Assembly: GCA_019683695.1 (NCBI GenBank)
Contig: JADGHX010000003.1
Coordinates: forward strand, 1-64,000
Reading direction: 5' to 3'
Length of the DNA: 64,000 nt
Origin: Steroidobacteraceae bacterium
GTDB lineage: Bacteria; Pseudomonadota; Gammaproteobacteria; Steroidobacterales; Steroidobacteraceae
Shown here one piece after another: positions 1 through 64,000 of the stretch (its first letter is position 1; every line of letters starts with the position of its first letter). The notes under the pieces are model-generated. The model did no database searches and was not told the origin of the DNA. It saw nothing but the letters and a program-made list of their open reading frames with translations. The translations under genes were made by a program, and so were the position numbers.

Positions 1-689
1 GCCCACAACAGCATGAGAGCCCACCCCAGGCGCGATGTGGCAATGGCGAGTGCCACGGTTGTGGTGACTGCGGTGAACTTGAGCAGCCCGCGCCCCGGCA
101 CTCGCGCGCGGCGCTCGAGCAGGTAGCACGCAAGCACCCAGCCGCTCAGCAGATAGGTCGCATAGTACGAAGGCTCGTACGAGATGCCGTTGACTCGCGG
201 CAAGACACCCGGAATCCACCATTGCGTGACGAGCACCCCGACGCCGAACAGTCCGAGCGCGAACTGCGCAATCCCGAAGAGCGCGAGCAGGACGAAGCTC
301 ATCAGGAAGTAGCGCACGAGCCTCACGAGCGCCGCTTCCGTCCGGAACGTCTGCACGAACACGAAGACGATCAGCACGTCCGTGATCGCCCAGAACGTGT
401 AGCCCACGGATCGCTTGATGAGCTGCGAGAACGGCAGCGTGGCGAAAAGCCAGACGACGAACAGGTACAGCCAGTGCCAGCCCGGAAACAGCCGCACACC
501 GGTCTGCCACATGAGCGCCGGGCAGAGCGCAACGGCCGCGAGCAGGCACAGCTGCGAGAACCTGAAATTGAAGCCCAGCGTGACGCTCGGCCAGATGTCT
601 CCCGAGGCGAACAGGATGGCGAACAGGCACAGCAGGGTTTGCGCCTTGAGCAGCAGGCGTACGCTGTCGACGGCCCCTGCCTGCGCCAT
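1..689 (-). CDS. O-antigen ligase/polymerase-like membrane protein (partial, 3' end outside window)
   Basis: This gene is missing from the ORF track because it runs off the left edge. Translating the complement from the ATG at 689 gives about 229 residues without a stop, starting MAQAGAVDSVRLLLKAQ. At least five hydrophobic segments are visible. A loop reads VNGISYEPSYYATYLLSG, which resembles the periplasmic stretch of Wzy/WaaL-type O-antigen polymerases and ligases. An AAAGGTG ribosome site lies about 8 nt upstream of the ATG. It follows the methyltransferase gene by 19 bp on the same strand, so both probably belong to a polysaccharide locus continuing to the left. The family call rests on topology and that one loop; the substrate is unknown. 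Confidence 0.7.
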   Translation of the reverse strand, partial: MAQAGAVDSVRLLLKAQTLLCLFAILFASGDIWPSVTLGFNFRFSQLCLLAAVALCPALMWQTGVRLFPGWHWLYLFVVWLFATLPFSQLIKRSVGYTFWAITDVLIVFVFVQTFRTEAALVRLVRYFLMSFVLLALFGIAQFALGLFGVGVLVTQWWIPGVLPRVNGISYEPSYYATYLLSGWVLACYLLERRARVPGRGLLKFTAVTTTVALAIATSRLGWALMLLW

Positions 690-708
690 ATGAGACACCT
701 TTTTCCGT

Positions 709-1485
709 TCAGGTCACGCGCACGTCGAGTTGCGTGCGGCGCTGGAACAGCAGCATCACTCCGAGCCAGCCTCCATGATCTGAAAACCTTAGTGCGACGC
801 GATGACAGCCGCACTCCTGCAGCACGCGCAGGATCGCGTTGATGTCGTAAGAGTTCATCTGCATCAACGGGCTGCGCAACGGTCTTCGCTGGAGCACATT
901 CAGCGCCGGGTGGACCCCGGGCACGCGCTTCCTCATCCAGTGAACCCACGTGCGCCAGTGCGGCAAGCGCGAGGCGTACACGAAGTGAAGGGCACCGATT
1001 CCGTTCTGATCGAGGTGCGTGAGGAGCTTGCGCACCGCGTGCATTCCCATGCGCTGGGGCATGTGCTGGAAGACGATGTACGAATGGATCAGGTCGAAGG
1101 TGGCGCGGCTCGAGTCCAGCTCACGCGGCTCGAGCAACGTCACATTATCGAGGCCGGCGCGTCCGCAGTTGCGCTGCGCCTCTTCAAGCATTCCCCGTGA
1201 GATGTCGACGCCCGTTACGTCCGGAACGCGTCGCGCCAGAGGCAGGATCACGCGACCGACGCCGCAGCCAAAATCCAGCGCGCGCGTAGGCGCGAAATCG
1301 GGACACAGCGACTCATGGATCGCCGCGAAGAGTCCCGTGACGTGTTCCTCACCGGTTGCGAAGAACGCGGCCCGCGCCGGCCCCTCCTCCCCCGCCTCGC
1401 GGAAGCGGGGTGCGTTGAGCACGCCAAAGTACGGATCGCTCCGGCCAAAGACCTCCCAGGACTCCGCGACGCGACGAGCGAACAC
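709..1485 (-). CDS. class I SAM-dependent methyltransferase
   Basis: A 258-residue protein with a Rossmann-type methyltransferase core. The SAM-binding motif I is ALDFGCGVGRVILPLARR near residue 70, followed by an acidic strand (VTGVDIS) and a later YIVFQHMP segment that matches motif IV of this superfamily. The acceptor cannot be read from sequence. It sits 19 bp upstream of the O-antigen ligase-like gene on the same strand, so a sugar or glycan intermediate in surface-polysaccharide synthesis is a reasonable inference. The start follows the ORF track ATG; I see no competing start with a better ribosome site. Confidence 0.8.
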   Translation of the reverse strand: MFARRVAESWEVFGRSDPYFGVLNAPRFREAGEEGPARAAFFATGEEHVTGLFAAIHESLCPDFAPTRALDFGCGVGRVILPLARRVPDVTGVDISRGMLEEAQRNCGRAGLDNVTLLEPRELDSSRATFDLIHSYIVFQHMPQRMGMHAVRKLLTHLDQNGIGALHFVYASRLPHWRTWVHWMRKRVPGVHPALNVLQRRPLRSPLMQMNSYDINAILRVLQECGCHRVALRFSDHGGWLGVMLLFQRRTQLDVRVT

Positions 1486-1849
1486 CGAAGGGCCTCCGCA
1501 TGGCCAACGAAGAGTGGCAGAGGGCTAGCATCCGCCATGCCGCGGCCGCGTGGGTCGTGTCGCGGTCGGATCGGCCGTGGCGCGGGTGGAGCGGACGCCG
1601 CCGCTGGCGAATCGGCCATGCCGCCGGCTCGATGGACCGTGCGGGTCGCTCATGGGCCTGGTTCACCGGAGATGTCGCCCGCGGCCGTCTGACGCGACTT
1701 CTTCAGACCTCGGTTCCGAGGACGCGTGAATGCCGCCGCGTGTGGTTGTGCTCGCGCGGCCCGGGCAAACGGAGAACGTCAGACCAAGCGTGACCGGCGC
1801 CGTTCGTGCACGGCTCGCGCGCCGAGAAAGCTCAGCGCGCCATCGCTCG
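1486..1849. other. 364-bp gap without a recognisable gene
   Basis: The stretch lies between the phosphatase stop and the methyltransferase start, both on the minus strand. Short ORFs cross it in several frames but none resembles a protein family or has a convincing ribosome site. No clear hairpin terminator or repeat was found. It probably contains the end of the carboxylase operon transcript and the promoter of the methyltransferase/ligase pair. Confidence 0.5.
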
Positions 1850-2719
1850 CTAGCCGAGCCCCGGAATGGCTCCGCAGGTGAGCAGCTCGCCGACGCCGGA
1901 GAGCACGCGATGCGGCTGCCGCGCGGCCGGCTGCCGCGCCCATTCTTCCGCGGAGGTGGTGCCCGTCGTCACGGCCAGCGCGGTCGCGCCGCCCCGGCGC
2001 GCCATGATCACCTCGACCATCGGGTCGTCCCCGACGACGCCGACGTGCCGCGCCGGCACACGAAGCGTCTTCGCCACGAACCGCAGCGCATGGAGCGAGG
2101 GCTTGCCGGTGAGGATCATCGGCGCCTTCGTCATGCGCCGGATGGCGCCGACGATGGCGTACGAGTAACCCATGGCCCGCCCCTGCCGGGTCGCGAAGAA
2201 CGGCACGTCCGAGGCCACATACAGCTTCGCGCCGCCCCAGATCGCCTGGCACGCGGCTTCGATGTCCTTCATCCCGCATTCGGGATGCCAGCCCACATAC
2301 ACCGCCTGGACCTCGCTCGCGCGCGGCTCGCCCGTGAACACGATTTCGATGCCCGCATCGGCCAGCGCCTGCCCCACACCGCGTGTGCCGAGCACGAGCA
2401 CGCGCCGGATTCCGCGCCGGACCATGTGATCCGCCGTCACGCTGGAGGGCGTGAGCATCTGCGCATCGTCCACCGGCAACCCGAGCTTGCGCAGCCGCGC
2501 CGCCTGCTCCGCAGGCGCGTAGGCGCTGCCATTCGTCAACACCACATACGGAATCGCACGCTCCTTCAGCGTGGAAAGCACTTCGACGGCACCGGGCAGC
2601 ACCTCGTAGCCGCCGAGCGACCGATCGCTGAGCAGCAGCGTGCCGTCGAGATCGAACATGAAACCCTTGATCACCGGCAGGACGTCCTGCACCGGCTCGC
2701 GTGCGACGGAAACATTCAT
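1850..2719 (-). CDS. HAD-IIA family phosphatase (NagD-like)
   Basis: The ORF track extends this frame far upstream, but the real protein is about 289 residues from the ATG at 2719, whose ATGA overlaps the carboxyltransferase stop. HAD motif I is MFDLDGTLLLSDR near the N-terminus, motif II is VLTNGSA, the motif III lysine is in LTGKPS, and motif IV is VGVVGDDPMVEV. The cap between motifs II and III is the NagD/4-nitrophenylphosphatase type (HAD-IIA). Such enzymes remove phosphate from small organic phosphates. As the last gene of an operon that also encodes an ATP-dependent dikinase, it plausibly dephosphorylates an intermediate or a damaged by-product; that role is inference. Confidence 0.85.
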   Translation of the reverse strand: MNVSVAREPVQDVLPVIKGFMFDLDGTLLLSDRSLGGYEVLPGAVEVLSTLKERAIPYVVLTNGSAYAPAEQAARLRKLGLPVDDAQMLTPSSVTADHMVRRGIRRVLVLGTRGVGQALADAGIEIVFTGEPRASEVQAVYVGWHPECGMKDIEAACQAIWGGAKLYVASDVPFFATRQGRAMGYSYAIVGAIRRMTKAPMILTGKPSLHALRFVAKTLRVPARHVGVVGDDPMVEVIMARRGGATALAVTTGTTSAEEWARQPAARQPHRVLSGVGELLTCGAIPGLG

Positions 2720-4209
2720 GATGTGACGGAGGGGTTCTCGGCTTGCGGCTCGCGCCGCAGCTCCAATTTGAAGCCCGCCTTCTCCAGGCAGACGTAGTTG
2801 AGGTCCCGGCGCGCGGCCAGCTTGCGCAGCAGGCTGATCACCGGTTTCAGCGTGGGGTCGTAATGGCGCGCGGCGGGAGGCGCGGCGCGCATGGCATCCA
2901 CCTGCCCCGCGGGCATCACCGCGCGCAGCAGGAACTCCTCGTCGGAGAGATCCCGCCCGATGCGGCGACGCAGCTCCGGCAGCGGTGGCATGGGCGGCTC
3001 CGCACGCAGCTCGCGGGTGCGCGGCAGGGACTCGATGCGATCCATCACGGCCGGATCGATCGGCATGTTGGGTTTGCCGAAGCGGCCGAGCGCATAGCGA
3101 ATCACTTCGTCCGGAATGACGGCGTAGCGCTCGCGCCCGGTCACGTTCATCACGGCCTGTGTGAGCGTCATCTGCGCAAACGGCGTCATCACGATGGGCC
3201 AGCCCAGCTCCTGGCGCACGCGCCCGAGCTCCTCGATGACGGCGCCTTCGAGATGCGACAGGCGCGCCTCGGCCAGGTGGCGACGCATCGTCCCCACCAT
3301 GCCGCCGGGCAGCTGATGGTGCTGATAGTTCGCGTCGAACGGCTGCGGCTTTCCGGCCGGCAGGCCTTCGGCCTCTGCAAGGCGCGTGAAGTAGCGGTTC
3401 ACTTCGGCGAGCGCTTCGTCGTCCACCGCGACGGTGTGGCCGAGCGCGCGCAGATTGGCCACCACGCGCTCCGAGAGCGGGTTCGAGGTGCCATCCGCGG
3501 CGGCGCCGGAGGCGCACTGGAGCGCGCTCACGCCGTAATCCACCGCATCCAGATAAGCGAGCTCCGCCAGCCCGATGGTGCAGTGGGAGTGCAGCTCGAG
3601 CGGCTTGTCACCGATCACCGCCCTGATGGCGGGAATGAGCGTGCGTGCACGATTGGGCGAGAGCAGCCCGCCCGGATCCTTGATGTAGAGGGCATCGATA
3701 TCGGGGCACGCGGCCAGCTTGCGCGCCCGCTCCACGTAATGCGCGTCATCGTGAATGGGGCTCAGCGTGTAGACGAGCGCCACGATCACGTACTCGCCCC
3801 CGCCCTGCTTCACCATGCGTGCGCAGGCGATGTTCGAGTCCGCATCGTTCATCGGGTCCGCAAGACAAAAACGGCGAATGCCGTTGCGTGCGAGCACGCG
3901 GAAGGCGAGCGCCATGAATTCCGGGCTGGCCGTTTCCCATGCGATGAAGCGGAACCCCGTGGACATGAACTGCAGCGGCGTGTTCGGCGTGGCCTCGGCC
4001 ATGAGCCGGATGCGCTCCCACGGATCTTCCTTCTTGTAGCGGACCGCAACGCCCATGTGCGTGGACGTGGTGAAGTCGATGGCCTTGAAGCCCACGCGAT
4101 CCATCACCGGCGCAATCGTGAGCGTGCGCGCCGTGTCGATGCCGAGCGCCGCCCACAGGCACTGGTTGCCATCGCGAAGCGACGTCTCGACGAGCTGAAC
4201 CTCAGCCAT
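2716..4209 (-). CDS. biotin-dependent carboxyltransferase, OadA/PycB/transcarboxylase-5S type
   Basis: A protein of about 497 residues. The N-terminal HMGL-like TIM barrel opens with VETSLRDGNQ, carries the metal-binding LHSHCTIG motif and the lysine expected to be carbamylated in LYIKDPGGLL. A conserved PYC/OADA domain follows, with HQLPGGMVG and VMTPFAQ. It has no biotinyl domain, so it must work with the separate BCCP. The track uses a TTG at 4218, but AGGAG lies about 10 nt before the ATG at 4209, so I chose 4209. The family transfers CO2 from carboxybiotin to 2-oxo acids or related acceptors. The DPGG in place of the common DMAG after the active lysine is unusual, so the acceptor need not be pyruvate. 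Confidence 0.85.
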   Translation of the reverse strand: MAEVQLVETSLRDGNQCLWAALGIDTARTLTIAPVMDRVGFKAIDFTTSTHMGVAVRYKKEDPWERIRLMAEATPNTPLQFMSTGFRFIAWETASPEFMALAFRVLARNGIRRFCLADPMNDADSNIACARMVKQGGGEYVIVALVYTLSPIHDDAHYVERARKLAACPDIDALYIKDPGGLLSPNRARTLIPAIRAVIGDKPLELHSHCTIGLAELAYLDAVDYGVSALQCASGAAADGTSNPLSERVVANLRALGHTVAVDDEALAEVNRYFTRLAEAEGLPAGKPQPFDANYQHHQLPGGMVGTMRRHLAEARLSHLEGAVIEELGRVRQELGWPIVMTPFAQMTLTQAVMNVTGRERYAVIPDEVIRYALGRFGKPNMPIDPAVMDRIESLPRTRELRAEPPMPPLPELRRRIGRDLSDEEFLLRAVMPAGQVDAMRAAPPAARHYDPTLKPVISLLRKLAARRDLNYVCLEKAGFKLELRREPQAENPSVTS

Positions 4210-4214
4210 GATGC

Positions 4215-5579
4215 TCAAATCTCCTGTCGGGCCGGCCGGGCTTCGAGCAGGCGCGCCACGAACCCGGTGTCGACACCGCCGGCCTGAAACTCGGGATTCG
4301 CGAGCAGCATCGCATGGAACGGCAGATTCGTCGCCACGCCGCCGATGCGCGTGGTGCCGATGGCTTCTCGCAGGCGCGTGAGCGCGGCGGTGCGGTCGTC
4401 CCCGTGAGCGATGATCTTGGCCATCAGCGAATCGTAGAACGGCGGCACGCGAGACCCGGTGGCGATGTGCGTGTCCACCCGTATGCCCTCACCCGCGGGC
4501 CAGATCGCTTCGCGCACCTGCCCCGGGCTCGGCCGGAAGTCGTTCGCCGGATCCTCCGCGTTCACGCGGCACTCGATGGCCCAGCCACGCGGCCGGACCT
4601 CACCCTGAGCGAGGCGCAATCCGGCGCCGCCCGCGATGGCGATCTGCTCGGCCACGAGATCCACGCCCGTGACCGCTTCCGTGACCGGATGCTCCACCTG
4701 AATGCGCGCGTTCATCTCCAGGAAATAGAACACGTTGGTTGCGCGGTCCACGAGAAACTCCACGGTGCCGGCGCCGCGGTAATGCAGACGACGCGCAAAG
4801 CGCACCGCAGCTTCATGCAGCGCGCTGCGCACGCTTTCCGGCAAACCGGGTGCCGGTGTTTCCTCGACCAGTTTCTGGTAGCGGCGCTGAGCGGAACAAT
4901 CCCGCTCGCCAAGGTGAATCACATTGCCCGCGCCATCGCCGAGCACCTGCACTTCCACGTGCCGCCCGCTCGCGATGAATTTTTCGAGATACAGGCGCGC
5001 ATCGCCGAACGCCGCGCCCGCTTCGGCGGCGGCCAGCTCGATGGCCGCGGGCAGCTCATCGATGCGGTCCACGCGCTTCATGCCCCGGCCGCCGCCGCCC
5101 CCGACGGCTTTCACCACGAGCGGCGCGCCGATGTCACGCGCGGCGGCCACCGCCTCGGCCGCCGAAGCGAATGCACCACCCGGAACGACCGGAACACCCG
5201 CGGCAATGGCCTCTGCGCGTGCGCGCAGCTTGTCCCCCACGGCTTCGATCTGGTCCGCGGTGGGGCCGATGAACACGACTCCGTTCTCTTCGCACAGCCG
5301 CGCGAGCGGCGCGCGCTCGGAGAGAAAGCCGTAGCCCGGATGAATGGCGTCGCACTGCGTGCCGAGCGCCGCCTGCACGATCGTCTCGACCTTCAGGTAG
5401 CTCTCGGACGGCCGCGCCGGGCCGATGCACACGGTGCGATTCGCAAAGCACGCCGGGAGACTGTCGCGATCTGCCTCCGAGACCGCGAGCACCGTCTCGA
5501 TGCCGAGCTGCCGGCACGTGCGCATCACCCGCAGCGCGATCTCACCGCGGTTTGCAATCAGGATGCGCCGGATGGCCAC
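4215..5579 (-). CDS. biotin carboxylase (AccC-like)
   Basis: A 454-residue ATP-grasp enzyme of normal length for the family, starting at a GTG two bases after the BCCP stop. It opens with IRRILIANRGEIALRV, has the HPGYGFLSE motif, the glycine-rich VGGGGGRGMK loop and the EMNARIQVEHPVTE active-site motif. It carboxylates biotin on a carrier protein using ATP and bicarbonate. The gene order BCCP, BC, CT inside one operon indicates a dedicated three-component carboxylase. The housekeeping acetyl-CoA carboxylase normally uses AccA and AccD instead of an OadA-type transferase, and those are absent here. Confidence 0.95.
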   Translation of the reverse strand: MAIRRILIANRGEIALRVMRTCRQLGIETVLAVSEADRDSLPACFANRTVCIGPARPSESYLKVETIVQAALGTQCDAIHPGYGFLSERAPLARLCEENGVVFIGPTADQIEAVGDKLRARAEAIAAGVPVVPGGAFASAAEAVAAARDIGAPLVVKAVGGGGGRGMKRVDRIDELPAAIELAAAEAGAAFGDARLYLEKFIASGRHVEVQVLGDGAGNVIHLGERDCSAQRRYQKLVEETPAPGLPESVRSALHEAAVRFARRLHYRGAGTVEFLVDRATNVFYFLEMNARIQVEHPVTEAVTGVDLVAEQIAIAGGAGLRLAQGEVRPRGWAIECRVNAEDPANDFRPSPGQVREAIWPAGEGIRVDTHIATGSRVPPFYDSLMAKIIAHGDDRTAALTRLREAIGTTRIGGVATNLPFHAMLLANPEFQAGGVDTGFVARLLEARPARQEI

Positions 5580-5581
5580 GG

Positions 5582-6148
5582 CTACCCCGTCTTGCTCACG
5601 CGAAACAGCGCCTGACCGTATTCGACGAGCACGCCGTCCGCCGCGAGCACCTCCGTCACCCGCCCCCGTACGCCGGCGCGCACGGTGTTCATGAGCTTCA
5701 TCACCTCGATGATCGCGACGACGGTGTCTTCCTGCACTTCCGAGCCGACCTCGACGAACGGTGGCGCACCGGGCTTCGGCGCGCGATAGAACGTGCCGAG
5801 CAGCGGCGAGGCGATCTCGTGCACGTTCGGATCCTGCGCCGTTGCAGCCGGCGCGGCGTGCGCGGGCCCGGATTGCGGCGAGGAGGCCGCGGACCCTGTG
5901 CCCGCGGACGACGACGCGGCAGGCGCCGAAGCCGGATTGGCGCGCGCCGCCGCGTTTGCGCCCGCCCCAGCCAGCGGCGCTGCGCCCGCGTTCGGCGCGC
6001 CGGCAGCCGCAGGCGCCGCACTGCGCTCCACCGCTGCACCGCGTTTGAGACAGAGCTTCATCCCGTTGATCTCGAGCGTCAGCTCGTCGAACGTGGATTC
6101 CTCGAGAAGCCGGACGATCTCGGCAACGTCCGCAGCCGTCAGACTCAC
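5582..6148 (-). CDS. biotin carboxyl carrier protein (BCCP)
   Basis: The track ORF starts too far upstream; the real start is the GTG at 6148, overlapping the preceding stop as GTGA, giving about 188 residues. The N-terminus (TAADVAEIVRLLEEST, then LTLEINGMKL) matches the AccB N-terminal segment. A long Ala/Pro/Ser-rich linker follows, and the C-terminal biotinyl domain carries the biotinylation motif EVMKLMN, with the lysine as biotin site, preceded by SPLLGTFYRAP. It shuttles carboxybiotin between the carboxylase and the carboxyltransferase encoded just downstream. Confidence 0.93.
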   Translation of the reverse strand: MSLTAADVAEIVRLLEESTFDELTLEINGMKLCLKRGAAVERSAAPAAAGAPNAGAAPLAGAGANAAARANPASAPAASSSAGTGSAASSPQSGPAHAAPAATAQDPNVHEIASPLLGTFYRAPKPGAPPFVEVGSEVQEDTVVAIIEVMKLMNTVRAGVRGRVTEVLAADGVLVEYGQALFRVSKTG

Positions 6149-7194
6149 CGGCGCCCCCCGAAGATCGTCATCACGTGCGCCAGCGGGTCCGCGGCCGCGC
6201 GGGCGACAGGCGCCGCATCCTTCGCCGCCCACACCGTCTCGGGGCGGCTCTGGAGAAGATAGATCTGCTGCGTCTGGCGGCAGATGGCCCATTCGATGTC
6301 CTGTGGCCGGCCATAATGCCGCTCCACATTGCGCCCCACCGCGCGCAGGGCCTGCAGCTCGTCGTCGCTGAGGCAAGGCGTGCGTCGCTGCTCCTCGGGC
6401 ACCGGCACGCTTTCCGTGCCGCCCCCGGGCGCGGGCACATGCTGGATCTGCTTATCTGAAATCTCTCGCACCGACACTTCCCCGGTGATCTTGCCCACGA
6501 CCCAGCGATCCGGCGTCACTTCGCCGCCCACAACCGCCGAGCCAAGCCCCCACGCCCCTTCGATGGTGATGACGGATCGATCACCGCTCACCGGGCTGCG
6601 CGTGAACATCACGCCCGCCGTGCGCGCATCCACCATCTTCTGAACCACCACCGCCATCGCGACGCCGTCCTCCGGCAGGCCGCGCTTGCGGCGATAGGTG
6701 ACGGATTCGACGGAGTACAAGCTGGCCCAGCAGCTGCGCACCTTGCGAAGCGTGTCTTCCAGACTCGTGATCCAGAGATACGTGTCCTGCAGCCCCGCGA
6801 AGCTGGCATCTGCGGCGTCTTCCGTCGTGGCGGACGAACGCACGGCGATGGCCTGCCCGGCTTCCGTGCAGAGCGCGCCATACGCCGCAGAAATGTCGTC
6901 CAGCACCTCCGCCGGCAGCGGCGCGTCCTCCACTCTCGCTCGCAGCTCCTTGCAGCATTCCGTCACGCCGGCAAGATCGTCCGCATGCAACGCTTCCACG
7001 CGCGCCCGCACGGGCGAGTGCCGCTCCAGCGCCTGAATGAAGCGCTCGAACGCGCCCGTCTTCACGACAAACCCGGGCGGAACCGCAATGCCGGCGCGCT
7101 GCAGCTCCCCGAGGCTGCCGCCCTTGCCGCCGACATGAGGCCTGTCGTGCAGGCCGATGTCCGCAAACCAGCCGATGTTCTCCGTCGACTTCAT
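6145..7194 (-). CDS. ATP-binding (ATP-grasp) subunit of a split PEP-synthase-like dikinase
   Basis: About 349 residues containing only the PEP synthase/PPDK N-terminal nucleotide-binding domain: GGKGGSLGEL near residue 25, AVRSSATTEDAADASFAGLQ near 120, AGVMFTRSP and the terminal LLQSRPETVW. The phosphohistidine and substrate domains are absent and are encoded by the upstream partner. The track begins at a GTG (7197); the next codon is an ATG (7194) that shares one base with the partner's stop, and I prefer it. A size near 39 kDa and this domain content match protein 2 of phenylphosphate synthase from anaerobic phenol degraders. The expected chemistry is ATP to AMP plus phosphate with transfer of a phosphoryl group to a histidine of the partner. 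Confidence 0.85.
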   Translation of the reverse strand: MKSTENIGWFADIGLHDRPHVGGKGGSLGELQRAGIAVPPGFVVKTGAFERFIQALERHSPVRARVEALHADDLAGVTECCKELRARVEDAPLPAEVLDDISAAYGALCTEAGQAIAVRSSATTEDAADASFAGLQDTYLWITSLEDTLRKVRSCWASLYSVESVTYRRKRGLPEDGVAMAVVVQKMVDARTAGVMFTRSPVSGDRSVITIEGAWGLGSAVVGGEVTPDRWVVGKITGEVSVREISDKQIQHVPAPGGGTESVPVPEEQRRTPCLSDDELQALRAVGRNVERHYGRPQDIEWAICRQTQQIYLLQSRPETVWAAKDAAPVARAAADPLAHVMTIFGGRR

Positions 7195-9035
7195 CACGCG
7201 TCCTGTTCAAGAATGGTCACGATGCCGCGCCCGCCATCCACCCGGATCCGCTGACCGTCCTTGATGCGGGCCGTGGCGTTGCCGGTGCCCACCACCGCAG
7301 GCAGGCCATATTCGCGCGCCACGATGGCCGCATGGCTCATCGAGCCGCCGATGTCGGACACCGCGGCCGCAATCTTCTGGAAGATGGGCGCCCAGGTGGG
7401 GTTCGTCACCTGGCACACGAGAATGTCGCCCTTCTGCACGCGCGAGATTTCCTCCACGGACTTCACCACGCGCGCCGGGCCTTCGGCCACGCCGCTCGAG
7501 GCGGCAAACCCCTTCACCTCGTTCGTGTCCTCACCGCCGCTCGCGGCGAGCCAGTTGTCGAGGCTCTCGCGCGTGATGCCCCAGAGCATCACGATGGCGG
7601 GGTCGTCGATCACATCCGGCACGGGCCCGAGCGCGGGCGGCGTCTCGTGCTTCGCCCATTCCTCGAGCGCCGCGCGCCGCTCCGCCACGATCTTCGGCCA
7701 GTGCGCGGGGCCACGTGGCTCCGAGCCGTTCGACCAGGCGGTCATCAGATCGATGATCGCGGCCTCGAGCTCGTAGTGCGTGAGATGGAACACATCCTCG
7801 GCATCCGGGAAGAACTTGTGCTGCGCGAGCAGCGCGCCGAATTCGCGGATCTTGTTGAAGAAGAGATTCGTGTACCAGTGCTCGCAGTAGAACTTGTGCC
7901 CTTCCACGTACGGAAACACGCGGTGCGCGAGCGTGATCATCTGATCGTACGCGGCGCGCTCGTCGTCCGTGGACAGAAGCTCGCGATATTCGGCGATGAG
8001 CTGCGCGCGCTCGGCCTTGAGCCGCTCGATGGGGCGCTCCAGGGATTCGCCGGCGCGCACGCGGCGCATGTAATCCGGCAGGCCCGCGAAGGGCATCGAG
8101 AGATCGTCGTTCCACGCGCGGTGATAGTGGTAGAACCCATCACCCACGTTGATGTTGAACCACGGATCGCGCGCGGCCTGCAGCTCCTTCAGCCACTGCT
8201 CGCCCGGCGGGCCCGACTGCCGCAGCGACTCGATGATGACTTCGGCAGGCACCCCCTCCTTGAACTTGCCATCCACACCGAGCTCCACGGCGCGACGCGC
8301 GAGCCGGCGCAGCTCGTCATCCGGGCGGAAGATCTCCGCTTCGATGCCGGCGACCATGCGCGCGATGGTCTGGTCCGTGATCTCCGGAAACGCCTTCTTG
8401 CAGAAGGCGAAGAACGTGAGATAGGCACCATACCCGAGCAGCAGGAACTCGAAGTGGTGGTGCCACATCCGGAAGTACCCTTCGAGGGTCTTCTGGTAGA
8501 TGTCGAGCAGGTAGTGGTTCGAGGCCACGCCGCGCCCGGCATGCACGTTCTCGAGCGGCTCGAGCTCCGGCAGCGTGGGCTTCGGCAGCGCCTGCGCGTC
8601 CTGGATGAGCTTCAGCATCTTCTCGCGCCACTGCGCGTAGAGCCGCTCCCAGTTTTCGTAGTAATAGAACGCGCGCTTCTGGAATTCCTCGGTCCGCCGC
8701 GCGATCTCGGCCGGATCCGTCACCGCGTTGCCGCCGATGTACACGCGGCCGTTGATGATGCGGTGATCGATCCCGAGCGTGGTGGGCAGACAGTGCACGC
8801 GGGTGTTCGCCGCGCCCAGCGCGCAGTACGCCGCCTCCGCGGTCACCATGTCGAACGCGGACATGGGCTCGGGGAAGTGCATGGAGTTGTAGAACCAGAA
8901 GCGGTTGTCATCCGCCTCGCTGAACTGGATGTGATAGGGATACGCCGCCTGCGCCCGCTCGGTGCCTGGAATCACCCTGAGCGAGCTCGGCAGGGGAAAT
9001 CCCTTCGTCGGCTTCGGCTTCGGTTGCGCGTTCAT
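7194..9035 (-). CDS. phosphohistidine (mobile-domain) subunit of a phenylphosphate-synthase/rifampin-phosphotransferase-like dikinase
   Basis: A 613-residue protein. Residues about 60-480 form a helical, aromatic-rich middle region (for example DNRFWFYNSMHFPEPMSAF) without the TIM barrel that binds pyruvate in true PEP synthase. The last 110 residues are the swivelling PEP-utilising domain with GGSMSHAAIVAREYGLPAVV, the histidine being the phosphoryl carrier. The same order, substrate region then C-terminal histidine domain, is known from phenylphosphate synthase protein 1 and from rifampin phosphotransferase, which phosphorylate hydroxyl groups. The gene lies 42 bp after the PQQ dehydrogenase and overlaps the ATP-grasp partner. 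The acceptor is unknown; an alcohol, phenol or enol is inferred. Confidence 0.82.
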   Translation of the reverse strand: MNAQPKPKPTKGFPLPSSLRVIPGTERAQAAYPYHIQFSEADDNRFWFYNSMHFPEPMSAFDMVTAEAAYCALGAANTRVHCLPTTLGIDHRIINGRVYIGGNAVTDPAEIARRTEEFQKRAFYYYENWERLYAQWREKMLKLIQDAQALPKPTLPELEPLENVHAGRGVASNHYLLDIYQKTLEGYFRMWHHHFEFLLLGYGAYLTFFAFCKKAFPEITDQTIARMVAGIEAEIFRPDDELRRLARRAVELGVDGKFKEGVPAEVIIESLRQSGPPGEQWLKELQAARDPWFNINVGDGFYHYHRAWNDDLSMPFAGLPDYMRRVRAGESLERPIERLKAERAQLIAEYRELLSTDDERAAYDQMITLAHRVFPYVEGHKFYCEHWYTNLFFNKIREFGALLAQHKFFPDAEDVFHLTHYELEAAIIDLMTAWSNGSEPRGPAHWPKIVAERRAALEEWAKHETPPALGPVPDVIDDPAIVMLWGITRESLDNWLAASGGEDTNEVKGFAASSGVAEGPARVVKSVEEISRVQKGDILVCQVTNPTWAPIFQKIAAAVSDIGGSMSHAAIVAREYGLPAVVGTGNATARIKDGQRIRVDGGRGIVTILEQDA

Positions 9036-9077
9036 CGGCTTCTCCGCGTCGGCCCATCCGGTCAGGATCGGACGGGG

Positions 9078-11210
9078 CTAGTGTGCTCCGGCGGGCGGCG
9101 GCGCCGCCCGTGCGTCCAGATAATCCTCGTTTGCGCGGGCGATGAGGTAGGCGTGCACCGCCTCCGCATCGTCCGGCGTGAGCAGGTCGGCGAAGCCGGC
9201 CATGCCCTTGTCCTTGCGAATGCCGCCGAGCACGATGTCCCTGAACTGGGCATGCGTCTCGCGCGTCATGAACCGCAGATCCTTGAGGCCGCCCACCGCA
9301 TTCTCGCCGTGGCAGCGTGAGCAGGTGTCGCCGAAGATCTTGCGGCCCCGGCGGACCTGATCTTCCGTCGCCCGCAGCGGCGGGGGCGCGGGAATCGCCG
9401 CCGGCGGCGGCATCGGGGGCAACGACACCCCTTTCGCGCCGAGCTTGAATGCCATGAGGCGCGCGGGCCCGAACTGTACCGGTTGTGGGCCGGCCGTGAG
9501 GCCATGCACCGGCGAGCCGCCCCAGCCGAAGTTTGCGGCGATGTACTGCTCGCCGTCCACCTCGTACGTCATGGGGCCGGCGATCGCCACGGTCTGCGTG
9601 TCCATCTCCCAGAGCTTCTCGCCGTTGTCGGCGCGGTAGACGGCCAAGGTCTTGTTGATGGTCCCCTGCACGAGGAGATTGCCCGCCGTGGTGAGCACGC
9701 CGCCCGAGCCGGGATAGGGGTATGGAATTCGGAACGCCTCCTTCTGATGCACCGGATCCCACGCGAGCAGATAGCCCTTCTCGCGGCTGTCCGCGATCTT
9801 CTGCAGGCGCACCCGCTCTTCCGGATAGCTCGTGAAGCTGTTGCCGCTGTTCGAGCGGAACGGCACGAACCTGAAGTCCTTGTCCGCCACGCGCGAGTAC
9901 ACCGACCACTGCTCCTGCGCCGGCCAGTACACGAGGCCGGTGAGCGGGCTGTAGGACATGGGATGCCAGCTATGCGCCGCCATCCACGTCGGCGTCATGA
10001 GGAAGGGCTTCTCCGTGACGTACGCATCCGGATTCACCACCGGACGCCCCGTCTTCATGTCGATGTGCGTGGCCCAGAGATTCGGCACGTACGTCTTCGC
10101 GGAGATCAGCTCACCCGTCTTCCGGTCGAGCACGTAGAAGAACCCGTTCTTCGGCGCCTGCATCAGCACCTGCCGCGTGCGCCCGCCGATCTTCAGGTCC
10201 GCAAGGATCATGGGCTGCGTGCAGGTGAAGTCCCACTGCTCGTTCGGCACCATCTGGTAGTGCCACGCGTACTTTCCCGTCTCGGCGTGCACGGCGACGA
10301 TGGAGCAGAGAAACAGGTTGTCGCCGCCGCCGGGGCTGCGGAAGTGCTGCACGTGCGGGGAGCCGTTGCCCGTGCCGATGTACACGAGCTTGAGCTTCGG
10401 GTCGTAGACGATGGAATCCCACGCCGTACCGCCGCCGCCGTACTTCCACCACTCGCCGGTCCACGTCTTCGCGGCCATGGGCATCACGCTGTCCGAGGCT
10501 TCGCCATCAGGCCCGTCCGCGGGGTTGCCGGGCACGAGATAGAAGCGCCAGACCTTCTTCCCCGTCTCGGCGTCGTACGCCGTGACGAAGCCGCGCACGC
10601 CGTAGTCCGCGCCGCCGTTGCCGATGACCACCTTGCCATCGAACACGCGCGGCGCGCCGGTAATGGAATAGGCGTGACGGCGGTCGAAGGTCTGCACGGA
10701 CCAGAGCTCCCGGCCGTTGCGCGCATCCACTGCGATGAGCCGCCCGTCCAGCGCGCCGATGTAGATCTTCCCCTTCCATGCGGCGATTCCGCGTGAAGAG
10801 GGCCCGCAGCAGGCGAGGCGCGCCCATTCGCTGTCGACCTTGGGGTCGTAGGTCCAGAGCACCTTGCCGTTGCGAGCGTCGTACGCCGTGACCACGTTCC
10901 ACACGGACACGTTGTACAGCACGCCATCGATGAGCAACGGCGTGGCCTGCACGCCGCGGTAGGTGTTGAGGTCCGCGTACCAGGCGAGGCCCAGCTCGCC
11001 GGCGTTGCGGTCGTTGATCTGCTTCAGGGGGCTGAAGCGCTGCTCATCCCACGTGCGCCCGTAGGACATCCACTGCCCGGGCTCCTCGTTCGCGCGCCGC
11101 ATGCGCTGCCCATCCACTGCCGCGGCGGCCGGTTCGGAGGCGCCTGCGAGCACCGGGAGCACGCCCACTGCCGCTGCCAGAAGAACCCGCGCGATCACTC
11201 CACACTTCAT
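9078..11210 (-). CDS. quinohaemoprotein alcohol dehydrogenase (PQQ domain plus cytochrome c)
   Basis: The track ORF (879 aa) includes spurious upstream sequence. From the ATG at 11210 the protein is 710 residues, the usual size for type II quinohaemoprotein alcohol dehydrogenases. A signal peptide (MKCGVIARVLLAAAVG, then a probable cut after LAGAS) indicates a periplasmic enzyme. The beta-propeller shows the adjacent-cysteine pair in RLACCGPSSRG that forms the disulfide over PQQ, GTGNGS and SPGGGDNL around the metal and catalytic Asp, and repeated W-motifs. A cytochrome c domain with CSRCHGENA follows near residue 610. It oxidises an alcohol and passes electrons to the respiratory chain. Substrate unknown. 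No PQQ synthesis genes are in the window. Confidence 0.93.
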   Translation of the reverse strand: MKCGVIARVLLAAAVGVLPVLAGASEPAAAAVDGQRMRRANEEPGQWMSYGRTWDEQRFSPLKQINDRNAGELGLAWYADLNTYRGVQATPLLIDGVLYNVSVWNVVTAYDARNGKVLWTYDPKVDSEWARLACCGPSSRGIAAWKGKIYIGALDGRLIAVDARNGRELWSVQTFDRRHAYSITGAPRVFDGKVVIGNGGADYGVRGFVTAYDAETGKKVWRFYLVPGNPADGPDGEASDSVMPMAAKTWTGEWWKYGGGGTAWDSIVYDPKLKLVYIGTGNGSPHVQHFRSPGGGDNLFLCSIVAVHAETGKYAWHYQMVPNEQWDFTCTQPMILADLKIGGRTRQVLMQAPKNGFFYVLDRKTGELISAKTYVPNLWATHIDMKTGRPVVNPDAYVTEKPFLMTPTWMAAHSWHPMSYSPLTGLVYWPAQEQWSVYSRVADKDFRFVPFRSNSGNSFTSYPEERVRLQKIADSREKGYLLAWDPVHQKEAFRIPYPYPGSGGVLTTAGNLLVQGTINKTLAVYRADNGEKLWEMDTQTVAIAGPMTYEVDGEQYIAANFGWGGSPVHGLTAGPQPVQFGPARLMAFKLGAKGVSLPPMPPPAAIPAPPPLRATEDQVRRGRKIFGDTCSRCHGENAVGGLKDLRFMTRETHAQFRDIVLGGIRKDKGMAGFADLLTPDDAEAVHAYLIARANEDYLDARAAPPPAGAH

Positions 11211-11257
11211 GCCGTCGTCTCGTGCCAAAGCGCGGATTCTAACCACGGCAGCGCGGG

Positions 11258-14200
11258 TCACCCCACGTCGTGCCGTGGCGATTCCGCTGGACGGCGGGCC
11301 GGCACGGGCAGTTTCTGCTCGGCCTCGCGCAGCTTCTCGATGAGGCGCGTCCAGTAGCGCGGGGAGCGCGTGTTGCGCGCCACCAGGTTGTACACCGCCG
11401 GCACGACCACGAGCGTCAGGACCATCGAGATCATCACGCCGTAGAGCACGACTGCGCCGATGGGCCGGCGGCTCTCGGCCCCGGCGCCCACCGCGAGCAG
11501 CAGCGGGATGGAGCCGAACGCGCTGCAGAGGCTCGTCATGAGCACCGGGCGCAGTCGGGTGCTCGCCGCCAGCACGATCGCGTCCATGAACTCCACGCCG
11601 CGATCGCGCAGCTGATTCGCGAATTCCACGATCAGCACGCCGTTCTTGGCCGCAAGGCCAATGAGCATGACGATGGCCACCTGGCTGAAGATGTTGATGG
11701 AGATGTGATGCAGCCACATGCCGACCGCCGCGCCCACGATGGCGAGCGGCACCGTCGTCATGATGACGAACGGCAGCGTGAAACTCTCGAATTGCGCGGC
11801 GAGCACGAGGAACACCACCAGCAGCGCGCCCGCGAGCGTCCAGTACATCGACTGGCTCGACTTCAGGTATTCGCGCGACTCGCCGTCGAAGGAGAGCTTG
11901 GCGCTCGCGGGCAGCTGCGTTTCCACGGCTTTCTGGAAGAACTCCACCGCCTCGCCCATCGAGTAGCCCGGTGCGAGACCCGCGCTGATCGTGATTGCAC
12001 GCAAGCGATCGAAGCGGTTGCGCTCGGCGCTCGTGGCCCGCTCCTCCATCTTCACGACGCTCGCAAGCGGAATGAGCGTACCGCGATCGGAGCGCACGTA
12101 GAGGTTGTTCAGGTCCGTGGGCGACGCCCGGTCCTCACTGCGCCCCTGCAGGATCACGTAGTACTCGCGACCTTCGCGAATGAACGTGGTCACGATGCGC
12201 GAGCCCATCATCGTCTCGACCGTGCGCCCGATGCTCTCGAGCGAGACACCGAGCTCCGCCGCGCGGGCGCGATCGACCGAGACCCGGATCTGGGGCTTGC
12301 GCTCCTTGTAGTCCGTATCGAGGTTCACCAGGCCCGGGTTCTTCTGCGCGTAGGCAATGAGCTTGTCGGTCCACTTCGTAAGGGTCTCGTAATCGGGACC
12401 CTGGATCACGGCCTGCACCGGGTCCGCGGCGCCCCAGTTGAACGCGGTGGGCGTCACCACGCTTGCGCGCACCCCGGGCAGCTCCGCCACCTTCCGGCGA
12501 ATCGAGGCGGCAATCTCCTCGGCGGAGCGCTCGCGCTCGCCCCAGTTCTTCAGCACGACGAACGCCCGGGCGCGGTTCACCTCCCCGACGCCGCCGCCTC
12601 CGCCCGGAACGCGAACGTTGAAGCGCTCGATGTCCCCGTAACGCGCTGACTCGTCCTCGAGGATGTCCTCGAGCTGCCGCGCATACCGATCCATGTAGCC
12701 GAGCGAGGCGCCCTCGGGGCCGTACAACATGATGCGCACGGCGCCGCGATCGTCGCTGGGCGTGCTCTCGCTCTGGAACGTCATGAACAGCGTGACGCCC
12801 GCCGCGAAGGCCAGCACCGCGGCGATGACGACAGCCCAGGAATGATTCAGCACCCGGCGCAACGTGCGCGCGTACCACTCCGAGAGCGAATGGAACACCT
12901 CGGAGACGCGGTCGCTCACACGGCTGCGCGTCGCGCCCGACCTGAAGAGCTGCGACGTGAGCATCGGGGTGAGCGTGAGCGCCACGAGGCACGAGAAGAG
13001 AATCGAGGCCGCGAGCGTGAAGCCGAACTCGCTGAACAGCCGGCCGACGCGCCCGCCCAGGAACGAAATGGGCACGAACACGGCCGACAGCACCAGCGTC
13101 GTGGCGATGACCGCAAAGCCGATCTCGCGGCTGCCGTCGATGGCGGCGAGCAGACTCGGCTCGCCATGCTCGATGCGCCGGTAGATGTTCTCGAGCACCA
13201 CGATGGCATCGTCCACGACGAGGCCGATGGCGAGCACCATGCCGAGCAACGTGAGCACGTTCAGCGTGAAGCCCATGGCGCTCATCGCCGCGCACGCCGC
13301 CAGGATCGAGATCGGAATCGTGACCGCCGGAATCAGTGTCGCTCGCCAGTTGCCGAGGAACACGTACATCACGAGGAGCACGAGGGTGAACGAGATCGCG
13401 AGCGCGACCACCACCTCGTGCAGCGAGGCCTCGATGAACACGGCCCGGTCGATGTTCACCGCGAGTTGCGTGCCGGGCGGCAGGTCCTTGTTGAGGGCGG
13501 CGACCTCGGCACGCACATGCCGGGCGACTTCCAGCGCGTTCGCGTTCGTCTGGGCTTCGAGCCCCAGATTCACGCCGGGAATGCGGTTCGTGCGTGCGAT
13601 GGTGCGCTCGTTCTCCGCGGCGAGCTCCACATCCGCCACGTCCGCGAGCTTCACCAGATACCCGTCGGGCCCGCGCCCGATGATGAGATTGCGGAAGTCT
13701 TCCGCCGTGTCGAAGCCGGTTTGGGTGTTCAGCGTGAACTCGCGCTGGCGGGATTCGATGCGGCCCGCCGGGATCTGCACGTTTTCCTTGCGGAGCGCGG
13801 CCTCGATATCGTTGACCGTGAGCCCGCGCGCCGCGAGCGCCGTGCGGTCGATCCAGATACGCATGGCATAGCGGCGGTCGCCGGTGAGGCGCACGCGCGC
13901 CACGCCCGGCACGGCGGCGAAGCGATCCACCACGTAGCGCTCGGCATAGTCCGTGAGCTCGAGGCTGTTCAGCGTACTGCTCGAGAGATTCACATAGATG
14001 ATGGGGTCGGCCGTGACGTCCGCCTTGAAGATCTCCGGCGGGTCGGCCTCCTCGGGCAGGTCGCTCACGACGCGGCCGACGCGATCGCGGATATCGTTCG
14101 CGGCCTCGTCGATGTCCCGGTCGAGCTCGAACTCCACGCTGATCTGCGAGCGCTCGTCGGAGCTCGAGGAGCGCAGCTTGTCGATGCGCTCGATGCCCGC

Positions 14201-14419
14201 GATGCGGTCTTCGATGGGCTGGGTGACCTTGGTCTCGATGATCTCCGGCGAGGCCCCGCGATAGGTGGTCTCGATGGAGACCACGGGCGCATTCACGTCG
14301 GGCAGCTCGCGGATGCTGGACCACAGCCGCGTGAGGCCGATGAGGCCGACGACGAGCAGCATCATGCTGATCACCGTGGCGAAGATCGGCCGGTGGATCG
14401 AGATCTCGGAGATCAGCAT
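11258..14419 (-). CDS. RND-family efflux permease (HAE1/AcrB type)
   Basis: A full-length 1053-residue inner-membrane transporter. It starts with the standard amphipathic segment and first helix ([20 protein letters not shown]). The proton-relay aspartates are in [17 protein letters not shown] and the relay lysine in [16 protein letters not shown]. These pumps normally need a periplasmic adaptor and an outer-membrane channel, but neither is encoded nearby. Its stop is 47 bp before the PQQ dehydrogenase start on the same strand, so it may lead the operon and export its substrate or toxic intermediates, or it may simply be an independent neighbour. Divergent from the LhgO-like gene. Confidence 0.93.
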
Positions 14420-14546
14420 ACGTGCGACAGGCCCACGCGATCTGGATCACGATGCGACGGTGCCGCAGCACCGCCCGCACCCCTTTGCGCGCAAAAGGCG
14501 TGACGTGTCCCGCCTCTCGCCGCGCGGGCGAGTTTACTATGCAGCC

Positions 14547-15770
14547 ATGGACGAAGCAGATGTCGTGATTGCCGGCGCGGGCGTGGTCGGGCTCGCGATT
14601 GCGCGAGCCCTGGCCCGGGCGGGCCGGGACGTGCTCATTCTGGAAGCCGCGGATGCCTTCGGCACCGGCACCAGCTCGCGCAACAGCGAGGTGATCCACG
14701 CCGGCATCTACTACCCGCAAGGCTCATTGAAGGCGCGCCTCTGCGTGGCCGGCCGCGACCTGCTCTACGCGTATTGCGAGGCGCACGGCGTGCCCTTCCG
14801 CCGGTGCGGCAAGCTCATCGTGGCGACGACCGAGGCCCAGCTCGCCGACCTGGAAAAGATCCACGCTGCGGCCCGTGCGAACGGCGTGGAGCTGCAACGG
14901 CTCTCCGCGGCGGAGGCGCGCGCCATGGAGCCGGAGCTGAAGTGTGAGGGTGCGCTGCTCTCGCCCGTCACGGGCATCATCGACTCCCATGCCTACATGC
15001 TCGCCCTGCTGGGTGAAGCCGAGCAGCACGGAGCCACGCTCGCCTGCAACAGCCGCGTCGTCAGCGCTCGCGTGGAGTCGCACGGCATCACCCTTCGCAT
15101 CGCGAGCACCGAGTCCGCGACCGCTGCGGGTGAAACAGCGGCGCTGCCATCCGACGCCGAGGCGGTGCGCAGAGGTGATGCCTCAAGCTCGCCGCGAACA
15201 CTCGACGGTGCTGAGGCGGAGAACGTCACGGAACTGCGGGCGCGCCTGCTCATCAACTCCGCCGGCCTCTACGCGCCACACCTCGCGCGCCGCATAGAGG
15301 GGTTCCCTGCGGCGCACGTGCCGCCGGCCTACTTCGCCAAGGGGAATTACTTCACGCTGGCGGGACGCTCGCCGTTCGCGCGCCTCGTCTATCCGATTCC
15401 GGAGCCGGGCGGGCTCGGCGTGCACCTCACGCTCGATCTGGCCGGCCGCGCGCGTTTCGGCCCCGACGTGCAATGGGTGGACACCTGCGAGTACAGCGTG
15501 GACCCCGCGCGCAGCGCGCGCTTCTACGGCGCCATCCGCCAGTACTGGCCCGCGCTCGCGGACGGCGCGTTGCAGCCGGCCTACTGCGGCATCCGGCCCA
15601 AGATCTCGCCGCCGAATGCGCCGAACGCGGACTTTCGCATCGATGGAGCAGCCACGCATGGCGTGCCCTCCGTGATCCACCTGTTCGGCATCGAGTCCCC
15701 GGGCCTCACCGCCTCGCTGGCCATTGCCGACTACGTGGCGCAGCTCGCCGCGCAATCTTCTGGCCGCTGA
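14547..15770 (+). CDS. FAD-dependent oxidoreductase, L-2-hydroxyglutarate oxidase (LhgO)-like
   Basis: The track starts in an antisense extension; the real start is the ATG at 14547, giving 407 residues. The Rossmann motif [21 protein letters not shown] binds FAD, and [17 protein letters not shown] is characteristic of the LhgO group of DAO-type oxidases. The C-terminus ([31 protein letters not shown]) completes the flavin site. LhgO converts L-2-hydroxyglutarate to 2-oxoglutarate and feeds electrons to the membrane; other 2-hydroxy acids are possible for this family. Residues about 190-228 are a Ser/Ala/Glu-rich insertion that looks unrelated to the fold. The last 128 bp are duplicated immediately downstream. 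Confidence 0.82.
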
Positions 15771-15897
15771 ACCGAGCGGCCACGCATGAAGTGGCCGCGC
15801 TGATGCGCCTGTCCGGAATTGAGTCCCGGGCCTCGCGGCCTCGCTGGCCATTGCCAATGGCGTGGCAGAGCTCGGCGCGCAATCCGCAGCCCGCTGA
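15643..15897 (+). repeat. tandem duplication of the 3' end of the LhgO-like gene (intact copy 15643-15770, decayed copy 15771-15897)
   Basis: The 127 bases directly after the stop codon align to the last 128 bases of the gene, including the stop. Shared blocks are GAGC-GCCACGCATG, CTCGCTGGCCATTGCC and a common CCGCTGA end. My hand alignment gives about 100 of 128 matches and one deleted base (CCCC to CCC), which shifts the frame. The second copy therefore cannot encode the same tail and is free to drift. Either an old tandem duplication or the stump of a second paralogous gene explains it. Confidence 0.8.
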
Positions 15898-15917
15898 AGC
15901 GAAAACCCCGGCCCGCG

Positions 15918-17816
15918 TTAGCCGATGATGCCTCGCTCGCGCAGCGCGTCGAGGATGCGCCGTGCCGCGTCCTCGGCGGAGCAGTCGTCGGTATTCACGA
16001 GCACCTCGGGGCTCTCCGGCCGCTCGTAGGGCGAATCGATGCCGGTGAAGTTCTTGATCTTGCCTTCCTTCGCCCGCGCATAGAGCCCCTTCGGGTCGCG
16101 CCGCATGCACTCCTCGAGCGCCGTGTCCACGAACACCTCGATGAACTCCTCCTCGCCCACGAGCTCACGCACCATGCGCCGCTCCGCGCGGAACGGCGAG
16201 ATGAACGAGCACAGCACGATGAGCCCCGCGTCCACGAAGAGCTTCGCCACCTCACCCACGCGGCGGATGTTCTCCACGCGGTCCGCATCGGTGAATCCGA
16301 GGTCGCGGTTCAACCCGTGGCGCACGTTGTCGCCATCGAGCATGTAGGTGTGCGCGCCGCGCGCGTGCAGCTCGCGCTCGACGATGTTTGCGATCGTGCT
16401 CTTGCCGGACCCCGACAAGCCCGTGAACCACAGGATCGCGGGCTTGTGCCCGTTCAGCCGGATGCGCGAGGCCTTGTCGACCAGCAGATCCTGACGGTGG
16501 ATGTTCGTGGCCCGCCGCAGGCCGAAGGTGATCATGCCGGCGCCGGCGGTCGCGTTCGTGAACCGGTCGATCAGAATGAAGGCGCCGGTCTCGCGATTCT
16601 CCGTGTAGGGGTCGAACGCCACCGGCGTCGCCGTGGCGACGTTGCACAGCCCGATCTCGTTCAGCGCCAGCGTCTTCGCCGCGATGTGCTCGAGCGTGTT
16701 CACGTCCACCTTGTGCTTGAGGTTCGTGACGCGCGCGGGCACATACTTCGTTCCGATGCGCATGAGATACGAGCGGCCGGGAAGCATGGCCTCCTCGGCC
16801 ATCCACAGCACGTGTGCGGCAAACTGGTCCACCACTTCCGGGCGGCTGTCGGCGCGGGCGAGCACGTCCCCGCGCGCGATGTCGATTTCGTCGGCCAGCG
16901 TCAGGGTCACCGCATCGCCGGCACGCGCCTCCTCGAGGTCCCCATCCGCCGTGACGATGCGCTTCACGGTCGATTCCTTGCCCGAGGCGGCGACTACCAC
17001 CTTGTCGCCCGTGCGCACGGTGCCCGAGACCACCGTGCCTGCGAAGCCGCGGAAATCCAGGTTCGGGCGGTTCACCCACTGCACCGGGAAGCGGAACGGC
17101 TTCTCCGCCAGCGCCTGCTCCACCTCCACGCTCTCGAGGAATTCGAGCAGTGTGGGCCCGTCGTACCAGCGCATGCGCTCGGAACGCGTGGTGACGTTGT
17201 CGCCGAAGCGCGCGGACAGCGGGATTGGCGTGATCGAGGCGAAACCGAGGGACTGCGCGAACCCGAAGTAATCGCCGACGATGTGGTGGAAGCGCTCGCC
17301 GGAGAAATCCACCAGATCGATCTTGTTCACCGCCACCGCAATGTGGCGGATGCCGAGCAGCGAGCAGATGTAACTGTGCCGGCGCGTCTGCGTGAGCACG
17401 CCCTTGCGCGCATCGATCAGGATCACCGCGGCGTCGGAGTTCGATGCGCCTGTGGCCATGTTGCGCGTGTATTGCTCATGGCCCGGCGTGTCGGCCACGA
17501 TGAACGAGCGGCGCGGCGTGCTGAAGAAACGGTACGCCACGTCAATCGTGATGCCCTGCTCGCGTTCGGCCTCGAGGCCATCCACCAGCAGCGCGAAATC
17601 GATGTCGTCCCCGACCGTGCCGTGCTTGCGGCTGTCGCGCTCCAGCGCGGCAAGCTGGTCTTCCAGGATGAGCTTGGTGTCGTACAGCAGCCGGCCGATC
17701 AGCGTGGACTTGCCATCGTCCACGGACCCGCAGGTGAGAAAGCGCAGCAACCCCTTCGTGGGGCCATCGGGCCCGGAGGCATCCACGCTGACGTGACGCG
17801 GAATGGCGGAAGTCAT
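15918..17816 (-). CDS. cysNC: bifunctional sulfate adenylyltransferase subunit 1 / adenylylsulfate kinase
   Basis: A 632-residue fusion. The N-terminal GTPase of CysN has [30 protein letters not shown] and the VNKIDLVDF base-specificity motif; elongation-factor-like beta-barrels follow. The C-terminal APS kinase starts near residue 435 with a second P-loop ([12 protein letters not shown]) and continues with [16 protein letters not shown]. With CysD it makes APS from sulfate and ATP driven by GTP, and the kinase domain makes PAPS. Its ATG shares one base with the cysD stop (TGATG), a sign of translational coupling. Confidence 0.97.
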
Positions 17817-18739
17817 CAGAAGTAGCCCTCGCGCTTCTTCTTTTCCATGGAGGCGGCCTCGTCGCTGTCGATGAGGCGGCCCGCGCGCTCGGAGGTGCGC
17901 GTGGTGATCATCTCCTCGATGATGTCATCGAGCGTCGTCGCCGTGCTCTCGACGGCGGCGGACAGTGGATAGCAACCGAGTGAGCGGAAGCGCACCATGC
18001 GCATCTCCGGCGTTTCGCCCGGCTTCAGCGGCAGCCGGTCATCGTCGCGCATGATGAGCACGCCATCGCGCCTCACCACCGGCCGGGGCGCCGCGAAATA
18101 CAGCGGCACGACGGGAATGTTCTCCGCGCGCGTGTACTGCCAGATGTCGAGCTCCGTCCAGTTCGAAAGCGGGAACACGCGGATGGTCTCGCCCTTGTTG
18201 ATACGCGTGTTGTACAAGCGCCAGAGCTCCGGCCGCTGATTGCGCGGATCCCACACGTGCCCCACGGAGCGGAACGAGAACACGCGCTCCTTCGCACGGC
18301 TCTTCTCCTCGTCGCGGCGGGCGCCGCCGAACGCAGCGTCGAAGCCGTACTTGTCGAGCGCCTGCTTCAGGGCGTCCGTCTTCATCACCTGGGTGTGCAG
18401 CTGCGAGCCGGACGTGATGGGGTTGATGCCGCGCGCGAGGCCTTCCGGGTTCACGTACACGAGCAGCTTCACGCCGTAACGCTCGGCGACCTGATCGCGA
18501 TGGCGGATCATGTCGCGGAACTTCCAGGTGGTATCCACGTGCAGCAGCGGGAACGGCGGCTTCGAGGGATAGAACGCCTTCATGGCGAGGTGAAGCATCA
18601 CGCCCGAGTCCTTGCCAATCGAATACAGCATCACCGGGTTGCGGAACTCGGCGGCTACTTCGCGAATGATGGCAATCGATTCAGCTTCGAGCTGCTTCAG
18701 ATGCGCCGACAGCGTTGGGCGGGTGACGGTAGCGTTCAT
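17816..18739 (-). CDS. cysD: sulfate adenylyltransferase subunit 2
   Basis: The track ORF is extended upstream through cysQ; the start is the ATG at 18739 (MNATVTRP), giving 307 residues, the family's usual size. The PP-loop pyrophosphatase motif is [53 protein letters not shown] and RSLGCYPL are CysD signatures. It catalyses adenylation of sulfate in complex with CysN. It lies 8 bp after the cysQ stop and runs into cysNC, forming one cysQ-cysD-cysNC transcription unit. Confidence 0.97.
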
Positions 18740-18747
18740 TCTCCCAC

Positions 18748-19569
18748 TCACACATGGATTCCGGGCCGCGGGCCCTGCGGGAGCACGGTGAGCGTGCTCG
18801 TCGCGATGAAAGATGGATTGCGGAATTCCGGCTTGCCGTAGCAAAAAGCCGTCCCGTCCAGGTTCACGACCGTGCCGCCTGCGGCCATCAGCACGGCCTG
18901 TCCGGCGGCGGTGTCCCACTCCATGGTCGGGCCGAGCCGCGGATACACGTCCGCTTCGCCTGCCGCCACGAGACAGAACTTCAGCGACGAGCCGACCGAC
19001 ACGAGATTCGCTACTTTCAGCAGACGCAGGTACCGGTCCGTTTCGGCATTCAGATGAGAGCGGGAAGCCACCACGGTGAGCCCGTGCGGTGGAGGCGTGC
19101 GCACACGCAGTGCCTTGCGCGGCGCCGGCGCGTCGTCATCCGGCGACTGCTCGCTGCTGAACGCCTGCTGCGCATCCACGTTGCCGGCGAAGAGCCGCGA
19201 CTTCGCGGGCGCATACACGACACCGAGCTGGGGCACGCGATCGTGGATCAGCGCGATGTTGATCGTGAAGTCGCCCCGCCGCTGCACGAACTCCTTCGTG
19301 CCATCGAGCGGGTCCACGAGGAAAAAGGTGCGGCCGATTTGCGGAATGCGGCCCGCGGCCACCTGCTCTTCCGCCACGACGGGAATGCCCGGAGCGGCTT
19401 GCGCGAGACGCGCCAGGATGATGGCTTCGGAGGCATGATCCGCCGCCGTGACGGGTGATTCATCCGCCTTGGTGGTCACCTCGAATTCGCCGCGGTAGAT
19501 GGCGCACGCGGCGCGGCCCGCCTCGATGGCGGCGGCGACCAGGGCTTCGAGCAGCGAACTGTCTGGCAC
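18748..19569 (-). CDS. cysQ: 3'(2'),5'-bisphosphate nucleotidase
   Basis: A 273-residue inositol-monophosphatase-superfamily enzyme. It has the metal-binding VVAEEQ glutamate, the [13 protein letters not shown] motif and the C-terminal [17 protein letters not shown] motif, all typical of CysQ. It hydrolyses PAP left after PAPS-dependent reactions and limits PAPS accumulation, which fits its place as first gene of the sulfate-activation operon. An insertion of about 15 residues ([16 protein letters not shown]) in the middle is acidic and probably a surface loop. Confidence 0.95.
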
Positions 19570-19816
19570 GTCGACTCGGTATTGCCGCGCACAGGCGCGG
19601 CCTCAAAGGTGCATTCAAGCGCCGCAGTGTACCTGAGCCCTCCCCCGGAACCCCGTGCACCGGCGGGCGTGAGCCAAGACTTATTGGGAATGAATATATG
19701 AATACCGCGACAGGCCGTCGCCGGAAGCGCAGCGAGGCACTGGTGCGACGGCCGCGGCGGGCAAGGTCGCGAGGCGCCCGCGCCGCTGGATGAGCCGCCC
19801 AGCATCACCGGCACAG

Positions 19817-20066
19817 ATCTCGAAAGTGAAGCTTCTGATTACGAGCAGCGTGAGCGCCAGGCCGTGGGATATCACGGCCCGAAAGTGGCGCGATCTGCGC
19901 CCTGCCGTGCTGCCGGCAGCAATCGCGGGCAACGGCAGCCGGCGCTTGTCTCGAAGCTGAGCTCGTGGCTACGAGCAGCCTGAGCGTTCAGCGGGTCGCG
20001 CTTCACCGCGCCCTGCCGCTGCCCGCGGCGACCGCGGCCAACGGGCGGCAGCTGTTTGGCGGCGGT
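19817..20066. repeat. two diverged copies of a ~120-bp sequence in the cysQ-yceI gap
   Basis: The 567-bp gap 19570-20136 has no recognisable gene. Inside it a segment from 19817 resembles a second from about 19948: TCTCGAA near the start, TACGAGCAGC-TGAGCG at 19840 and 19970, and GCGCCCTGCCG at 19897 and 20008. Spacing differs by about 19 bases between these anchors, so one copy has an indel. No protein family was recognised in either strand. This is the second decayed duplication within 5 kb. Confidence 0.45.
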
Positions 20067-20136
20067 GCGCAGCGCCGGACCGCCCCGGGTCGATCGGAAG
20101 CCGATCTAGGGCGATCCGGCCGCGTGCCGGGCTCTC

Positions 20137-20721
20137 TCAGGAATCCGCCAGCGCCTCGACGGAGATGAGCAGCTTCACTTCCGGCTTGAAGTTGAACGGC
20201 GCCCCGAGGCCGTAGGTGATGCCGAAGTCCCCGCGGTTGATGACGGCTTCGGCATCGGCGCCGCAAACCTCCTTCTTCCGCATGGGATGCGGCTTGCACA
20301 GGAAGGAGTTGATCTTCAGCGTGACGGGCTTCGTCACACCGCGCAGCGTGAGCTCGCCCTGCACCTCGGTAGGCTTGCCATTCACGAACTTCGTGAGCGT
20401 GCCTTTGTATGTGGCCGTGGGGTACTTCGCCACGTCGAACATGGCGGGGTCGCTCTTCGCGTGCTCGCTCATCTTCGCGTGGCCGAAGTCGAGCGAGTTC
20501 GTATCCACGGTGATGTTGATCGTGCCCGTCTTCGCCTCCTTGTCGAGCACGACGGCGCCCGTCGTCTTCGTGAACTTGCCGCGCCAGAGTGACAACCCAC
20601 CCATGTGATCGGCCTCGAACGCGGGATAGGTGTGGTCCGGGTCGATGGTGTAATTCACCGGGGCTGCCAGCGCCGAGACCGCCGCGCACGACAACGCACC
20701 GGCAAGCAGAATCGCCTTCAT
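20137..20721 (-). CDS. YceI family periplasmic protein
   Basis: The start is the ATG at 20721, preceded by AAGGAAC; the track extends it wrongly. The 194-residue product has a signal peptide (MKAILLAGALSCAAVSALAA) and the YceI lipocalin-like barrel, beginning VNYTIDPDHTYPAFEADHMGG and containing ATYKGTLTKF and GELTLRGVTKPVTL. Family members bind isoprenoid or other lipid chains in the periplasm. Two cysteines (FLCKPHP and KEVCGAD) could form a disulfide. It stands 97 bp downstream of ald on the same strand, with no evident functional link. Confidence 0.9.
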   Translation of the reverse strand: MKAILLAGALSCAAVSALAAPVNYTIDPDHTYPAFEADHMGGLSLWRGKFTKTTGAVVLDKEAKTGTINITVDTNSLDFGHAKMSEHAKSDPAMFDVAKYPTATYKGTLTKFVNGKPTEVQGELTLRGVTKPVTLKINSFLCKPHPMRKKEVCGADAEAVINRGDFGITYGLGAPFNFKPEVKLLISVEALADS

Positions 20722-20818
20722 TGCTGTTCCTTTCGAAAGCAGATGTGGGGAGTGCGCGCGCTCCCTCCTGCGCGCGACCGTGCGAAGACTAACGGGAGCC
20801 TGGCAGGCGCTGCCAGTG

Positions 20819-21907
20819 CTACTCGAGCCCGAGCGCGGCGACAACTGCCTGGTGAATGATCCGGCCCTCGTGCACGTTGAGCCCGGCGGCAAGGCCGGGA
20901 TCCTGCTCGAACGCCCGCTTCCAGCCCAGGTCCGCCAGCATCCTCACGTAAGGCAAGGTGGCGTTCGTGAGCGCGAAGGTCGACGTGCGGGGAACGGCGC
21001 CGGGCATGTTCGCCACGCAGTAGTGGATCACGCCATCCACGACGAAGGTCGGGTCGGCATGCGTGGTGGGCCGGCTCGTCTCGAAGCACCCGCCCTGGTC
21101 GATGGCAATGTCCACCAGCACGGCGCCGGGCTTCATCTCCCGAACCATCCGGCGCGTGACGAGCTTGGGAGCGGCCGCGCCAGCGATGAGCACGGCGCCG
21201 ATCACGAGATCCGCCTGCACCACGAGGCGCTCAATGGTGTCCGCGGTCGAATAGGCGGTGCGCAGCGCGCCGCCGAACATCGAAGACAGCTCGCGCAGCC
21301 GCTCGACCGAACGGTCCACGACGGTGACGTCGGCACGCATGCCGACCGCCATCTCCGCCGCGTTCGTGCCGGCGACGCCACCGCCGAGAATGACCACCTT
21401 CGCCGGCGGAACGCCCGGCACGCCCCCGAGTAACACGCCGATACCGCCCTGCGCCTTCTGCAGGCAGGCCGCGCCCACCTGGATGGACATGCGCCCGGCC
21501 ACCTCGCTCATGGGCGTGAGGAGCGGAAGCGTGTTGTCCCGACCGGTGACCGTCTCGTACGCAATGGCCGTGACGCCGGACTTCTTCAGCGCAAGCGCCT
21601 GCTCGCGGTCTGCCGCGAGGTGCAGATACGTGAACAGCACCTGCCCCGGCCGCAGCAGTGCGCACTCGCTGAGCTGCGGCTCCTTCACCTTCACGATGAG
21701 CTCGGCGTTGCGGAAGACCTCCTCCGCGGTGGGCAGCACCTTCGCGCCGCACGCCTGGTAATCCGCATCGCTCACGCCGATGCCCCGGCCCGCGCCACTT
21801 TCGACCAGCACTTCGTGGCCGGCTGCGGTGAGCTCCCGCACCCCGGCGGGAACGAGCCCGACGCGGTATTCATGCACCTTGATCTCACGAGGAACTCCGA
21901 TGCGCAT
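20819..21907 (-). CDS. ald: alanine dehydrogenase
   Basis: From the ATG at 21907 (MRIGVPREIKVHEYRVGLVP) the protein is 362 residues, near the usual length of about 370. The substrate-binding KVKEPQ segment, the nucleotide-binding VVILGGGVAGTNAAEMAVG and the GAVLVDIAIDQGGCFE motif are all typical of Ald. It interconverts L-alanine and pyruvate with NAD. The divergent gene encodes an Lrp-type regulator 153 bp away, the usual arrangement for an alanine-responsive ald. Confidence 0.95.
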   Translation of the reverse strand: MRIGVPREIKVHEYRVGLVPAGVRELTAAGHEVLVESGAGRGIGVSDADYQACGAKVLPTAEEVFRNAELIVKVKEPQLSECALLRPGQVLFTYLHLAADREQALALKKSGVTAIAYETVTGRDNTLPLLTPMSEVAGRMSIQVGAACLQKAQGGIGVLLGGVPGVPPAKVVILGGGVAGTNAAEMAVGMRADVTVVDRSVERLRELSSMFGGALRTAYSTADTIERLVVQADLVIGAVLIAGAAAPKLVTRRMVREMKPGAVLVDIAIDQGGCFETSRPTTHADPTFVVDGVIHYCVANMPGAVPRTSTFALTNATLPYVRMLADLGWKRAFEQDPGLAAGLNVHEGRIIHQAVVAALGLE

Positions 21908-22060
21908 GGCGGCACTCCAGCCCGAAGCGGCTCCCGACGAGCCCGAGGCGCGAGAGCTTACGAGCGACTCTTCCGCACGCCCTTGCGAGCTGATCGCCAA
22001 CCGGCCCGTGAGATGGCAGAATCTGCCGCCTTAACCCACTTTCACCGCAGAATCTTGCGA

Positions 22061-22519
22061 ATGGATCTGGACCGCTACGACCGGGCCATCCTCAAGCTCC
22101 TCCAGCAGGACGCGCGCATCACCAATGCCGCGCTGGCGGAAAAGGTGAGCCTCTCGGAATCCGCGTGCCTGCGGCGCGTGCGCGCGCTGGAGGAATCCGG
22201 CCTCATCGAGGGCTACACGGCCCTCCTCAACCAGCAGAAGGCCGGCTTCCCGGTGAACGTGTTCGTGAACATCACGCTCGACCGGCAGGCCCAGCCGGGC
22301 CTCGAAGCGTTCGAGGGCGCCGTGCGCAGGATCCCGGAGGTGATGGAGTGCTACCTCATGACGGGAGAGCACGATTACCTGCTGCGCGTGGTGGTGGCGG
22401 ATCTGCCGGACTTCGAGCGGCTGCACCAGCAGCTCACCCGCCTGCCCAGCGTGGCGCGCGTCCATTCCAGCTTCGCGGTGCGCACCGTGACGCGCGCCAG
22501 CGCGCTTCCGATGAGGTGA
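22061..22519 (+). CDS. Lrp/AsnC family transcriptional regulator
   Basis: The product from the ATG at 22061 is 152 residues. The N-terminal winged helix-turn-helix reads LDRYDRAILKLLQQDARITNAALAEKVSLSESACLRRVRALEE, quoted here in part as recognisable Lrp sequence, and the C-terminal RAM ligand domain contains MECYLMTGEHDYLLRVV. It is divergent from alanine dehydrogenase, so alanine-dependent control of ald is likely, as described for AldR and PutR-type regulators. I could not define operator sites in the 153-bp intergenic region by eye. Confidence 0.92.
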   Translation: MDLDRYDRAILKLLQQDARITNAALAEKVSLSESACLRRVRALEESGLIEGYTALLNQQKAGFPVNVFVNITLDRQAQPGLEAFEGAVRRIPEVMECYLMTGEHDYLLRVVVADLPDFERLHQQLTRLPSVARVHSSFAVRTVTRASALPMR

Positions 22520-22784
22520 TGTCCGGCGCGCCGCCCCGCGCGCACGCCAGCGCGGCAGGCGACTTGCTGGCGCGGCAAAGTGGCGGGCTGCTCCTCAGGT
22601 GGTGCGGCCCCGACGAAGGGACACACACTCAGCTTCCGGAATCTCTCCACTCGCTCTGGACGCTCACGCCGCTCGCAGCCGCGACGCCACTTCGGGATCT
22701 GTGCTGGTGAAAGCAAGAACGCCCACGGGGATGCCCCGCAGGCGTTCAAGCGATGAAACGAATCTACCGAATGCGAGCCGGCGT

Positions 22785-23954
22785 TCAGGCCGGTGCCCGG
22801 GAGTACCTCGGCAGGCTGCTCGCGAACTCCCGCAACGCGCGGATGCCGCTCGCCTCCGCCTGTGCACACCACTCCCTCAGCTGCTGCACGGCGCGCGCCT
22901 GATCCGAATCGTTCCAGAGCTGCGTGAGGCGTTCCCGGAACTCGTGAATCGTCCGCAGCTCCTTGTGCCGCTCGAGCAGCTCGCGCAGCGCGCGATGTGC
23001 TTGCTCCGCAAGCAGCGCGGGATGCCGAATCAGCAGCTTCGACGCCGAATCGGGAATGGCCTCGTGACGCTTCGCAAGCTCACGGCACACCGGGCGCACG
23101 ACCCGGCGGGCATAGTCGCGCAGGACGTGCATGCGATTGGTGAACAGCGCCTGCACAGTCTCGGTATCCAGCGTCTTCTTCGGCGCAAAGTGCGGCCGGG
23201 GCGCCACGCGCTTCACCTTGGCGAGACCCAGCGCGCGGAAGATGCAGATGAACAGCCAGCCCATGTCGAATTCCCAGCGCTGCAGCGAAAACCGCGCGGA
23301 CCACGGGAAGGCATGGTGGTTGTTGTGCAGCTCCTCACCCGCGATGAAGAGCCCCCACGGAATGATGTTCGTGGCTGCAGAAGGCATCTCGAAGCTGCGA
23401 TAGCCGGTGTGATGCCCCAGCCCGTTGATGACGCCCGCCGCGAAGAACGGCTGGGCGGCGAGCTGGATGGTGACCATCAGAATGGCGTAGATGCCGAAGA
23501 GCGCCAGCTGAATGAGCGAGAAGATGACGATGCCGGTCTTCGGGAAGCGCGTGTAGAGATTGCGCTCGATCCAGTCATCGGGCGTGCCGCGGCCGTAGTT
23601 GTCCAGGATTTCCTGATTGCGGGCGCCGGCCACGTACAGCTCGTACCCTTCGAGGAGCACCTTCTTCAGCCCGAACACCACGGGGCTGTGCGGGTCCCCC
23701 GGCTGGTCGGCATACGCGTGGTGGCGGCGATGCACGGCCACCCACTCCTTCGTGATGGTGCCGGAGCAGAACCACAGCCAGAAGCGGAAGAAATGCCGCA
23801 GGACCGGATGCAGCTCCAGCCCGCCGTGCGACTGGTCCCGATGCAGGTAGAGCGTGATGCCCAGGAACATCAACTGAATGAGTCCGTAGGTCACCAGCGC
23901 GTAGCCCCACCAGGGCAGGTCCACCAGGCCGTACAGGAGCTGAAGGTCAAACAT
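22785..23954 (-). CDS. membrane fatty acyl desaturase
   Basis: The 389-residue protein starts at the ATG at 23954. The three histidine boxes of the membrane di-iron desaturases are present: HRDQSH near residue 38, HRRHH near 76 and HNNHH near 210, with hydrophobic segments between them. It introduces a double bond into acyl chains of phospholipids or acyl-CoA. The last 120 residues are a charged helical extension (LRELLERHKELRTIHEFRER) common to DesA-like enzymes of gammaproteobacteria, ending EASGIRALREFASSLPRY. The neighbouring Lrp gene converges on it across a 265-bp gap in which I see no gene. Confidence 0.92.
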   Translation of the reverse strand: MFDLQLLYGLVDLPWWGYALVTYGLIQLMFLGITLYLHRDQSHGGLELHPVLRHFFRFWLWFCSGTITKEWVAVHRRHHAYADQPGDPHSPVVFGLKKVLLEGYELYVAGARNQEILDNYGRGTPDDWIERNLYTRFPKTGIVIFSLIQLALFGIYAILMVTIQLAAQPFFAAGVINGLGHHTGYRSFEMPSAATNIIPWGLFIAGEELHNNHHAFPWSARFSLQRWEFDMGWLFICIFRALGLAKVKRVAPRPHFAPKKTLDTETVQALFTNRMHVLRDYARRVVRPVCRELAKRHEAIPDSASKLLIRHPALLAEQAHRALRELLERHKELRTIHEFRERLTQLWNDSDQARAVQQLREWCAQAEASGIRALREFASSLPRYSRAPA

Positions 23955-23968
23955 CAATCGGTCTCCGC

Positions 23969-24002
23969 AAAGTGCTCCGGCCACCGGAGCGGTCCGGACT
24001 TT
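23969..24002. terminator. imperfect palindrome with 7-bp perfect hairpin (terminator or operator)
   Basis: GCTCCGG-CCA-CCGGAGC forms a perfect 7-bp stem at 23974-23990, inside outer arms AAAGT and ACTTT. It lies between the end of the quinone oxidoreductase gene and the start of the desaturase, both on the minus strand. It could end the upstream operon or control the desaturase. Confidence 0.45.
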
Positions 24003-24075
24003 AACCCAAAACCCGACCCCTTATGTGACTCGCGCGCCGGATTGCGGCAGGTTCGTACCGCCGGCGTCCGTTTTT

Positions 24076-25089
24076 TCACACGCTGAGCACCAGCTTGCCC
24101 ACGTGCTCCCCGGATTCCATGACCGCGTGCGCCTGCGCGGCCTGCGCCAGCGGAAAGCGCGCATGGATCGGTGGCGGGCGCAGCACGCCGCGCTCGAACA
24201 GCGGCCAGATGCGCGTGCGCAGCGCGTCCGCCAGCCGGCCCTTGCGCGCCGCGGTTTGGGGCCTGAGCGTGGCGCCCATGATCTTGAGCCGCTTCACGAG
24301 CACGGCGCGCAGATCCACCTCCGCCCGCGTGCCGCCCTGCGTTGCAATGAGGGCGATACGCCCGTCGGTGGCCGCAGCCGCGATGTTTCGCGGCAGATAC
24401 GCGCCGCCCACCATGTCCAGGATCACATCCACGCCCCGACCTTCCGTGGCAGCGAGCACGGCCGGAACGAAATCCTGCTCGCGGTAATTGATGGCCAGTT
24501 CCGCGCCGAGCGCGCGGCACGCGTCGCACTTGCGTTGCGTGCCTGCGGTGACGAACACACGAGCCCCCATTGCTCTGGCCATGAGAATTGCCGTCGTGCC
24601 GATGCCGCTGCTGCCGCCGTGGACCAAGAGCGTTTCGCCATGACCCAGCTCCGCGCGCTCGAACACATTCAGGTACACCGTGAAGAACGTTTCCGGGAGG
24701 GCCGCTGCCTCCTCGATCGAGGCATTTGCCGGCACCGGCAGACACTGCACCGCCGGCACCGCAACGAACTGCGCGTAGCCTCCACCGGCCACGAGGGCGC
24801 AGACGCGGTCCCCCACACGAAGCGTGTCCACACCCGGCGCTACGCGAACGACCTCGCCCGCGACCTCGAGCCCCGGGATGTCTGTAATGCCCGGCGGCGG
24901 GGGATAGTTTCCGGTTCGCTGCAGCAGGTCGGGCCGGTTCACGCCGGCCGCCGCCACCCGGATGAGCACTTCGCCCGGCGCGAGCGCGGGCACGGGACGC
25001 TCCGTGAGCCGCAGCACCTCCGGCGGACCCGGCCGGGCGATCTCCACGGCCTGCATGAGCGCGGGCACGGCAGGTTCAGGGGTCGTCAT
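24076..25089 (-). CDS. NAD(P)H quinone oxidoreductase, MDR/PIG3 type
   Basis: A 337-residue medium-chain dehydrogenase. The GroES-like half has AAGVNRPDLLQRTGNYPPPPG, and the Rossmann half has LLVHGGSSGIGTTAILMARAMGA, both hallmarks of the PIG3/TP53I3 group, which lacks the catalytic zinc ligands of alcohol dehydrogenases. It reduces quinones or activated enones with NADPH. It is the last gene of a four-gene operon, 16 bp after the amidohydrolase stop, and could reduce an unsaturated intermediate of that pathway. Confidence 0.9.
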   Translation of the reverse strand: MTTPEPAVPALMQAVEIARPGPPEVLRLTERPVPALAPGEVLIRVAAAGVNRPDLLQRTGNYPPPPGITDIPGLEVAGEVVRVAPGVDTLRVGDRVCALVAGGGYAQFVAVPAVQCLPVPANASIEEAAALPETFFTVYLNVFERAELGHGETLLVHGGSSGIGTTAILMARAMGARVFVTAGTQRKCDACRALGAELAINYREQDFVPAVLAATEGRGVDVILDMVGGAYLPRNIAAAATDGRIALIATQGGTRAEVDLRAVLVKRLKIMGATLRPQTAARKGRLADALRTRIWPLFERGVLRPPPIHARFPLAQAAQAHAVMESGEHVGKLVLSV

Positions 25090-25105
25090 CGCGATGGCGA
25101 AAACC

Positions 25106-25990
25106 TCAGGTCAGGCCGAGAAGCCGCTTGGCGTTCTCCTTCATGATGAGCGGACGCACCTCCGGCTTGATCGGCAGCGCCTCGAAATCCGCAATCCAGC
25201 GGTCCGGCGTCAGGGCCGGGTAATCCGAGCCGAACAGCACGCGGTCCTTCAGCAGCGTGTTCGAGTATTGCACGAGATTCGCCGGGAAGTACTTCGGCGA
25301 CCAGCCGGACAGATCGATGTACACGTTCGGCTTGTGCGTGGCCACGGCGAGCGCCTCGTCCTGCCATGGGAAGGAGGGATGCGCGAGCACGATGGTCATG
25401 TCCGGGAAATCCACGGCCACATCGTCGAGATACATCGGGTTCGAGTACTTGAGCCGCACGCCCATGCCGCCGCGCACACGCGCGCCGACACCCGTCTGCC
25501 CGGTGTGAAACAGGGCCGGAAGCTTCGCTTCCGCGATCACTTCGTACAGCACGTACGCCGAGCGATCGTTCGGGTAGAAGCCCTGCAGCGAGGGGTGAAA
25601 CTTGAAGCCGCGCACGCCGTACTCGTCGATGAGCCGGCGCGCCTCGCGTGCGCCCATCTTGCCCTTGGCCGGATCGATGCTCGCGAAGGGGATGAGCACG
25701 TCGTTGTTCTCCGCCGCGATCTCCGCGATCTCCTCGTTGGAGATGCGCGCGCCGCCGAACGCGGATTCCGCATCCACGGTGAAGATGACCGCGGCCATCT
25801 TGCGCTCCCGGTAATACTGCGCGAGCTCGGGCGTGGTGGGCGGCATGCGCGACTTGAAGTACTTCGCCATCGCCTCGTCGAGTTTCACGTTGTACGGGTC
25901 GCGCGGCTGGCGTTGCGACACGCTCGCGTGGGTGTGGAAGTCGATTGCGACGAGCTCCGACAGCTTCAGAGCCGGCTGGTACCTGGCCAT
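25106..25990 (-). CDS. amidohydrolase_2 family metal-dependent hydrolase/decarboxylase
   Basis: Starting at the ATG at 25990 (MARYQPALKL) the protein has 294 residues. The metal-binding motif AIDFHTHAS is at the N-terminus, HTGQTG and VLAHPSFPW supply further histidines, and LFGSDYPALTPDRW contains the catalytic aspartate. This is the ACMSD/gamma-resorcylate decarboxylase/LigJ group, which acts on carboxylated aromatic or ring-cleavage intermediates. Neighbours encode an alpha/beta hydrolase and a DUF1932 dehydrogenase, so a ring-cleavage pathway is a reasonable inference. The actual substrate is unknown. Confidence 0.85.
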   Translation of the reverse strand: MARYQPALKLSELVAIDFHTHASVSQRQPRDPYNVKLDEAMAKYFKSRMPPTTPELAQYYRERKMAAVIFTVDAESAFGGARISNEEIAEIAAENNDVLIPFASIDPAKGKMGAREARRLIDEYGVRGFKFHPSLQGFYPNDRSAYVLYEVIAEAKLPALFHTGQTGVGARVRGGMGVRLKYSNPMYLDDVAVDFPDMTIVLAHPSFPWQDEALAVATHKPNVYIDLSGWSPKYFPANLVQYSNTLLKDRVLFGSDYPALTPDRWIADFEALPIKPEVRPLIMKENAKRLLGLT

Positions 25991-26024
25991 GGGCAAACAA
26001 TCCCCTGCGGTTGAAATGTCTGGG

Positions 26025-26954
26025 TCAGCGGGCGTTCTTCTCTGCGAGCGCATCGATGAGCGCGCGCCATGAGAAGGGCTCATCCTGCTGGTAGCGAATG
26101 CCGTGCGCCTGCATGGCGTCGATGAGACTGTCCTGCCGCTCGGCGGTGGCGAGCGCCATCGTGGCCGAGAGTCCGGCATCCTTCAGCGTGCGGGCCACCT
26201 CGCGCATCTCATCCGCGCGGCGCCGGCCGTGCTCGGCCACGCGGCTGATGAGGTAGTCGGCAAGTTCCCGGTCCCAGCCGATGCCCGGAAAGGTGTGGTT
26301 CAGCGATGCGAGCACCTGCTCTTCCGCGCCGAAGTGGCGCGCGGCCTGCATCGATTCCAGGGCCAGCGCCTCGAGGCCCTTGATGACGATGCTGCGGCAC
26401 ATCTTCACGGCCGAGGCCACACCGATCTCGGTGGCGATGGCGCGTGCGTTCATTCCGAGCTGCGTGAGCGCGGGCGCCACGTCGTATGCCCGCCGGCCGC
26501 CGAGCAGCATCGGCACCTTCAGCCGCTGGGGCGGCACGGGCGCCATGACGGCGGCTTCAACGTAGTCCGCACCGGACGCTTCCACCGCGCGGGCGCTCGA
26601 CTGCTTCTTCGCAGGCGAGACGGAATTGATGTCCAGGAAGATCTGGCCGGGCCGGAGCGTCTGGCCCGCCGAGGCGGCCACGTCGCCGGAAGCGGACACG
26701 GTCACCGCCGAGATGATGAGCTGCGCGTCGCGCACGGCATCCGCAAACGTGGCGGCCGGGCGTACCCGGGCGCGCTCGGCCTTCGCGCGCATGGCGTCCG
26801 CGCGCTCCGCCGAATCGAAAAGAACGTCGTAGGTGGCGACCTCACAGCCGGCGGCGGCGAGGTCCGTACCGAGAATGGTGCCGGCTTCGCCGAAGCCGAT
26901 GAGCGCCACGCGTTGAAAGCTGAGGCGGCCGGCGCCGACGTTGCTTGCGCTCAT
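26025..26954 (-). CDS. NAD(P)-dependent oxidoreductase with 6PGDH-like NAD-binding and DUF1932 C-terminal domains
   Basis: From the ATG at 26954 the protein has 309 residues. The N-terminal Rossmann motif is VALIGFGEAGTILGTDLAAAG, followed by LIISAVTVSAS and FLDINSVSP in the pattern of beta-hydroxyacid dehydrogenases. The C-terminal helical DUF1932 region begins near residue 185 with IVIKGLEALALESMQAA. The group oxidises or reduces hydroxy acids; a specific substrate is not readable. Its start overlaps the stop of the alpha/beta hydrolase by four bases and it lies 34 bp before the amidohydrolase, so the three are co-transcribed. Confidence 0.87.
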   Translation of the reverse strand: MSASNVGAGRLSFQRVALIGFGEAGTILGTDLAAAGCEVATYDVLFDSAERADAMRAKAERARVRPAATFADAVRDAQLIISAVTVSASGDVAASAGQTLRPGQIFLDINSVSPAKKQSSARAVEASGADYVEAAVMAPVPPQRLKVPMLLGGRRAYDVAPALTQLGMNARAIATEIGVASAVKMCRSIVIKGLEALALESMQAARHFGAEEQVLASLNHTFPGIGWDRELADYLISRVAEHGRRRADEMREVARTLKDAGLSATMALATAERQDSLIDAMQAHGIRYQQDEPFSWRALIDALAEKNAR

Positions 26955-27748
26955 CGGGCACCCCCTGCCGCACGCTGCGCGATTGCGCCCATCGGCGGCG
27001 CGTGCCGTTGAGATTCGATCACCGCCTGCAGCCAGGTGCGCATCGCTTCGTTCACGATGGCGGGCTGTTCGAGCGTGACCATGTGACCGCAATCGGGAAT
27101 GTCCACGAACAGGCTGCCGGGAATGGCGTCCGCCATTTCCCGATGCCGCTGCACCGGCGACCACGAATCGTCATGCCCGCAGAGCACGAGCGCCGGACAG
27201 CGGATCTGGCTAATCAGCGGCCCGCCATCCGGCCGCCCGAGCAGCGCGCGGATTTGCGCGGCGTACTGGTCCGCCGATTTCGACTCGAACATGTCGAGAA
27301 TGCCGTCGACGAGCGCCGCATCCCCGAGCCGCACCGGATGCACCATGCCCTGCACCCACTTGCGCGCCATGGCACGCATGCCCTCGCGGCGCGCGATGTC
27401 GAGCAGGTGGAACCGGCCGGCCTTCTCCGCATCCCCCGCTGGGCCGGACGGCAGCGGATGGTGGCCCGTATCCATGAGCGCGATGCCGATCACACGTTCG
27501 GGCGCGAGACGGAACACTTCCAGCGCGATGCGCCCGCCCATCGAATGCCCGGCAATGGCGAACCGCGGCGGCGCGCTCGCGAGGATGCTGCGGGCCATGG
27601 CGGGAAGGGAATCCAGCATGCCGGGATCGGACACGTGCACGTCCGCCAGATCGGCAAGCGCGGCGCACTGACTGGCCCACACTCGGGCATCACAGAGCAG
27701 ACCGGGAACGAGAATGAGCGTGAGGTCGCGGGACGGGGTCGAAAGCAT
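26951..27748 (-). CDS. alpha/beta hydrolase
   Basis: The fold is clear: LILVPGLLCDARVW (oxyanion region), the nucleophile elbow IAGHSMGGRIALEVF, an acid in VLCGHDDSWSP and the catalytic histidine in IPDCGHMVTLEQP. I chose the ATG at 27748 (MLSTPSRDLTLI, 265 residues) because the fold begins there. An ATG at 27805 would add 19 poorly conserved residues, and neither start has a strong ribosome site. It resembles meta-cleavage and lactone hydrolases. First gene of the four-gene operon and divergent from the AraC regulator. Confidence 0.87.
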   Translation of the reverse strand: MLSTPSRDLTLILVPGLLCDARVWASQCAALADLADVHVSDPGMLDSLPAMARSILASAPPRFAIAGHSMGGRIALEVFRLAPERVIGIALMDTGHHPLPSGPAGDAEKAGRFHLLDIARREGMRAMARKWVQGMVHPVRLGDAALVDGILDMFESKSADQYAAQIRALLGRPDGGPLISQIRCPALVLCGHDDSWSPVQRHREMADAIPGSLFVDIPDCGHMVTLEQPAIVNEAMRTWLQAVIESQRHAPPMGAIAQRAAGGAR

Positions 27749-27873
27749 CGCGCAATGGTCGGGGCTGCCGTCGCGCCCGTCAACCGGATGGGCGGACGAT
27801 GCCATTCGTGAATGCGCGCGCGAGCGGGCTCGCGTAGTAGGCTTGCGCGCAACTTGCGTGGCCGCACCACACG

Positions 27874-28755
27874 ATGAGGACAGCTCGTAACAGCGTTCCC
27901 CGCTTCTTTCTTTATGGCGAGCCGCCGCGGGATGCGGACGAGCGCTTCGTGCACATTGAAACCATCGCCGATCGCAGCCGGCTGCACGACTGGCACATCC
28001 GGCCGCACACGCACCGGGACCTGCATCAGCTGCTCGTGATTCTGGACGGCGCCGGCGAAATGCGCGCGGAGAACGCATCCCATCAGTTCTCGGCGCCGTC
28101 GCTCCTGATCGTTCCCGCGGGCGTGGTGCACGCGTTCGTCTTCCAGCGGGATACGGCGGGATACGTCGTCACGGTGGCCGAACCCGCGCTCGCAGATCTG
28201 GCCGCACGCGAACCGGCCTTCCGCGCGCTGTTCGACGGCGCACTGCCCGTGGACCTCACGAACAGCGCGCTCGAAGCGCACGAGCTCGAGGAAGCGGTAC
28301 TTCGGCTGCAGCGCGAGCTCCAGTGGGTGGCCCCCGCGCATGCGGCGGCGACCGAGGCGCGCCTGGTCACGCTACTCGTGAGCGCCGTACGCGCCACTCA
28401 CCTGGTCGGCAACGCGCTTCGTGGCACGCGTGGCCCGCGCGCGGCACTGGTGGCGCGCTTCAGGCAGGCGGTGGAAGAGAATTTGCGTTCGGGTTGGGAA
28501 GTGAATCGCTACGCGAAGCTGCTGGGCGTCACGCCCGCGCGTCTGCGCAGTGCGTGCCTTGCCGTGACCGGGCGGCCGCCGACGCACATCGTGCACGAGC
28601 GGCTCATCCTCGAAGCCAAGCGCAGTCTGCGATACACGAACATGACGATCGCCGAGACCGCATACGACCTCGGCTTCAACGACCCGGCGTACTTCTCCCG
28701 CTTCTTCAGCGAGCGCGTGGGCCTCTCCCCGGCCGCCTTCCGTCGCCGCGGGTGA
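27874..28755 (+). CDS. AraC family transcriptional regulator (PobR/HpaA-like)
   Basis: A 293-residue regulator. The N-terminal cupin contains HIRPHTHRDLHQLLVILDGAGE, and the C-terminal AraC DNA-binding domain has two helix-turn-helices, the second in MTIAETAYDLGFNDPAYFSRFF. The layout matches PobR and HpaA, activators of hydroxybenzoate and hydroxyphenylacetate genes. It is divergent from the alpha/beta hydrolase operon across 125 bp and faces the MFS transporter gene, whose stop is 8 bp past its own. It therefore probably controls the operon in response to an aromatic acid. Confidence 0.9.
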   Translation: MRTARNSVPRFFLYGEPPRDADERFVHIETIADRSRLHDWHIRPHTHRDLHQLLVILDGAGEMRAENASHQFSAPSLLIVPAGVVHAFVFQRDTAGYVVTVAEPALADLAAREPAFRALFDGALPVDLTNSALEAHELEEAVLRLQRELQWVAPAHAAATEARLVTLLVSAVRATHLVGNALRGTRGPRAALVARFRQAVEENLRSGWEVNRYAKLLGVTPARLRSACLAVTGRPPTHIVHERLILEAKRSLRYTNMTIAETAYDLGFNDPAYFSRFFSERVGLSPAAFRRRG

Positions 28756-28763
28756 GCGCGCGC

Positions 28764-30122
28764 CTACGGCGTCTGCGCGCGGTTGAGCGCTTCGGTGGTG
28801 GCGAGGTTCTCGCGGATGGTGCGCGCGCCCCAGAAATAGTGCGCGGCGGCCCACAGGTTCACGAGGCCGACGATGGTGAGACCCCAGCGCATGGAATCAT
28901 CCAGCCCCATGCTGGGCCTCAGCAGATCGCTCAGCATGCCGGCGACGTAGGGCCCGAGCCCCAGCCCCACGAAGGTCTGCACGAACAGCAGGATGGAGGT
29001 CGCCACCGCACGCGTGCGCAGCGTGGCGAGTGACTGGGACACGGCGAAGGACGGCCCGAAGAACATCGAAGCCAGCACCACCATCACCACGAACGACGGC
29101 ACGACGACCCGCAGATCGTCCGCGAGATACGAGCCGAACTGGAACGGCACCATGAGAACTGTGGCGATGCCCGGCACCCACATGTACCAGCGCCGGTCAT
29201 TGAAGCGCGCGCTCATGCGGTCCGAGAGCAGCCCGCCGAGCAGCGTGCCGAGCGTGCCCACGCCGGCGAACAGGGCGAGCCAGCTTCCGGCCTCGGCGGA
29301 CGTCATGTCGTGGGAGCGCTGGAAGAACACCGCGTTGAGCTGGCTGCCCGCATACCACACCACTGAGTGCAGCCCAGCCGCGAGACACATGTGGCGGAAC
29401 GACGGGTACTTCCAGAGGAACGCCAGCACCTCGAAGAGCGGCGGCGCAGGCGGCGTGACCACCGCCTTGCGGGGCTCGAGGTCCGACATGCCCCGGGGCG
29501 GCTCGCGGACGGTGAACCAGACGAGGAGCGCCACGATGATGCCGGGCACGCCGATCAGCACGAACGTCATGCGCCAGCCGAAGAGCTCATTGCCCCAGCC
29601 ACCGAGAAGGCTGCCGAGCATCGTGCCGACGGGCACCCCGAGCGCGTAGATGGACAGCGCCGTGGCCCGCCGCGAGTCGGGAAAGTAGTCCGAGATGAGC
29701 GAGTGCGACGGGGGCGTGCCACCTGCCTCACCCACGGCCGTCATCACACGCGCCAGGAACAGCGTGCCGAAGTTGATGGCAAGGCCCGCCGCGGCAGTCG
29801 CCCCGCTCCAGAGCGCGCAGCAACCGGCCAGCACGTTCTTGCGAACCGAGCGGTCCGCCAACGCGGCAATCGGAATGCCGAGCGTGGAATAGAACAGCGC
29901 GAACGGCAGCCCGCTCAGCAAACCGAGCTGGGCGTCGGTCAGCGTGAACTCCTTGCGGATGCTCTCGAGGAGCAGCGCAAGCACGCCGCGGTCCATCACG
30001 TTCACGACATACGTGAGGAACAGCGTGGCGAGGACGTAATTCCGATACAGGGGGGAACAGGCGCCGCGGACGACCGTAGCCGGCGCCGCGATCGCCCCGG
30101 AGTCTGCCTGGATATCTGCCAT
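28764..30122 (-). CDS. MFS transporter (Spinster-like group)
   Basis: The start is the ATG at 30122 (MADIQADSG), giving 452 residues and about twelve hydrophobic segments. The MFS signature between helices 2 and 3 is ALADRSVRKNVLAGC, and GEAGGTPPSHSLISDYF near residue 125 is characteristic of the Spinster-like and related anion-symporter group. It is an inner-membrane transporter, probably of an organic acid. It lies between an AraC-controlled catabolic operon and the divergent LysR/aconitase X cluster, so it could serve either. Confidence 0.9.
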   Translation of the reverse strand: MADIQADSGAIAAPATVVRGACSPLYRNYVLATLFLTYVVNVMDRGVLALLLESIRKEFTLTDAQLGLLSGLPFALFYSTLGIPIAALADRSVRKNVLAGCCALWSGATAAAGLAINFGTLFLARVMTAVGEAGGTPPSHSLISDYFPDSRRATALSIYALGVPVGTMLGSLLGGWGNELFGWRMTFVLIGVPGIIVALLVWFTVREPPRGMSDLEPRKAVVTPPAPPLFEVLAFLWKYPSFRHMCLAAGLHSVVWYAGSQLNAVFFQRSHDMTSAEAGSWLALFAGVGTLGTLLGGLLSDRMSARFNDRRWYMWVPGIATVLMVPFQFGSYLADDLRVVVPSFVVMVVLASMFFGPSFAVSQSLATLRTRAVATSILLFVQTFVGLGLGPYVAGMLSDLLRPSMGLDDSMRWGLTIVGLVNLWAAAHYFWGARTIRENLATTEALNRAQTP

Positions 30123-30515
30123 GTGGCGCCGTGCGCACTCGTCACGTGACCGCAAGGGGTCGCATCCTAAACGAAACGAGCGGCGGACGGGGCGTCGTGA
30201 CGAGGTCGCTTGCGCGCGGCCGGCCGGGATCCGGTGCCGGAAAGCCCTTGTACAAGTGGAGTGCGCAGCGCTGGCCCGCGTGGGACCGCTCCCACAAGCC
30301 TCCGCGCCATCACCGCCTGTCGCTCAGATACCGAAGCGCGAACACGCCCGGGCCCGGGAGTGGATTCGCCCAAAGTGGAATGGCGTTCTCCGCACCCGCC
30401 TCCTGCCGGCGCAGAACGGACGAGAGGTTGCACGCGCGGCCAAAAGACGGTAGCACGGCGCTGGCCTTTGCGGGCCTCGAGCGGCACGCGCGTGCCGCAC
30501 CGTCACCGACAACAC
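30123..30515. promoter_or_regulatory. 393-bp divergent regulatory region between MFS and LysR genes, with several palindromes
   Basis: No gene is recognisable here. A perfect 10-bp palindrome GTCACGTGAC lies at 30141-30150, about 19 bp upstream of the MFS start. A second, CTTGTACAAG, is at 30247-30256, and GTGGGA-CCGC-TCCCAC at 30280-30295 can form a hairpin. These are plausible operators for the adjacent LysR regulator or another factor, but I cannot assign them. Confidence 0.45.
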
Positions 30516-31415
30516 ATGAACACACTCCTCAACATCAAGTCCTTTCTGCTCGTCGCCAGGACGGGCAGCTTCTCCGGCGCCGCGCGCGAGCTCGGCGTGG
30601 CGCCCTCCGTGATCACCAAGCGCATCACGCGGCTCGAGGAAGAGATGGGCGCGCAGCTCTTCGTGCGCTCCACGCGCGCGCTGTCGCTCACACCCGCCGG
30701 CGAGCGCCTGCTGCCGCAGTATCAGCGGCTCGTCGCCGAGCTCGACGAGATCATCGGCGCGGCCGCGGCCGCCGAGCGCGGGCTCGAAGGGCATCTGCGC
30801 GTGAAGGGGCCGACGACGCTCACCTCCATGTACCTCGGCGCCATCTTCGCGGACTTCCATGCCCAGAACCCCGGGCTCACCATGGACATCGTGCTGCTCG
30901 ACCGGTCCGTGAATCCGCTGGAGGAGAACTTCGATCTGGTCGTGGGCGCATTGCCGGGAACGTATCCGGGCGTCGTGGACGTGCCGCTCTGCCCGCTCAC
31001 CATCGTGCTCTGCGCGTCACCGGCGTACCTCGATGCGAAGGGCGCACCCGAGCACCCCACGGAGCTGATCGAGCACGACTGCCTGACGTCCGTGCTGATG
31101 GGGAACACCTGGACGTTCGAGCAGCCGCCGAGCACCGTGAGCGTGGAGGTGCGCTCGAGGTTTCACGCGAACGACACGCGGGTGCTGCGGGAGGCCGCCC
31201 TGCGCGGCACGGGCATCGCCGTGCTGCCGAGCTTCCTCGTCTCGGAGGATCTGAAAAAGGGCACGCTCGTCGCGCTGCTGCCCTCGACGCCGATTCCCAC
31301 GTTCTGGCTCAAGGCGGTCGTGCCGCGAATCAAGCTCAACAAGCCCGGCGTGCAGGAGCTCGTGGACTTTCTGAAGTCCCGCATGCATCCCACGCCGCCG
31401 TGGCCGCTTTCGTGA
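30516..31415 (+). CDS. LysR family transcriptional regulator
   Basis: The real start is the ATG at 30516 (MNTLLNIKSFLLVARTGSFS), giving 299 residues. The N-terminal winged helix contains FSGAARELGVAPSVITKRITRLEEEMGAQLF, quoted in part, followed by a linker helix and a periplasmic-binding-like effector domain. It lies 95 bp upstream of the FAD oxidoreductase/aconitase X genes on the same strand and divergent from the MFS transporter, so it likely controls one or both. The effector is presumably the pathway's hydroxy acid. Confidence 0.92.
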   Translation: MNTLLNIKSFLLVARTGSFSGAARELGVAPSVITKRITRLEEEMGAQLFVRSTRALSLTPAGERLLPQYQRLVAELDEIIGAAAAAERGLEGHLRVKGPTTLTSMYLGAIFADFHAQNPGLTMDIVLLDRSVNPLEENFDLVVGALPGTYPGVVDVPLCPLTIVLCASPAYLDAKGAPEHPTELIEHDCLTSVLMGNTWTFEQPPSTVSVEVRSRFHANDTRVLREAALRGTGIAVLPSFLVSEDLKKGTLVALLPSTPIPTFWLKAVVPRIKLNKPGVQELVDFLKSRMHPTPPWPLS

Positions 31416-31510
31416 AATGAGAAGACTGCTTACACCCTGCGTGGCGTTCTGCATCGGGCAGCGAACCGCTACGCTAACGATGCGTCCACAACCCAGAAGC
31501 GCTCCTGATC

Positions 31511-32806
31511 ATGTCGAGTGAAGTGATTCCGACCCGAACCGTGCGGCGCCCGCCGGCCCGCGCGACGCGTGTGGTGCAGGCGGATGTTTGCGTGCTCGGC
31601 GCCGGCATTTCCGGCGTGACCGCGGCGCTCGAGGCGGCAAAGCTCGGACGCAAGGTCGTGATCGTGGACGGCGCCCCTGCGCTCGGCGGCCAGGCGATCG
31701 GGTCGATCATCGGCACGCTCATCGGCCTGTACACGCACGGCCCGAATCCCTACCAGCTCACGCATGGCATCGCGGATGACCTGCTGCGCGACCTCGCCGC
31801 CGAAGGCTCGCTCCGGCGACTGCACCGCTCGACCGTCACGTTCCAGTACGACGAGGTTCGCCTGGCGCGCTGGATGGAGCGCAAGGTGGAGGAAGCCGGC
31901 GTGCAGACCCTGCTCGGCGCCGTGCTGACCGACGTCTCCTTCGCGAACCGCCGCGTGCAGTACCTGGACTTCGCCACGCGTTTCGGCGCGGTGCGCGTTC
32001 AGGCCACGGGCTACGTGGATGCCTCCGGCGACGCCACGCTCTGCTACGAAGCGGGACTCGAGGTGCGCGAGCCCGATGCGCCCATCTACGGGTCCATGAA
32101 CTTCCTGATCGAAGGCTACGATACCGAGACCGTCGCGCAGATGGATATCGTCGAGGTGCGCGAGCGCCTCGCACGCAAAGGTGCGGAGTACGGACTCGTG
32201 CGGCATGACGGCTGGCTGATGCACTTTCCCGGCCGCAATTTCATGCTCGCGAACATCACGCATTTCGAGACGCCGATCGATCCGCTCGCCACGGCACGAA
32301 TGGTGTTCGAGGGACGGCGGCAGGCCGATCGCACGCTGCGCTTCCTGCAGACGGAATATCCCCACATCTTCGCCAACGCGCGTGTGCGCGCGTACGGCAA
32401 CCCCGGGTTGCGGCAGACGAGATGGATCCAGAGCCGCCGGCCGCTCACGCTGGAGGACATCCGCGCCGGCACGCGCTTCGAAGACGCCGTCGCCCGCTGC
32501 GCCTGGTGGGTTGAGCTGCACAACACGGCGGAGCTCGTGCATTGGGAGCAGTTCAAGGACGGCCATGTGTACTACATCCCCCTGAGCTGCATGCTGCCCG
32601 CCGAAGCCGACAACATCGTTGCCGCCGGCCGGTGTGTGGATGCGGATTCGCACGCGCTCTCCGCCATCCGCGTCATGGGGCCATGTATCGCAATGGGAAC
32701 GGCGGCGGCCCACGCGCTGGACCTCGCCGGCGCCGGGTCACTGCACGCGGTGGATCTTGCGAGCCTGCAGAAGCGCTTGCGGGACAACCTGGACCGCACC
32801 GATTGA
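31511..32806 (+). CDS. FAD-dependent oxidoreductase (FAD_oxidored family)
   Basis: A 431-residue flavoprotein. The FAD-binding motif is DVCVLGAGISGVTAALEAAKLG, followed by a VIVDGAPALGGQAIGSIIG segment, and the C-terminus has IVAAGRCVDADSHALSAIRVMGPCIAMG, which closes the flavin site in this family. The exact reaction is not known for most members. It is 15 bp upstream of the aconitase X large subunit and under the same LysR gene. An inference is that it oxidises or reduces the substrate or product of the aconitase X dehydratase. Confidence 0.85.
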   Translation: MSSEVIPTRTVRRPPARATRVVQADVCVLGAGISGVTAALEAAKLGRKVVIVDGAPALGGQAIGSIIGTLIGLYTHGPNPYQLTHGIADDLLRDLAAEGSLRRLHRSTVTFQYDEVRLARWMERKVEEAGVQTLLGAVLTDVSFANRRVQYLDFATRFGAVRVQATGYVDASGDATLCYEAGLEVREPDAPIYGSMNFLIEGYDTETVAQMDIVEVRERLARKGAEYGLVRHDGWLMHFPGRNFMLANITHFETPIDPLATARMVFEGRRQADRTLRFLQTEYPHIFANARVRAYGNPGLRQTRWIQSRRPLTLEDIRAGTRFEDAVARCAWWVELHNTAELVHWEQFKDGHVYYIPLSCMLPAEADNIVAAGRCVDADSHALSAIRVMGPCIAMGTAAAHALDLAGAGSLHAVDLASLQKRLRDNLDRTD

Positions 32807-32821
32807 CGCCCGGAGCACCCC

Positions 32822-34108
32822 GTGAAGCTCGCTGACGACGAACTCGCCATGCTCGACGGTGCACGCGGGAAAGCGCACCAGAAGGCGATGGAGCTGCTCG
32901 TGAGGTATGCGGAAGCGCTCGGTGCCGAGCGCTTCGTGAACACGACGAATGTGGCCGGCGTGCCGGGCACGTCCAACCCCTTCCTGGAGCGCTACTTCAC
33001 GCAACCGGGAGACCGCTACAACGTCATCTACTCGCTGTTCGACCTGGACAGCGACGAAGTGGTGGAGATTCCGCGCATGACGGTGCACGCCTGTCACCTG
33101 CAGGGCGGCACCGATCCGGAGAACTGGCAGACGCTCGGCATGAAGCCCGAGCAGCTGCAGATCAGCCTCGCCGGCGAACGTGGCGCGGCGGAGCGCGACA
33201 TCCGCATCCTGAAAACCTGCACGCCTTACCTCGCAGGCAACGTGCCGAAGCGCGGCGAGCACTGTGCCTGGATGGAATCCTCCGCTGTGGTCTACTGCAA
33301 CTCGGTGCTCGGCGCGCGCACTAACACGGAAGGCCGCGAGAGCACGAGCGCCGCCATGATCACCGGCAAGATCCCGGACTTCGGCTTCCACCGGGACGAA
33401 TATCGATACGGCAGCCATCGCATCGAGGTGGAGGTGCCCGTCGAGAGTCTCATGGACTGGGGCATGCTCGGGTACTTCGTCGGCGAGGTCGTGGGCGAGC
33501 GCATTCCCGTGCTGACCGGCCGCTTCGCCCCGCCGGACCTCATCCACCACAAGCACTTCGGGGCCGCGGCGGCCTCCTCCGGCGGCGTGGAGATGTATCA
33601 CATGGTGGGCGTGACGCCTGAGGCGCCGACGCTCGAAGCGGCATTCGGGCCGAACCGCCCCGTCGAAACCTTCCGCTACGGCCCGGCCGAGCGGCGGCGC
33701 ACGTACGAAAACCTGAACGCGCGCGCGAGCGACCCGAACGTGGACTTCGTGATGCTCGGCTGCCCGCACGCGGCGCTCGAGCAGATCCGCGAGATCTGCC
33801 GTCTGCTCGACGGACGCAAAATCAGCCCGAGCGTGCGGCTCTGGGTGTTCACCTCGCGTGCCGTGCGTGCAGTGGCCGATCGCGAGGGTTACACGAAGAT
33901 CATTCGCGATGCCGGCGGCGTGCTGCTCACGGACACGTGTTCCGCCATCGGGCAGGCGCTTCCGCCGGGCACGAAGGTGGCCGCGCTCGATTCGGCGAAA
34001 CAGGTGCACTATCTGCCGGCGATCATGGGCATCGAAGCGTGGTTCGGCTCGACCGCGGATTGCATCAACGCCGCGCTCACCGGACGCTGGAACGGAGCAC
34101 TCTCATGA
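32822..34108 (+). CDS. aconitase X catalytic (large) subunit, DUF521
   Basis: A 428-residue protein with a GTG start at 32822 and GGAG upstream. It matches the aconitase X large domain: MKLADDELAMLDGARGKA at the N-terminus, NTTNVAGVPG, and cysteine-containing loops VMLGCPHAALEQI and LLTDTCSAIGQ that fit iron-sulfur ligation. Characterised members dehydrate cis-3-hydroxy-L-proline in bacteria or 5-phosphomevalonate in archaea. The usual hydroxyproline partner genes are not here, so the substrate is open. The small subunit follows with a four-base overlap. Confidence 0.92.
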   Translation: MKLADDELAMLDGARGKAHQKAMELLVRYAEALGAERFVNTTNVAGVPGTSNPFLERYFTQPGDRYNVIYSLFDLDSDEVVEIPRMTVHACHLQGGTDPENWQTLGMKPEQLQISLAGERGAAERDIRILKTCTPYLAGNVPKRGEHCAWMESSAVVYCNSVLGARTNTEGRESTSAAMITGKIPDFGFHRDEYRYGSHRIEVEVPVESLMDWGMLGYFVGEVVGERIPVLTGRFAPPDLIHHKHFGAAAASSGGVEMYHMVGVTPEAPTLEAAFGPNRPVETFRYGPAERRRTYENLNARASDPNVDFVMLGCPHAALEQIREICRLLDGRKISPSVRLWVFTSRAVRAVADREGYTKIIRDAGGVLLTDTCSAIGQALPPGTKVAALDSAKQVHYLPAIMGIEAWFGSTADCINAALTGRWNGALS

Positions 34109-34596
34109 GCGCTGCGCCCGATCGGAGCGACAGTCCGGTGATCGTTCTGCGCGGCCGGAAGGTCGTCGGCGGCGTGGCGGAAGGTGAAGCGCTCGTCACG
34201 CGCCAGACGATCTCGGGCTGGGGTGGCGTGAATGCGCTTCAGGGCACCATCATCGAAGCGCGCCACGAGCTGCGTGGCGTGAGCTTCAAGGGCAAGGTGC
34301 TCGTGTGCCCCGGCGCGAAAGGCTCATCCGGATGGTCCGTCGCCTTCCATACGGCGCGCCTGGCCGGCACGGCGCCCATCGCGATGATCTTCAATGAGAT
34401 GACCACGAAGATCGCGCTGGGCTGCGTCGTGATGCGTGTGCCCTCCATCACGCAGCTCGATCGCAATCCGCTGGACGTGATCGAAACCGGTGACTGGGTG
34501 AAGGTCGATGCGGACCGCGGCATCGTCGAGGTGCGCAAGAAGGTGCGCGCGGCCGCCAGCGCTTCGGATTCCGGGGTTACCGCGCCTCGCGCGTGA
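34105..34596 (+). CDS. aconitase X swivel (small) subunit, DUF126
   Basis: From the ATG at 34105, overlapping the large-subunit stop as ATGA, the product has 163 residues. The swivel domain is evident from VVGGVAEGEALVTRQTISGWGGVN and VLVCPGAKGSSGWSVAF, the serine-rich loop that in this family closes over the active site. It works only with the large subunit. The last 15 residues are Ala/Ser-rich and probably disordered. The paaZ gene converges on it across 76 bp, in which I see no clear terminator. Confidence 0.92.
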   Translation: MSAAPDRSDSPVIVLRGRKVVGGVAEGEALVTRQTISGWGGVNALQGTIIEARHELRGVSFKGKVLVCPGAKGSSGWSVAFHTARLAGTAPIAMIFNEMTTKIALGCVVMRVPSITQLDRNPLDVIETGDWVKVDADRGIVEVRKKVRAAASASDSGVTAPRA

Positions 34597-34672
34597 GCGC
34601 CTGCGCCACGCATCGTGTTGATACGAGCCCTGCATGGGCGTTCCAGCGCCTTCTCGCGTCCGACCGTAGCCG

Positions 34673-36709
34673 TCAGGGTATCGCGCGCTCGCTCACCATC
34701 GTGAGAACATCGTACTGCGCGACGGGCTCCGCATTCTGATTGGTGATCTCCGTGTCCCAGCGCACTTCGCCGTAGCCCTGCGTTGGGCGCAGCGACTTCT
34801 CCTTTACCGTCAGGCGCACCTTGATGCGGTCCCCCGGCTTCACCGGCTTGAGGAATCGCAGGCCATCGATGCCGTAGTTCGCGAGCACCGGCCCGTACGC
34901 CGGATCCACGAACAGTCCTGCGGCGGCAGAGACCAGGAAATAGCCGTGAGCGACGCGGCCGCCGAAGAGCGGGTTGCGTGCGGCGTCCGCTTCGCTCATG
35001 TGCGCGTAGAACCGATCTCCCGAGAGCTCGGCGAAGCGCTCGATGTCCTCGAGCGTGACTTCGCGCTCCGCGGAGAAGAACGTGTCCCCGATCGCGAGAT
35101 CGTGGAAGGGCTTGCGGAACGGATGCACACCAGGGTCCCGCGGCTTTGCGCCCCGCATCCAGCGGCCCGTGACCGCGACGATGGTGTCCGGTGTTCCCTG
35201 AACCGCGGTTCGCTGCATGTAGTGCAGCACGCCCCGGATGCCGCCCATCTCTTCCCCGCCGCCTGCACGGCCCGGACCTCCATGCACCAGGTGCGGCAAC
35301 GGAGAGCCGTGGCCCGTCGATTCCTTCGCGCACGAGCGGTTCACGACGAGAATGCGCCCGTGGAAGGGCGCAAGCCCCAGCACCAGGTGCGCCGCTGCCG
35401 CATCGTCCGCCGTGAACACGGAGCTGACGAGACTGCCGCCACCTCGGCGCGCGAGCGCAATGGCCTCATCCATGTCCCTGTACGGAATCACTGTGGACAC
35501 GGGGCCGAATGCCTCCACCTCGTGCACCGCCGTCGCCGATGCCGTGTCTCGACAAAGAAGCAGCGTCGGAGGGATGAAAGCGCCCTTGTCGCTATCGGCG
35601 CCCGCGATTTCGAAAGCCCCATCGCCACCGTGCACGAGCTGTGCTTCGCGCTGGAGCCGCGCCACCTGCTCGCGCACCTCGCGACGCTGAGCCAGCGACA
35701 CCACCGGGCCCATGCGAACCTGTTCGAGGCGCGGGTCGCCTACCACGATCTTCCCCAGTGATGCGCGCAACGCCTCCACGACAGCCTCGCAGGCGGCAGC
35801 GGGCACGAGCGCTTTGCGGATGGCCGTGCACTTCTGCCCGGCCTTCACGGTCATCTCACGCACGACTTCACGGACGAACAGATCGAACTCCGGCGTGCCG
35901 GGCGCCGCGTCTGGCCCGAGGATCGAGGAATTCAGCGAGTCCGTCTCCGCAGTGAATCGCACGGACTTCGCGACAATGCTCGGATGCGTGCGAAGCGCGT
36001 TCGCCGTGCTGGCCGAGCCGGTGAAGGCCACCACGTCCTGGCAGCTGAGGTGATCGAACAGGTCCCCCGCGCTTCCACACACGAGCTGAAGCGCTCCTTC
36101 CGGCAGAAGGCCGGACTCGACGATGCGCCGGACCACGCATTCGGTGAGAAACGATGTCGCCGTGGCCGGCTTCACGATCGCCGGGACGCCGGCGAGCAGC
36201 GTCGGCGCGAGCTTCTCCAGCATCCCCCAGACGGGGAAGTTGAACGCATTGATGTGCACGGCCGCGCCTTCGAGCGGTGTGCAGATGTGCTGACCGACGA
36301 ACGTTCCGCTCTTCGACAGCATTTCCGGCGCGCCATCCACATACACGCGGCTGTCGGGCAGCTCGCGCATGCCCTTGCTGGCATAGACGAACAGCGTGCC
36401 GATGCCGCCATCAATGTCGATCCAGGAATCGGATTTCGTTGCGCCGGTAGCGTAGGAGAGCGTGTAGAACTCGTCCTTCCGCTCCGTGAGGAACCTGGCG
36501 AGGCTTTTGATGATGGCCGCGCGTTGATGGAATGTGAGCGCCCGCAGCGCCGGGCCGCCCACTTCCCGCGCATGAGCGAGCACGCGCTGAAAATCGATGC
36601 CCTCGGTAGAGGCTTCCGCAATGACCGCGCCGGTGGTGGCATCCCTCAGCAGCGTTGCTTCTCGCCCGCCCTCGTGCCACTGGCCGCAAACGTAGCTTTT
36701 CAGTCGCAT
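34673..36709 (-). CDS. paaZ: bifunctional oxepin-CoA hydrolase / 3-oxo-5,6-dehydrosuberyl-CoA semialdehyde dehydrogenase
   Basis: The 678-residue protein starts at the ATG at 36709 (MRLKSYVCGQWHEGG), close to the 681 residues of E. coli PaaZ. The aldehyde dehydrogenase part has TAETDSLNSSIL (catalytic Glu) and KAGQKCTAIRKA (catalytic Cys). The C-terminal MaoC-type hydratase has AELSGDRFYAHMSEADA with the catalytic Asp/His and GGRVAHGYFLVSAAAGLF. It opens the oxepin-CoA ring and oxidises the aldehyde in phenylacetate degradation. It is the last paa gene of this strand, 135 bp after the FadB-like fusion. Confidence 0.96.
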   Translation of the reverse strand: MRLKSYVCGQWHEGGREATLLRDATTGAVIAEASTEGIDFQRVLAHAREVGGPALRALTFHQRAAIIKSLARFLTERKDEFYTLSYATGATKSDSWIDIDGGIGTLFVYASKGMRELPDSRVYVDGAPEMLSKSGTFVGQHICTPLEGAAVHINAFNFPVWGMLEKLAPTLLAGVPAIVKPATATSFLTECVVRRIVESGLLPEGALQLVCGSAGDLFDHLSCQDVVAFTGSASTANALRTHPSIVAKSVRFTAETDSLNSSILGPDAAPGTPEFDLFVREVVREMTVKAGQKCTAIRKALVPAAACEAVVEALRASLGKIVVGDPRLEQVRMGPVVSLAQRREVREQVARLQREAQLVHGGDGAFEIAGADSDKGAFIPPTLLLCRDTASATAVHEVEAFGPVSTVIPYRDMDEAIALARRGGGSLVSSVFTADDAAAAHLVLGLAPFHGRILVVNRSCAKESTGHGSPLPHLVHGGPGRAGGGEEMGGIRGVLHYMQRTAVQGTPDTIVAVTGRWMRGAKPRDPGVHPFRKPFHDLAIGDTFFSAEREVTLEDIERFAELSGDRFYAHMSEADAARNPLFGGRVAHGYFLVSAAAGLFVDPAYGPVLANYGIDGLRFLKPVKPGDRIKVRLTVKEKSLRPTQGYGEVRWDTEITNQNAEPVAQYDVLTMVSERAIP

Positions 36710-36844
36710 GTGTGTTCCGCCCTTGCAGAAAGTTGACGCTCGCCCCTGTGCGCTGGTCTGACGACGGCGCGTCACGACCCTCTGGCCGACGCTCGACACC
36801 CGGCCAAACGGTGCTTCCCTGCTCCCTGACCCTGCCCGGCTCTC

Positions 36845-38956
36845 TCACGCCGATGTGCGTTGTCGCTCCCGCTCCGCCTGCCACGACGCAAACGACGCCC
36901 CGCGCGTGGCAAGCTCCTGAAGCAGCGGCGCAGGCGTCCAGTACTGCGCACCCTGCTCTGCCTCGTACTTGTGAATGGCTTCGAGCACTTTCGGCAAGCC
37001 GACCGTATCCGCGTAGAACATCGGTCCGCCCCGCGTGCGCGGGAACCCGTAACCATTCACCCAGATCACGTCGATGTCGGCCGGTGAGGCCGCGATGCCC
37101 TCTTCCAGAATGCGTGCGCCCTCGTTCACGAGCGCGTAGAGGCAGCGCTCGAGAATTTCCGTGTCGCTGATCTCACGCTGCCGCACGTTCAGGCGCTGCG
37201 CTTCCGCGCGAATGAGCTCGGGCAGCTGCGGGTCCGGCTGACGCTCGCCGGTTGCGGTGTAGAGATAGAAGCCGCGGCCGGTCTTCTGGCCGTATCGGCC
37301 CAATTCGGCGAGCACATCCGACACGCGATAGTAGCGAGGGTCCCGCGGCGCGTTGTGCTGCTCGCGGCGAACGCGGTAACCCACGTCGAGGCCGGCAAGA
37401 TCGCCGACCGCATTCGGCCCCATGGCCATGCCCCATTCCTCGAGCACGCGGTCGATGCGCTCCGGTGCTGCGCCTTCGAGCATCATCAATTGATTCTCGC
37501 GGCCGTAGGCGTACAGCATGCGATTGCCCACGAAGCCGAAGCAGTTGCCCACCACCACCCCGATCTTCCCGAGGCGGCGCGCAACGGCCAGCGCCGTGGC
37601 CAGCGTCTCCGGCGCCGTGGCCCGCGCCCGCACGATCTCCACCAGCCGCATCACATTCGCCGGGCTGAAGAAGTGCATGCCCAGAACATCCTGCGGGCGC
37701 CGGGTGACACTCGCGATTCGCTCGACATCGAGCGTCGAGGTGTTGGTCGCGAGCACGGTGCCGGGATCGCAAACGGCATCCAGTTTCCGGAAAACGTCCT
37801 GCTTGATCGCGAGGTTTTCGTACACCGCTTCGATGACGAGCTGCGAGCCCGCCACGGCAGCCAGGTCCGTGGAGACACGCACGCGCGCGCGGGCCTCGCT
37901 TGCCGCAGCGGGCGCGAGCCGGCCTTTCTTCACGGCGCTGTCCAGCGACGACTGCAGACGAGCGACACCCGCCTCGAGCGCCTTGGGTTCGAGGTCCACG
38001 AGCGTGACCTCCAGCCCGCTCGTGACGCAGCTCGTTGCGATGCCCGAGCCCATCGTCCCCGCGCCGAGCACCGCAACGCGCTGCACCTTGCGCGCGGCAG
38101 CGCCCGAGCCCTCACGCGAGCCGCGCTCTGCGAAGAACAGATGCCGTAGCGCGGCGGACTGCGAAGACTTGCGGCATTCCTCGAACAGCTCCCGCGAGCG
38201 AACGAGAGCGCTGTCGAACGGCAGCGTTGCCGCCGCCTGCATGGCCTGAATGATGCGTTCGACGGCTTCGAGCCGGCGTGCCGAACGCGAGAGCCCCTTG
38301 CGGTACGCGGCGAAGAACGCGTCATTCGCCGCGTCTGCGTCCGGAAATGGCAGATCGGATACGCGCCGCGGAGAAGCGCCTGATGCGATCAACTCCTGCG
38401 CGTAGCTCAGCGCTTGCTCGACAACATCCCCCTCGCCGAGCGCACGGTCGATGAGCCCGAGAGCGCACGCGCGTTCAAATGCGACGGGCTCACCCGACGT
38501 GATGAGGTCCAGCGCGCCCTTCGCTCCGATCAGCCTCGGCAAGCGCACCACGCCGCCCGCACCGGGCAGCAGGCCGAGCTTCACTTCCGGCAAGCCGATC
38601 TGAACGTCCGGTGTGGCGCATCGATAATGACTCGCCAGCGCGGTTTCGAATCCGCCCCCGAGCGTGTGGCCGTGGAGCGCTGCGATGACGGGCTTGCGGC
38701 ACGCTTCGAGCCGCGACAACAGAACATAGAGGTAGGGCTCGCGGTGCGGCTGATCCATCTCGCGAATGTCCGCCCCCGCGATGAAATTGCGGCCCGCGCC
38801 GTGCAGCACGATGGCCTCGACCGCGGCGTCTTCGTCCGCTTCGACAATGGCGTGCCAGAGCCCCTCGCGCACCGGCTGCGAGAGCGCGTTCACGGGTGGA
38901 TTGTCGATGATGATCAGCGCGAGGGCGCCACGCTTTTCCAGTCTGACGGGACTCAT
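36845..38956 (-). CDS. enoyl-CoA hydratase / 3-hydroxyacyl-CoA dehydrogenase fusion (FadB/FadJ-like, paa-associated)
   Basis: A 703-residue multifunctional protein. The crotonase half has GRNFIAGADIREM and HTLGGGFETALASHYR with GLPEVKLGLLPGAGG. The dehydrogenase half starts near residue 300 with VAVLGAGTMGSGIATSC and has the catalytic histidine in VLGMHFFSPANVM. It sits between paaG and paaZ, where E. coli uses separate PaaF and PaaH, so it probably performs those two steps in turning dehydroadipyl-CoA to 3-oxoadipyl-CoA. The thiolase PaaJ and ligase PaaK are not in this window. Confidence 0.9.
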   Translation of the reverse strand: MSPVRLEKRGALALIIIDNPPVNALSQPVREGLWHAIVEADEDAAVEAIVLHGAGRNFIAGADIREMDQPHREPYLYVLLSRLEACRKPVIAALHGHTLGGGFETALASHYRCATPDVQIGLPEVKLGLLPGAGGVVRLPRLIGAKGALDLITSGEPVAFERACALGLIDRALGEGDVVEQALSYAQELIASGASPRRVSDLPFPDADAANDAFFAAYRKGLSRSARRLEAVERIIQAMQAAATLPFDSALVRSRELFEECRKSSQSAALRHLFFAERGSREGSGAAARKVQRVAVLGAGTMGSGIATSCVTSGLEVTLVDLEPKALEAGVARLQSSLDSAVKKGRLAPAAASEARARVRVSTDLAAVAGSQLVIEAVYENLAIKQDVFRKLDAVCDPGTVLATNTSTLDVERIASVTRRPQDVLGMHFFSPANVMRLVEIVRARATAPETLATALAVARRLGKIGVVVGNCFGFVGNRMLYAYGRENQLMMLEGAAPERIDRVLEEWGMAMGPNAVGDLAGLDVGYRVRREQHNAPRDPRYYRVSDVLAELGRYGQKTGRGFYLYTATGERQPDPQLPELIRAEAQRLNVRQREISDTEILERCLYALVNEGARILEEGIAASPADIDVIWVNGYGFPRTRGGPMFYADTVGLPKVLEAIHKYEAEQGAQYWTPAPLLQELATRGASFASWQAERERQRTSA

Positions 38957-38971
38957 CGGGCGACCCGCTCG

Positions 38972-39763
38972 TCAGCGTCCCGTGAAACGGGGCGCGCGCT
39001 TTTCCGTGAACGCCGTGACGCCCTCCGCGTAATCCGCAGAGAACCCGAGCTCCCGCTGCATGTCGCGCTCCACATCGAGCTGTTGCTCGAGCGAGCGGCC
39101 GCCGGAGCTGTAGATGGCTTCCTTCGTGCGCGCAAGCCCGCGCGTCGGTGCCGCGGCGAGTTGCTGGGCGAGCCGATCCACGAAGGGCTGAAACTCCGCA
39201 TCCTCCACACAGCGCCAGATGAGGCCCCACTGTTCCGCCTGCTCCGCGCTGAGCTTTTCGCCGAGAAGCGCAAGGCCCAGCGCGCGCGCATAACCCACGA
39301 GCCGCGGCAGGCTCCAGGTGCCTCCGGAATCCGGCACGAGCCCGAGCTTCGCGAAGGACTGAACGAAGCTCGCCGAGCGCGCGGCAATCACCAGGTCGCA
39401 CGCGAGCGCGATGTTCGCCCCGGCGCCGGCGGCCACGCCGTTCACCGCCGCGATGACCGGCTTGGGCAGGCCACGCAACGCGAGCACGAGAGGCTTGTAG
39501 TACTGCTCGATGGAGAGCCCGAGGTCCGTCGCCGCACCACCGGGCGCCACGGTGCGATCTCCCAGATCCTGCCCTGCGCAGAAGCCGCGGCCGGCACCGG
39601 TGATGACCAGCACCCGGCACTCGATGTCTGCCTTCACCTGGCGCAACACCTCGCGCACTTCCTCGTGCATCTTCACGTTGAAGCTGTTGAGGCGCTCGGG
39701 GCGATTGAGCGTCAGTCTCGCGATGCCGCCACTCTGCTCGAACAGGATGCATTCGTACGACAT
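38972..39763 (-). CDS. paaG: 1,2-epoxyphenylacetyl-CoA isomerase
   Basis: The start is the ATG at 39763 (MSYECILFEQSGG), giving 263 residues as in E. coli PaaG. Crotonase features are present: ITGAGRGFCAGQDLGDRT with the oxyanion-hole region, NGVAAGAGANIALACDLV, and GLVPDSGGTWSLPRLVG with the catalytic aspartate. It converts ring-1,2-epoxyphenylacetyl-CoA to the oxepin. It begins 2 bp after the paaE stop and ends 15 bp before the FadB-like fusion. Confidence 0.95.
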   Translation of the reverse strand: MSYECILFEQSGGIARLTLNRPERLNSFNVKMHEEVREVLRQVKADIECRVLVITGAGRGFCAGQDLGDRTVAPGGAATDLGLSIEQYYKPLVLALRGLPKPVIAAVNGVAAGAGANIALACDLVIAARSASFVQSFAKLGLVPDSGGTWSLPRLVGYARALGLALLGEKLSAEQAEQWGLIWRCVEDAEFQPFVDRLAQQLAAAPTRGLARTKEAIYSSGGRSLEQQLDVERDMQRELGFSADYAEGVTAFTEKRAPRFTGR

Positions 39764-39765
39764 GG

Positions 39766-40533
39766 CTAGGTCTCGTCGTAGTTCAGCTCGATCTCCGGCG
39801 TGCGGGCGCGGGACTGGCAGGCGAGGATGAAGCCCTGCTCCAGCTCCCAGTCCTCCAGCGCGTAGTTCTCCGCCATGTCCACTTCGCCGCGCACGAGCTT
39901 CGTGCGGCACGTGGAGCACACGCCGGCCTTGCAGGAGAACGGCAGCTCGATGCCCGCGCGCGCGGCCGCGTCCAGGATGGACTCGAAGCCCGTGCGCATG
40001 GTGAAGGATCGGCGCCGGCCGTCCATCACGAACTCGACCCGTGTTTCATTGGCCGAGGGCGCCGCGCTCGCGGGTGCTGTGGGCTGAGGTGCCGCGCGCG
40101 GCGGCGGAACAGTGTCACCGGCTGCGTCCCCTGCTCTTCGAACACGCGACGGATCCACGCCCAACGCCGCAAGCTCACGGGTGACATCAGCGACGAGTTG
40201 CTCGGGGCCGCAGACGTAGTAGTCGTTAACCGCGCGTGCATCGAAAAGCCGCGTTGCGATGTCACGCGCCTTGGCCGCATCCAGCGTCCCGGACAGCAGC
40301 TCGGCTTCGCCGGGCTCGCGGTCCATGACGAAGCCGAGAGACAGGCGGTGCAGATGCACGTCCTTCAGTGCGAGCAGCTCTTCGAGCGGTTCCGCATGCT
40401 CGCCCTCCTGCGCGCCACAGAACGCGAGCACGCGCGTGCCCCCGTCTTCCGCGAGCAGACGCTTCACGAGGGTAACCGCCGGGACGATGCCGGCGTCCAC
40501 GGCGAAAACTACGCAACTGTCGGTCAGATGCAT
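39766..40533 (-). CDS. paaE: phenylacetyl-CoA epoxygenase reductase, N-terminally truncated (no FAD-binding domain)
   Basis: The ATG at 40533 overlaps the paaD stop by ten bases and gives only 255 residues; PaaE is normally about 355. The protein opens directly in the NAD-binding domain (VVFAVDAGIVPAVTLVKRLL, where the family has a GSGITP loop) and continues with DYYVCGPEQLVADV. The C-terminal 2Fe-2S ferredoxin domain is complete, with ELPFSCKAGVCSTCRTKLV and ILACQSR supplying four cysteines. The whole FR-type FAD domain of about 110 residues is absent. The track's longer ORF in this frame is only paaD read out of frame. Either a real deletion removed it or the assembly lost about 330 bp. Confidence 0.88.
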   Translation of the reverse strand: MHLTDSCVVFAVDAGIVPAVTLVKRLLAEDGGTRVLAFCGAQEGEHAEPLEELLALKDVHLHRLSLGFVMDREPGEAELLSGTLDAAKARDIATRLFDARAVNDYYVCGPEQLVADVTRELAALGVDPSRVRRAGDAAGDTVPPPRAAPQPTAPASAAPSANETRVEFVMDGRRRSFTMRTGFESILDAAARAGIELPFSCKAGVCSTCRTKLVRGEVDMAENYALEDWELEQGFILACQSRARTPEIELNYDET

Positions 40534-41051
40534 TTGAAGTAGTCGAACGGTTCGAGGCAGCTGGTGCAGCGGTAGTGCGCCTTGCACGGCGTGGAACCGA
40601 AGTCGCTCACGCGCTCGGTCTCGCGGCTTCCGCACCGGGGACATGCCACGGTCACGGCGCCAAACAGGCGGCGCACCGTGCTCACCGCTTCCGCGGGGGG
40701 TGCGATGCCGAAGGCGCGCAACTTGCGCCGGCCTTCCGGCGTGAGCCAGTCGCTGCTCCACGCCGGGGAAAGAACTGTGTCCACGACGGAATCCGGATAA
40801 CCCGCACGCACCAGAGCACGCTCGACAGACGCCTGGATCACCTCCGTCGCGGGGCATCCGGAGTACGTGGGGGACAGCCCTACATGCAGCCGGCCGTCCG
40901 CTTCCCAACGCACGTGTCGCACGATGCCCAGATCGACGATGTTCAGCACGGGAATTTCCGGGTCCCGCACGCCTTCGAGCACGCGCCATACCTCTGCTAC
41001 GGAGCTCGGGCGCTCCTCCGCGATGGGCTCCTGCACGTCTGCGCTCACCAT
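40524..41051 (-). CDS. paaD: phenylacetate epoxygenase assembly protein PaaD
   Basis: From the ATG at 41051 (MVSADVQEPIAEE) the product has 175 residues; a GTG one codon later would give a GTGA overlap with paaC and is equally possible. The N-terminal DUF59/MIP18 domain has VRDPEIPVLNIVDLGIVR and SPTYSGCPATEVI, and the C-terminal zinc-ribbon-like part has ACPRCGSRETE and RCTSCLEPFDYFKCI. PaaD is thought to help mature the iron sites of the epoxygenase. Full length, so the deletion affecting paaE begins only after its stop. Confidence 0.94.
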   Translation of the reverse strand: MVSADVQEPIAEERPSSVAEVWRVLEGVRDPEIPVLNIVDLGIVRHVRWEADGRLHVGLSPTYSGCPATEVIQASVERALVRAGYPDSVVDTVLSPAWSSDWLTPEGRRKLRAFGIAPPAEAVSTVRRLFGAVTVACPRCGSRETERVSDFGSTPCKAHYRCTSCLEPFDYFKCI

Positions 41052-41794
41052 GAAGCCCCCGGATAGGCGCGATGCAGGAACTGCATCTCTGCGAGCAGAT
41101 ACCCGAGGTGCTCGGTGTGCTGGCCGCGCTTGCCGTGCCATACGTAGGGCACATCCGCAGGGCGCTGCAGAGTGGCTTCCTTCAGAACCTCATCGATATG
41201 CGCAGACCAGCGAAGCTCCAAGTCCGCAAGCTGCGGCGCGACGCCCGCGCTCGCCATTTCGCGATCGACATCGTCCTCCGCGAACAGCTCGCGCGTGAAG
41301 CGCCACAACGAGTCCAGCGAGCCCTGCACGCGCCGGTGGCTCTCCTCCGTGCCGTCGCCGAGCCGGATGAGCCAGCCCGCGCTGTAGCGGAAGTGATAGC
41401 GCGTTTCCTTCAGCGCCTTGTGCGCGATCTCCGCAAGCCGCGCGTCCGTTGAGCGCTGCAGGCCTTCGTACAGCTCGAGCTGGAACGCATCGATCAATAC
41501 CTGGCGAACGATGGTGTGGCCGAAGTCCCCGTTCGGCTGCTCGGCCAGTGCCAGATTGCGGTAGTCGGACTGATCGCGGGACATCGCCAGATCGTCCTCG
41601 TTGCGCCCGCGACCCTCGATCTCGCCGGCATATGTGAGGAGCAGCCGCGCCTGCCCGATGAGGTCGAGCGAAAGGTTCGCGAGCCCCAGGTCCTCCTCCA
41701 GCGCCGGCGCGTGCCCGATCCACTCGCCGAGCCGCTGGCCCAGCACGAGGCTCGTGTCGGCCAGCCGCAGCACGTATTCGAGTCGCGCGCTCAC
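41045..41794 (-). CDS. paaC: phenylacetyl-CoA epoxygenase structural subunit PaaC
   Basis: A 249-residue ferritin-like subunit with a GTG start that overlaps the paaB stop as GTGA. Typical stretches are LVLGQRLGEWIGHAPALEEDL, DQSDYRNLALAEQPNGDF and KALKETRYHFRYSAGWLIRLGDGTEES. PaaC pairs with the catalytic PaaA and lacks a functional di-iron site in characterised members. It lies in the invariant paaABCDE order. Confidence 0.96.
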   Translation of the reverse strand: MSARLEYVLRLADTSLVLGQRLGEWIGHAPALEEDLGLANLSLDLIGQARLLLTYAGEIEGRGRNEDDLAMSRDQSDYRNLALAEQPNGDFGHTIVRQVLIDAFQLELYEGLQRSTDARLAEIAHKALKETRYHFRYSAGWLIRLGDGTEESHRRVQGSLDSLWRFTRELFAEDDVDREMASAGVAPQLADLELRWSAHIDEVLKEATLQRPADVPYVWHGKRGQHTEHLGYLLAEMQFLHRAYPGASW

Positions 41795-42084
41795 AGGTTC
41801 TTCACCTCGTCCGGAATCGAATAGAACGTCGGATGGCGATACACCTTGTCCCGCGCGGGCTCGAAGAACGCATCGGCCTCGGCAGGATCCGACGCGGTGA
41901 TGTCGCTCGAACGCACGACCCAGATGCTCACGCCTTCCTGCCGCCGCGTGTACACATCCCGCGCGTGCTCGATGGCCATGCGGGCATCCGCCGCGTGCAC
42001 GCTGCCCACGTGCTTGTGCTCGAGCCCCGAGCGGGAGCGCACGAAGACTTCAAACAGCGGCCACTCTTTCTCGTTCACGTGCAT
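41791..42084 (-). CDS. paaB: phenylacetyl-CoA epoxygenase subunit PaaB
   Basis: A 97-residue protein of normal PaaB size. It contains WPLFEVFVRSRSGLEHKHVGS and NARDVYTRRQEG-like sequence (here HARDVYTRRQEGVSIWVVRS). PaaB bridges PaaAC heterodimers in the epoxygenase complex. It lies 31 bp after paaA and overlaps paaC by four bases. Confidence 0.96.
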   Translation of the reverse strand: MHVNEKEWPLFEVFVRSRSGLEHKHVGSVHAADARMAIEHARDVYTRRQEGVSIWVVRSSDITASDPAEADAFFEPARDKVYRHPTFYSIPDEVKNL

Positions 42085-42115
42085 GCCCTCACATCACGCC
42101 GTTGCCGAAGGGTGA

Positions 42116-43114
42116 TCACGCCGCCTGCGCGGCGCGCTGGCGCTGCTTCTCGGCATGCGCGAGCGCTGCCTCGCGAACCCAGCGACCCTGCTCGTACGCA
42201 CGGCGGCGCGCTTCGAGCCGCTCGCGATTGCAGGGACCGTTCCCCTTCAGCACCTGCTGAAATTCCGCCCAGTCGATGGGCCCGAACACGTAATGCTGAC
42301 TGGCCTCATCCCAGCGCAGGTGCGGGTCCGGAATCTCGAGGCCCAGGAACCTGGCCTGCGGCACGGTGATATCCACGAACTGCTGGCGCAGCTCATCGTT
42401 CGTGAAACGCTTGATCTTCCAGCGCATGGACTGCGCCGTGTGCCGGGATTCCGCATCGCTCGGGCCGAACATCATGAGCGCCGGCCACCACCAGCGGTTC
42501 AGCGCATCCTGCGCCATGCGGCGCTGCTCGGGCGTGCCGCGCGCCAGCGTCATCATGATCTCGAAGCCCTGCCGCTGGTGGAAACTTTCCTCACGGCAGA
42601 TGCGCACCATCGCCCGCGCATACGGGCCGTACGAGCAGCGGCAGATCGGAATCTGGTTCATGATGGCCGCGCCATCCACGAGCCACCCGATCGCCCCGAC
42701 ATCCGCCCACGTGGGCGTGGGATAGTTGAAGATGCTCGAATACTTCGCCGCGCCCGACAGCAGCTGCGCCATCATCTGATCGCGCGAGATGCCGAGCGTT
42801 TCCGCGGCGCTGTAGAGATACATGCCGTGACCGCCTTCGTCCTGCACCTTCGCGATGAGCACGGCCTTGCGGCGAAGCGTGGGCGCGCGGGTGATCCAGT
42901 TCCCCTCCGGCAGCATGCCCACCACTTCCGAATGCGCGTGCTGGGAGATCTGGCGGATCAGCGTCTGGCGGTAGCCCTCCGGCATCCAGTCCTTGGGTTC
43001 GATCTTCTCGTCCGCATCCACCCGCGCCTGAAAACGCGCTTCGAGCGCGGCCGTGTCCGGCGAGCTGGCGTGAAGCGCTTCCCTGCCGGGTGAATCGAGC
43101 CCCTGCGTGTACAT
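42116..43114 (-). CDS. paaA: phenylacetyl-CoA 1,2-epoxidase catalytic subunit PaaA
   Basis: The start is the ATG at 43114 ([10 protein letters not shown]), giving 332 residues. Di-iron carboxylate motifs are present ([20 protein letters not shown] and [17 protein letters not shown]), together with the signature [15 protein letters not shown]. It inserts one oxygen atom into the ring of phenylacetyl-CoA using electrons from PaaE. It is the first gene of the paaABCDEG-fadB-paaZ unit and divergent from paaX. Confidence 0.97.
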
Positions 43115-43153
43115 GCGCGGTCTCCCGTGACGGAGCAGGCAACGGCCAAAGCG

Positions 43154-43218
43154 GCGCGCACCGCGCCACCGCTTCGGAATCGGTGCGCGCAATGTGACAC
43201 ACAAACGCGTCCGTCACA
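43154..43218. promoter_or_regulatory. two inverted repeats in the paaA-paaX divergent promoter
   Basis: The 130-bp region between paaA and paaX holds a perfect 10-bp inverted repeat GCGCGCACCG-N17-CGGTGCGCGC (43154-43190) and, next to it, TGTGAC-N14-GTCACA (43193-43218). The spacing suits a dimeric repressor. PaaX is known to repress both its own gene and the paa operon from this kind of divergent region and is released by phenylacetyl-CoA. Which repeat it binds is not known. Confidence 0.55.
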
Positions 43219-43244
43219 ACTTTTTCTGTGTCAGAATCCGCCGC

Positions 43245-44228
43245 ATGCCAGACCGCCTTGCCAAGGCCACGCACGCCCTCGTGGCCCGCTTCCAGCGCCA
43301 GCGGCCCGTGCGCGCCGGTTCCCTGCTCATCACCATCTTTGGCGACACCGTGGCGCCGCGCGGCGGGGTCGTCACCCTCGGCAGCCTCATTCAGCTCGCC
43401 CGGCCCTTCGGCATCACGGAACGCCTCGTGCGCACGTCCGTCGGCCGCCTCGCGCAGGAAGGGTGGCTCGATTTCCGGCGCAGCGGCCGTCAGAGCGAGT
43501 ACTTCCTGACTGCCCAGGGCCGCAGCCGCTTTGCTGAAGCGACGCAACGCATTTACAGCGAGGCCCCGGACTCGTGGGATGGCGCGTGGACGCTGATTCT
43601 TCTCTCCGCCGGAAAGAACGCTCGGCTTCCCAGCCGCCGCTCGCGCTCGCCGGGCACTGCGCACAGCTCCCGCCAGAATGCGCGGGACGAGTTGCGCTGG
43701 CTCGGGTTCGGTCAACTCAGCACGGGTGTACTCGCGCACCCCAGTCGCAGCGTCGAGGACACGCGCGATCAACTTGCGGCCCTGCGCCTGGACGGCGGCG
43801 CCGTCGTCCTGCAAGCGCGCACTGGCAGCGCTGAAGCCGACCGCGCACTGCTCGAATCCGGCTGGGATCTCGCCGAGCTCTCTCGCGGGTACTCGCGCTT
43901 CGTCGCCAGCTTCGAGCCGGTGGCCACCGTGCTCCGGGGGCGCGCAAGGCCCGCGCCCGATCAGGCCTTCATCATCCGCACGCTGCTGATCCACGAGTAC
44001 CGCAAGATTCACCTGCGGGATCCGCTGCTTCCCCGATCCTTGCTCCCGGCCGAGTGGATCGGAAGCCGTGCATACCAGCTCTGTCGCGATCTGTATCGCG
44101 AAGTGTTCGCGCCCGCCGAAGAGCACGTCACCAGCACCGCTTCCACGCTGGAAGGCACCCTCCCCGCGCCGTCCGCGGAGACCTACCGGCGCTTCGGGGG
44201 ACTGGAGAGGCCCTCGGGCGCACGCTGA
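43245..44228 (+). CDS. paaX: phenylacetic acid degradation repressor PaaX
   Basis: From the ATG at 43245 (MPDRLAKATHALV) the protein has 327 residues. The N-terminal winged-helix region contains RAGSLLITIFGDTVAPRGG and GITERLVRTSVGRLAQEGWL, both PaaX signatures, and the C-terminal PaaX domain contains FIIRTLLIHEYRKIHLRDPLLP. It senses phenylacetyl-CoA and controls the divergent paa operon. Compared with other PaaX it carries a Ser/Arg-rich stretch (LPSRRSRSPGTAHSSRQ) in the central part, likely a surface loop. Confidence 0.95.
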   Translation: MPDRLAKATHALVARFQRQRPVRAGSLLITIFGDTVAPRGGVVTLGSLIQLARPFGITERLVRTSVGRLAQEGWLDFRRSGRQSEYFLTAQGRSRFAEATQRIYSEAPDSWDGAWTLILLSAGKNARLPSRRSRSPGTAHSSRQNARDELRWLGFGQLSTGVLAHPSRSVEDTRDQLAALRLDGGAVVLQARTGSAEADRALLESGWDLAELSRGYSRFVASFEPVATVLRGRARPAPDQAFIIRTLLIHEYRKIHLRDPLLPRSLLPAEWIGSRAYQLCRDLYREVFAPAEEHVTSTASTLEGTLPAPSAETYRRFGGLERPSGAR

Positions 44229-44276
44229 GCGCGGGTACACTTTCCGCCCTTGGCAGTTTTGAGGCGGAGAGCACAC

Positions 44277-47200
44277 TTGGCGGGCTGGCAGTTCTGGATC
44301 GATCGCGGGGGCACGTTCACGGACGTGATCGCCCGCCGGCCTGACGGTGCGCTCATCACGCACAAGCTTCTCTCGGAGAATCCGCAGCGCTACGCGGACG
44401 CCGCGCTTCAGGGCATCCGCGACCTCATGGGGCTTCAGCCCGGGGAGCCCGTGCCGGGCCATCTCATCGATGCGGTGAAAATGGGCACCACGGTCGCCAC
44501 CAATGCACTGCTCGAGCGCAAGGGGGACCGCACGCTGCTCGCCATCACGCGGGGCTTTGCGGACGCTCTGCGCATCGGGGATCAGAAGCGGCCGCGCATC
44601 TTCGACCGGCACATCGTGCTTCCCTCCCAGCTCTACGAGCGTGTCATCGAAATCGATGAGCGGGTGACTGCACGGGGCAGCGTGCTTCAGCCGCTCGATG
44701 AATCCGCGACACGACAGGCGCTTCGGGCGGCCTTCGATGACGGCATCCATTCCGTCGCCATCGTCCTGATGCATGGCTATCGATATCCGGAGCATGAGCA
44801 GCGGGTCGCCGCGATCGCACGCGAGATCGGCTTCCGGCGCGTCTCCACGAGCCACGAGACCAGCCGGCTCATGAAGCTCGTCGGGCGCGGCGACACGACA
44901 GTGGTCGACGCGTATGTGTCACCTCTCCTGCGTCGCTATGTTGATTCGGTGCGCGCCGCACTCGGGAACAACGTGCGTCTGTCCTTCATGCAGTCGAATG
45001 GCGGGCTCGCGTCCGCGAGCACGTTTCAGGGCAAGGACGCGATTCTCTCCGGGCCGGCGGGCGGAATCGTCGGCATGGCGAAAGTCGCCGCCGCGGCGAG
45101 GTTCGATCGCGTGATCGGCTTCGACATGGGCGGCACCTCGACCGACGTATCGCATTACGCAGGCGTGTACGAGCGCACGTTCGAGAGTGTCGTCGCGGGC
45201 GTGCGTCTGCGTGCGCCCATGATGAGCATCCACACCGTTGCCGCAGGCGGCGGCTCGATCTGCCGCTTCGATGGCGCCCGCTTCCGCGTGGGACCGGAGT
45301 CCGCGGGCGCGGATCCGGGCCCCGCCTGCTACCGCCGCAACGGCCCGCTCACGATCACGGACTGCAACGTGATGCTCGGGAAGCTCCAGCCCGCGTTCTT
45401 CCCCGCCGTGTTCGGCCCGGGCGGCGATGAGCCCCTCGATGCGCAGATCGTGGAGCGGAAATTCGCCGCGCTCGCCGAGGAAGTGGCGCGCGCCACGGGC
45501 ATCCAGCGCGAGCCGCGCGAGATCGCGCACGGGTTCCTCGCGATCGCGGTCGACAACGTCGCCAACGCGATCAAGCAGATCTCGATTGCGCGGGGGTACG
45601 ACGTCACCGCATACACGCTCGTCTGCTTCGGTGGCGCGGGCGGCCAGCATGCCTGCCTTGTCGCGGACGCACTCGGAATGAAGCGCGTGCTGATCCATCC
45701 GCTTGCAGGCGTTCTCTCCGCTTATGGCATCGGCCTCGCTGAGCAGCGCTTGCTCCGGCAGCGCGCCGTGGAATCGAGGCTCTCGGAAGAATCGATGCCC
45801 GTGCTGAATCGAACGCTGAAAGAGCTGGAGAGTGAAGCGCGCTCGCAGCTCGCGTCCGATGAGCAAGGGGTGCTCGCGAGCGATTCGGCCTTGGCAGAGT
45901 CGTCCGTGCGCATCGAGCGTCGCCTGCACGTGAAGTATCAAGGCACGGACACCGCCATCGAGCTGCCTCACGGCACGCTCGAGGAAATCCGGCGAGCGTT
46001 CGAAGCGGCCTATCTGCAGCGCTTCACGTTCACGATGCCGGATACGCCGCTGGTGGTGGAGTCCGTTGCGGTAGAGCTCATCGTGACGCCGCCCGAGAAC
46101 CTTGCCGCCCCGGCATCGGCCTACGCGAAAGGTCAGTCGGTACCTACTCGCGTTCCCGTCGCGAACGCGCAAGCAAATCAACGCTCCGCGCCAAGCGACA
46201 CCACACCCTCGAGCGCGCCCCCGGCGGCGATCGCCCGCGTGAATACCTTCATGGCTGGCAGAGCACACGATACGCCGGTGTTCGATCGCGCATGCCTGCA
46301 ACCTGGCGCACGTGTGCACGGCCCTGCAATCCTTTACGAAAGCACCTCCACGACCGTGGTTGAGCCCGGCTGGATCGCGACCGTCACCGCCCGAGGGGAC
46401 CTCATCCTCGAACGCACCGAGCCACTGGCGCAGCGAACGGCTATCGGCACCCAGGCAGATCCTGTCCAGCTCGAGATCTTCAACAACCTGTTCATGTCCA
46501 TCGCGGAGCAGATGGGCGTGGCGCTCCAGAGCACCGCGTACTCCGTGAACATCAAGGAACGGCTGGACTTCTCGTGCGCGCTGTTCGACGCCCACGGCGC
46601 GCTCGTCGCGAACGCGCCGCACATGCCGGTGCACCTGGGCTCCATGGGCGAGAGTGTGCGATCGATCATCGCCGCCCGCGGCGCAGGCCGGGATGGCCGG
46701 GGCATCTTGCGCGGCGACGTGTACGCGCTGAACAACCCGTACAACGGCGGCACGCATCTGCCGGACGTCACGGTCGTGATGCCGGTGTTCGCAAGCGACT
46801 CGGACACGGTGATGTTCTACGTCGCCGCTCGTGGCCATCATGCCGACATCGGCGGCGTGACACCGGGCTCCATGCCACCGGACAGCACGACGCTCGACGA
46901 AGAAGGCGTGCTGATCGACAACTTCCTGCTCGTGGAGCGTGGCACGTTTCGCGAGGAAGCCTTCCGGCGCCTGCTCACGTCGGGGCGATACCCTGTGCGC
47001 AACGTTGAGCAGAATATCGGCGACATCAAGGCACAAGTGGCGGCATGCGCGCGCGGAGCGCACGAGTTGCAACGGGTGGTGGGCGAGTATGGGCAGGATG
47101 TGGTGCTTGCCTACATGCACCATGTGCGCGAAAACGCGGCCGAATCCGTCCGGCGCATGCTCGATCGGCTCGAGAGCGGCGAGTTCACGTGCGAGTCCGA

Positions 47201-48005
47201 CGACGGGTCCGTCATCGCGGTGTCGATCCGCGTGAACGCCCGCGAGCGCCGCGCGCGCATCGACTTCACGGGCACAAGTCCTCAACAGGCGACGAACTTC
47301 AACGCGCCCTCCTCCATCACGCGCGCGGCCGTGCTCTACGTGATGCGCACACTCGTCGATGACGCGATTCCGATGAACGAAGGGTGTCTCGAGCCGATCG
47401 ACCTCGTGATCCCGCAGGGCTCGCTCCTCGCGCCGCGCCCACCCGCCGCGGTGGTGGCGGGCAACGTCGAGACGAGCCAGCTGCTCACGGACGCGCTGTT
47501 CGGCGCCACGGGCCGGCTCGCCGCCGCCCAGGGCACGATGAACAACTTCACGTTCGGGAACGAGGTCTGCCAGTACTACGAGACGGTGTGTGGCGGCTCC
47601 GGCGCAGGTCCGGGCTTCGACGGCACGGATGCCGTCCAGACGCACATGACGAACAGCCGGCTCACCGACCCCGAGGTGCTCGAATGGCGCTTCCCCGTGC
47701 TCGTCGAGGCCTTCGCCATCCGCCGAGGCTCCGGCGGACAGGGACGCTGGCGCGGGGGCGATGGCGTGATCCGGCGCATCCGTTTCCTCGAGCCCATGAC
47801 CGCGGCCATTCTCTCGAATCGCAGGCGCGTGGCGCCGTTCGGCCTCAAGGGCGGCTCACCCGCCGCGCCGGGAAAGAACTACGTGATCCGCGCGGATGGC
47901 ACACGCATCGACCTGCCCGCCAGAGCCTCCGTGCACATGCAGCCCGGCGACACGTTCGTGATCGAGACGCCGGGCGGCGGCGGGTACGGCTCGCCATCGG
48001 GTTGA
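44277..48005 (+). CDS. fused hydantoinase A/B protein, probable 5-oxoprolinase
   Basis: About 1242 residues. The track uses a TTG at 44250; I prefer the TTG at 44277 because GGAGA lies 6-7 nt upstream and the protein then begins [19 protein letters not shown], as in other 5-oxoprolinases. Hydantoinase A domains follow ([33 protein letters not shown]), then a low-complexity linker near residues 620-665, then hydantoinase B ([33 protein letters not shown]). The fused form usually hydrolyses 5-oxo-L-proline to glutamate with ATP. Hydantoins or related lactams are alternatives. It follows paaX by 48 bp; a TACACT box at 44236-44241 may be its own promoter. Confidence 0.88.
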
Positions 48006-48179
48006 TTGGAACTGCCGCGATCATTTCGCTCACGCGGACGGCGGGCCCATCGATGCGCTCCGAACGCGCTGTCCTCTCAGGCGCTTCCTGCGTCGGTCCA
48101 CACTGCCACGAGCCGCGGCGCGCGCCGCTGCAAGCAGCCTCGATGGTTTTTCGCCAGGCTCGCGTGCCGGAGTCGGCAG

Positions 48180-48210
48180 TGCGGGACCGACGGCCTGCGC
48201 CGGTCCCGCA
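48180..48210. terminator. hairpin between convergent genes
   Basis: TGCGGGACCG-N11-CGGTCCCGCA is a perfect 10-bp stem located just past the stop of the SDR gene and about 175 bp past the hydantoinase stop. There is no T-run, so it may be a GC-rich terminator serving both directions or an RNA-stabilising hairpin. Confidence 0.55.
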
Positions 48211-48220
48211 GGCCCGGCAG

Positions 48221-48976
48221 CTACGCCGACGCGACCGCGCCGCCGTCCACGTGCAGCACCGTGCCGCTGATGAACGATGCCTCGGCGCTCAGAAGGAATG
48301 CGATGGCGTTGCTGTTGTCCTCTTCGCGCCCGATTCGCCGCAGCGGAATCGTGCGCGCGCGGCGCTCGTACTCCGCGGAATCCACGTACTGAAGCGCGCC
48401 CGGCGTGGGCACGGAAGCCGGCGCCACTGCGTTCACGCGAACGTTCCGCGGACCCAGCTCCGCGGCCAGCGTATGCGTGATGGCCACGATCGCGCCCTTG
48501 ATGGAGCTGTAGATCGACGTGTTGGGATAGCCGCGATAGGCCACGGGCGAGGCCATGTTGATGATGGCGCCGCCGCGGCCCGCGTCGTAGTGCGCGAGCA
48601 GCGCCTGCGCGCCCCACACGACTGCCCCGAGGCCGATGCTCACCATCTTCTCGAACGTTTCCTGCGTGACGTCCTCGACCTTCTCATAGCGCAGGTGAGC
48701 AGCATTGTTCACCACGGCGTCGATGCGCTTGCCGACCTTGGCGAACTCCGCCGCCACCTCGAGAAACGTGGCGCGCTGGGACAGATCCCCGGGAAAGCCG
48801 TGCGCCTGCCCGCCCGCGTCACGCACGAGCCGCACCGTCTCCTCGCAGCCCGCGGCATCGATGTCGCTCACGCCGACGACGGCCCCGCAACGGGCCAGGT
48901 GCCGGGCTACCGCGCGCCCGAGCCCGCGCCCGGCGCCCGAAATGAAGATGTACTGGGACGACAGATCCGGATGCAT
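48221..48976 (-). CDS. short-chain dehydrogenase/reductase
   Basis: From the ATG at 48976, preceded by GAGG, the product has 251 residues. The NAD-binding motif is FISGAGRGLGRAVARHL, NNAAHLRY corresponds to the NNAG motif, and the catalytic Ser-Tyr-Lys are in INMASPVAYRGYPNTSIYSSIKGA. The C-terminus (GTVLHVDGGAVASA) is standard. The substrate is unknown. It follows the SnoaL-like gene by 8 bp and is likely co-transcribed with it. Confidence 0.92.
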   Translation of the reverse strand: MHPDLSSQYIFISGAGRGLGRAVARHLARCGAVVGVSDIDAAGCEETVRLVRDAGGQAHGFPGDLSQRATFLEVAAEFAKVGKRIDAVVNNAAHLRYEKVEDVTQETFEKMVSIGLGAVVWGAQALLAHYDAGRGGAIINMASPVAYRGYPNTSIYSSIKGAIVAITHTLAAELGPRNVRVNAVAPASVPTPGALQYVDSAEYERRARTIPLRRIGREEDNSNAIAFLLSAEASFISGTVLHVDGGAVASA

Positions 48977-48984
48977 GGCGAACC

Positions 48985-49398
48985 TCACACCATTCCGAAG
49001 AGCCGGGCGACGTACAGACTGTCCATGTACTCGCGGATCCTGAAGATCTTCCCGTCCTTCACCTCCACGGCCCACGCATAGCGGTTCTCGTACGGGCGCC
49101 CGTCGGCGAGCTTGCCCTCACCATGGGACTCGACCAGCACGAGCGAGCCCTTCGAGGCGATGGAGTCCACGATGGTCTTGGGATCCCCGGGCGCGAACAT
49201 GCCGCGCACCGGCGCGAGAAACTCGTCCACCACGGCCTTCTTGCCCTGATGCACGCCGGCACCGGGGATGTCCTTCACCTGCGGAATCCATGCGATGTCG
49301 TCGTGGAGCATCGCGCGTACGCGCTCGAGCTCACCCGTGCTCAGCACAGCGAAGAACTCGAGCACCAGGCGTTCGTTGTCGTTATCGGGGCGTACCAT
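48985..49398 (-). CDS. SnoaL-like/NTF2-fold protein
   Basis: The start is the ATG at 49398 with GGAG upstream, giving 137 residues. The cone-shaped NTF2 fold is suggested by NERLVLEFFAVLSTGELERVRAMLHDDIAW at the N-terminus, quoted in part, and YAWAVEVKDGKIFRIREYMDS at the C-terminus, a typical SnoaL-like ending. Members act as ketosteroid isomerases, limonene epoxide hydrolases, cyclases or ligand binders. Pairing with an SDR suggests a small two-step modification of one substrate. Confidence 0.85.
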   Translation of the reverse strand: MVRPDNDNERLVLEFFAVLSTGELERVRAMLHDDIAWIPQVKDIPGAGVHQGKKAVVDEFLAPVRGMFAPGDPKTIVDSIASKGSLVLVESHGEGKLADGRPYENRYAWAVEVKDGKIFRIREYMDSLYVARLFGMV

Positions 49399-49628
49399 TT
49401 TCGATCTCCGTTGTTCACGCGGAACATGCGCCCGGGGCGCTTGCGAATCGCGGCCCGCGCACCGCAACGCGCCGTACTCTACCCCGCCCGTGCGCACGGT
49501 TGCCGGTCCGCAGCGCCGCGCCGCACGGCTGCCCGTAGCGCGAACGGTGCCGATGCGCGCACCGCGCACGCTCGAAACCCCTCAAGGCCGATGCTAGGCT
49601 GCCGCGCCGGCAAGACTTGGGGGAACGC

Positions 49629-51179
49629 ATGGCAAACGCGGACATCGTCGTCATCGGATCGGGCCACAACGGCCTCGTCGCCGCGGCGTATCTCGCGAAA
49701 GCGGGCAAGCGCGTGGTGGTGCTGGAGCGCAATGCCTGGTTCGGCGGGGGCGTGGTCACCCGGGAGCTGACGGTGCCGGGCTTCCGGCACGACCAGCACT
49801 CGATGGCGCACATCTTCATCCAGGCCAACCCGGTGCTGGCGAACGACGAGCTCGGCCTCAAGAGCCGGTACGGCCTGCGTTACGAATTCCCCGAGCTGCC
49901 CATGATGTCGGTGTTCGAGGACGGCACCACGCTCGGCCTGTACCGCGATCGCGAGCGCACCTGCGCCGAGATCGCGAAGTTCTCGAAGAAGGATGCCGAG
50001 AGCTACCGCCAGCTTGCGGATCAGGCCGCCGCCTGGCTGCCGATGATCGTCTCGACGCTCTACAGCCCGCCCATGCCGCAGGGCGCCTCGTTCGCGATGA
50101 TGGATCAGAGCCGCGAGGGCCGGCAGATGTGGCGCATCATGCAGATGAGCACGCACGACCTGCTCTGCCGGTATTTCGAGCACGACAAGGTGCGCATGCA
50201 CTTCGCGCGTGTGGCCGGTGAGAACCTCGTTTCACCCGACGAGAAGGCCACGGGCATCGGCCCGTTCGTGTTCGTCGGGTTCCTCGAGGCGTACGGCATC
50301 GGCGTTCCCATCGGCGGCAGCGGCCGGCTCACGGATGCGCTCGTCGCCTGCATTCGCGATCATGGCGGCGAGGTGCACGCCAACGTGGACGTGGATCGCG
50401 TCATCGTGCGGCAAGGCCGTGCGCAGGGCGCGCGCACGAAGGACGGGCGCGAGTTCCTGGCGAAGGACGGAGTCATCGGCGCCATCCACCCGCACCTCAT
50501 CGGCCGCATGGTCGAAGGCGTGGACCCGCAGATCGCGCGCGATGCCGAAGCCACGGAGATTTCCCCCATCGCCTGCATCACGGTGCACGCGGCGCTCAAC
50601 GGGCCGCTGAAGTTCAAGGCGGGCGATCACGTCCGCGCGGTGATGATCGAGCTGCTGCCGAACTCGTACGAGCAGCTGCGCCGCTCGTTCGACGACATGC
50701 GCTACGGCGGCTTCTCCCAGTACCCGCTCGTCGGCCTCGGCTCGCTCACGATGTTCGACCCTTCGCGTGTGCCGCCCGGCAAGGCGACGATGCATGCGTG
50801 GGACTACGTTCCCTACGAGCGGCCGGATGGGCGGTCGTGGGATGACACCAAGCGCGAGTACGCCGAGCGCATGATCCGGCACATGGGGCGCTTCATCGAC
50901 GGGCTGCCGGAGAACATCATCCAGTACCACTGCGACAGTCCCGTGGACATGGAGCGCACCTCGCCCAGCTTCATGCGCGGGGATCTCCACGGCATCGCCA
51001 CCACCACGTACCAGACGGGCTCGCATCGACCCACGCCTGAGCTCGGGCAGATGACCGTGCCCGGCATCGAGCGGCTGTATCTCGTCGGGCCGTTCCAGCA
51101 TCCGGGCGGCGGCGTGTTCGGCGCCGGGCGGGCTGCGGCGATGAAGGCGTTCGAGGATCTGGGGCTCGATTTCCCGTGA
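49629..51179 (+). CDS. phytoene-desaturase/CrtO-like NAD(P)/FAD oxidoreductase
   Basis: I chose the ATG at 49629 because GGGGGAA lies just upstream; the track begins at a TTG four codons earlier. The 516-residue protein has the Rossmann FAD motif DIVVIGSGHNGLVAAAYLAKAGKRVVVLER, quoted in part, with GGGVVTRELTVPGFRHD, and the C-terminal PGIERLYLVGPFQHPGGGVFGAGR motif of carotenoid desaturases and retinol saturases. No other carotenoid genes are nearby, and bacterial homologues act on many substrates, so a carotenoid role is unproven. The stop overlaps the next small ORF as GTGA. Confidence 0.88.
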   Translation: MANADIVVIGSGHNGLVAAAYLAKAGKRVVVLERNAWFGGGVVTRELTVPGFRHDQHSMAHIFIQANPVLANDELGLKSRYGLRYEFPELPMMSVFEDGTTLGLYRDRERTCAEIAKFSKKDAESYRQLADQAAAWLPMIVSTLYSPPMPQGASFAMMDQSREGRQMWRIMQMSTHDLLCRYFEHDKVRMHFARVAGENLVSPDEKATGIGPFVFVGFLEAYGIGVPIGGSGRLTDALVACIRDHGGEVHANVDVDRVIVRQGRAQGARTKDGREFLAKDGVIGAIHPHLIGRMVEGVDPQIARDAEATEISPIACITVHAALNGPLKFKAGDHVRAVMIELLPNSYEQLRRSFDDMRYGGFSQYPLVGLGSLTMFDPSRVPPGKATMHAWDYVPYERPDGRSWDDTKREYAERMIRHMGRFIDGLPENIIQYHCDSPVDMERTSPSFMRGDLHGIATTTYQTGSHRPTPELGQMTVPGIERLYLVGPFQHPGGGVFGAGRAAAMKAFEDLGLDFP

Positions 51180-51382
51180 AGCTCTACGGCCCGGACAACA
51201 AGGAGCTGATGACGGTCACGGCGATCACGCGCGAGGGGAACGAGCTCGTCGTGAAGGGCAAGATCTTCGGCACCATGCCGATGACGGCCAAGCTCCGGCC
51301 CGCCGAAGCCCGCCGTGCCCTGAAACTGCTGGGGTGGAAGAACGCCTTCTTCGCGCTGTCGATGCTCTGGCGCCGAGGCTGA
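51176..51382 (+). CDS. small protein (68 aa) translationally coupled to the desaturase-like gene
   Basis: It starts at a GTG that overlaps the upstream stop by four bases. The 68 residues (MKLYGPDNKELMTVTAITREG...) predict a few short beta-strands then a basic helix and a short hydrophobic end (NAFFALSMLW). I do not recognise a family. The tight coupling and the intact reading frame argue that it is expressed with the oxidoreductase and may be a subunit or stabiliser; that is inference. Confidence 0.7.
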   Translation: MKLYGPDNKELMTVTAITREGNELVVKGKIFGTMPMTAKLRPAEARRALKLLGWKNAFFALSMLWRRG

Positions 51383-51414
51383 CGTCATTCCCGCCGGCGT
51401 GTGATGATGCGCAG

Positions 51415-51957
51415 GTGGCCCCGCTTACTCCCGAACCCGTTCTGCCCGCCCTCGACATCGCGCTGCGGCTGCTCACCGCGCTCGCCTGTGGCACGGTGAT
51501 CGGGCTCAACCGCGAGTTCCACAACAAGCCCGCGGGCTTTCGCACCTTCGGTCTCGTGAGCGTGGGCTCCGCGCTCATCGTGATCCTGATCCATCAAATG
51601 GAGCACACGGGCCCGGATGCCGTGAGCCGCGTGGTTCAGGGCGTGGTGACCGGTATCGGCTTCATCGGGGCCGGCGTGATCTTCCATCGCGGCTCGCACG
51701 TGGAAGTGCAGGGACTCACCACCGCAGCAGCCGTGTGGCTCACCGCGGGGCTCGGCATGGCGGCCGGCGCCGGGCAGATGAAGCTCGCATGGATGGGTTT
51801 CGGCATCGGGTTGCTGCTGCTGCTCGTTGGCGGCCCCATCGAGCGCCTCCTGACTCGCGCCCTTCGTCGCCTCACGGGCAAGCCCACGAGGCATGAACGC
51901 CGGGTCGGCGCGACCCCTCGCCCGCCGCACGCTCACCGGGACGAAGTGCAGCGCTAG
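51415..51957 (+). CDS. MgtC/SapB family membrane protein
   Basis: From the GTG at 51415 the product has about 180 residues; the track begins upstream inside the previous gene. The MgtC core is clear: LTALACGTVIGLNREFHNKPAGFRTF, quoted in part, and VVQGVVTGIGFIGAGVIFHRG with VQGLTTAAAVWLTAGLGMAAG, spanning four to five membrane helices. The C-terminal soluble ACT-like domain of longer MgtC proteins is absent; a short basic tail replaces it. The family is linked to magnesium limitation and membrane energetics. Its end converges with the histidine kinase end. Confidence 0.9.
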   Translation: MAPLTPEPVLPALDIALRLLTALACGTVIGLNREFHNKPAGFRTFGLVSVGSALIVILIHQMEHTGPDAVSRVVQGVVTGIGFIGAGVIFHRGSHVEVQGLTTAAAVWLTAGLGMAAGAGQMKLAWMGFGIGLLLLLVGGPIERLLTRALRRLTGKPTRHERRVGATPRPPHAHRDEVQR

Positions 51958-53936
51958 CGCGAGAGCCGCAACAGGCTGGCAATGCCCGCGACCAGCTCGC
52001 GTGCCTCCACGGGTTTCGCGATGTGCATTTGGTAACCAGCGAGCAACGAGCGCTGCCGATCCTCCGCGCGGGCATACGCAGTCACCGCAATCGCGGGCAG
52101 CGGGGTAAGGCGCGCCTGATCCATCGTGCGCACCTGCTCGATGAGCTGATAGCCATCGGTTCCCGGCATGCCGATGTCGCTGACCAGGAGATCGACTTCT
52201 TCCTGCGCCAGCATCCCGAGCGCGCTTGGCGCGCTGCCTGCCGAGAGCACGCGCGCGCCGCGATCTTCCAGGAGCCGCTTCAGCAACATGCGCGTGTCCG
52301 GCTCGTCGTCCACGACGAGGATCACCGCTCCCTCGAGGCTCGGCAGATTCATGGCATCGATCGCGTCCTGGACGGCGATCTGCGCCCGGCTGCGACCGGT
52401 GTAGTCCCTGTCCACGATGGACAGCGGCAGTGCCACGACGAACGTGGCGCCCTGGTTCTCGCCCGGACTCTTCACGCGCACCGACCCGCCGTGCAGCTCG
52501 ACGAGGTTGCGCACGATCGACAGACCGAGCCCGAGCCCGCCGAAGCGGCGCGTGGTCGAGGCGTCGGCCTGCCGGAAGCGATCGAAGACGTGCGGCAGGA
52601 ATTCGGGCTTGATGCCGATGCCGCTGTCCTCGATCACGATCTCGACGTGCGAGTTCTCGCGCTCGAGCACCACCTGGATGCTGCCGCCGGGCGGCGTGAA
52701 TTTCACGGCGTTCGTGAGCAGATTCCACAGCACCTGCTGGAGGCGGTTCGGATCGCCGCGCGTGCGCCCGATGCTCGAATCCAGCATCGCGCGCAGACGG
52801 ATGTTGCGCGCTTCGGCGGACGGCCGCACGGCCTCCATCGCCGCCTGCACCACCTCGTGCAGGTAGATGGGCTGCACCTCGAGATGCAGCTTCCCGGAGA
52901 TGATCCGGCTCATGTCGAGCAGGTCGTTGATGATCTGCGCCTGCGCGCGGGCATTGCGCTCGATCGTCTCGAGCCCGCGCTCGCGCTCACGGTCGGAGAC
53001 GGCGCGCTGGCGCAGGAGCGTGGACCAACCGAGGATCGCGTTGAGCGGTGTGCGCAGCTCGTGGGAGAGCGTCGCGAGGAACTCGTCCTTCAGTTGGCTC
53101 AGCCGCTCGGCTTCCGAGCGCGCCGCGCGCTCGGACTCGAGCAGCTTCTCGCGCTCGCTGATGTCGCGGGCGATCTTCGAGGCGCCGACGATGCGGCCGT
53201 GCTGATCGCGCACGGCCGAGACCGTCAGGGACACGCGGACCGTCTGGCCTGCCTTCGTGAGACGCGTGGTTTCGTAGTGATGGACGCGCTCGCCGCGGCT
53301 CAGGCGCGCGACAATCTCCCTTTCCTCCTTCTGCAGCTCCGGAGGAATGATCCGCAGGATCGACGAGCCGATCATCTCCTCGGCGCTGTAGCCGAACATG
53401 CGCTCGGCTGCCGAATTCCACGAGGTAACGATTCCGTCGAGCGTCTTGCTGATGATCGCGTCATCGGAGGATTCGACGATGGCCGCAAGACGCAGGCGTA
53501 CATCCTCGGCGAGCCGCCGCTCGGTGACATCGATGCCCACGCCGTACAGGCTCACGGCCTTGCCGTCAGCGTCGTAGATGGCCTGGCCCCGGGCATCCAT
53601 CCAGCGCCACTCGCCATTCTCGTGACGAACACGAAACTCGACGGAACACACCTGATGCTCGGCGATCGCGCGATCGACGGCCTCCAGGATCGGGCCGAGA
53701 TCCTCCGGATGAACACGCTCGAGGAAGGTGTCCAGCCGTCCCCGCAGCCCGCCTTCGGGCAGGCCCAGCAGCGCCTCGAATTCGCGACTCCAGCGCATCG
53801 AGTCGTCCGCGAGATTCCGCGTCCACGTGCCCATGCGCGCGGAGAGCAGCGCGAGCCTCAGGAACGAGTCGTCCTCGCCTGGCTCGATTCGGGGCGGGAC
53901 CACTGCGGCCGCGCTTGGGGGACGGTCGTTGTTCAT
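51954..53936 (-). CDS. PAS-containing hybrid histidine kinase with C-terminal receiver
   Basis: The product from the ATG at 53936 is 660 residues. Two PAS/PAC units occupy about residues 25-260 (VEFRVRHENGEWRWMDARGQAIY; IVTSWNSAAERMFGYSAEEMIG). The HisKA phosphoacceptor is in LATLSHELRTPLNAILGW near 300, and HATPase_c boxes are QVLWNLLTNAVKFTPPGG, DSGIGIKPEFLPHVF and GGLGLGLSIVRNL. The receiver domain has VVDDEPD, the phospho-Asp in LLVSDIGMPGTDGYQL, and IAKPV. There is no transmembrane segment, so it is a cytosolic sensor. It is divergent from the DegP-type protease across 77 bp. Confidence 0.94.
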   Translation of the reverse strand: MNNDRPPSAAAVVPPRIEPGEDDSFLRLALLSARMGTWTRNLADDSMRWSREFEALLGLPEGGLRGRLDTFLERVHPEDLGPILEAVDRAIAEHQVCSVEFRVRHENGEWRWMDARGQAIYDADGKAVSLYGVGIDVTERRLAEDVRLRLAAIVESSDDAIISKTLDGIVTSWNSAAERMFGYSAEEMIGSSILRIIPPELQKEEREIVARLSRGERVHHYETTRLTKAGQTVRVSLTVSAVRDQHGRIVGASKIARDISEREKLLESERAARSEAERLSQLKDEFLATLSHELRTPLNAILGWSTLLRQRAVSDRERERGLETIERNARAQAQIINDLLDMSRIISGKLHLEVQPIYLHEVVQAAMEAVRPSAEARNIRLRAMLDSSIGRTRGDPNRLQQVLWNLLTNAVKFTPPGGSIQVVLERENSHVEIVIEDSGIGIKPEFLPHVFDRFRQADASTTRRFGGLGLGLSIVRNLVELHGGSVRVKSPGENQGATFVVALPLSIVDRDYTGRSRAQIAVQDAIDAMNLPSLEGAVILVVDDEPDTRMLLKRLLEDRGARVLSAGSAPSALGMLAQEEVDLLVSDIGMPGTDGYQLIEQVRTMDQARLTPLPAIAVTAYARAEDRQRSLLAGYQMHIAKPVEARELVAGIASLLRLSR

Positions 53937-54013
53937 CGGGCGCGTACTATAAGGTAGGCACGGCGGATGCTCAGGTTCCTCAGCCCCGACAACCCGGGGT
54001 TCCGGAGTTTGTG

Positions 54014-55531
54014 ATGAAGCCTGATTGCTCGTCCGCACCGTTTCTTCAATCGATTCGTTCAATCCCGCCTCTCGTGCTGGCGATGGCGATTCTCGGCGTG
54101 CTCACCACGAGCTGCGCGCGCACCGGGGGCGATGCCGTGGCCGCCGACGCCGTTGCGGCCCAGGCGGAGCAGTCGCAGAGCGCCCCGGCGAGCACGTCCC
54201 GCGCGTTACCGGACTTCACAGGTCTCGTGAAGCAGTACGGCGGCGCGGTGGTGAATGTCACCGTGGTCGGACGCAGAACCTCAGCAAGCGCCGGGCCGGA
54301 GACCTCGCCGGATGACCCGCTCTCCGAATTTTTCCGGCGATTTGGCATCCCGGGCCCGCCCGAGACGCCTGATGGGCCAGGTGCCGCGCCCCTGCGCGGT
54401 CTCGGTTCCGGATTCATCGTTTCCCCGGATGGCTATGTCATCACGAACGCGCACGTGGTCAGCGAGGCCGCGGAAGTCACCGTGAAACTCCCGGATCGAC
54501 GCGAGTATCCGGCCAAGGTGGTCGGCGCGGACCTGAGAAGCGACATTGCCCTGCTCAAGGTGGACGCGAACAACCTGCCCACCGTGAAACTCGGGAAAGC
54601 CGAACACCTGACGCCCGGCGAATGGGTGGCCGCGATCGGTTCGCCTTTCGGGTTCGAGAACAGCGTGACGGTCGGTGTGGTGAGCGCCACCGCGCGCGCA
54701 CTCGGGCCCCAGAGCAGCGTCGTGCCCTTCATCCAGACGGACGTTGCCGTGAACCCCGGCAACTCCGGCGGGCCGCTCTTCAACCTGCGCGGCGAGGTCA
54801 TCGGGGTCAACTCCCAGATCTACAGCGCCACGGGCGGGTATCAGGGCATCTCGTTCGCCATTCCCATCGACGTGGCGATGGACGTGCAGCGCCAGCTCCG
54901 CGAGACCGGGCGCGTCACGCGCGGGCGCATCGGCGTGACGATCCAGGATGTGAACGCGCAGCTCGCCCAGTCCTTCCGCCTGGATCGCCCGCGCGGCGCG
55001 CTGATCAGCTCCGTCGAGCCCGGCGGACCGGCCGCGCAGGCCGGCCTCAAACCCGGTGACGTGATCCTGAGCGTGAACGACGAAACGATCGAGACCTCGA
55101 CCGAGCTGCCGGCGCTCGTGGCGAACATCAAGCCGGGAACCCAGGCGCAGATGCGCATCTGGCGCAACGGGCACGAGGAGAAGACGCAGGTCAAAGTGGC
55201 GGAGCTCGAGGACGATACGGCAGTGCCCACCTCCATGAGCCAGGGCCGCGAACGCGGACAGAAAAATGAGCGGCTCGGAATCGGCGTGCGTCCGCTCACG
55301 CCGCAGGAGCGCGAACAGCTCGGCACGGAGGGCACTCTGGTGGTCGAGCAGGTGCAGGGCCCTGCGCTTGCCGCCGGCGTGCAGCCTGGCGACGTGCTCA
55401 TCGCCATCGGCAATTCGCCCGTGCGTTCCGTGGAGGACGTGCGCAAGGCCACCGAGAAGGCGCGCGGGAGCGTCGCGCTGCTCATCGAGCGCGAGAACGC
55501 TCGCATCTACGTACCTGTGCGTATTGGCTGA
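54014..55531 (+). CDS. DegP/DegQ (Do)-type periplasmic serine protease
   Basis: The start is the ATG at 54014 with CGGAG upstream, giving 505 residues. A hydrophobic N-terminal signal ends in TTSC, a marginal lipobox, so the protein may be lipid-anchored or cleaved after it. The catalytic triad is His147 (ITNAHVVSE), Asp177 (LRSDIALLKVD) and Ser251 (VNPGNSGGPLF). Two PDZ domains follow (GALISSVEPGGPAAQAGLKPGDVIL and GTLVVEQVQGPALAAGVQPGDVL, quoted in part). It degrades or refolds damaged envelope proteins. An Ala/Gln/Ser-rich segment separates the signal from the protease. Confidence 0.95.
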   Translation: MKPDCSSAPFLQSIRSIPPLVLAMAILGVLTTSCARTGGDAVAADAVAAQAEQSQSAPASTSRALPDFTGLVKQYGGAVVNVTVVGRRTSASAGPETSPDDPLSEFFRRFGIPGPPETPDGPGAAPLRGLGSGFIVSPDGYVITNAHVVSEAAEVTVKLPDRREYPAKVVGADLRSDIALLKVDANNLPTVKLGKAEHLTPGEWVAAIGSPFGFENSVTVGVVSATARALGPQSSVVPFIQTDVAVNPGNSGGPLFNLRGEVIGVNSQIYSATGGYQGISFAIPIDVAMDVQRQLRETGRVTRGRIGVTIQDVNAQLAQSFRLDRPRGALISSVEPGGPAAQAGLKPGDVILSVNDETIETSTELPALVANIKPGTQAQMRIWRNGHEEKTQVKVAELEDDTAVPTSMSQGRERGQKNERLGIGVRPLTPQEREQLGTEGTLVVEQVQGPALAAGVQPGDVLIAIGNSPVRSVEDVRKATEKARGSVALLIERENARIYVPVRIG

Positions 55532-55664
55532 TACCCGCGCACGAACACCCACCGGGCCCGCACGCTGCACTGAAAGGGCGCGGCGCGCGGGCTTGCGCGC
55601 GATGTGGCGCGCGTCGCCTCGATCCGTCCCGAAAATGGTATTGTTCCGACCCCTCGAATCCGGG

Positions 55665-55677
55665 TCCTTCGGAAGGA
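55665..55677 (+). promoter_or_regulatory. hairpin overlapping the folD Shine-Dalgarno
   Basis: TCCTTC and GAAGGA are perfect inverted arms separated by one base, effectively a 5-bp stem with a 3-nt loop. The right arm is the AAGGAG ribosome site of folD. Folding would hide the ribosome site, so it could tune translation. It may also be chance in a strong Shine-Dalgarno context. Confidence 0.35.
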
Positions 55678-55681
55678 GCGC

Positions 55682-56569
55682 ATGGTCGCCAAAATCATCG
55701 ATGGCAGGCAGGTTGCGGCAAGCATTCGCCAGGAATGCCGCGAACGGGTCGAGGTGCTGCGTCAGAGGACGGGCGTGGTACCGGGTCTTGCCGTCGTGCT
55801 CGTGGGAGACAACCCCGCCTCGGCACTTTATGTCGCCAACAAGGTACGCGCCTGCGGCGAAGTGGGCATCCGCTCCTTCCGCCAGGAGCTGCCGGCCAGC
55901 ATCGATACGGCCACGCTTCTCGACACGATCCAGCGCCTGAGCGCGGATCCGGCCATACACGGCATCCTCGTGCAGCTGCCTCTGCCGCCGCACATCGACA
56001 TGCGGCGCGTGCTGAGCGCCATTCCCGTCGAGAAGGACGTGGACGGGTTTCACCTGTACAACGTCGGCGGCCTCGTGGTCGGCAACACCGTGTTCCCGCC
56101 CTGCACGCCCTACGGCGTGTGCCGGTTGCTCGAGCACGAAGGCATTCCGGTCGAAGCGCGCAACGTGGTCGTGGTCGGCGCGAGCAACATCGTCGGCAAG
56201 CCGATGGCGCTCATGCTCATGCAGCGTGAAGCCACGGTGAGCATCTGCCACGCGAAAACGCGCGACCTCGCCCAGTACACCATTCTCGCGGACATCCTGG
56301 TCGTCGCCGCGGGCAAGCCGAATCTCATCCTGCCGCAAATGGTGAAGACCGGCGCGGTGGTCATCGACGTGGGCATCAACCGTCTGCCGAACGGCAAGAT
56401 TGCCGGCGACGTGGATTTCGAAGGCGTGCGCCAGAAGGCCTCGTACATCACGCCGGTGCCGGGCGGTGTCGGGCCGATGACCGTCACGATGCTTCTGGTC
56501 AACACGATCACCTCCGCCGAGCGGGCGGCGGGGCTGCCCACCGAAGGCTCGAGCCGGAACGCGGCCTGA
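55682..56569 (+). CDS. folD: bifunctional methylenetetrahydrofolate dehydrogenase/cyclohydrolase
   Basis: The start is the ATG at 55682, 5 nt after AAGGAG, giving 295 residues. FolD signatures are ALYVANKVRACGEVGI (with the catalytic lysine), GILVQLPLPPHID, EKDVDGFH and VVVGASNIVGKPMALMLM for NADP binding, ending in VTPVPGGVGPMTVTMLL-type sequence (here ITPVPGGVGPMTVTMLLVNT). It supplies 10-formyl-tetrahydrofolate for purine and formyl-methionine synthesis. The 150-bp upstream region shows no ZTP riboswitch that I can recognise. Confidence 0.96.
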   Translation: MVAKIIDGRQVAASIRQECRERVEVLRQRTGVVPGLAVVLVGDNPASALYVANKVRACGEVGIRSFRQELPASIDTATLLDTIQRLSADPAIHGILVQLPLPPHIDMRRVLSAIPVEKDVDGFHLYNVGGLVVGNTVFPPCTPYGVCRLLEHEGIPVEARNVVVVGASNIVGKPMALMLMQREATVSICHAKTRDLAQYTILADILVVAAGKPNLILPQMVKTGAVVIDVGINRLPNGKIAGDVDFEGVRQKASYITPVPGGVGPMTVTMLLVNTITSAERAAGLPTEGSSRNAA

Positions 56570-56600
56570 GCGCGCGCACTTTCCGCGCTCAGCGGCGCGC

Positions 56601-56617
56601 CGGTCTAGAATAGACCG
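56601..56617. promoter_or_regulatory. 17-bp palindrome upstream of the DUF2058 gene
   Basis: CGGTCTA-GAA-TAGACCG is a perfect 7-bp inverted repeat, 26 bp before the GTG start. The central TAGAAT resembles a -10 box, so a repressor bound here would block the promoter. No T-run follows, which argues against a folD terminator. Confidence 0.45.
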
Positions 56618-56642
56618 CTCACATGTCGAGTCGGGGAGTGTC

Positions 56643-57170
56643 GTGAGCTCAACGTTACGCGAGCAGTTGCTCAAGGTGGGACTGGTCACGGAACAGCAGG
56701 TGCGCGCGAGTGAACAGCGCCGTGCGCCTTCGCGCCGCAAGCCCGAGCCCACCCCTGAACAGAAGCTCGCCGCGCAGAAGGCGCAGGCCGCCAAGATCGC
56801 GCGGGATCAGGAACTCAACCGCCAGCGCCAGCTTGCGGCCGAAGCGAAGGAACGCGCGATGCAGATCAAGCAGCTCGTCGAGCAGCATCGGCTGCCGAAG
56901 GTGCTGGACAGCGACGATCGCTTTCATTTCGTTGCCGGCAAGAAGCTGCGCTTCATCCTCGTGAACGAAGCCATGCGCGAAGGGCTGAACAACGGCTCGC
57001 TCGCCATCATCCGCTACAACGGCAGCAGCGACGTCGTGCCCGCGGAGATTGCGGAGCGCATTCGCGAGCGCGATCCGCGCGCAGTTGTGCAATTGAAGAA
57101 CGAGCCCGATCCGGTGGACGAAAACGATCCCTACAAGGACTTCGTCGTCCCCGACGATCTGAAGTGGTGA
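56643..57170 (+). CDS. DUF2058 family protein
   Basis: A 175-residue protein with a GTG start. The N-terminus STLREQLLKVGLVTEQQVR is followed by a long basic helix rich in Gln, Lys and Ala (residues about 30-80, coiled-coil-like), then a compact C-terminal part with DRFHFVAGKKLRFILVNEAMR and GSLAIIRYNGSSDVVPAEIAERI, quoted in part. This matches the YaiL/DUF2058 family of gammaproteobacteria, sometimes described as nucleic-acid-associated. The molecular role is unknown. Confidence 0.9.
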   Translation: MSSTLREQLLKVGLVTEQQVRASEQRRAPSRRKPEPTPEQKLAAQKAQAAKIARDQELNRQRQLAAEAKERAMQIKQLVEQHRLPKVLDSDDRFHFVAGKKLRFILVNEAMREGLNNGSLAIIRYNGSSDVVPAEIAERIRERDPRAVVQLKNEPDPVDENDPYKDFVVPDDLKW

Positions 57171-57256
57171 GCCCGCAGCCGCTGCCGGACGGGGCGGCGG
57201 CACACCCGGTGGTTCCGCGTCAGGGCGGTTGAACGTTCAACCGCTCGCCGCGCACG

Positions 57257-58120
57257 TCAAAGCTGCTCCCGCAGGAAGCGCAGCGCCTGATCCAGGCTCT
57301 CGCCTTCGTAGAAGGCGCTCCCGCCATGCGCCACGCCGTGAAGCACGCGGAGCTGCACGGCAAGGCCGTGTTGCTGGTACGCGCCTTCCAGCTCGTGCGC
57401 CTGATTGATGGGCATCTGCGGGTCCCGGTCGCCATGGAACAGCAGCAGCGGCGGGTCTTCACGATCGACATGCATCACGGGGCTCGCAAGCCGCGCCAGC
57501 TCCGGCACGCGCTCCGGCAATGCGCCCAGCAGCCGCTCGAGCGCCGGCCGTCGCACGTTCAGTCCGAACGGTGTCGACTGCTCGAGAATCGTTGTGAGAT
57601 CGGATGCGCCGTAATAGCTGATGATGGCCTGCACGCTCGAGGACTGATCGAGATGCTCACCCACCGTCCCTTCAAGCTCCGCATGACCGTTCGTCACGCC
57701 GACGAGCGCGGCCAGATGGCCACCGGATGAGGCACCGGCGATCGCGATCCGGTCCGCGCGCACGCCGTACTCCCCTGCCCGCGCGCGCAGAAAACGGATG
57801 GCCGCCTTGATGTCATGCACGTTCGCCGGAAAGCGTGCCTCGGTGCTCTGGCGGAACTCCACGCTCGCGACCGCGAAGCCGTGCCGGACGAACGCGGCCG
57901 GGTAGTCCTGTTTCGATCCGGCATACCACGCGCCGCCGTGCACCCACACCAGCAGCGGGGGCGCTTCGCCTGTGTTTGCGGGCAGATGCAGGTCCAGCCG
58001 CAGGGACTTGCCGTCCACCTGCGCGTATTCGATGTCCGGTATGTCCATCGCCCTGTCCGCCGAGACGGCGTGCGGGCCGAGAAGCGCAGCCGCCATTGCA
58101 ACGATTACCCGGCTTGTCAC
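57257..58120 (-). CDS. secreted alpha/beta hydrolase (esterase/lipase, HSL/BD-FAE-like)
   Basis: I chose the GTG at 58120, 6 nt after GGGAG, because it leads straight into a signal peptide (TSRVIVAMAAALLGPHAVSA); the track start lies in upstream sequence. The mature enzyme has the HGGAWYAGSKQDY oxyanion motif, the nucleophile elbow IAGASSGGHLAAL, an aspartate in LLFHGDRDPQMPI and the catalytic histidine in LHGVAHGGSAFY. It is probably a periplasmic or secreted carboxylesterase of about 265 mature residues. It is divergent from the beta-propeller gene. Confidence 0.87.
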   Translation of the reverse strand: MTSRVIVAMAAALLGPHAVSADRAMDIPDIEYAQVDGKSLRLDLHLPANTGEAPPLLVWVHGGAWYAGSKQDYPAAFVRHGFAVASVEFRQSTEARFPANVHDIKAAIRFLRARAGEYGVRADRIAIAGASSGGHLAALVGVTNGHAELEGTVGEHLDQSSSVQAIISYYGASDLTTILEQSTPFGLNVRRPALERLLGALPERVPELARLASPVMHVDREDPPLLLFHGDRDPQMPINQAHELEGAYQQHGLAVQLRVLHGVAHGGSAFYEGESLDQALRFLREQL

Positions 58121-58238
58121 CACGAGCTCCCGAGTTCTTCCGCGGCGTGAGTCTATTTGGCCGGCCCGCCCGAGGGGAATTGCGGGCACCACGGCCGAAA
58201 CTGCATGATCCCGCACGCAAATCAAGGGGGTGATCACA

Positions 58239-59291
58239 ATGAGAAATCGACTGTGTCTCGCAGCGCTGCTCTTTTCCGGGTTCGCCGTCACCACCCTTCC
58301 GGCCCACGCGGCCTGCGAACCGGAAGGTGACGCCCAGTTCATCTGCGGCCTGCCCGCCCCTGAGGATCTCATTCGCGTGCCCGACAGCCCGTGGGTGATC
58401 GTGAGTGGCATGGCCGAGAAGACCTCGCAGCTCTACCTCGTGGACTCGCGCACGAAGGAGGCACGCGGCCTGTACCCTGCTGCAGGTGCCCGCACCCGCC
58501 ACGACAAGAAGTTGTATGGAGCCTGTCCGGGGCCCCTTCCGAAAGGCGTGTTCGGCGCGCACGGCATCGATCTGCAGCCGCGGAATCGTGGCGCCTACAC
58601 GCTCTATGCCGTGAACCACGCCGGACGCGAATCCATCGAGGTGCTGGAGCTGGATGTCACCGGCGCCGTTCCGGTGGCCACGTGGATCGGCTGCGTCGTG
58701 TTCCCCGCCGGCGCCTCGGGTAACGGCATCGTGGGGTTGCCCGACGGCGGCTTCATCACCACGAACTTCAAGGACCCGGCGGACAAGAACGCCTTCCAGA
58801 AGATGTCCGCCGGCGAGATCACCGGCAACGTGCTCGAGTGGCATCCGGGCACGGGCTGGACCGAGCTGCCCGACAGCGCGATGTCCGGCGCGAACGGCAT
58901 CGCGCTTTCGCGCGACGGCAAGTGGCTGTACGTGGCGGGCTGGCCGGGCAAGAACATCGTGCGCTTCGAACGCACCGGCGAGCGCTGGACGAAGCGGGAT
59001 GCGATTCCGACCGGCTTCCTGACCGACAACCTGCGCTGGATGGCCGACGGCTCGCTGCTCGCCGCCGGGCAGGATGCGGACATGCCCGCCGTGTTCGGCT
59101 GCGCACCGCCTGCCTGCCGCGTGAAATCCGCCGCGGTGAAGATTGACCCGCGCACACTCGAGATGACGCGCGTGATTGCCTACCCTGGCAGCGCGCACTT
59201 CGAAGGCGCCACGACGGCGATCGACGTCGGCGACGAATACTGGGTCGGCAGCTTCCGCGGCGATCGCGTGGTACGCCTGCCCGCCCGCTGA
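58239..59291 (+). CDS. secreted SMP-30/gluconolactonase-like beta-propeller protein
   Basis: The ATG at 58239 follows AAGGGGG by about nine bases; the track uses a GTG three codons earlier. The 350-residue product has a signal peptide (MRNRLCLAALLFSGF, cut near AHA). The rest shows propeller-like repeats: IVSGMAEKTSQLYLVD, GAHGIDLQPRN, GIVGLPDGGFITTNF, GANGIALSRDGKWLYVAGW, consistent with SMP-30/Gluconolactonase/LRE or strictosidine-synthase-like proteins. Several cysteines (ACPGPLP, GCAPPACRV) suggest disulfides. The enzyme activity, possibly a lactonase, is uncertain. Confidence 0.78.
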   Translation: MRNRLCLAALLFSGFAVTTLPAHAACEPEGDAQFICGLPAPEDLIRVPDSPWVIVSGMAEKTSQLYLVDSRTKEARGLYPAAGARTRHDKKLYGACPGPLPKGVFGAHGIDLQPRNRGAYTLYAVNHAGRESIEVLELDVTGAVPVATWIGCVVFPAGASGNGIVGLPDGGFITTNFKDPADKNAFQKMSAGEITGNVLEWHPGTGWTELPDSAMSGANGIALSRDGKWLYVAGWPGKNIVRFERTGERWTKRDAIPTGFLTDNLRWMADGSLLAAGQDADMPAVFGCAPPACRVKSAAVKIDPRTLEMTRVIAYPGSAHFEGATTAIDVGDEYWVGSFRGDRVVRLPAR

Positions 59292-59444
59292 TTACACGCG
59301 ACGCTTCGCGAGGCGACCGCGCATCGCTTCGTGCGGTGAGGTGAACACGCGCGCTTCATGCGAGCGCGCCTAGTCCACGCTGTCAGCCGCTCTGCCAAGC
59401 CCATCCCGGATGGAGATGGCGCCGACGCGCTCGCGCAGCGCAGA

Positions 59445-59568
59445 CCCATCAGCGAGTGCAAGGCGCGCGCAAGAGGACCCTTCGGCAGCCGTCGCGGGCC
59501 ATCAGCGCGTTAAGCGCCGCGCGCACCTCTGCACCGAGTCTTGGGACGCGCGCATGTGCCGCGGCGCA
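59445..59568 (+). repeat. repeat copy A (direct)
   Basis: It begins CCCATCAGCGAGTGCAAGG, continues GCGCGCAAGAGGACCCTTCGG, and after about 60 bases has GCGTTAAGCGCCGCGC and CACCTCTGCACCGAGTCTTGG with CGCGCATGTG. The same series of blocks recurs in copy B about 206-211 bases to the right, so the duplicated unit is at least 120 bp. Confidence 0.75.
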
Positions 59569-59650
59569 GTGAGAAGCGCGAGGCCGAAATCCCCAGATTC
59601 CACTCGCCCAGACGTGAGGATGCGCCCCACATGCGTTCGCGCCGCAGAGG

Positions 59651-59775
59651 CCCATCAGCGAGCGCAAGGTGCGTGCAAGAGGGTCCCTCGGCGGCCGTCT
59701 CGGGCGCCGGCGTCCCCGCGTTAAGCGCCGCGCACCTCTGCACCAATTCTTGGTACGCGCGCATGTGGCGCGGCG
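59651..59775 (+). repeat. repeat copy B (direct)
   Basis: It begins CCCATCAGCGAGCGCAAGG, continues TGCGTGCAAGAGGGTCCCTC, then GCGTTAAGCGCCGCGC, CACCTCTGCACCAATTCTTGG and CGCGCATGTG. It matches copy A block by block. It ends about 20 bp before the perfect hairpin at 59797. Confidence 0.75.
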
Positions 59776-59796
59776 TAGCGGGGACGTCGGGACCGC

Positions 59797-59824
59797 CGAA
59801 AATCGCCGTCTTCGGCGATTTTCG
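59797..59824. terminator. perfect 12-bp hairpin, bidirectional terminator-like
   Basis: CGAAAATCGCCG-TCTT-CGGCGATTTTCG pairs perfectly. The A-run on one arm and T-run on the other resemble an intrinsic terminator readable from both strands. It is about 505 bp past the nearest gene end and sits between the direct and inverted repeat copies, so it may belong to the repeat element. Confidence 0.6.
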
Positions 59825-59830
59825 AAGCGC

Positions 59831-59874
59831 GCCCGAGTAGGCCGCCGAGGGACCCTCTTGCACGCGCCTTGCGC
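59831..59874 (-). repeat. repeat copy C (inverted, core only)
   Basis: On the complement it reads AAGCGCAAGGCGCGTGCAAG followed by AGGGTCCCTCGGCGGCC, nearly identical to copy B over about 35 bases. The CCCATCAGC start of the other copies is replaced here by different sequence, so only the core is conserved. Confidence 0.72.
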
Positions 59875-59927
59875 TTGCCGGCACGACCCATCGCGCCAGG
59901 TATCCGTTTCCGAAGCTCGCCGCAGAG

Positions 59928-59974
59928 CCGCCCGAGGAACCCTCTTGCGCGCACCTTTGCTCGCTGATGGGTCC
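59928..59974 (-). repeat. repeat copy D (inverted)
   Basis: On the complement it reads ACCCATCAGCGAGCAAAGG followed by TGCGCGCAAGAGGGTTCCTC, including the CCCATCAGCGAG start lost in copy C. It lies about 55 bases beyond copy C in the same inverted orientation. Confidence 0.72.
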
Positions 59975-60181
59975 ATGCGCGCGGGGACCCTTGCGGCGCG
60001 CACGCGTTGCGCAGGAATCGTGCCTGCGCTCCCGCTTCAAAAGTCAAGCACCCCGATGCCGGTTGGGGTAAGGTGTCTGCGGTTCGTGAATTTCCGCCTT
60101 GACCGCCCTTGGTCCGCCACTCGCGCTCACTTGCGCGCGTTCCGGCCAAAGACTGCCACCTCAGAAAATCCGCGAACGGGC

Positions 60182-60198
60182 GGCAGGCTCTGCCTGCC
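60182..60198 (+). promoter_or_regulatory. hairpin and pyrimidine tract in the leader of the RRM gene
   Basis: GGCAGGC-TCT-GCCTGCC is a perfect 7-bp stem, followed by AGTGTTTCTTCTTTCTG. It ends 30 bp before the GTG start. It could be a weak terminator or attenuator, or an autoregulatory binding site for the RRM protein itself. Confidence 0.45.
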
Positions 60199-60228
60199 AG
60201 TGTTTCTTCTTTCTGCGAGTACTCTGAA

Positions 60229-60498
60229 GTGACCAAGCTCTACGTCGGCAACCTGCCATTCACCGCTACCGAAGACGCCGTACGCGCCCTCTTCGCCACG
60301 CACGGCACTGTCGAAAAACTGTCCCTGATCACGGACCGTGAAACCGGCCGGCCGCGCGGTTTCGGGTTCGTCGAAATGTCGAATGCCGATGCCACACGCG
60401 CCATGCAGGCGCTGAACGGCACCGACTTCGGCGGCCGTCCGCTGCGCGTGAACGAAGCACAGGAACGCGACCGCGCACGCTCCCCGCGCCGCTTCTGA
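60229..60498 (+). CDS. single-RRM RNA-binding protein
   Basis: The real start is the GTG at 60229 (VTKLYVGNLPFTATED), giving 89 residues; the track's upstream extension is non-coding leader. The two RNP motifs are intact: RNP2 KLYVGNL and RNP1 RGFGFVEM. A short Arg-rich tail (QERDRARSPRRF) follows the fold. Small bacterial RRM proteins of this type, as in cyanobacterial Rbp proteins, bind RNA and are often cold-induced. It has its own intrinsic terminator immediately downstream. No strong ribosome site is visible, and the leader is a candidate for control. Confidence 0.92.
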   Translation: MTKLYVGNLPFTATEDAVRALFATHGTVEKLSLITDRETGRPRGFGFVEMSNADATRAMQALNGTDFGGRPLRVNEAQERDRARSPRRF

Positions 60499-60513
60499 CC
60501 TTTACCGCGTCCG

Positions 60514-60548
60514 AAGATCCCGGCCGTGAACCGGCCGGGATCTTTTTT
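60514..60548 (+). terminator. intrinsic terminator of the RRM gene
   Basis: AAGATCCCGGCC-GTGAACC-GGCCGGGATCTT is a perfect 12-bp stem with a 7-nt loop, followed by four more T residues (TTTTTT in total at the 3' arm end). It starts 15 bp after the stop codon. This is the clearest intrinsic terminator in the window. Confidence 0.93.
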
Positions 60549-60948
60549 GGCGCTCCCGGGATCGGGGCGGCGAGCGTGCCGGCGGCCCCGCGAGGCCGCA
60601 CGTCGCCGCTTTGAATCTTCGCCGCGTTGAACCTTCGTCTTGGGCCCCGGCGCCCGGCGGAGCGCCCGTTCGCGGCAACCGTGCCGATTCAGATTCCGCA
60701 CGGACGCGATTCACGACGCTCGCGTACCCGCTTGAGTGCAACGCTCCGATCGGGCTCGAGCCCGCTCCCCGCAAGCCAGACGCTTGACCGCATAGGTGAC
60801 TGCGCTCGCGCCGGCAAGGCACAACGTTTGCTCCAAGCAGCCTTGATGCTCGACCGGGCATGACCGCAGCGCCTGAGCCGCTGTGGGTCGCTCGCAGACC
60901 TGCGAAGCGAACACTCGTGACCGCAATCATCGCAGTGTGAGGGGGCAT
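60549..60948. other. 400-bp gap without a recognisable gene
   Basis: Short ORFs on both strands have no family resemblance or ribosome site. The right end holds the GAGGGGG ribosome site and presumably the old promoter of the KaiC-like remnant. I found no repeat or terminator besides the one at its left border. Confidence 0.5.
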
Positions 60949-61978
60949 ATGGAGCGTGATATGCGTCGGGTGAAGACGGGCGTATCGGGGCTGGATGACG
61001 TTCTGGGAGGGGGGCTGATTCCGGAGCGCCTGTATCTCGTCGATGGCAACCCCGGGGCCGGCAAGACCACCTTCGCGCTTCAGTATCTGATTGGAAGGCG
61101 CCCGCAACGGGGAGAAATGCCTTTACGTGACACTCTCGGAAACCCGGGAGGAGCTCGAGGCCGGCGCCGCTTCGCATGGCTGGTCGCTCGAAGGGAAGCG
61201 GCACAAGCTTTTTGTCTCCACCGGCTATGAATCGCTCTACGTGCTGGGCGACAACGCGCGACTCGTGCAATGCGTGTCGAACGTGCTGACGAACGCGGCC
61301 AAGTACACGGATGACGGTGGCGAGATACGCGTGGAACTGCGGAGGGAACCGCCGCACGCGGTGATCTCGGTGACCGACAACGGCGTCGGGATTCCGAAGG
61401 ACATGATTCCGCATCTGTTCGAGCTGTTCGTGCAAAGCGACCATTCGCTGGAGCGCTCGCAGGGCGGGCTGGGCATCGGACTCTCGGTCGTGCAGCGCCT
61501 TGTCGAGATGCACGGGGGCACCGTGACGGCGCACAGCGAAGGCCCGGGCACCGGCGCGACCTTCGAGATCCGCCTGCCCCTCACGCAGGCGCCACAGAAG
61601 ACCGTCCCGAAGCCGGAAGTCAGCGCTTGCGCCTGCCGGCGCATTCTCATCGTGGACGACAATGAGGATGCGGCGAACTCACTCGCGTCGGTTCTGCAGC
61701 TCGAGGGGCATACGGTGCGGCCGGTGTACGCACCGGAGGAGGCTCTCGAGGAGATCGGCGCCTTCGACCCCGACGTCATCCTGCTCGACATCGGTTTGCC
61801 GCGCATGGATGGTTACGAGCTTGCGAAGCGCGTGCGCACCTCCGGCAGCCGCGCGCGCCTCGTAGCGTTGACCGGCTACGGCCAATTGCAGGACGTGCAG
61901 AAGGGTCGCGAAGCGGGCTTCCAGGCACATCTGGTCAAGCCGGTAGATCTCGAGGCGCTCACGCACGAGCTCGCCTGA
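60949..61978 (+). pseudogene. frameshifted chimera: KaiC-like ATPase N-terminus fused to histidine-kinase HATPase and receiver domains
   Basis: From the ATG at 60949 (GAGGGGG upstream) the frame encodes a KaiC-like start: [20 protein letters not shown] and the P-loop [17 protein letters not shown]. At about 61092 the sequence ATTGGAAGG has one extra G compared with what KaiC homologues require (ATTGAAGG); in the next frame the protein continues [20 protein letters not shown] and ASHGWSLEG. The KaiC part then stops abruptly and joins a kinase ATPase domain (LVQCVSNVLTNAAKYTDDGG, DNGVGIPKDMIPHLFELF, GGLGIGLSVVQRL) and a receiver (ILIVDDNEDAA, VILLDIGLPRMDGYEL). There is no HisKA. A deletion joining neighbouring kaiC and hybrid-kinase genes, plus a frameshift, explains it. 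Confidence 0.85.
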
Positions 61979-62085
61979 TCGGCGGCAGCCGTCGGCGCCC
62001 ACTCGTTCGAGTGAGCGGGTTTTGCGCTCGTTTCCGCGTACAGCAACAGCGTTGCTTGGCGCGCGAGCGCACGAGGAGATTTGTG

Positions 62086-63447
62086 TTGAGTCTGGAGGCC
62101 CTGAAGTCATCCGTATCCGGCCTTGTGATCGCCCGTGAGGAGGGCCCGTACGCCGCGGCCCGTGAGGCGCTCATCTGGAATGCGCGCAAGCCGCCCCGCT
62201 ACCCGCACGTCATCGTCGGGGCCACCTCCGCGGCGGACGTTCAGGCGGCGGTGCGCTACGCGCGCCAACACGGGCTCAAGGTGACGGCGCGCGGCGGCGG
62301 GCATCACTGGTCCGGCGTTGCGCTCCAGGACGGCGTCGTCATCGATCTGTCGGGGCTCGATGCGGTGACCATCGATCCGGCGGCTCGCATCGCAGATGTG
62401 GGGCCGGGCGTGAGCCATCGCGATCTGGCGCGGGCGCTTGCCGGTCATGGGCTCGCGTTTCCCGTGGGACATTGCGCCACCGTCCCGCTCAGCGGGTACC
62501 TGCTCGGCGGCGGGCTCGGGTGGAACTCGGGGGCGTGGGGCATTGCGTGCTTCAGTGTGGAAAGCGTCGACGTCGTCACCGCGGAAGGTGAGCTGCTCCG
62601 CGCAAGCGAAGCGCAAAACGCCGACATCTTCTGGGCCGCACGCGGTGCCGGGCCCGCCTTCTTCGGCGTGGTGACATCCTATCGATTGCGTCTGCACAGG
62701 CTGCCGCGAGCGATCACCACGAGCACGTGGACGTATCGTCTCGAAGACATCGGCACACTCGAACGCTGGATTTCTTCTTCGCAACCGGTGCTGCCGAGGA
62801 ACGTGGAATTCTCGCTGCTCATGTCATCGGCGCCCCCGACGCTCGCCCATCGCTGCGCGAAGGTCGTTACAGCGATGGTTACCGTATTCGCGGACTCGGT
62901 CGACGAGGCTCGCATCGTGCTCGGCTCAGTTGCCGCAAGTGCCCCGCCCGGCGCGCTGGACGCGAGCCTGAATGTGCCCACACCATTCGAAGCGCTGTTC
63001 GAAATGAACGGGGCTGCGTTTCCGCACAACCGGCGCTACGCGGCGGATACCTACTGGTCGACTGCAAACGCCGGCATATTCCTCGAGACCCTCGCGGCGC
63101 GCGTGAAGGATGCACCCTCGCCCGCCTCTATTGCGCTCGGTGTCCTCCTGCCGCCGCCCGAGCCGGGCGCACCAGGTCTGCCGGATGCGGCGTTCTCGAT
63201 GGTGGCGCCCGTGTTCGGGTGTTCCTACGCCGTCTGGGAGGATGCGGAAGACGATGAGTTGAACGTGAGCTGGCTGCGGGAAACCAGCGAACGCCTCGCG
63301 CCGATCACCCTGGGGCACTACATCGGTGAGGCGCATCTCGATGACGATGCCCACATCCCGCGATCGTTCTCCCCCGCGGCCTGGGCGCGCCTCGAGCGCG
63401 CCCGGGCGACATACGATCCGGAAGGGCTGTTCAGCAAAACGTTCTGA
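62086..63447 (+). CDS. FAD-linked oxidase, berberine-bridge-enzyme type
   Basis: GAGGAG lies 7 nt before the TTG at 62086 and 4 nt before a GTG at 62083; I chose the TTG, giving 453 residues. The FAD-binding PCMH domain contains KVTARGGGHHWSGVALQDG with the histidine used for covalent flavin attachment, and AFPVGHCATVPLSGYLLGGGLGW with the matching cysteine, so bicovalent FAD is expected. The BBE C-terminal motif appears as an ARATYDPEGLFSK ending. Relatives oxidise sugars, alkaloids or hydroxynicotine with O2. No export signal is evident. Confidence 0.88.
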   Translation: MSLEALKSSVSGLVIAREEGPYAAAREALIWNARKPPRYPHVIVGATSAADVQAAVRYARQHGLKVTARGGGHHWSGVALQDGVVIDLSGLDAVTIDPAARIADVGPGVSHRDLARALAGHGLAFPVGHCATVPLSGYLLGGGLGWNSGAWGIACFSVESVDVVTAEGELLRASEAQNADIFWAARGAGPAFFGVVTSYRLRLHRLPRAITTSTWTYRLEDIGTLERWISSSQPVLPRNVEFSLLMSSAPPTLAHRCAKVVTAMVTVFADSVDEARIVLGSVAASAPPGALDASLNVPTPFEALFEMNGAAFPHNRRYAADTYWSTANAGIFLETLAARVKDAPSPASIALGVLLPPPEPGAPGLPDAAFSMVAPVFGCSYAVWEDAEDDELNVSWLRETSERLAPITLGHYIGEAHLDDDAHIPRSFSPAAWARLERARATYDPEGLFSKTF

Positions 63448-63646
63448 ACAGCGCGGGAGAACGCGCCGGGCGGCGCTGCCTGCCCGGGGCCCACCCGCGA
63501 GCGTGAGCCAGTCCGCACGCATTTCCCGCGTATAGGGGTGTTCCGACGTGACTCGTGATGCGTTCGGGCCGGCGGCCCTCCCCCGGCCTGCCCCGGCGAT
63601 CCGGGTCGCCCGGCCCTGCAACTCTCACACAAAACAGGATGGGGAT

Positions 63647-64000
63647 ATGCGTGCAAGACTTGTTGGATTCGTCGCCGTGCTGGCGGTGGGCCTGGTCGCC
63701 TCCCAAAGCGCCAGCGCCGTCGTCATCGGCGACAAGGATTGGCGGCAGCTCACGGAAACGACCGGCTTCAGCTGGCTCAACGTGAACACCGCGTGCGGCA
63801 CGGGCCTGTGCTCCGGGAGCATCAGCTCGGTGTCCCTGGACGGCTGGTACTGGGCGGACGCCACCGACGTGGCGGCGCTGTTCGATGCGCTCATCAAGCC
63901 GGACAGCACGCAGTTTCCGACCTCGACCACCAGCTACTTCGCCGCCGGTGATGCGGACATCGCGAATGCGGTGAGAACGGTGTTCAATCCGACGCGCGTG
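63647..64000 (+). CDS. exported PEP-CTERM-type protein (partial, C-terminus outside window)
   Basis: The ORF track has only shadow frames here. From the ATG at 63647, after GGATGGGG, 118 codons run open to the window end. A signal peptide (MRARLVGFVAVLAVGLVASQSASA) is followed by VVIGDKDWRQLTETTGFSW, then ACGTGLCSGSISSVSLDGWYWA and DVAALFDALI. This DKDWRQ-T-TTGF-W pattern is one I associate with proteins that end in a PEP-CTERM sorting signal, but the end is not in the window. The function is unknown; surface or exopolysaccharide association is inferred. Confidence 0.75.
   Translation, partial: MRARLVGFVAVLAVGLVASQSASAVVIGDKDWRQLTETTGFSWLNVNTACGTGLCSGSISSVSLDGWYWADATDVAALFDALIKPDSTQFPTSTTSYFAAGDADIANAVRTVFNPTRV

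Follow-up and report, generated by a model that had tools for sequence, protein, structure and literature searches.

The window, i.e., the whole 64,000-nucleotide stretch analysed here, lies on an 87.7 kb contig (C201) of the draft genome G000 of a Steroidobacteraceae bacterium (312 contigs, 5.18 Mb, 97.65% complete). It carries the genes for 1,2-phenylacetyl-CoA epoxidase in a minus-strand series running in the order paaA, paaB, paaC, paaD, paaE, paaG, a fused hydratase/dehydrogenase gene and paaZ, with paaX divergent. The di-iron catalytic subunit PaaA (42116–43114, exact start uncertain; TIGR02156, 534 bits) is followed by PaaB (41791–42084; TIGR02157, 148.5 bits), PaaC (41045–41794; TIGR02158, 304 bits) and PaaD (40524–41045; TIGR02159, 187.8 bits), while the isomerase PaaG (38972–39763; TIGR02280, 407 bits) is encoded next downstream of paaE, and the repressor PaaX (TIGR02277, 276.2 bits) on the plus strand at 43194–44228. 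The matches of PaaB, PaaC, PaaD, PaaG and PaaX exceeded the model cut-offs; by profile matches, all parts of the rest of the epoxidase operon were present, as the earlier note on this DNA had stated. The fused enoyl-CoA hydratase/3-hydroxyacyl-CoA dehydrogenase of 703 aa (36845–38956, minus strand), located between paaG and paaZ, gave sub-cut-off matches to FadB/FadJ-type models, while the PaaH model covered its dehydrogenase part only.

Elsewhere in the window, a single 1251-aa frame (44250–48005, plus strand) matched the models of caprolactamase alpha in its N-terminal and beta in its C-terminal part, both below the cut-offs, and by its sequence resembles a fusion enzyme of the hydantoinase/oxoprolinase type. 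An AcnX (aconitase X) protein (32822–34108, plus strand) adjoins an FAD-dependent oxidoreductase (31511–32806), with a LysR regulator (30210–31415) and an MFS transporter (28764–30155, minus strand) nearby; together, these four genes possibly form a small catabolic cluster.

The paaE position between paaD and paaG is occupied by one open frame (39766–40533, minus strand; stop codon at 39766–39768) encoding a protein of 255 aa (P0001). It has paaABCD directly upstream, as expected of a PaaE, and its relatives stand at the same operon position. In the literature, PaaE is described as an NADPH-FAD-2Fe-2S reductase. The window protein aligned with the PaaE profile (TIGR02160) by its residues 6–253, covering only positions 111–352 of 352, and scored 195.8 bits, below the curated cut-off of 420.8 bits. 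Pfam recognised NAD_binding_1 (27.5 bits, passing the cut-off) and Fer2 (65.1 bits) in it, and no match to FAD_binding_6 was present either in the protein or in the adjoining DNA read in six frames, which confirmed the absence of the FAD domain claimed previously. The putative start codon, before the NAD domain the sole ATG available, lies 10 bases inside paaD, and PaaD itself ends normally (...FDYFKCI followed by the stop codon), both in accordance with the earlier note. The usual spacing in most full-length relatives is different: their paaE starts a few bases after the paaD stop. In one such relative (L006), the stop is followed by a 4-base gap and then by 339 bp up to the codon aligned with window codon 8. 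The distance from the paaD stop to the NAD-domain codon is 11 bases in the window against about 343 in L006; therefore, about 332 bp, i.e., the whole FAD domain, are missing from the window, which agrees with the approximately 330 bp estimated before. A second PaaE, which had been suggested as worth looking for, was absent when all 312 contigs of G000 (97.65% complete) were searched in six frames, and so was a free PaaE-type FAD domain, FAD_binding_6 occurring there only in two other reductases on contigs C195 and C281.

What remained of the protein comprised three segments: the remnant of an NAD(P)-binding Rossmann domain whose motifs are eroded (residues 1–138; 40120–40533), an Ala/Pro-rich linker predicted with low confidence (residues 139–162; 40048–40119; pLDDT about 57–77) and a plant-type [2Fe-2S] ferredoxin domain (residues 163–255; 39769–40047) retaining all four cluster cysteines (C201, C206, C209 and C239). 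AlphaFold run on the family alignment returned the same arrangement, with a Rossmann-like N-terminal domain, the linker at about 139–162 and the ferredoxin domain, at a mean pLDDT of 90; this prediction is a consistency check only because the input alignment holds intact relatives. In Foldseek comparisons with plant-type [2Fe-2S] ferredoxins, the target-normalised TM-scores were mostly 0.76–0.87. The window PaaE is a [2Fe-2S] protein without a flavin domain, whose Rossmann remnant still passes the Pfam cut-off.

The same architecture was found in two other genera of the family. A PaaE without the FAD domain is encoded in frame at the same operon position in genomes G010 (L008:979–1788, 269 aa) and G004 (L009:1408–2166, 252 aa, containing a gap of two N bases), in both cases starting just after paaD with only about 20 residues ahead of the NAD domain. 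The junctions differ among the three genomes, and the assemblies are separate. Full-length PaaE was the rule among the 217 family genomes searched, 100 of which had a PaaE match at E≤1e-20; 30 family matches, and in addition the fragments, were inspected in sequence, while for the rest the order search, in which they matched the profile over its full length, was relied on. The fragmentary matches that were retrieved run into contig ends. Outside the family, sampling of the order (396 genomes, part of the low-scoring matches being read base by base) and of the class (369 genomes, judged by open-frame length) revealed no evident FAD-less PaaE. The lower-scoring order matches that were looked up were either fragments extending to a contig end or hits on other proteins. 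Similarly, apparent split paaE genes, with ferredoxin-only matches in relatives such as G099, G115 and G112, were rejected, as they run into contig ends. Judged by the sequences of three draft genomes, the FAD-less PaaE is a genuine, recurrent and lineage-restricted form rather than something peculiar to a single genome. In the PaaE tree, the window protein and that of G004 were sisters (100/97) with G010 apart, and a single clade of the three was not rejected (p = 0.35). The tree of concatenated PaaC, PaaD and PaaG likewise paired the window genome with G004 (94/93) and placed G010 in another group (98/92), one clade again not being rejected (p = 0.10). From these trees, either one or two losses of the FAD domain are possible.

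The decay of the three FAD-less proteins was confined to the NAD domain. Near-invariant columns were defined as those shared by at least 90% of 56 full-length or partly full-length relatives with the NAD and ferredoxin regions aligned. In the NAD domain, 9 of the 23 such columns were changed in the window, 8 in G010 and 12 in G004, with a maximum of 3 in any of the 56 relatives, while the ferredoxin domain had 0, 0 and 1 changes out of 24 in the three FAD-less proteins, with the four cluster cysteines kept (Fisher p about 5e-10, calculated from pooled cells that are not independent of one another). The GSGITP loop was replaced by DAGIVP in the window, as had been noticed before, and by GDHLDA and GADLAA in the other two; its G, G, T and P were kept in 56 out of 56 full-length relatives. 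Of the E-x-F motif that closes the NAD domain, both residues were lost in the window and in G004 and the F in G010, and the CGP motif was kept in the window and lost in G004. The profile scores followed the same trend: two full-length relatives scored 47–49 bits with NAD_binding_1, but the window protein only 27.5 and that of G010 14.8, with no match in G004, and yet Fer2 was steady at 65 bits. In mean identity to full-length family members, the NAD domains of the FAD-less proteins reached 36–46% as compared to 48–61% in seven full-length proteins, while their ferredoxin domains, at 66–68%, were within the 57–71% range of the same seven. This pattern matches the expectation that the NAD site becomes purposeless once no FAD is present to accept the hydride.

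The FAD-less paaE genes and their neighbours appear to be still under constraint. The paaE frames were open in G000, G010 and G004, and the G+C content of the window paaE by codon position (72.7/48.8/82.0) was like that of its neighbours. The end branches of the FAD-less genomes in the PaaC+PaaD+PaaG tree were 0.19, 0.20 and 0.35 long, the median being 0.17; only the G004 branch (0.35) was about twice the median, and the three proteins do not appear clearly accelerated. PaaA matched the E. coli PaaA structures with 504 bits over 304 residues. A dead epoxidase would be expected to bring relaxation of PaaA, PaaC, PaaD and PaaG, so that the near-ordinary branches together with the conserved PaaA argue for an epoxidase in use. 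Despite their epoxidase operons, neither G000 nor G010 gave a match to the phenylacetate-CoA ligase PaaK (TIGR02155) at E≤1e-50; G004 possesses a PaaK above the TIGR02155 cut-off.

A search for a reductase that might feed the truncated protein covered the FAD_binding_6 and Reductase_C types; among these, no partner specific to the FAD-less genomes was found. Contig C201 has no FAD_binding_6 reductase, and the operon is without a reductase gene. Free FAD_binding_6 domains were absent from G000, G004 and G010, which had complete reductases only. Just one FAD_binding_6 protein was shared by all three genomes, a ferredoxin-FAD-NAD reductase, located on contig C281 in G000, whose best NCBIfam match was BenC, below the model cut-off. 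However, this type is present in 118 of the 217 family genomes, many of them with intact PaaE, and is therefore a candidate only and not evidence. In G000 and G021 its gene adjoins a frame whose translation reads like diaminopimelate epimerase. The second FAD_binding_6 protein of G000, an FAD-NAD reductase without a ferredoxin domain (G000:C195:9872–10561, L109), is complementary in make-up to the truncated PaaE. It was rejected as a common partner, having no counterpart by FAD_binding_6 in G004 or G010. A CamA/ThcD-type ferredoxin reductase (Reductase_C) was likewise rejected, being absent in G010; in G000, the sole Reductase_C match was weak and lay in a Rieske-fused protein. The missing PaaK matches also drew attention to an indolepyruvate-type ferredoxin oxidoreductase (DUF6537) as a source of electrons and substrate; since G000 and G010 lack it, it was rejected as a common source.

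Taken together, the FAD domain is absent, its absence recurs in three genera, the decay affects the NAD domain only, and the ferredoxin domain and the examined epoxidase proteins are preserved. We consider it probable (at roughly 0.7, on comparative sequence grounds) that the FAD-less PaaE acts as a [2Fe-2S] ferredoxin subunit of phenylacetyl-CoA epoxidase that retains a vestigial Rossmann domain and receives its electrons from a separate reductase. The essential role reported for PaaE in the epoxidase (PMC4498308) also counts in favour of this reading; against it count the small number of genomes, three drafts in all, the operon without a partner reductase, the absence of a FAD_binding_6 or Reductase_C partner specific to the FAD-less genomes and the long G004 branch in the operon tree. 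According to this scheme, the FAD domain would have been lost by an in-frame deletion, after which selection for NAD(P)H binding would have ceased. A separate NAD(P)H-dependent flavoprotein would then reduce the PaaE cluster, the cluster would hand the electrons to the di-iron centre of PaaA, and the Rossmann remnant may be kept as a structural or docking module. The earlier note had left the choice between electrons from another reductase and a disabling deletion: the former is the better supported, and neither a recent disabling deletion nor an assembly error accounts for the same loss in two more genera, the decay restricted to the NAD domain and the near-ordinary branches of the neighbours.

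A disabling deletion would imply that both PaaE and the epoxidase are dead and that the operon is in early decay. It would fit the essential role of PaaE for the epoxidase reported for the species studied (PMC4498308), as well as the missing PaaK matches in G000 and G010. Such early decay is nevertheless unlikely, since three genera share this state, each with an open frame and the ferredoxin domain intact, PaaC, PaaD and PaaG show no clear acceleration and G004 has PaaK. An error of assembly or binning, which the earlier note had named as the finding that would overturn its claim, might have removed about 330 bp from the G000 draft, and all three genomes are indeed drafts; but two separately assembled genomes with different junctions and open frames have the same architecture, and an assembly deletion cannot change the remaining NAD-domain residues, which makes such an error scarcely credible.

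The truncated PaaE might also be only an assembly aid, with a complete reductase, for example the BenC-like one on C281, feeding PaaA directly. That reductase has its own 2Fe-2S domain and is the only FAD_binding_6 protein shared by the three genomes; a purely structural role, however, would not need a perfectly preserved ferredoxin domain, and given the wide occurrence of the C281 type, also in many genomes with intact PaaE, we regard this arrangement as improbable. Finally, the NAD domain might still bind NAD(P)H and work with a flavin or an FAD domain in trans, as the predicted Rossmann-like fold, the CGP motif kept in the window and the NAD_binding_1 match above the cut-off would permit. 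Against this stand the lack of a free FAD_binding_6 domain in any of the three genomes, the altered GSGITP loop and damaged E-x-F in all three proteins and the unrecognised NAD domain of G004, so that such a rescue seems very unlikely.

The preferred reading, a PaaE turned ferredoxin, can be placed among known systems. With PaaE proper (TIGR02160, the class IA reductase of 1,2-phenylacetyl-CoA epoxidase), the window protein shares the operon position, the homologous NAD and C-terminal 2Fe-2S regions and its best profile match; it differs by the missing FAD domain, the eroded NAD-site motifs and the score (195.8 vs 420.8 bits). Phthalate dioxygenase reductase (2PIA) is named as the structural homologue of PaaE in PMC4498308. 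With the window PaaE as query, phmmer found the C-terminal ferredoxin region of 2PIA. In contrast to the window protein, 2PIA is an intact flavin-containing reductase. Plant-type [2Fe-2S] ferredoxins match the C-terminal 93 residues both in sequence and in predicted fold, but in the window this domain is fused behind a degenerate Rossmann domain within a paa operon. If a separate reductase reduces the window PaaE, the chain would resemble that of three-component oxygenases, composed of a reductase, a separate ferredoxin and an oxygenase. In the latter, the ferredoxin stands alone and is usually encoded together with its reductase, whereas here it would be a decayed reductase in an operon without a reductase gene. 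No published description of a FAD-less or truncated PaaE was found in the open-licence literature, represented mostly by titles and abstracts.

The epoxidase and the ferredoxin domain are familiar, and the change is limited to the electron-entry module. More tentatively, at somewhat less than even odds, a three-component phenylacetyl-CoA epoxidase may have evolved, perhaps on two occasions, when the two-component enzyme lost its flavin domain by deletion; this would have turned the reductase subunit into a dedicated ferredoxin and left the dead Rossmann domain as a module on which the epoxidase or a cellular reductase docks. In practical terms, annotation will call a reductase where there is probably none. 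The locus offers a clean natural example of domains being lost in steps, with the flavin domain gone, the NAD domain decaying and the cluster domain intact, and it makes the identity of the reductase feeding the epoxidase a directly testable question. The recurrence of a form lacking the flavin domain and the NADPH-binding signatures suggests that the epoxidase can be wired to another source of electrons.
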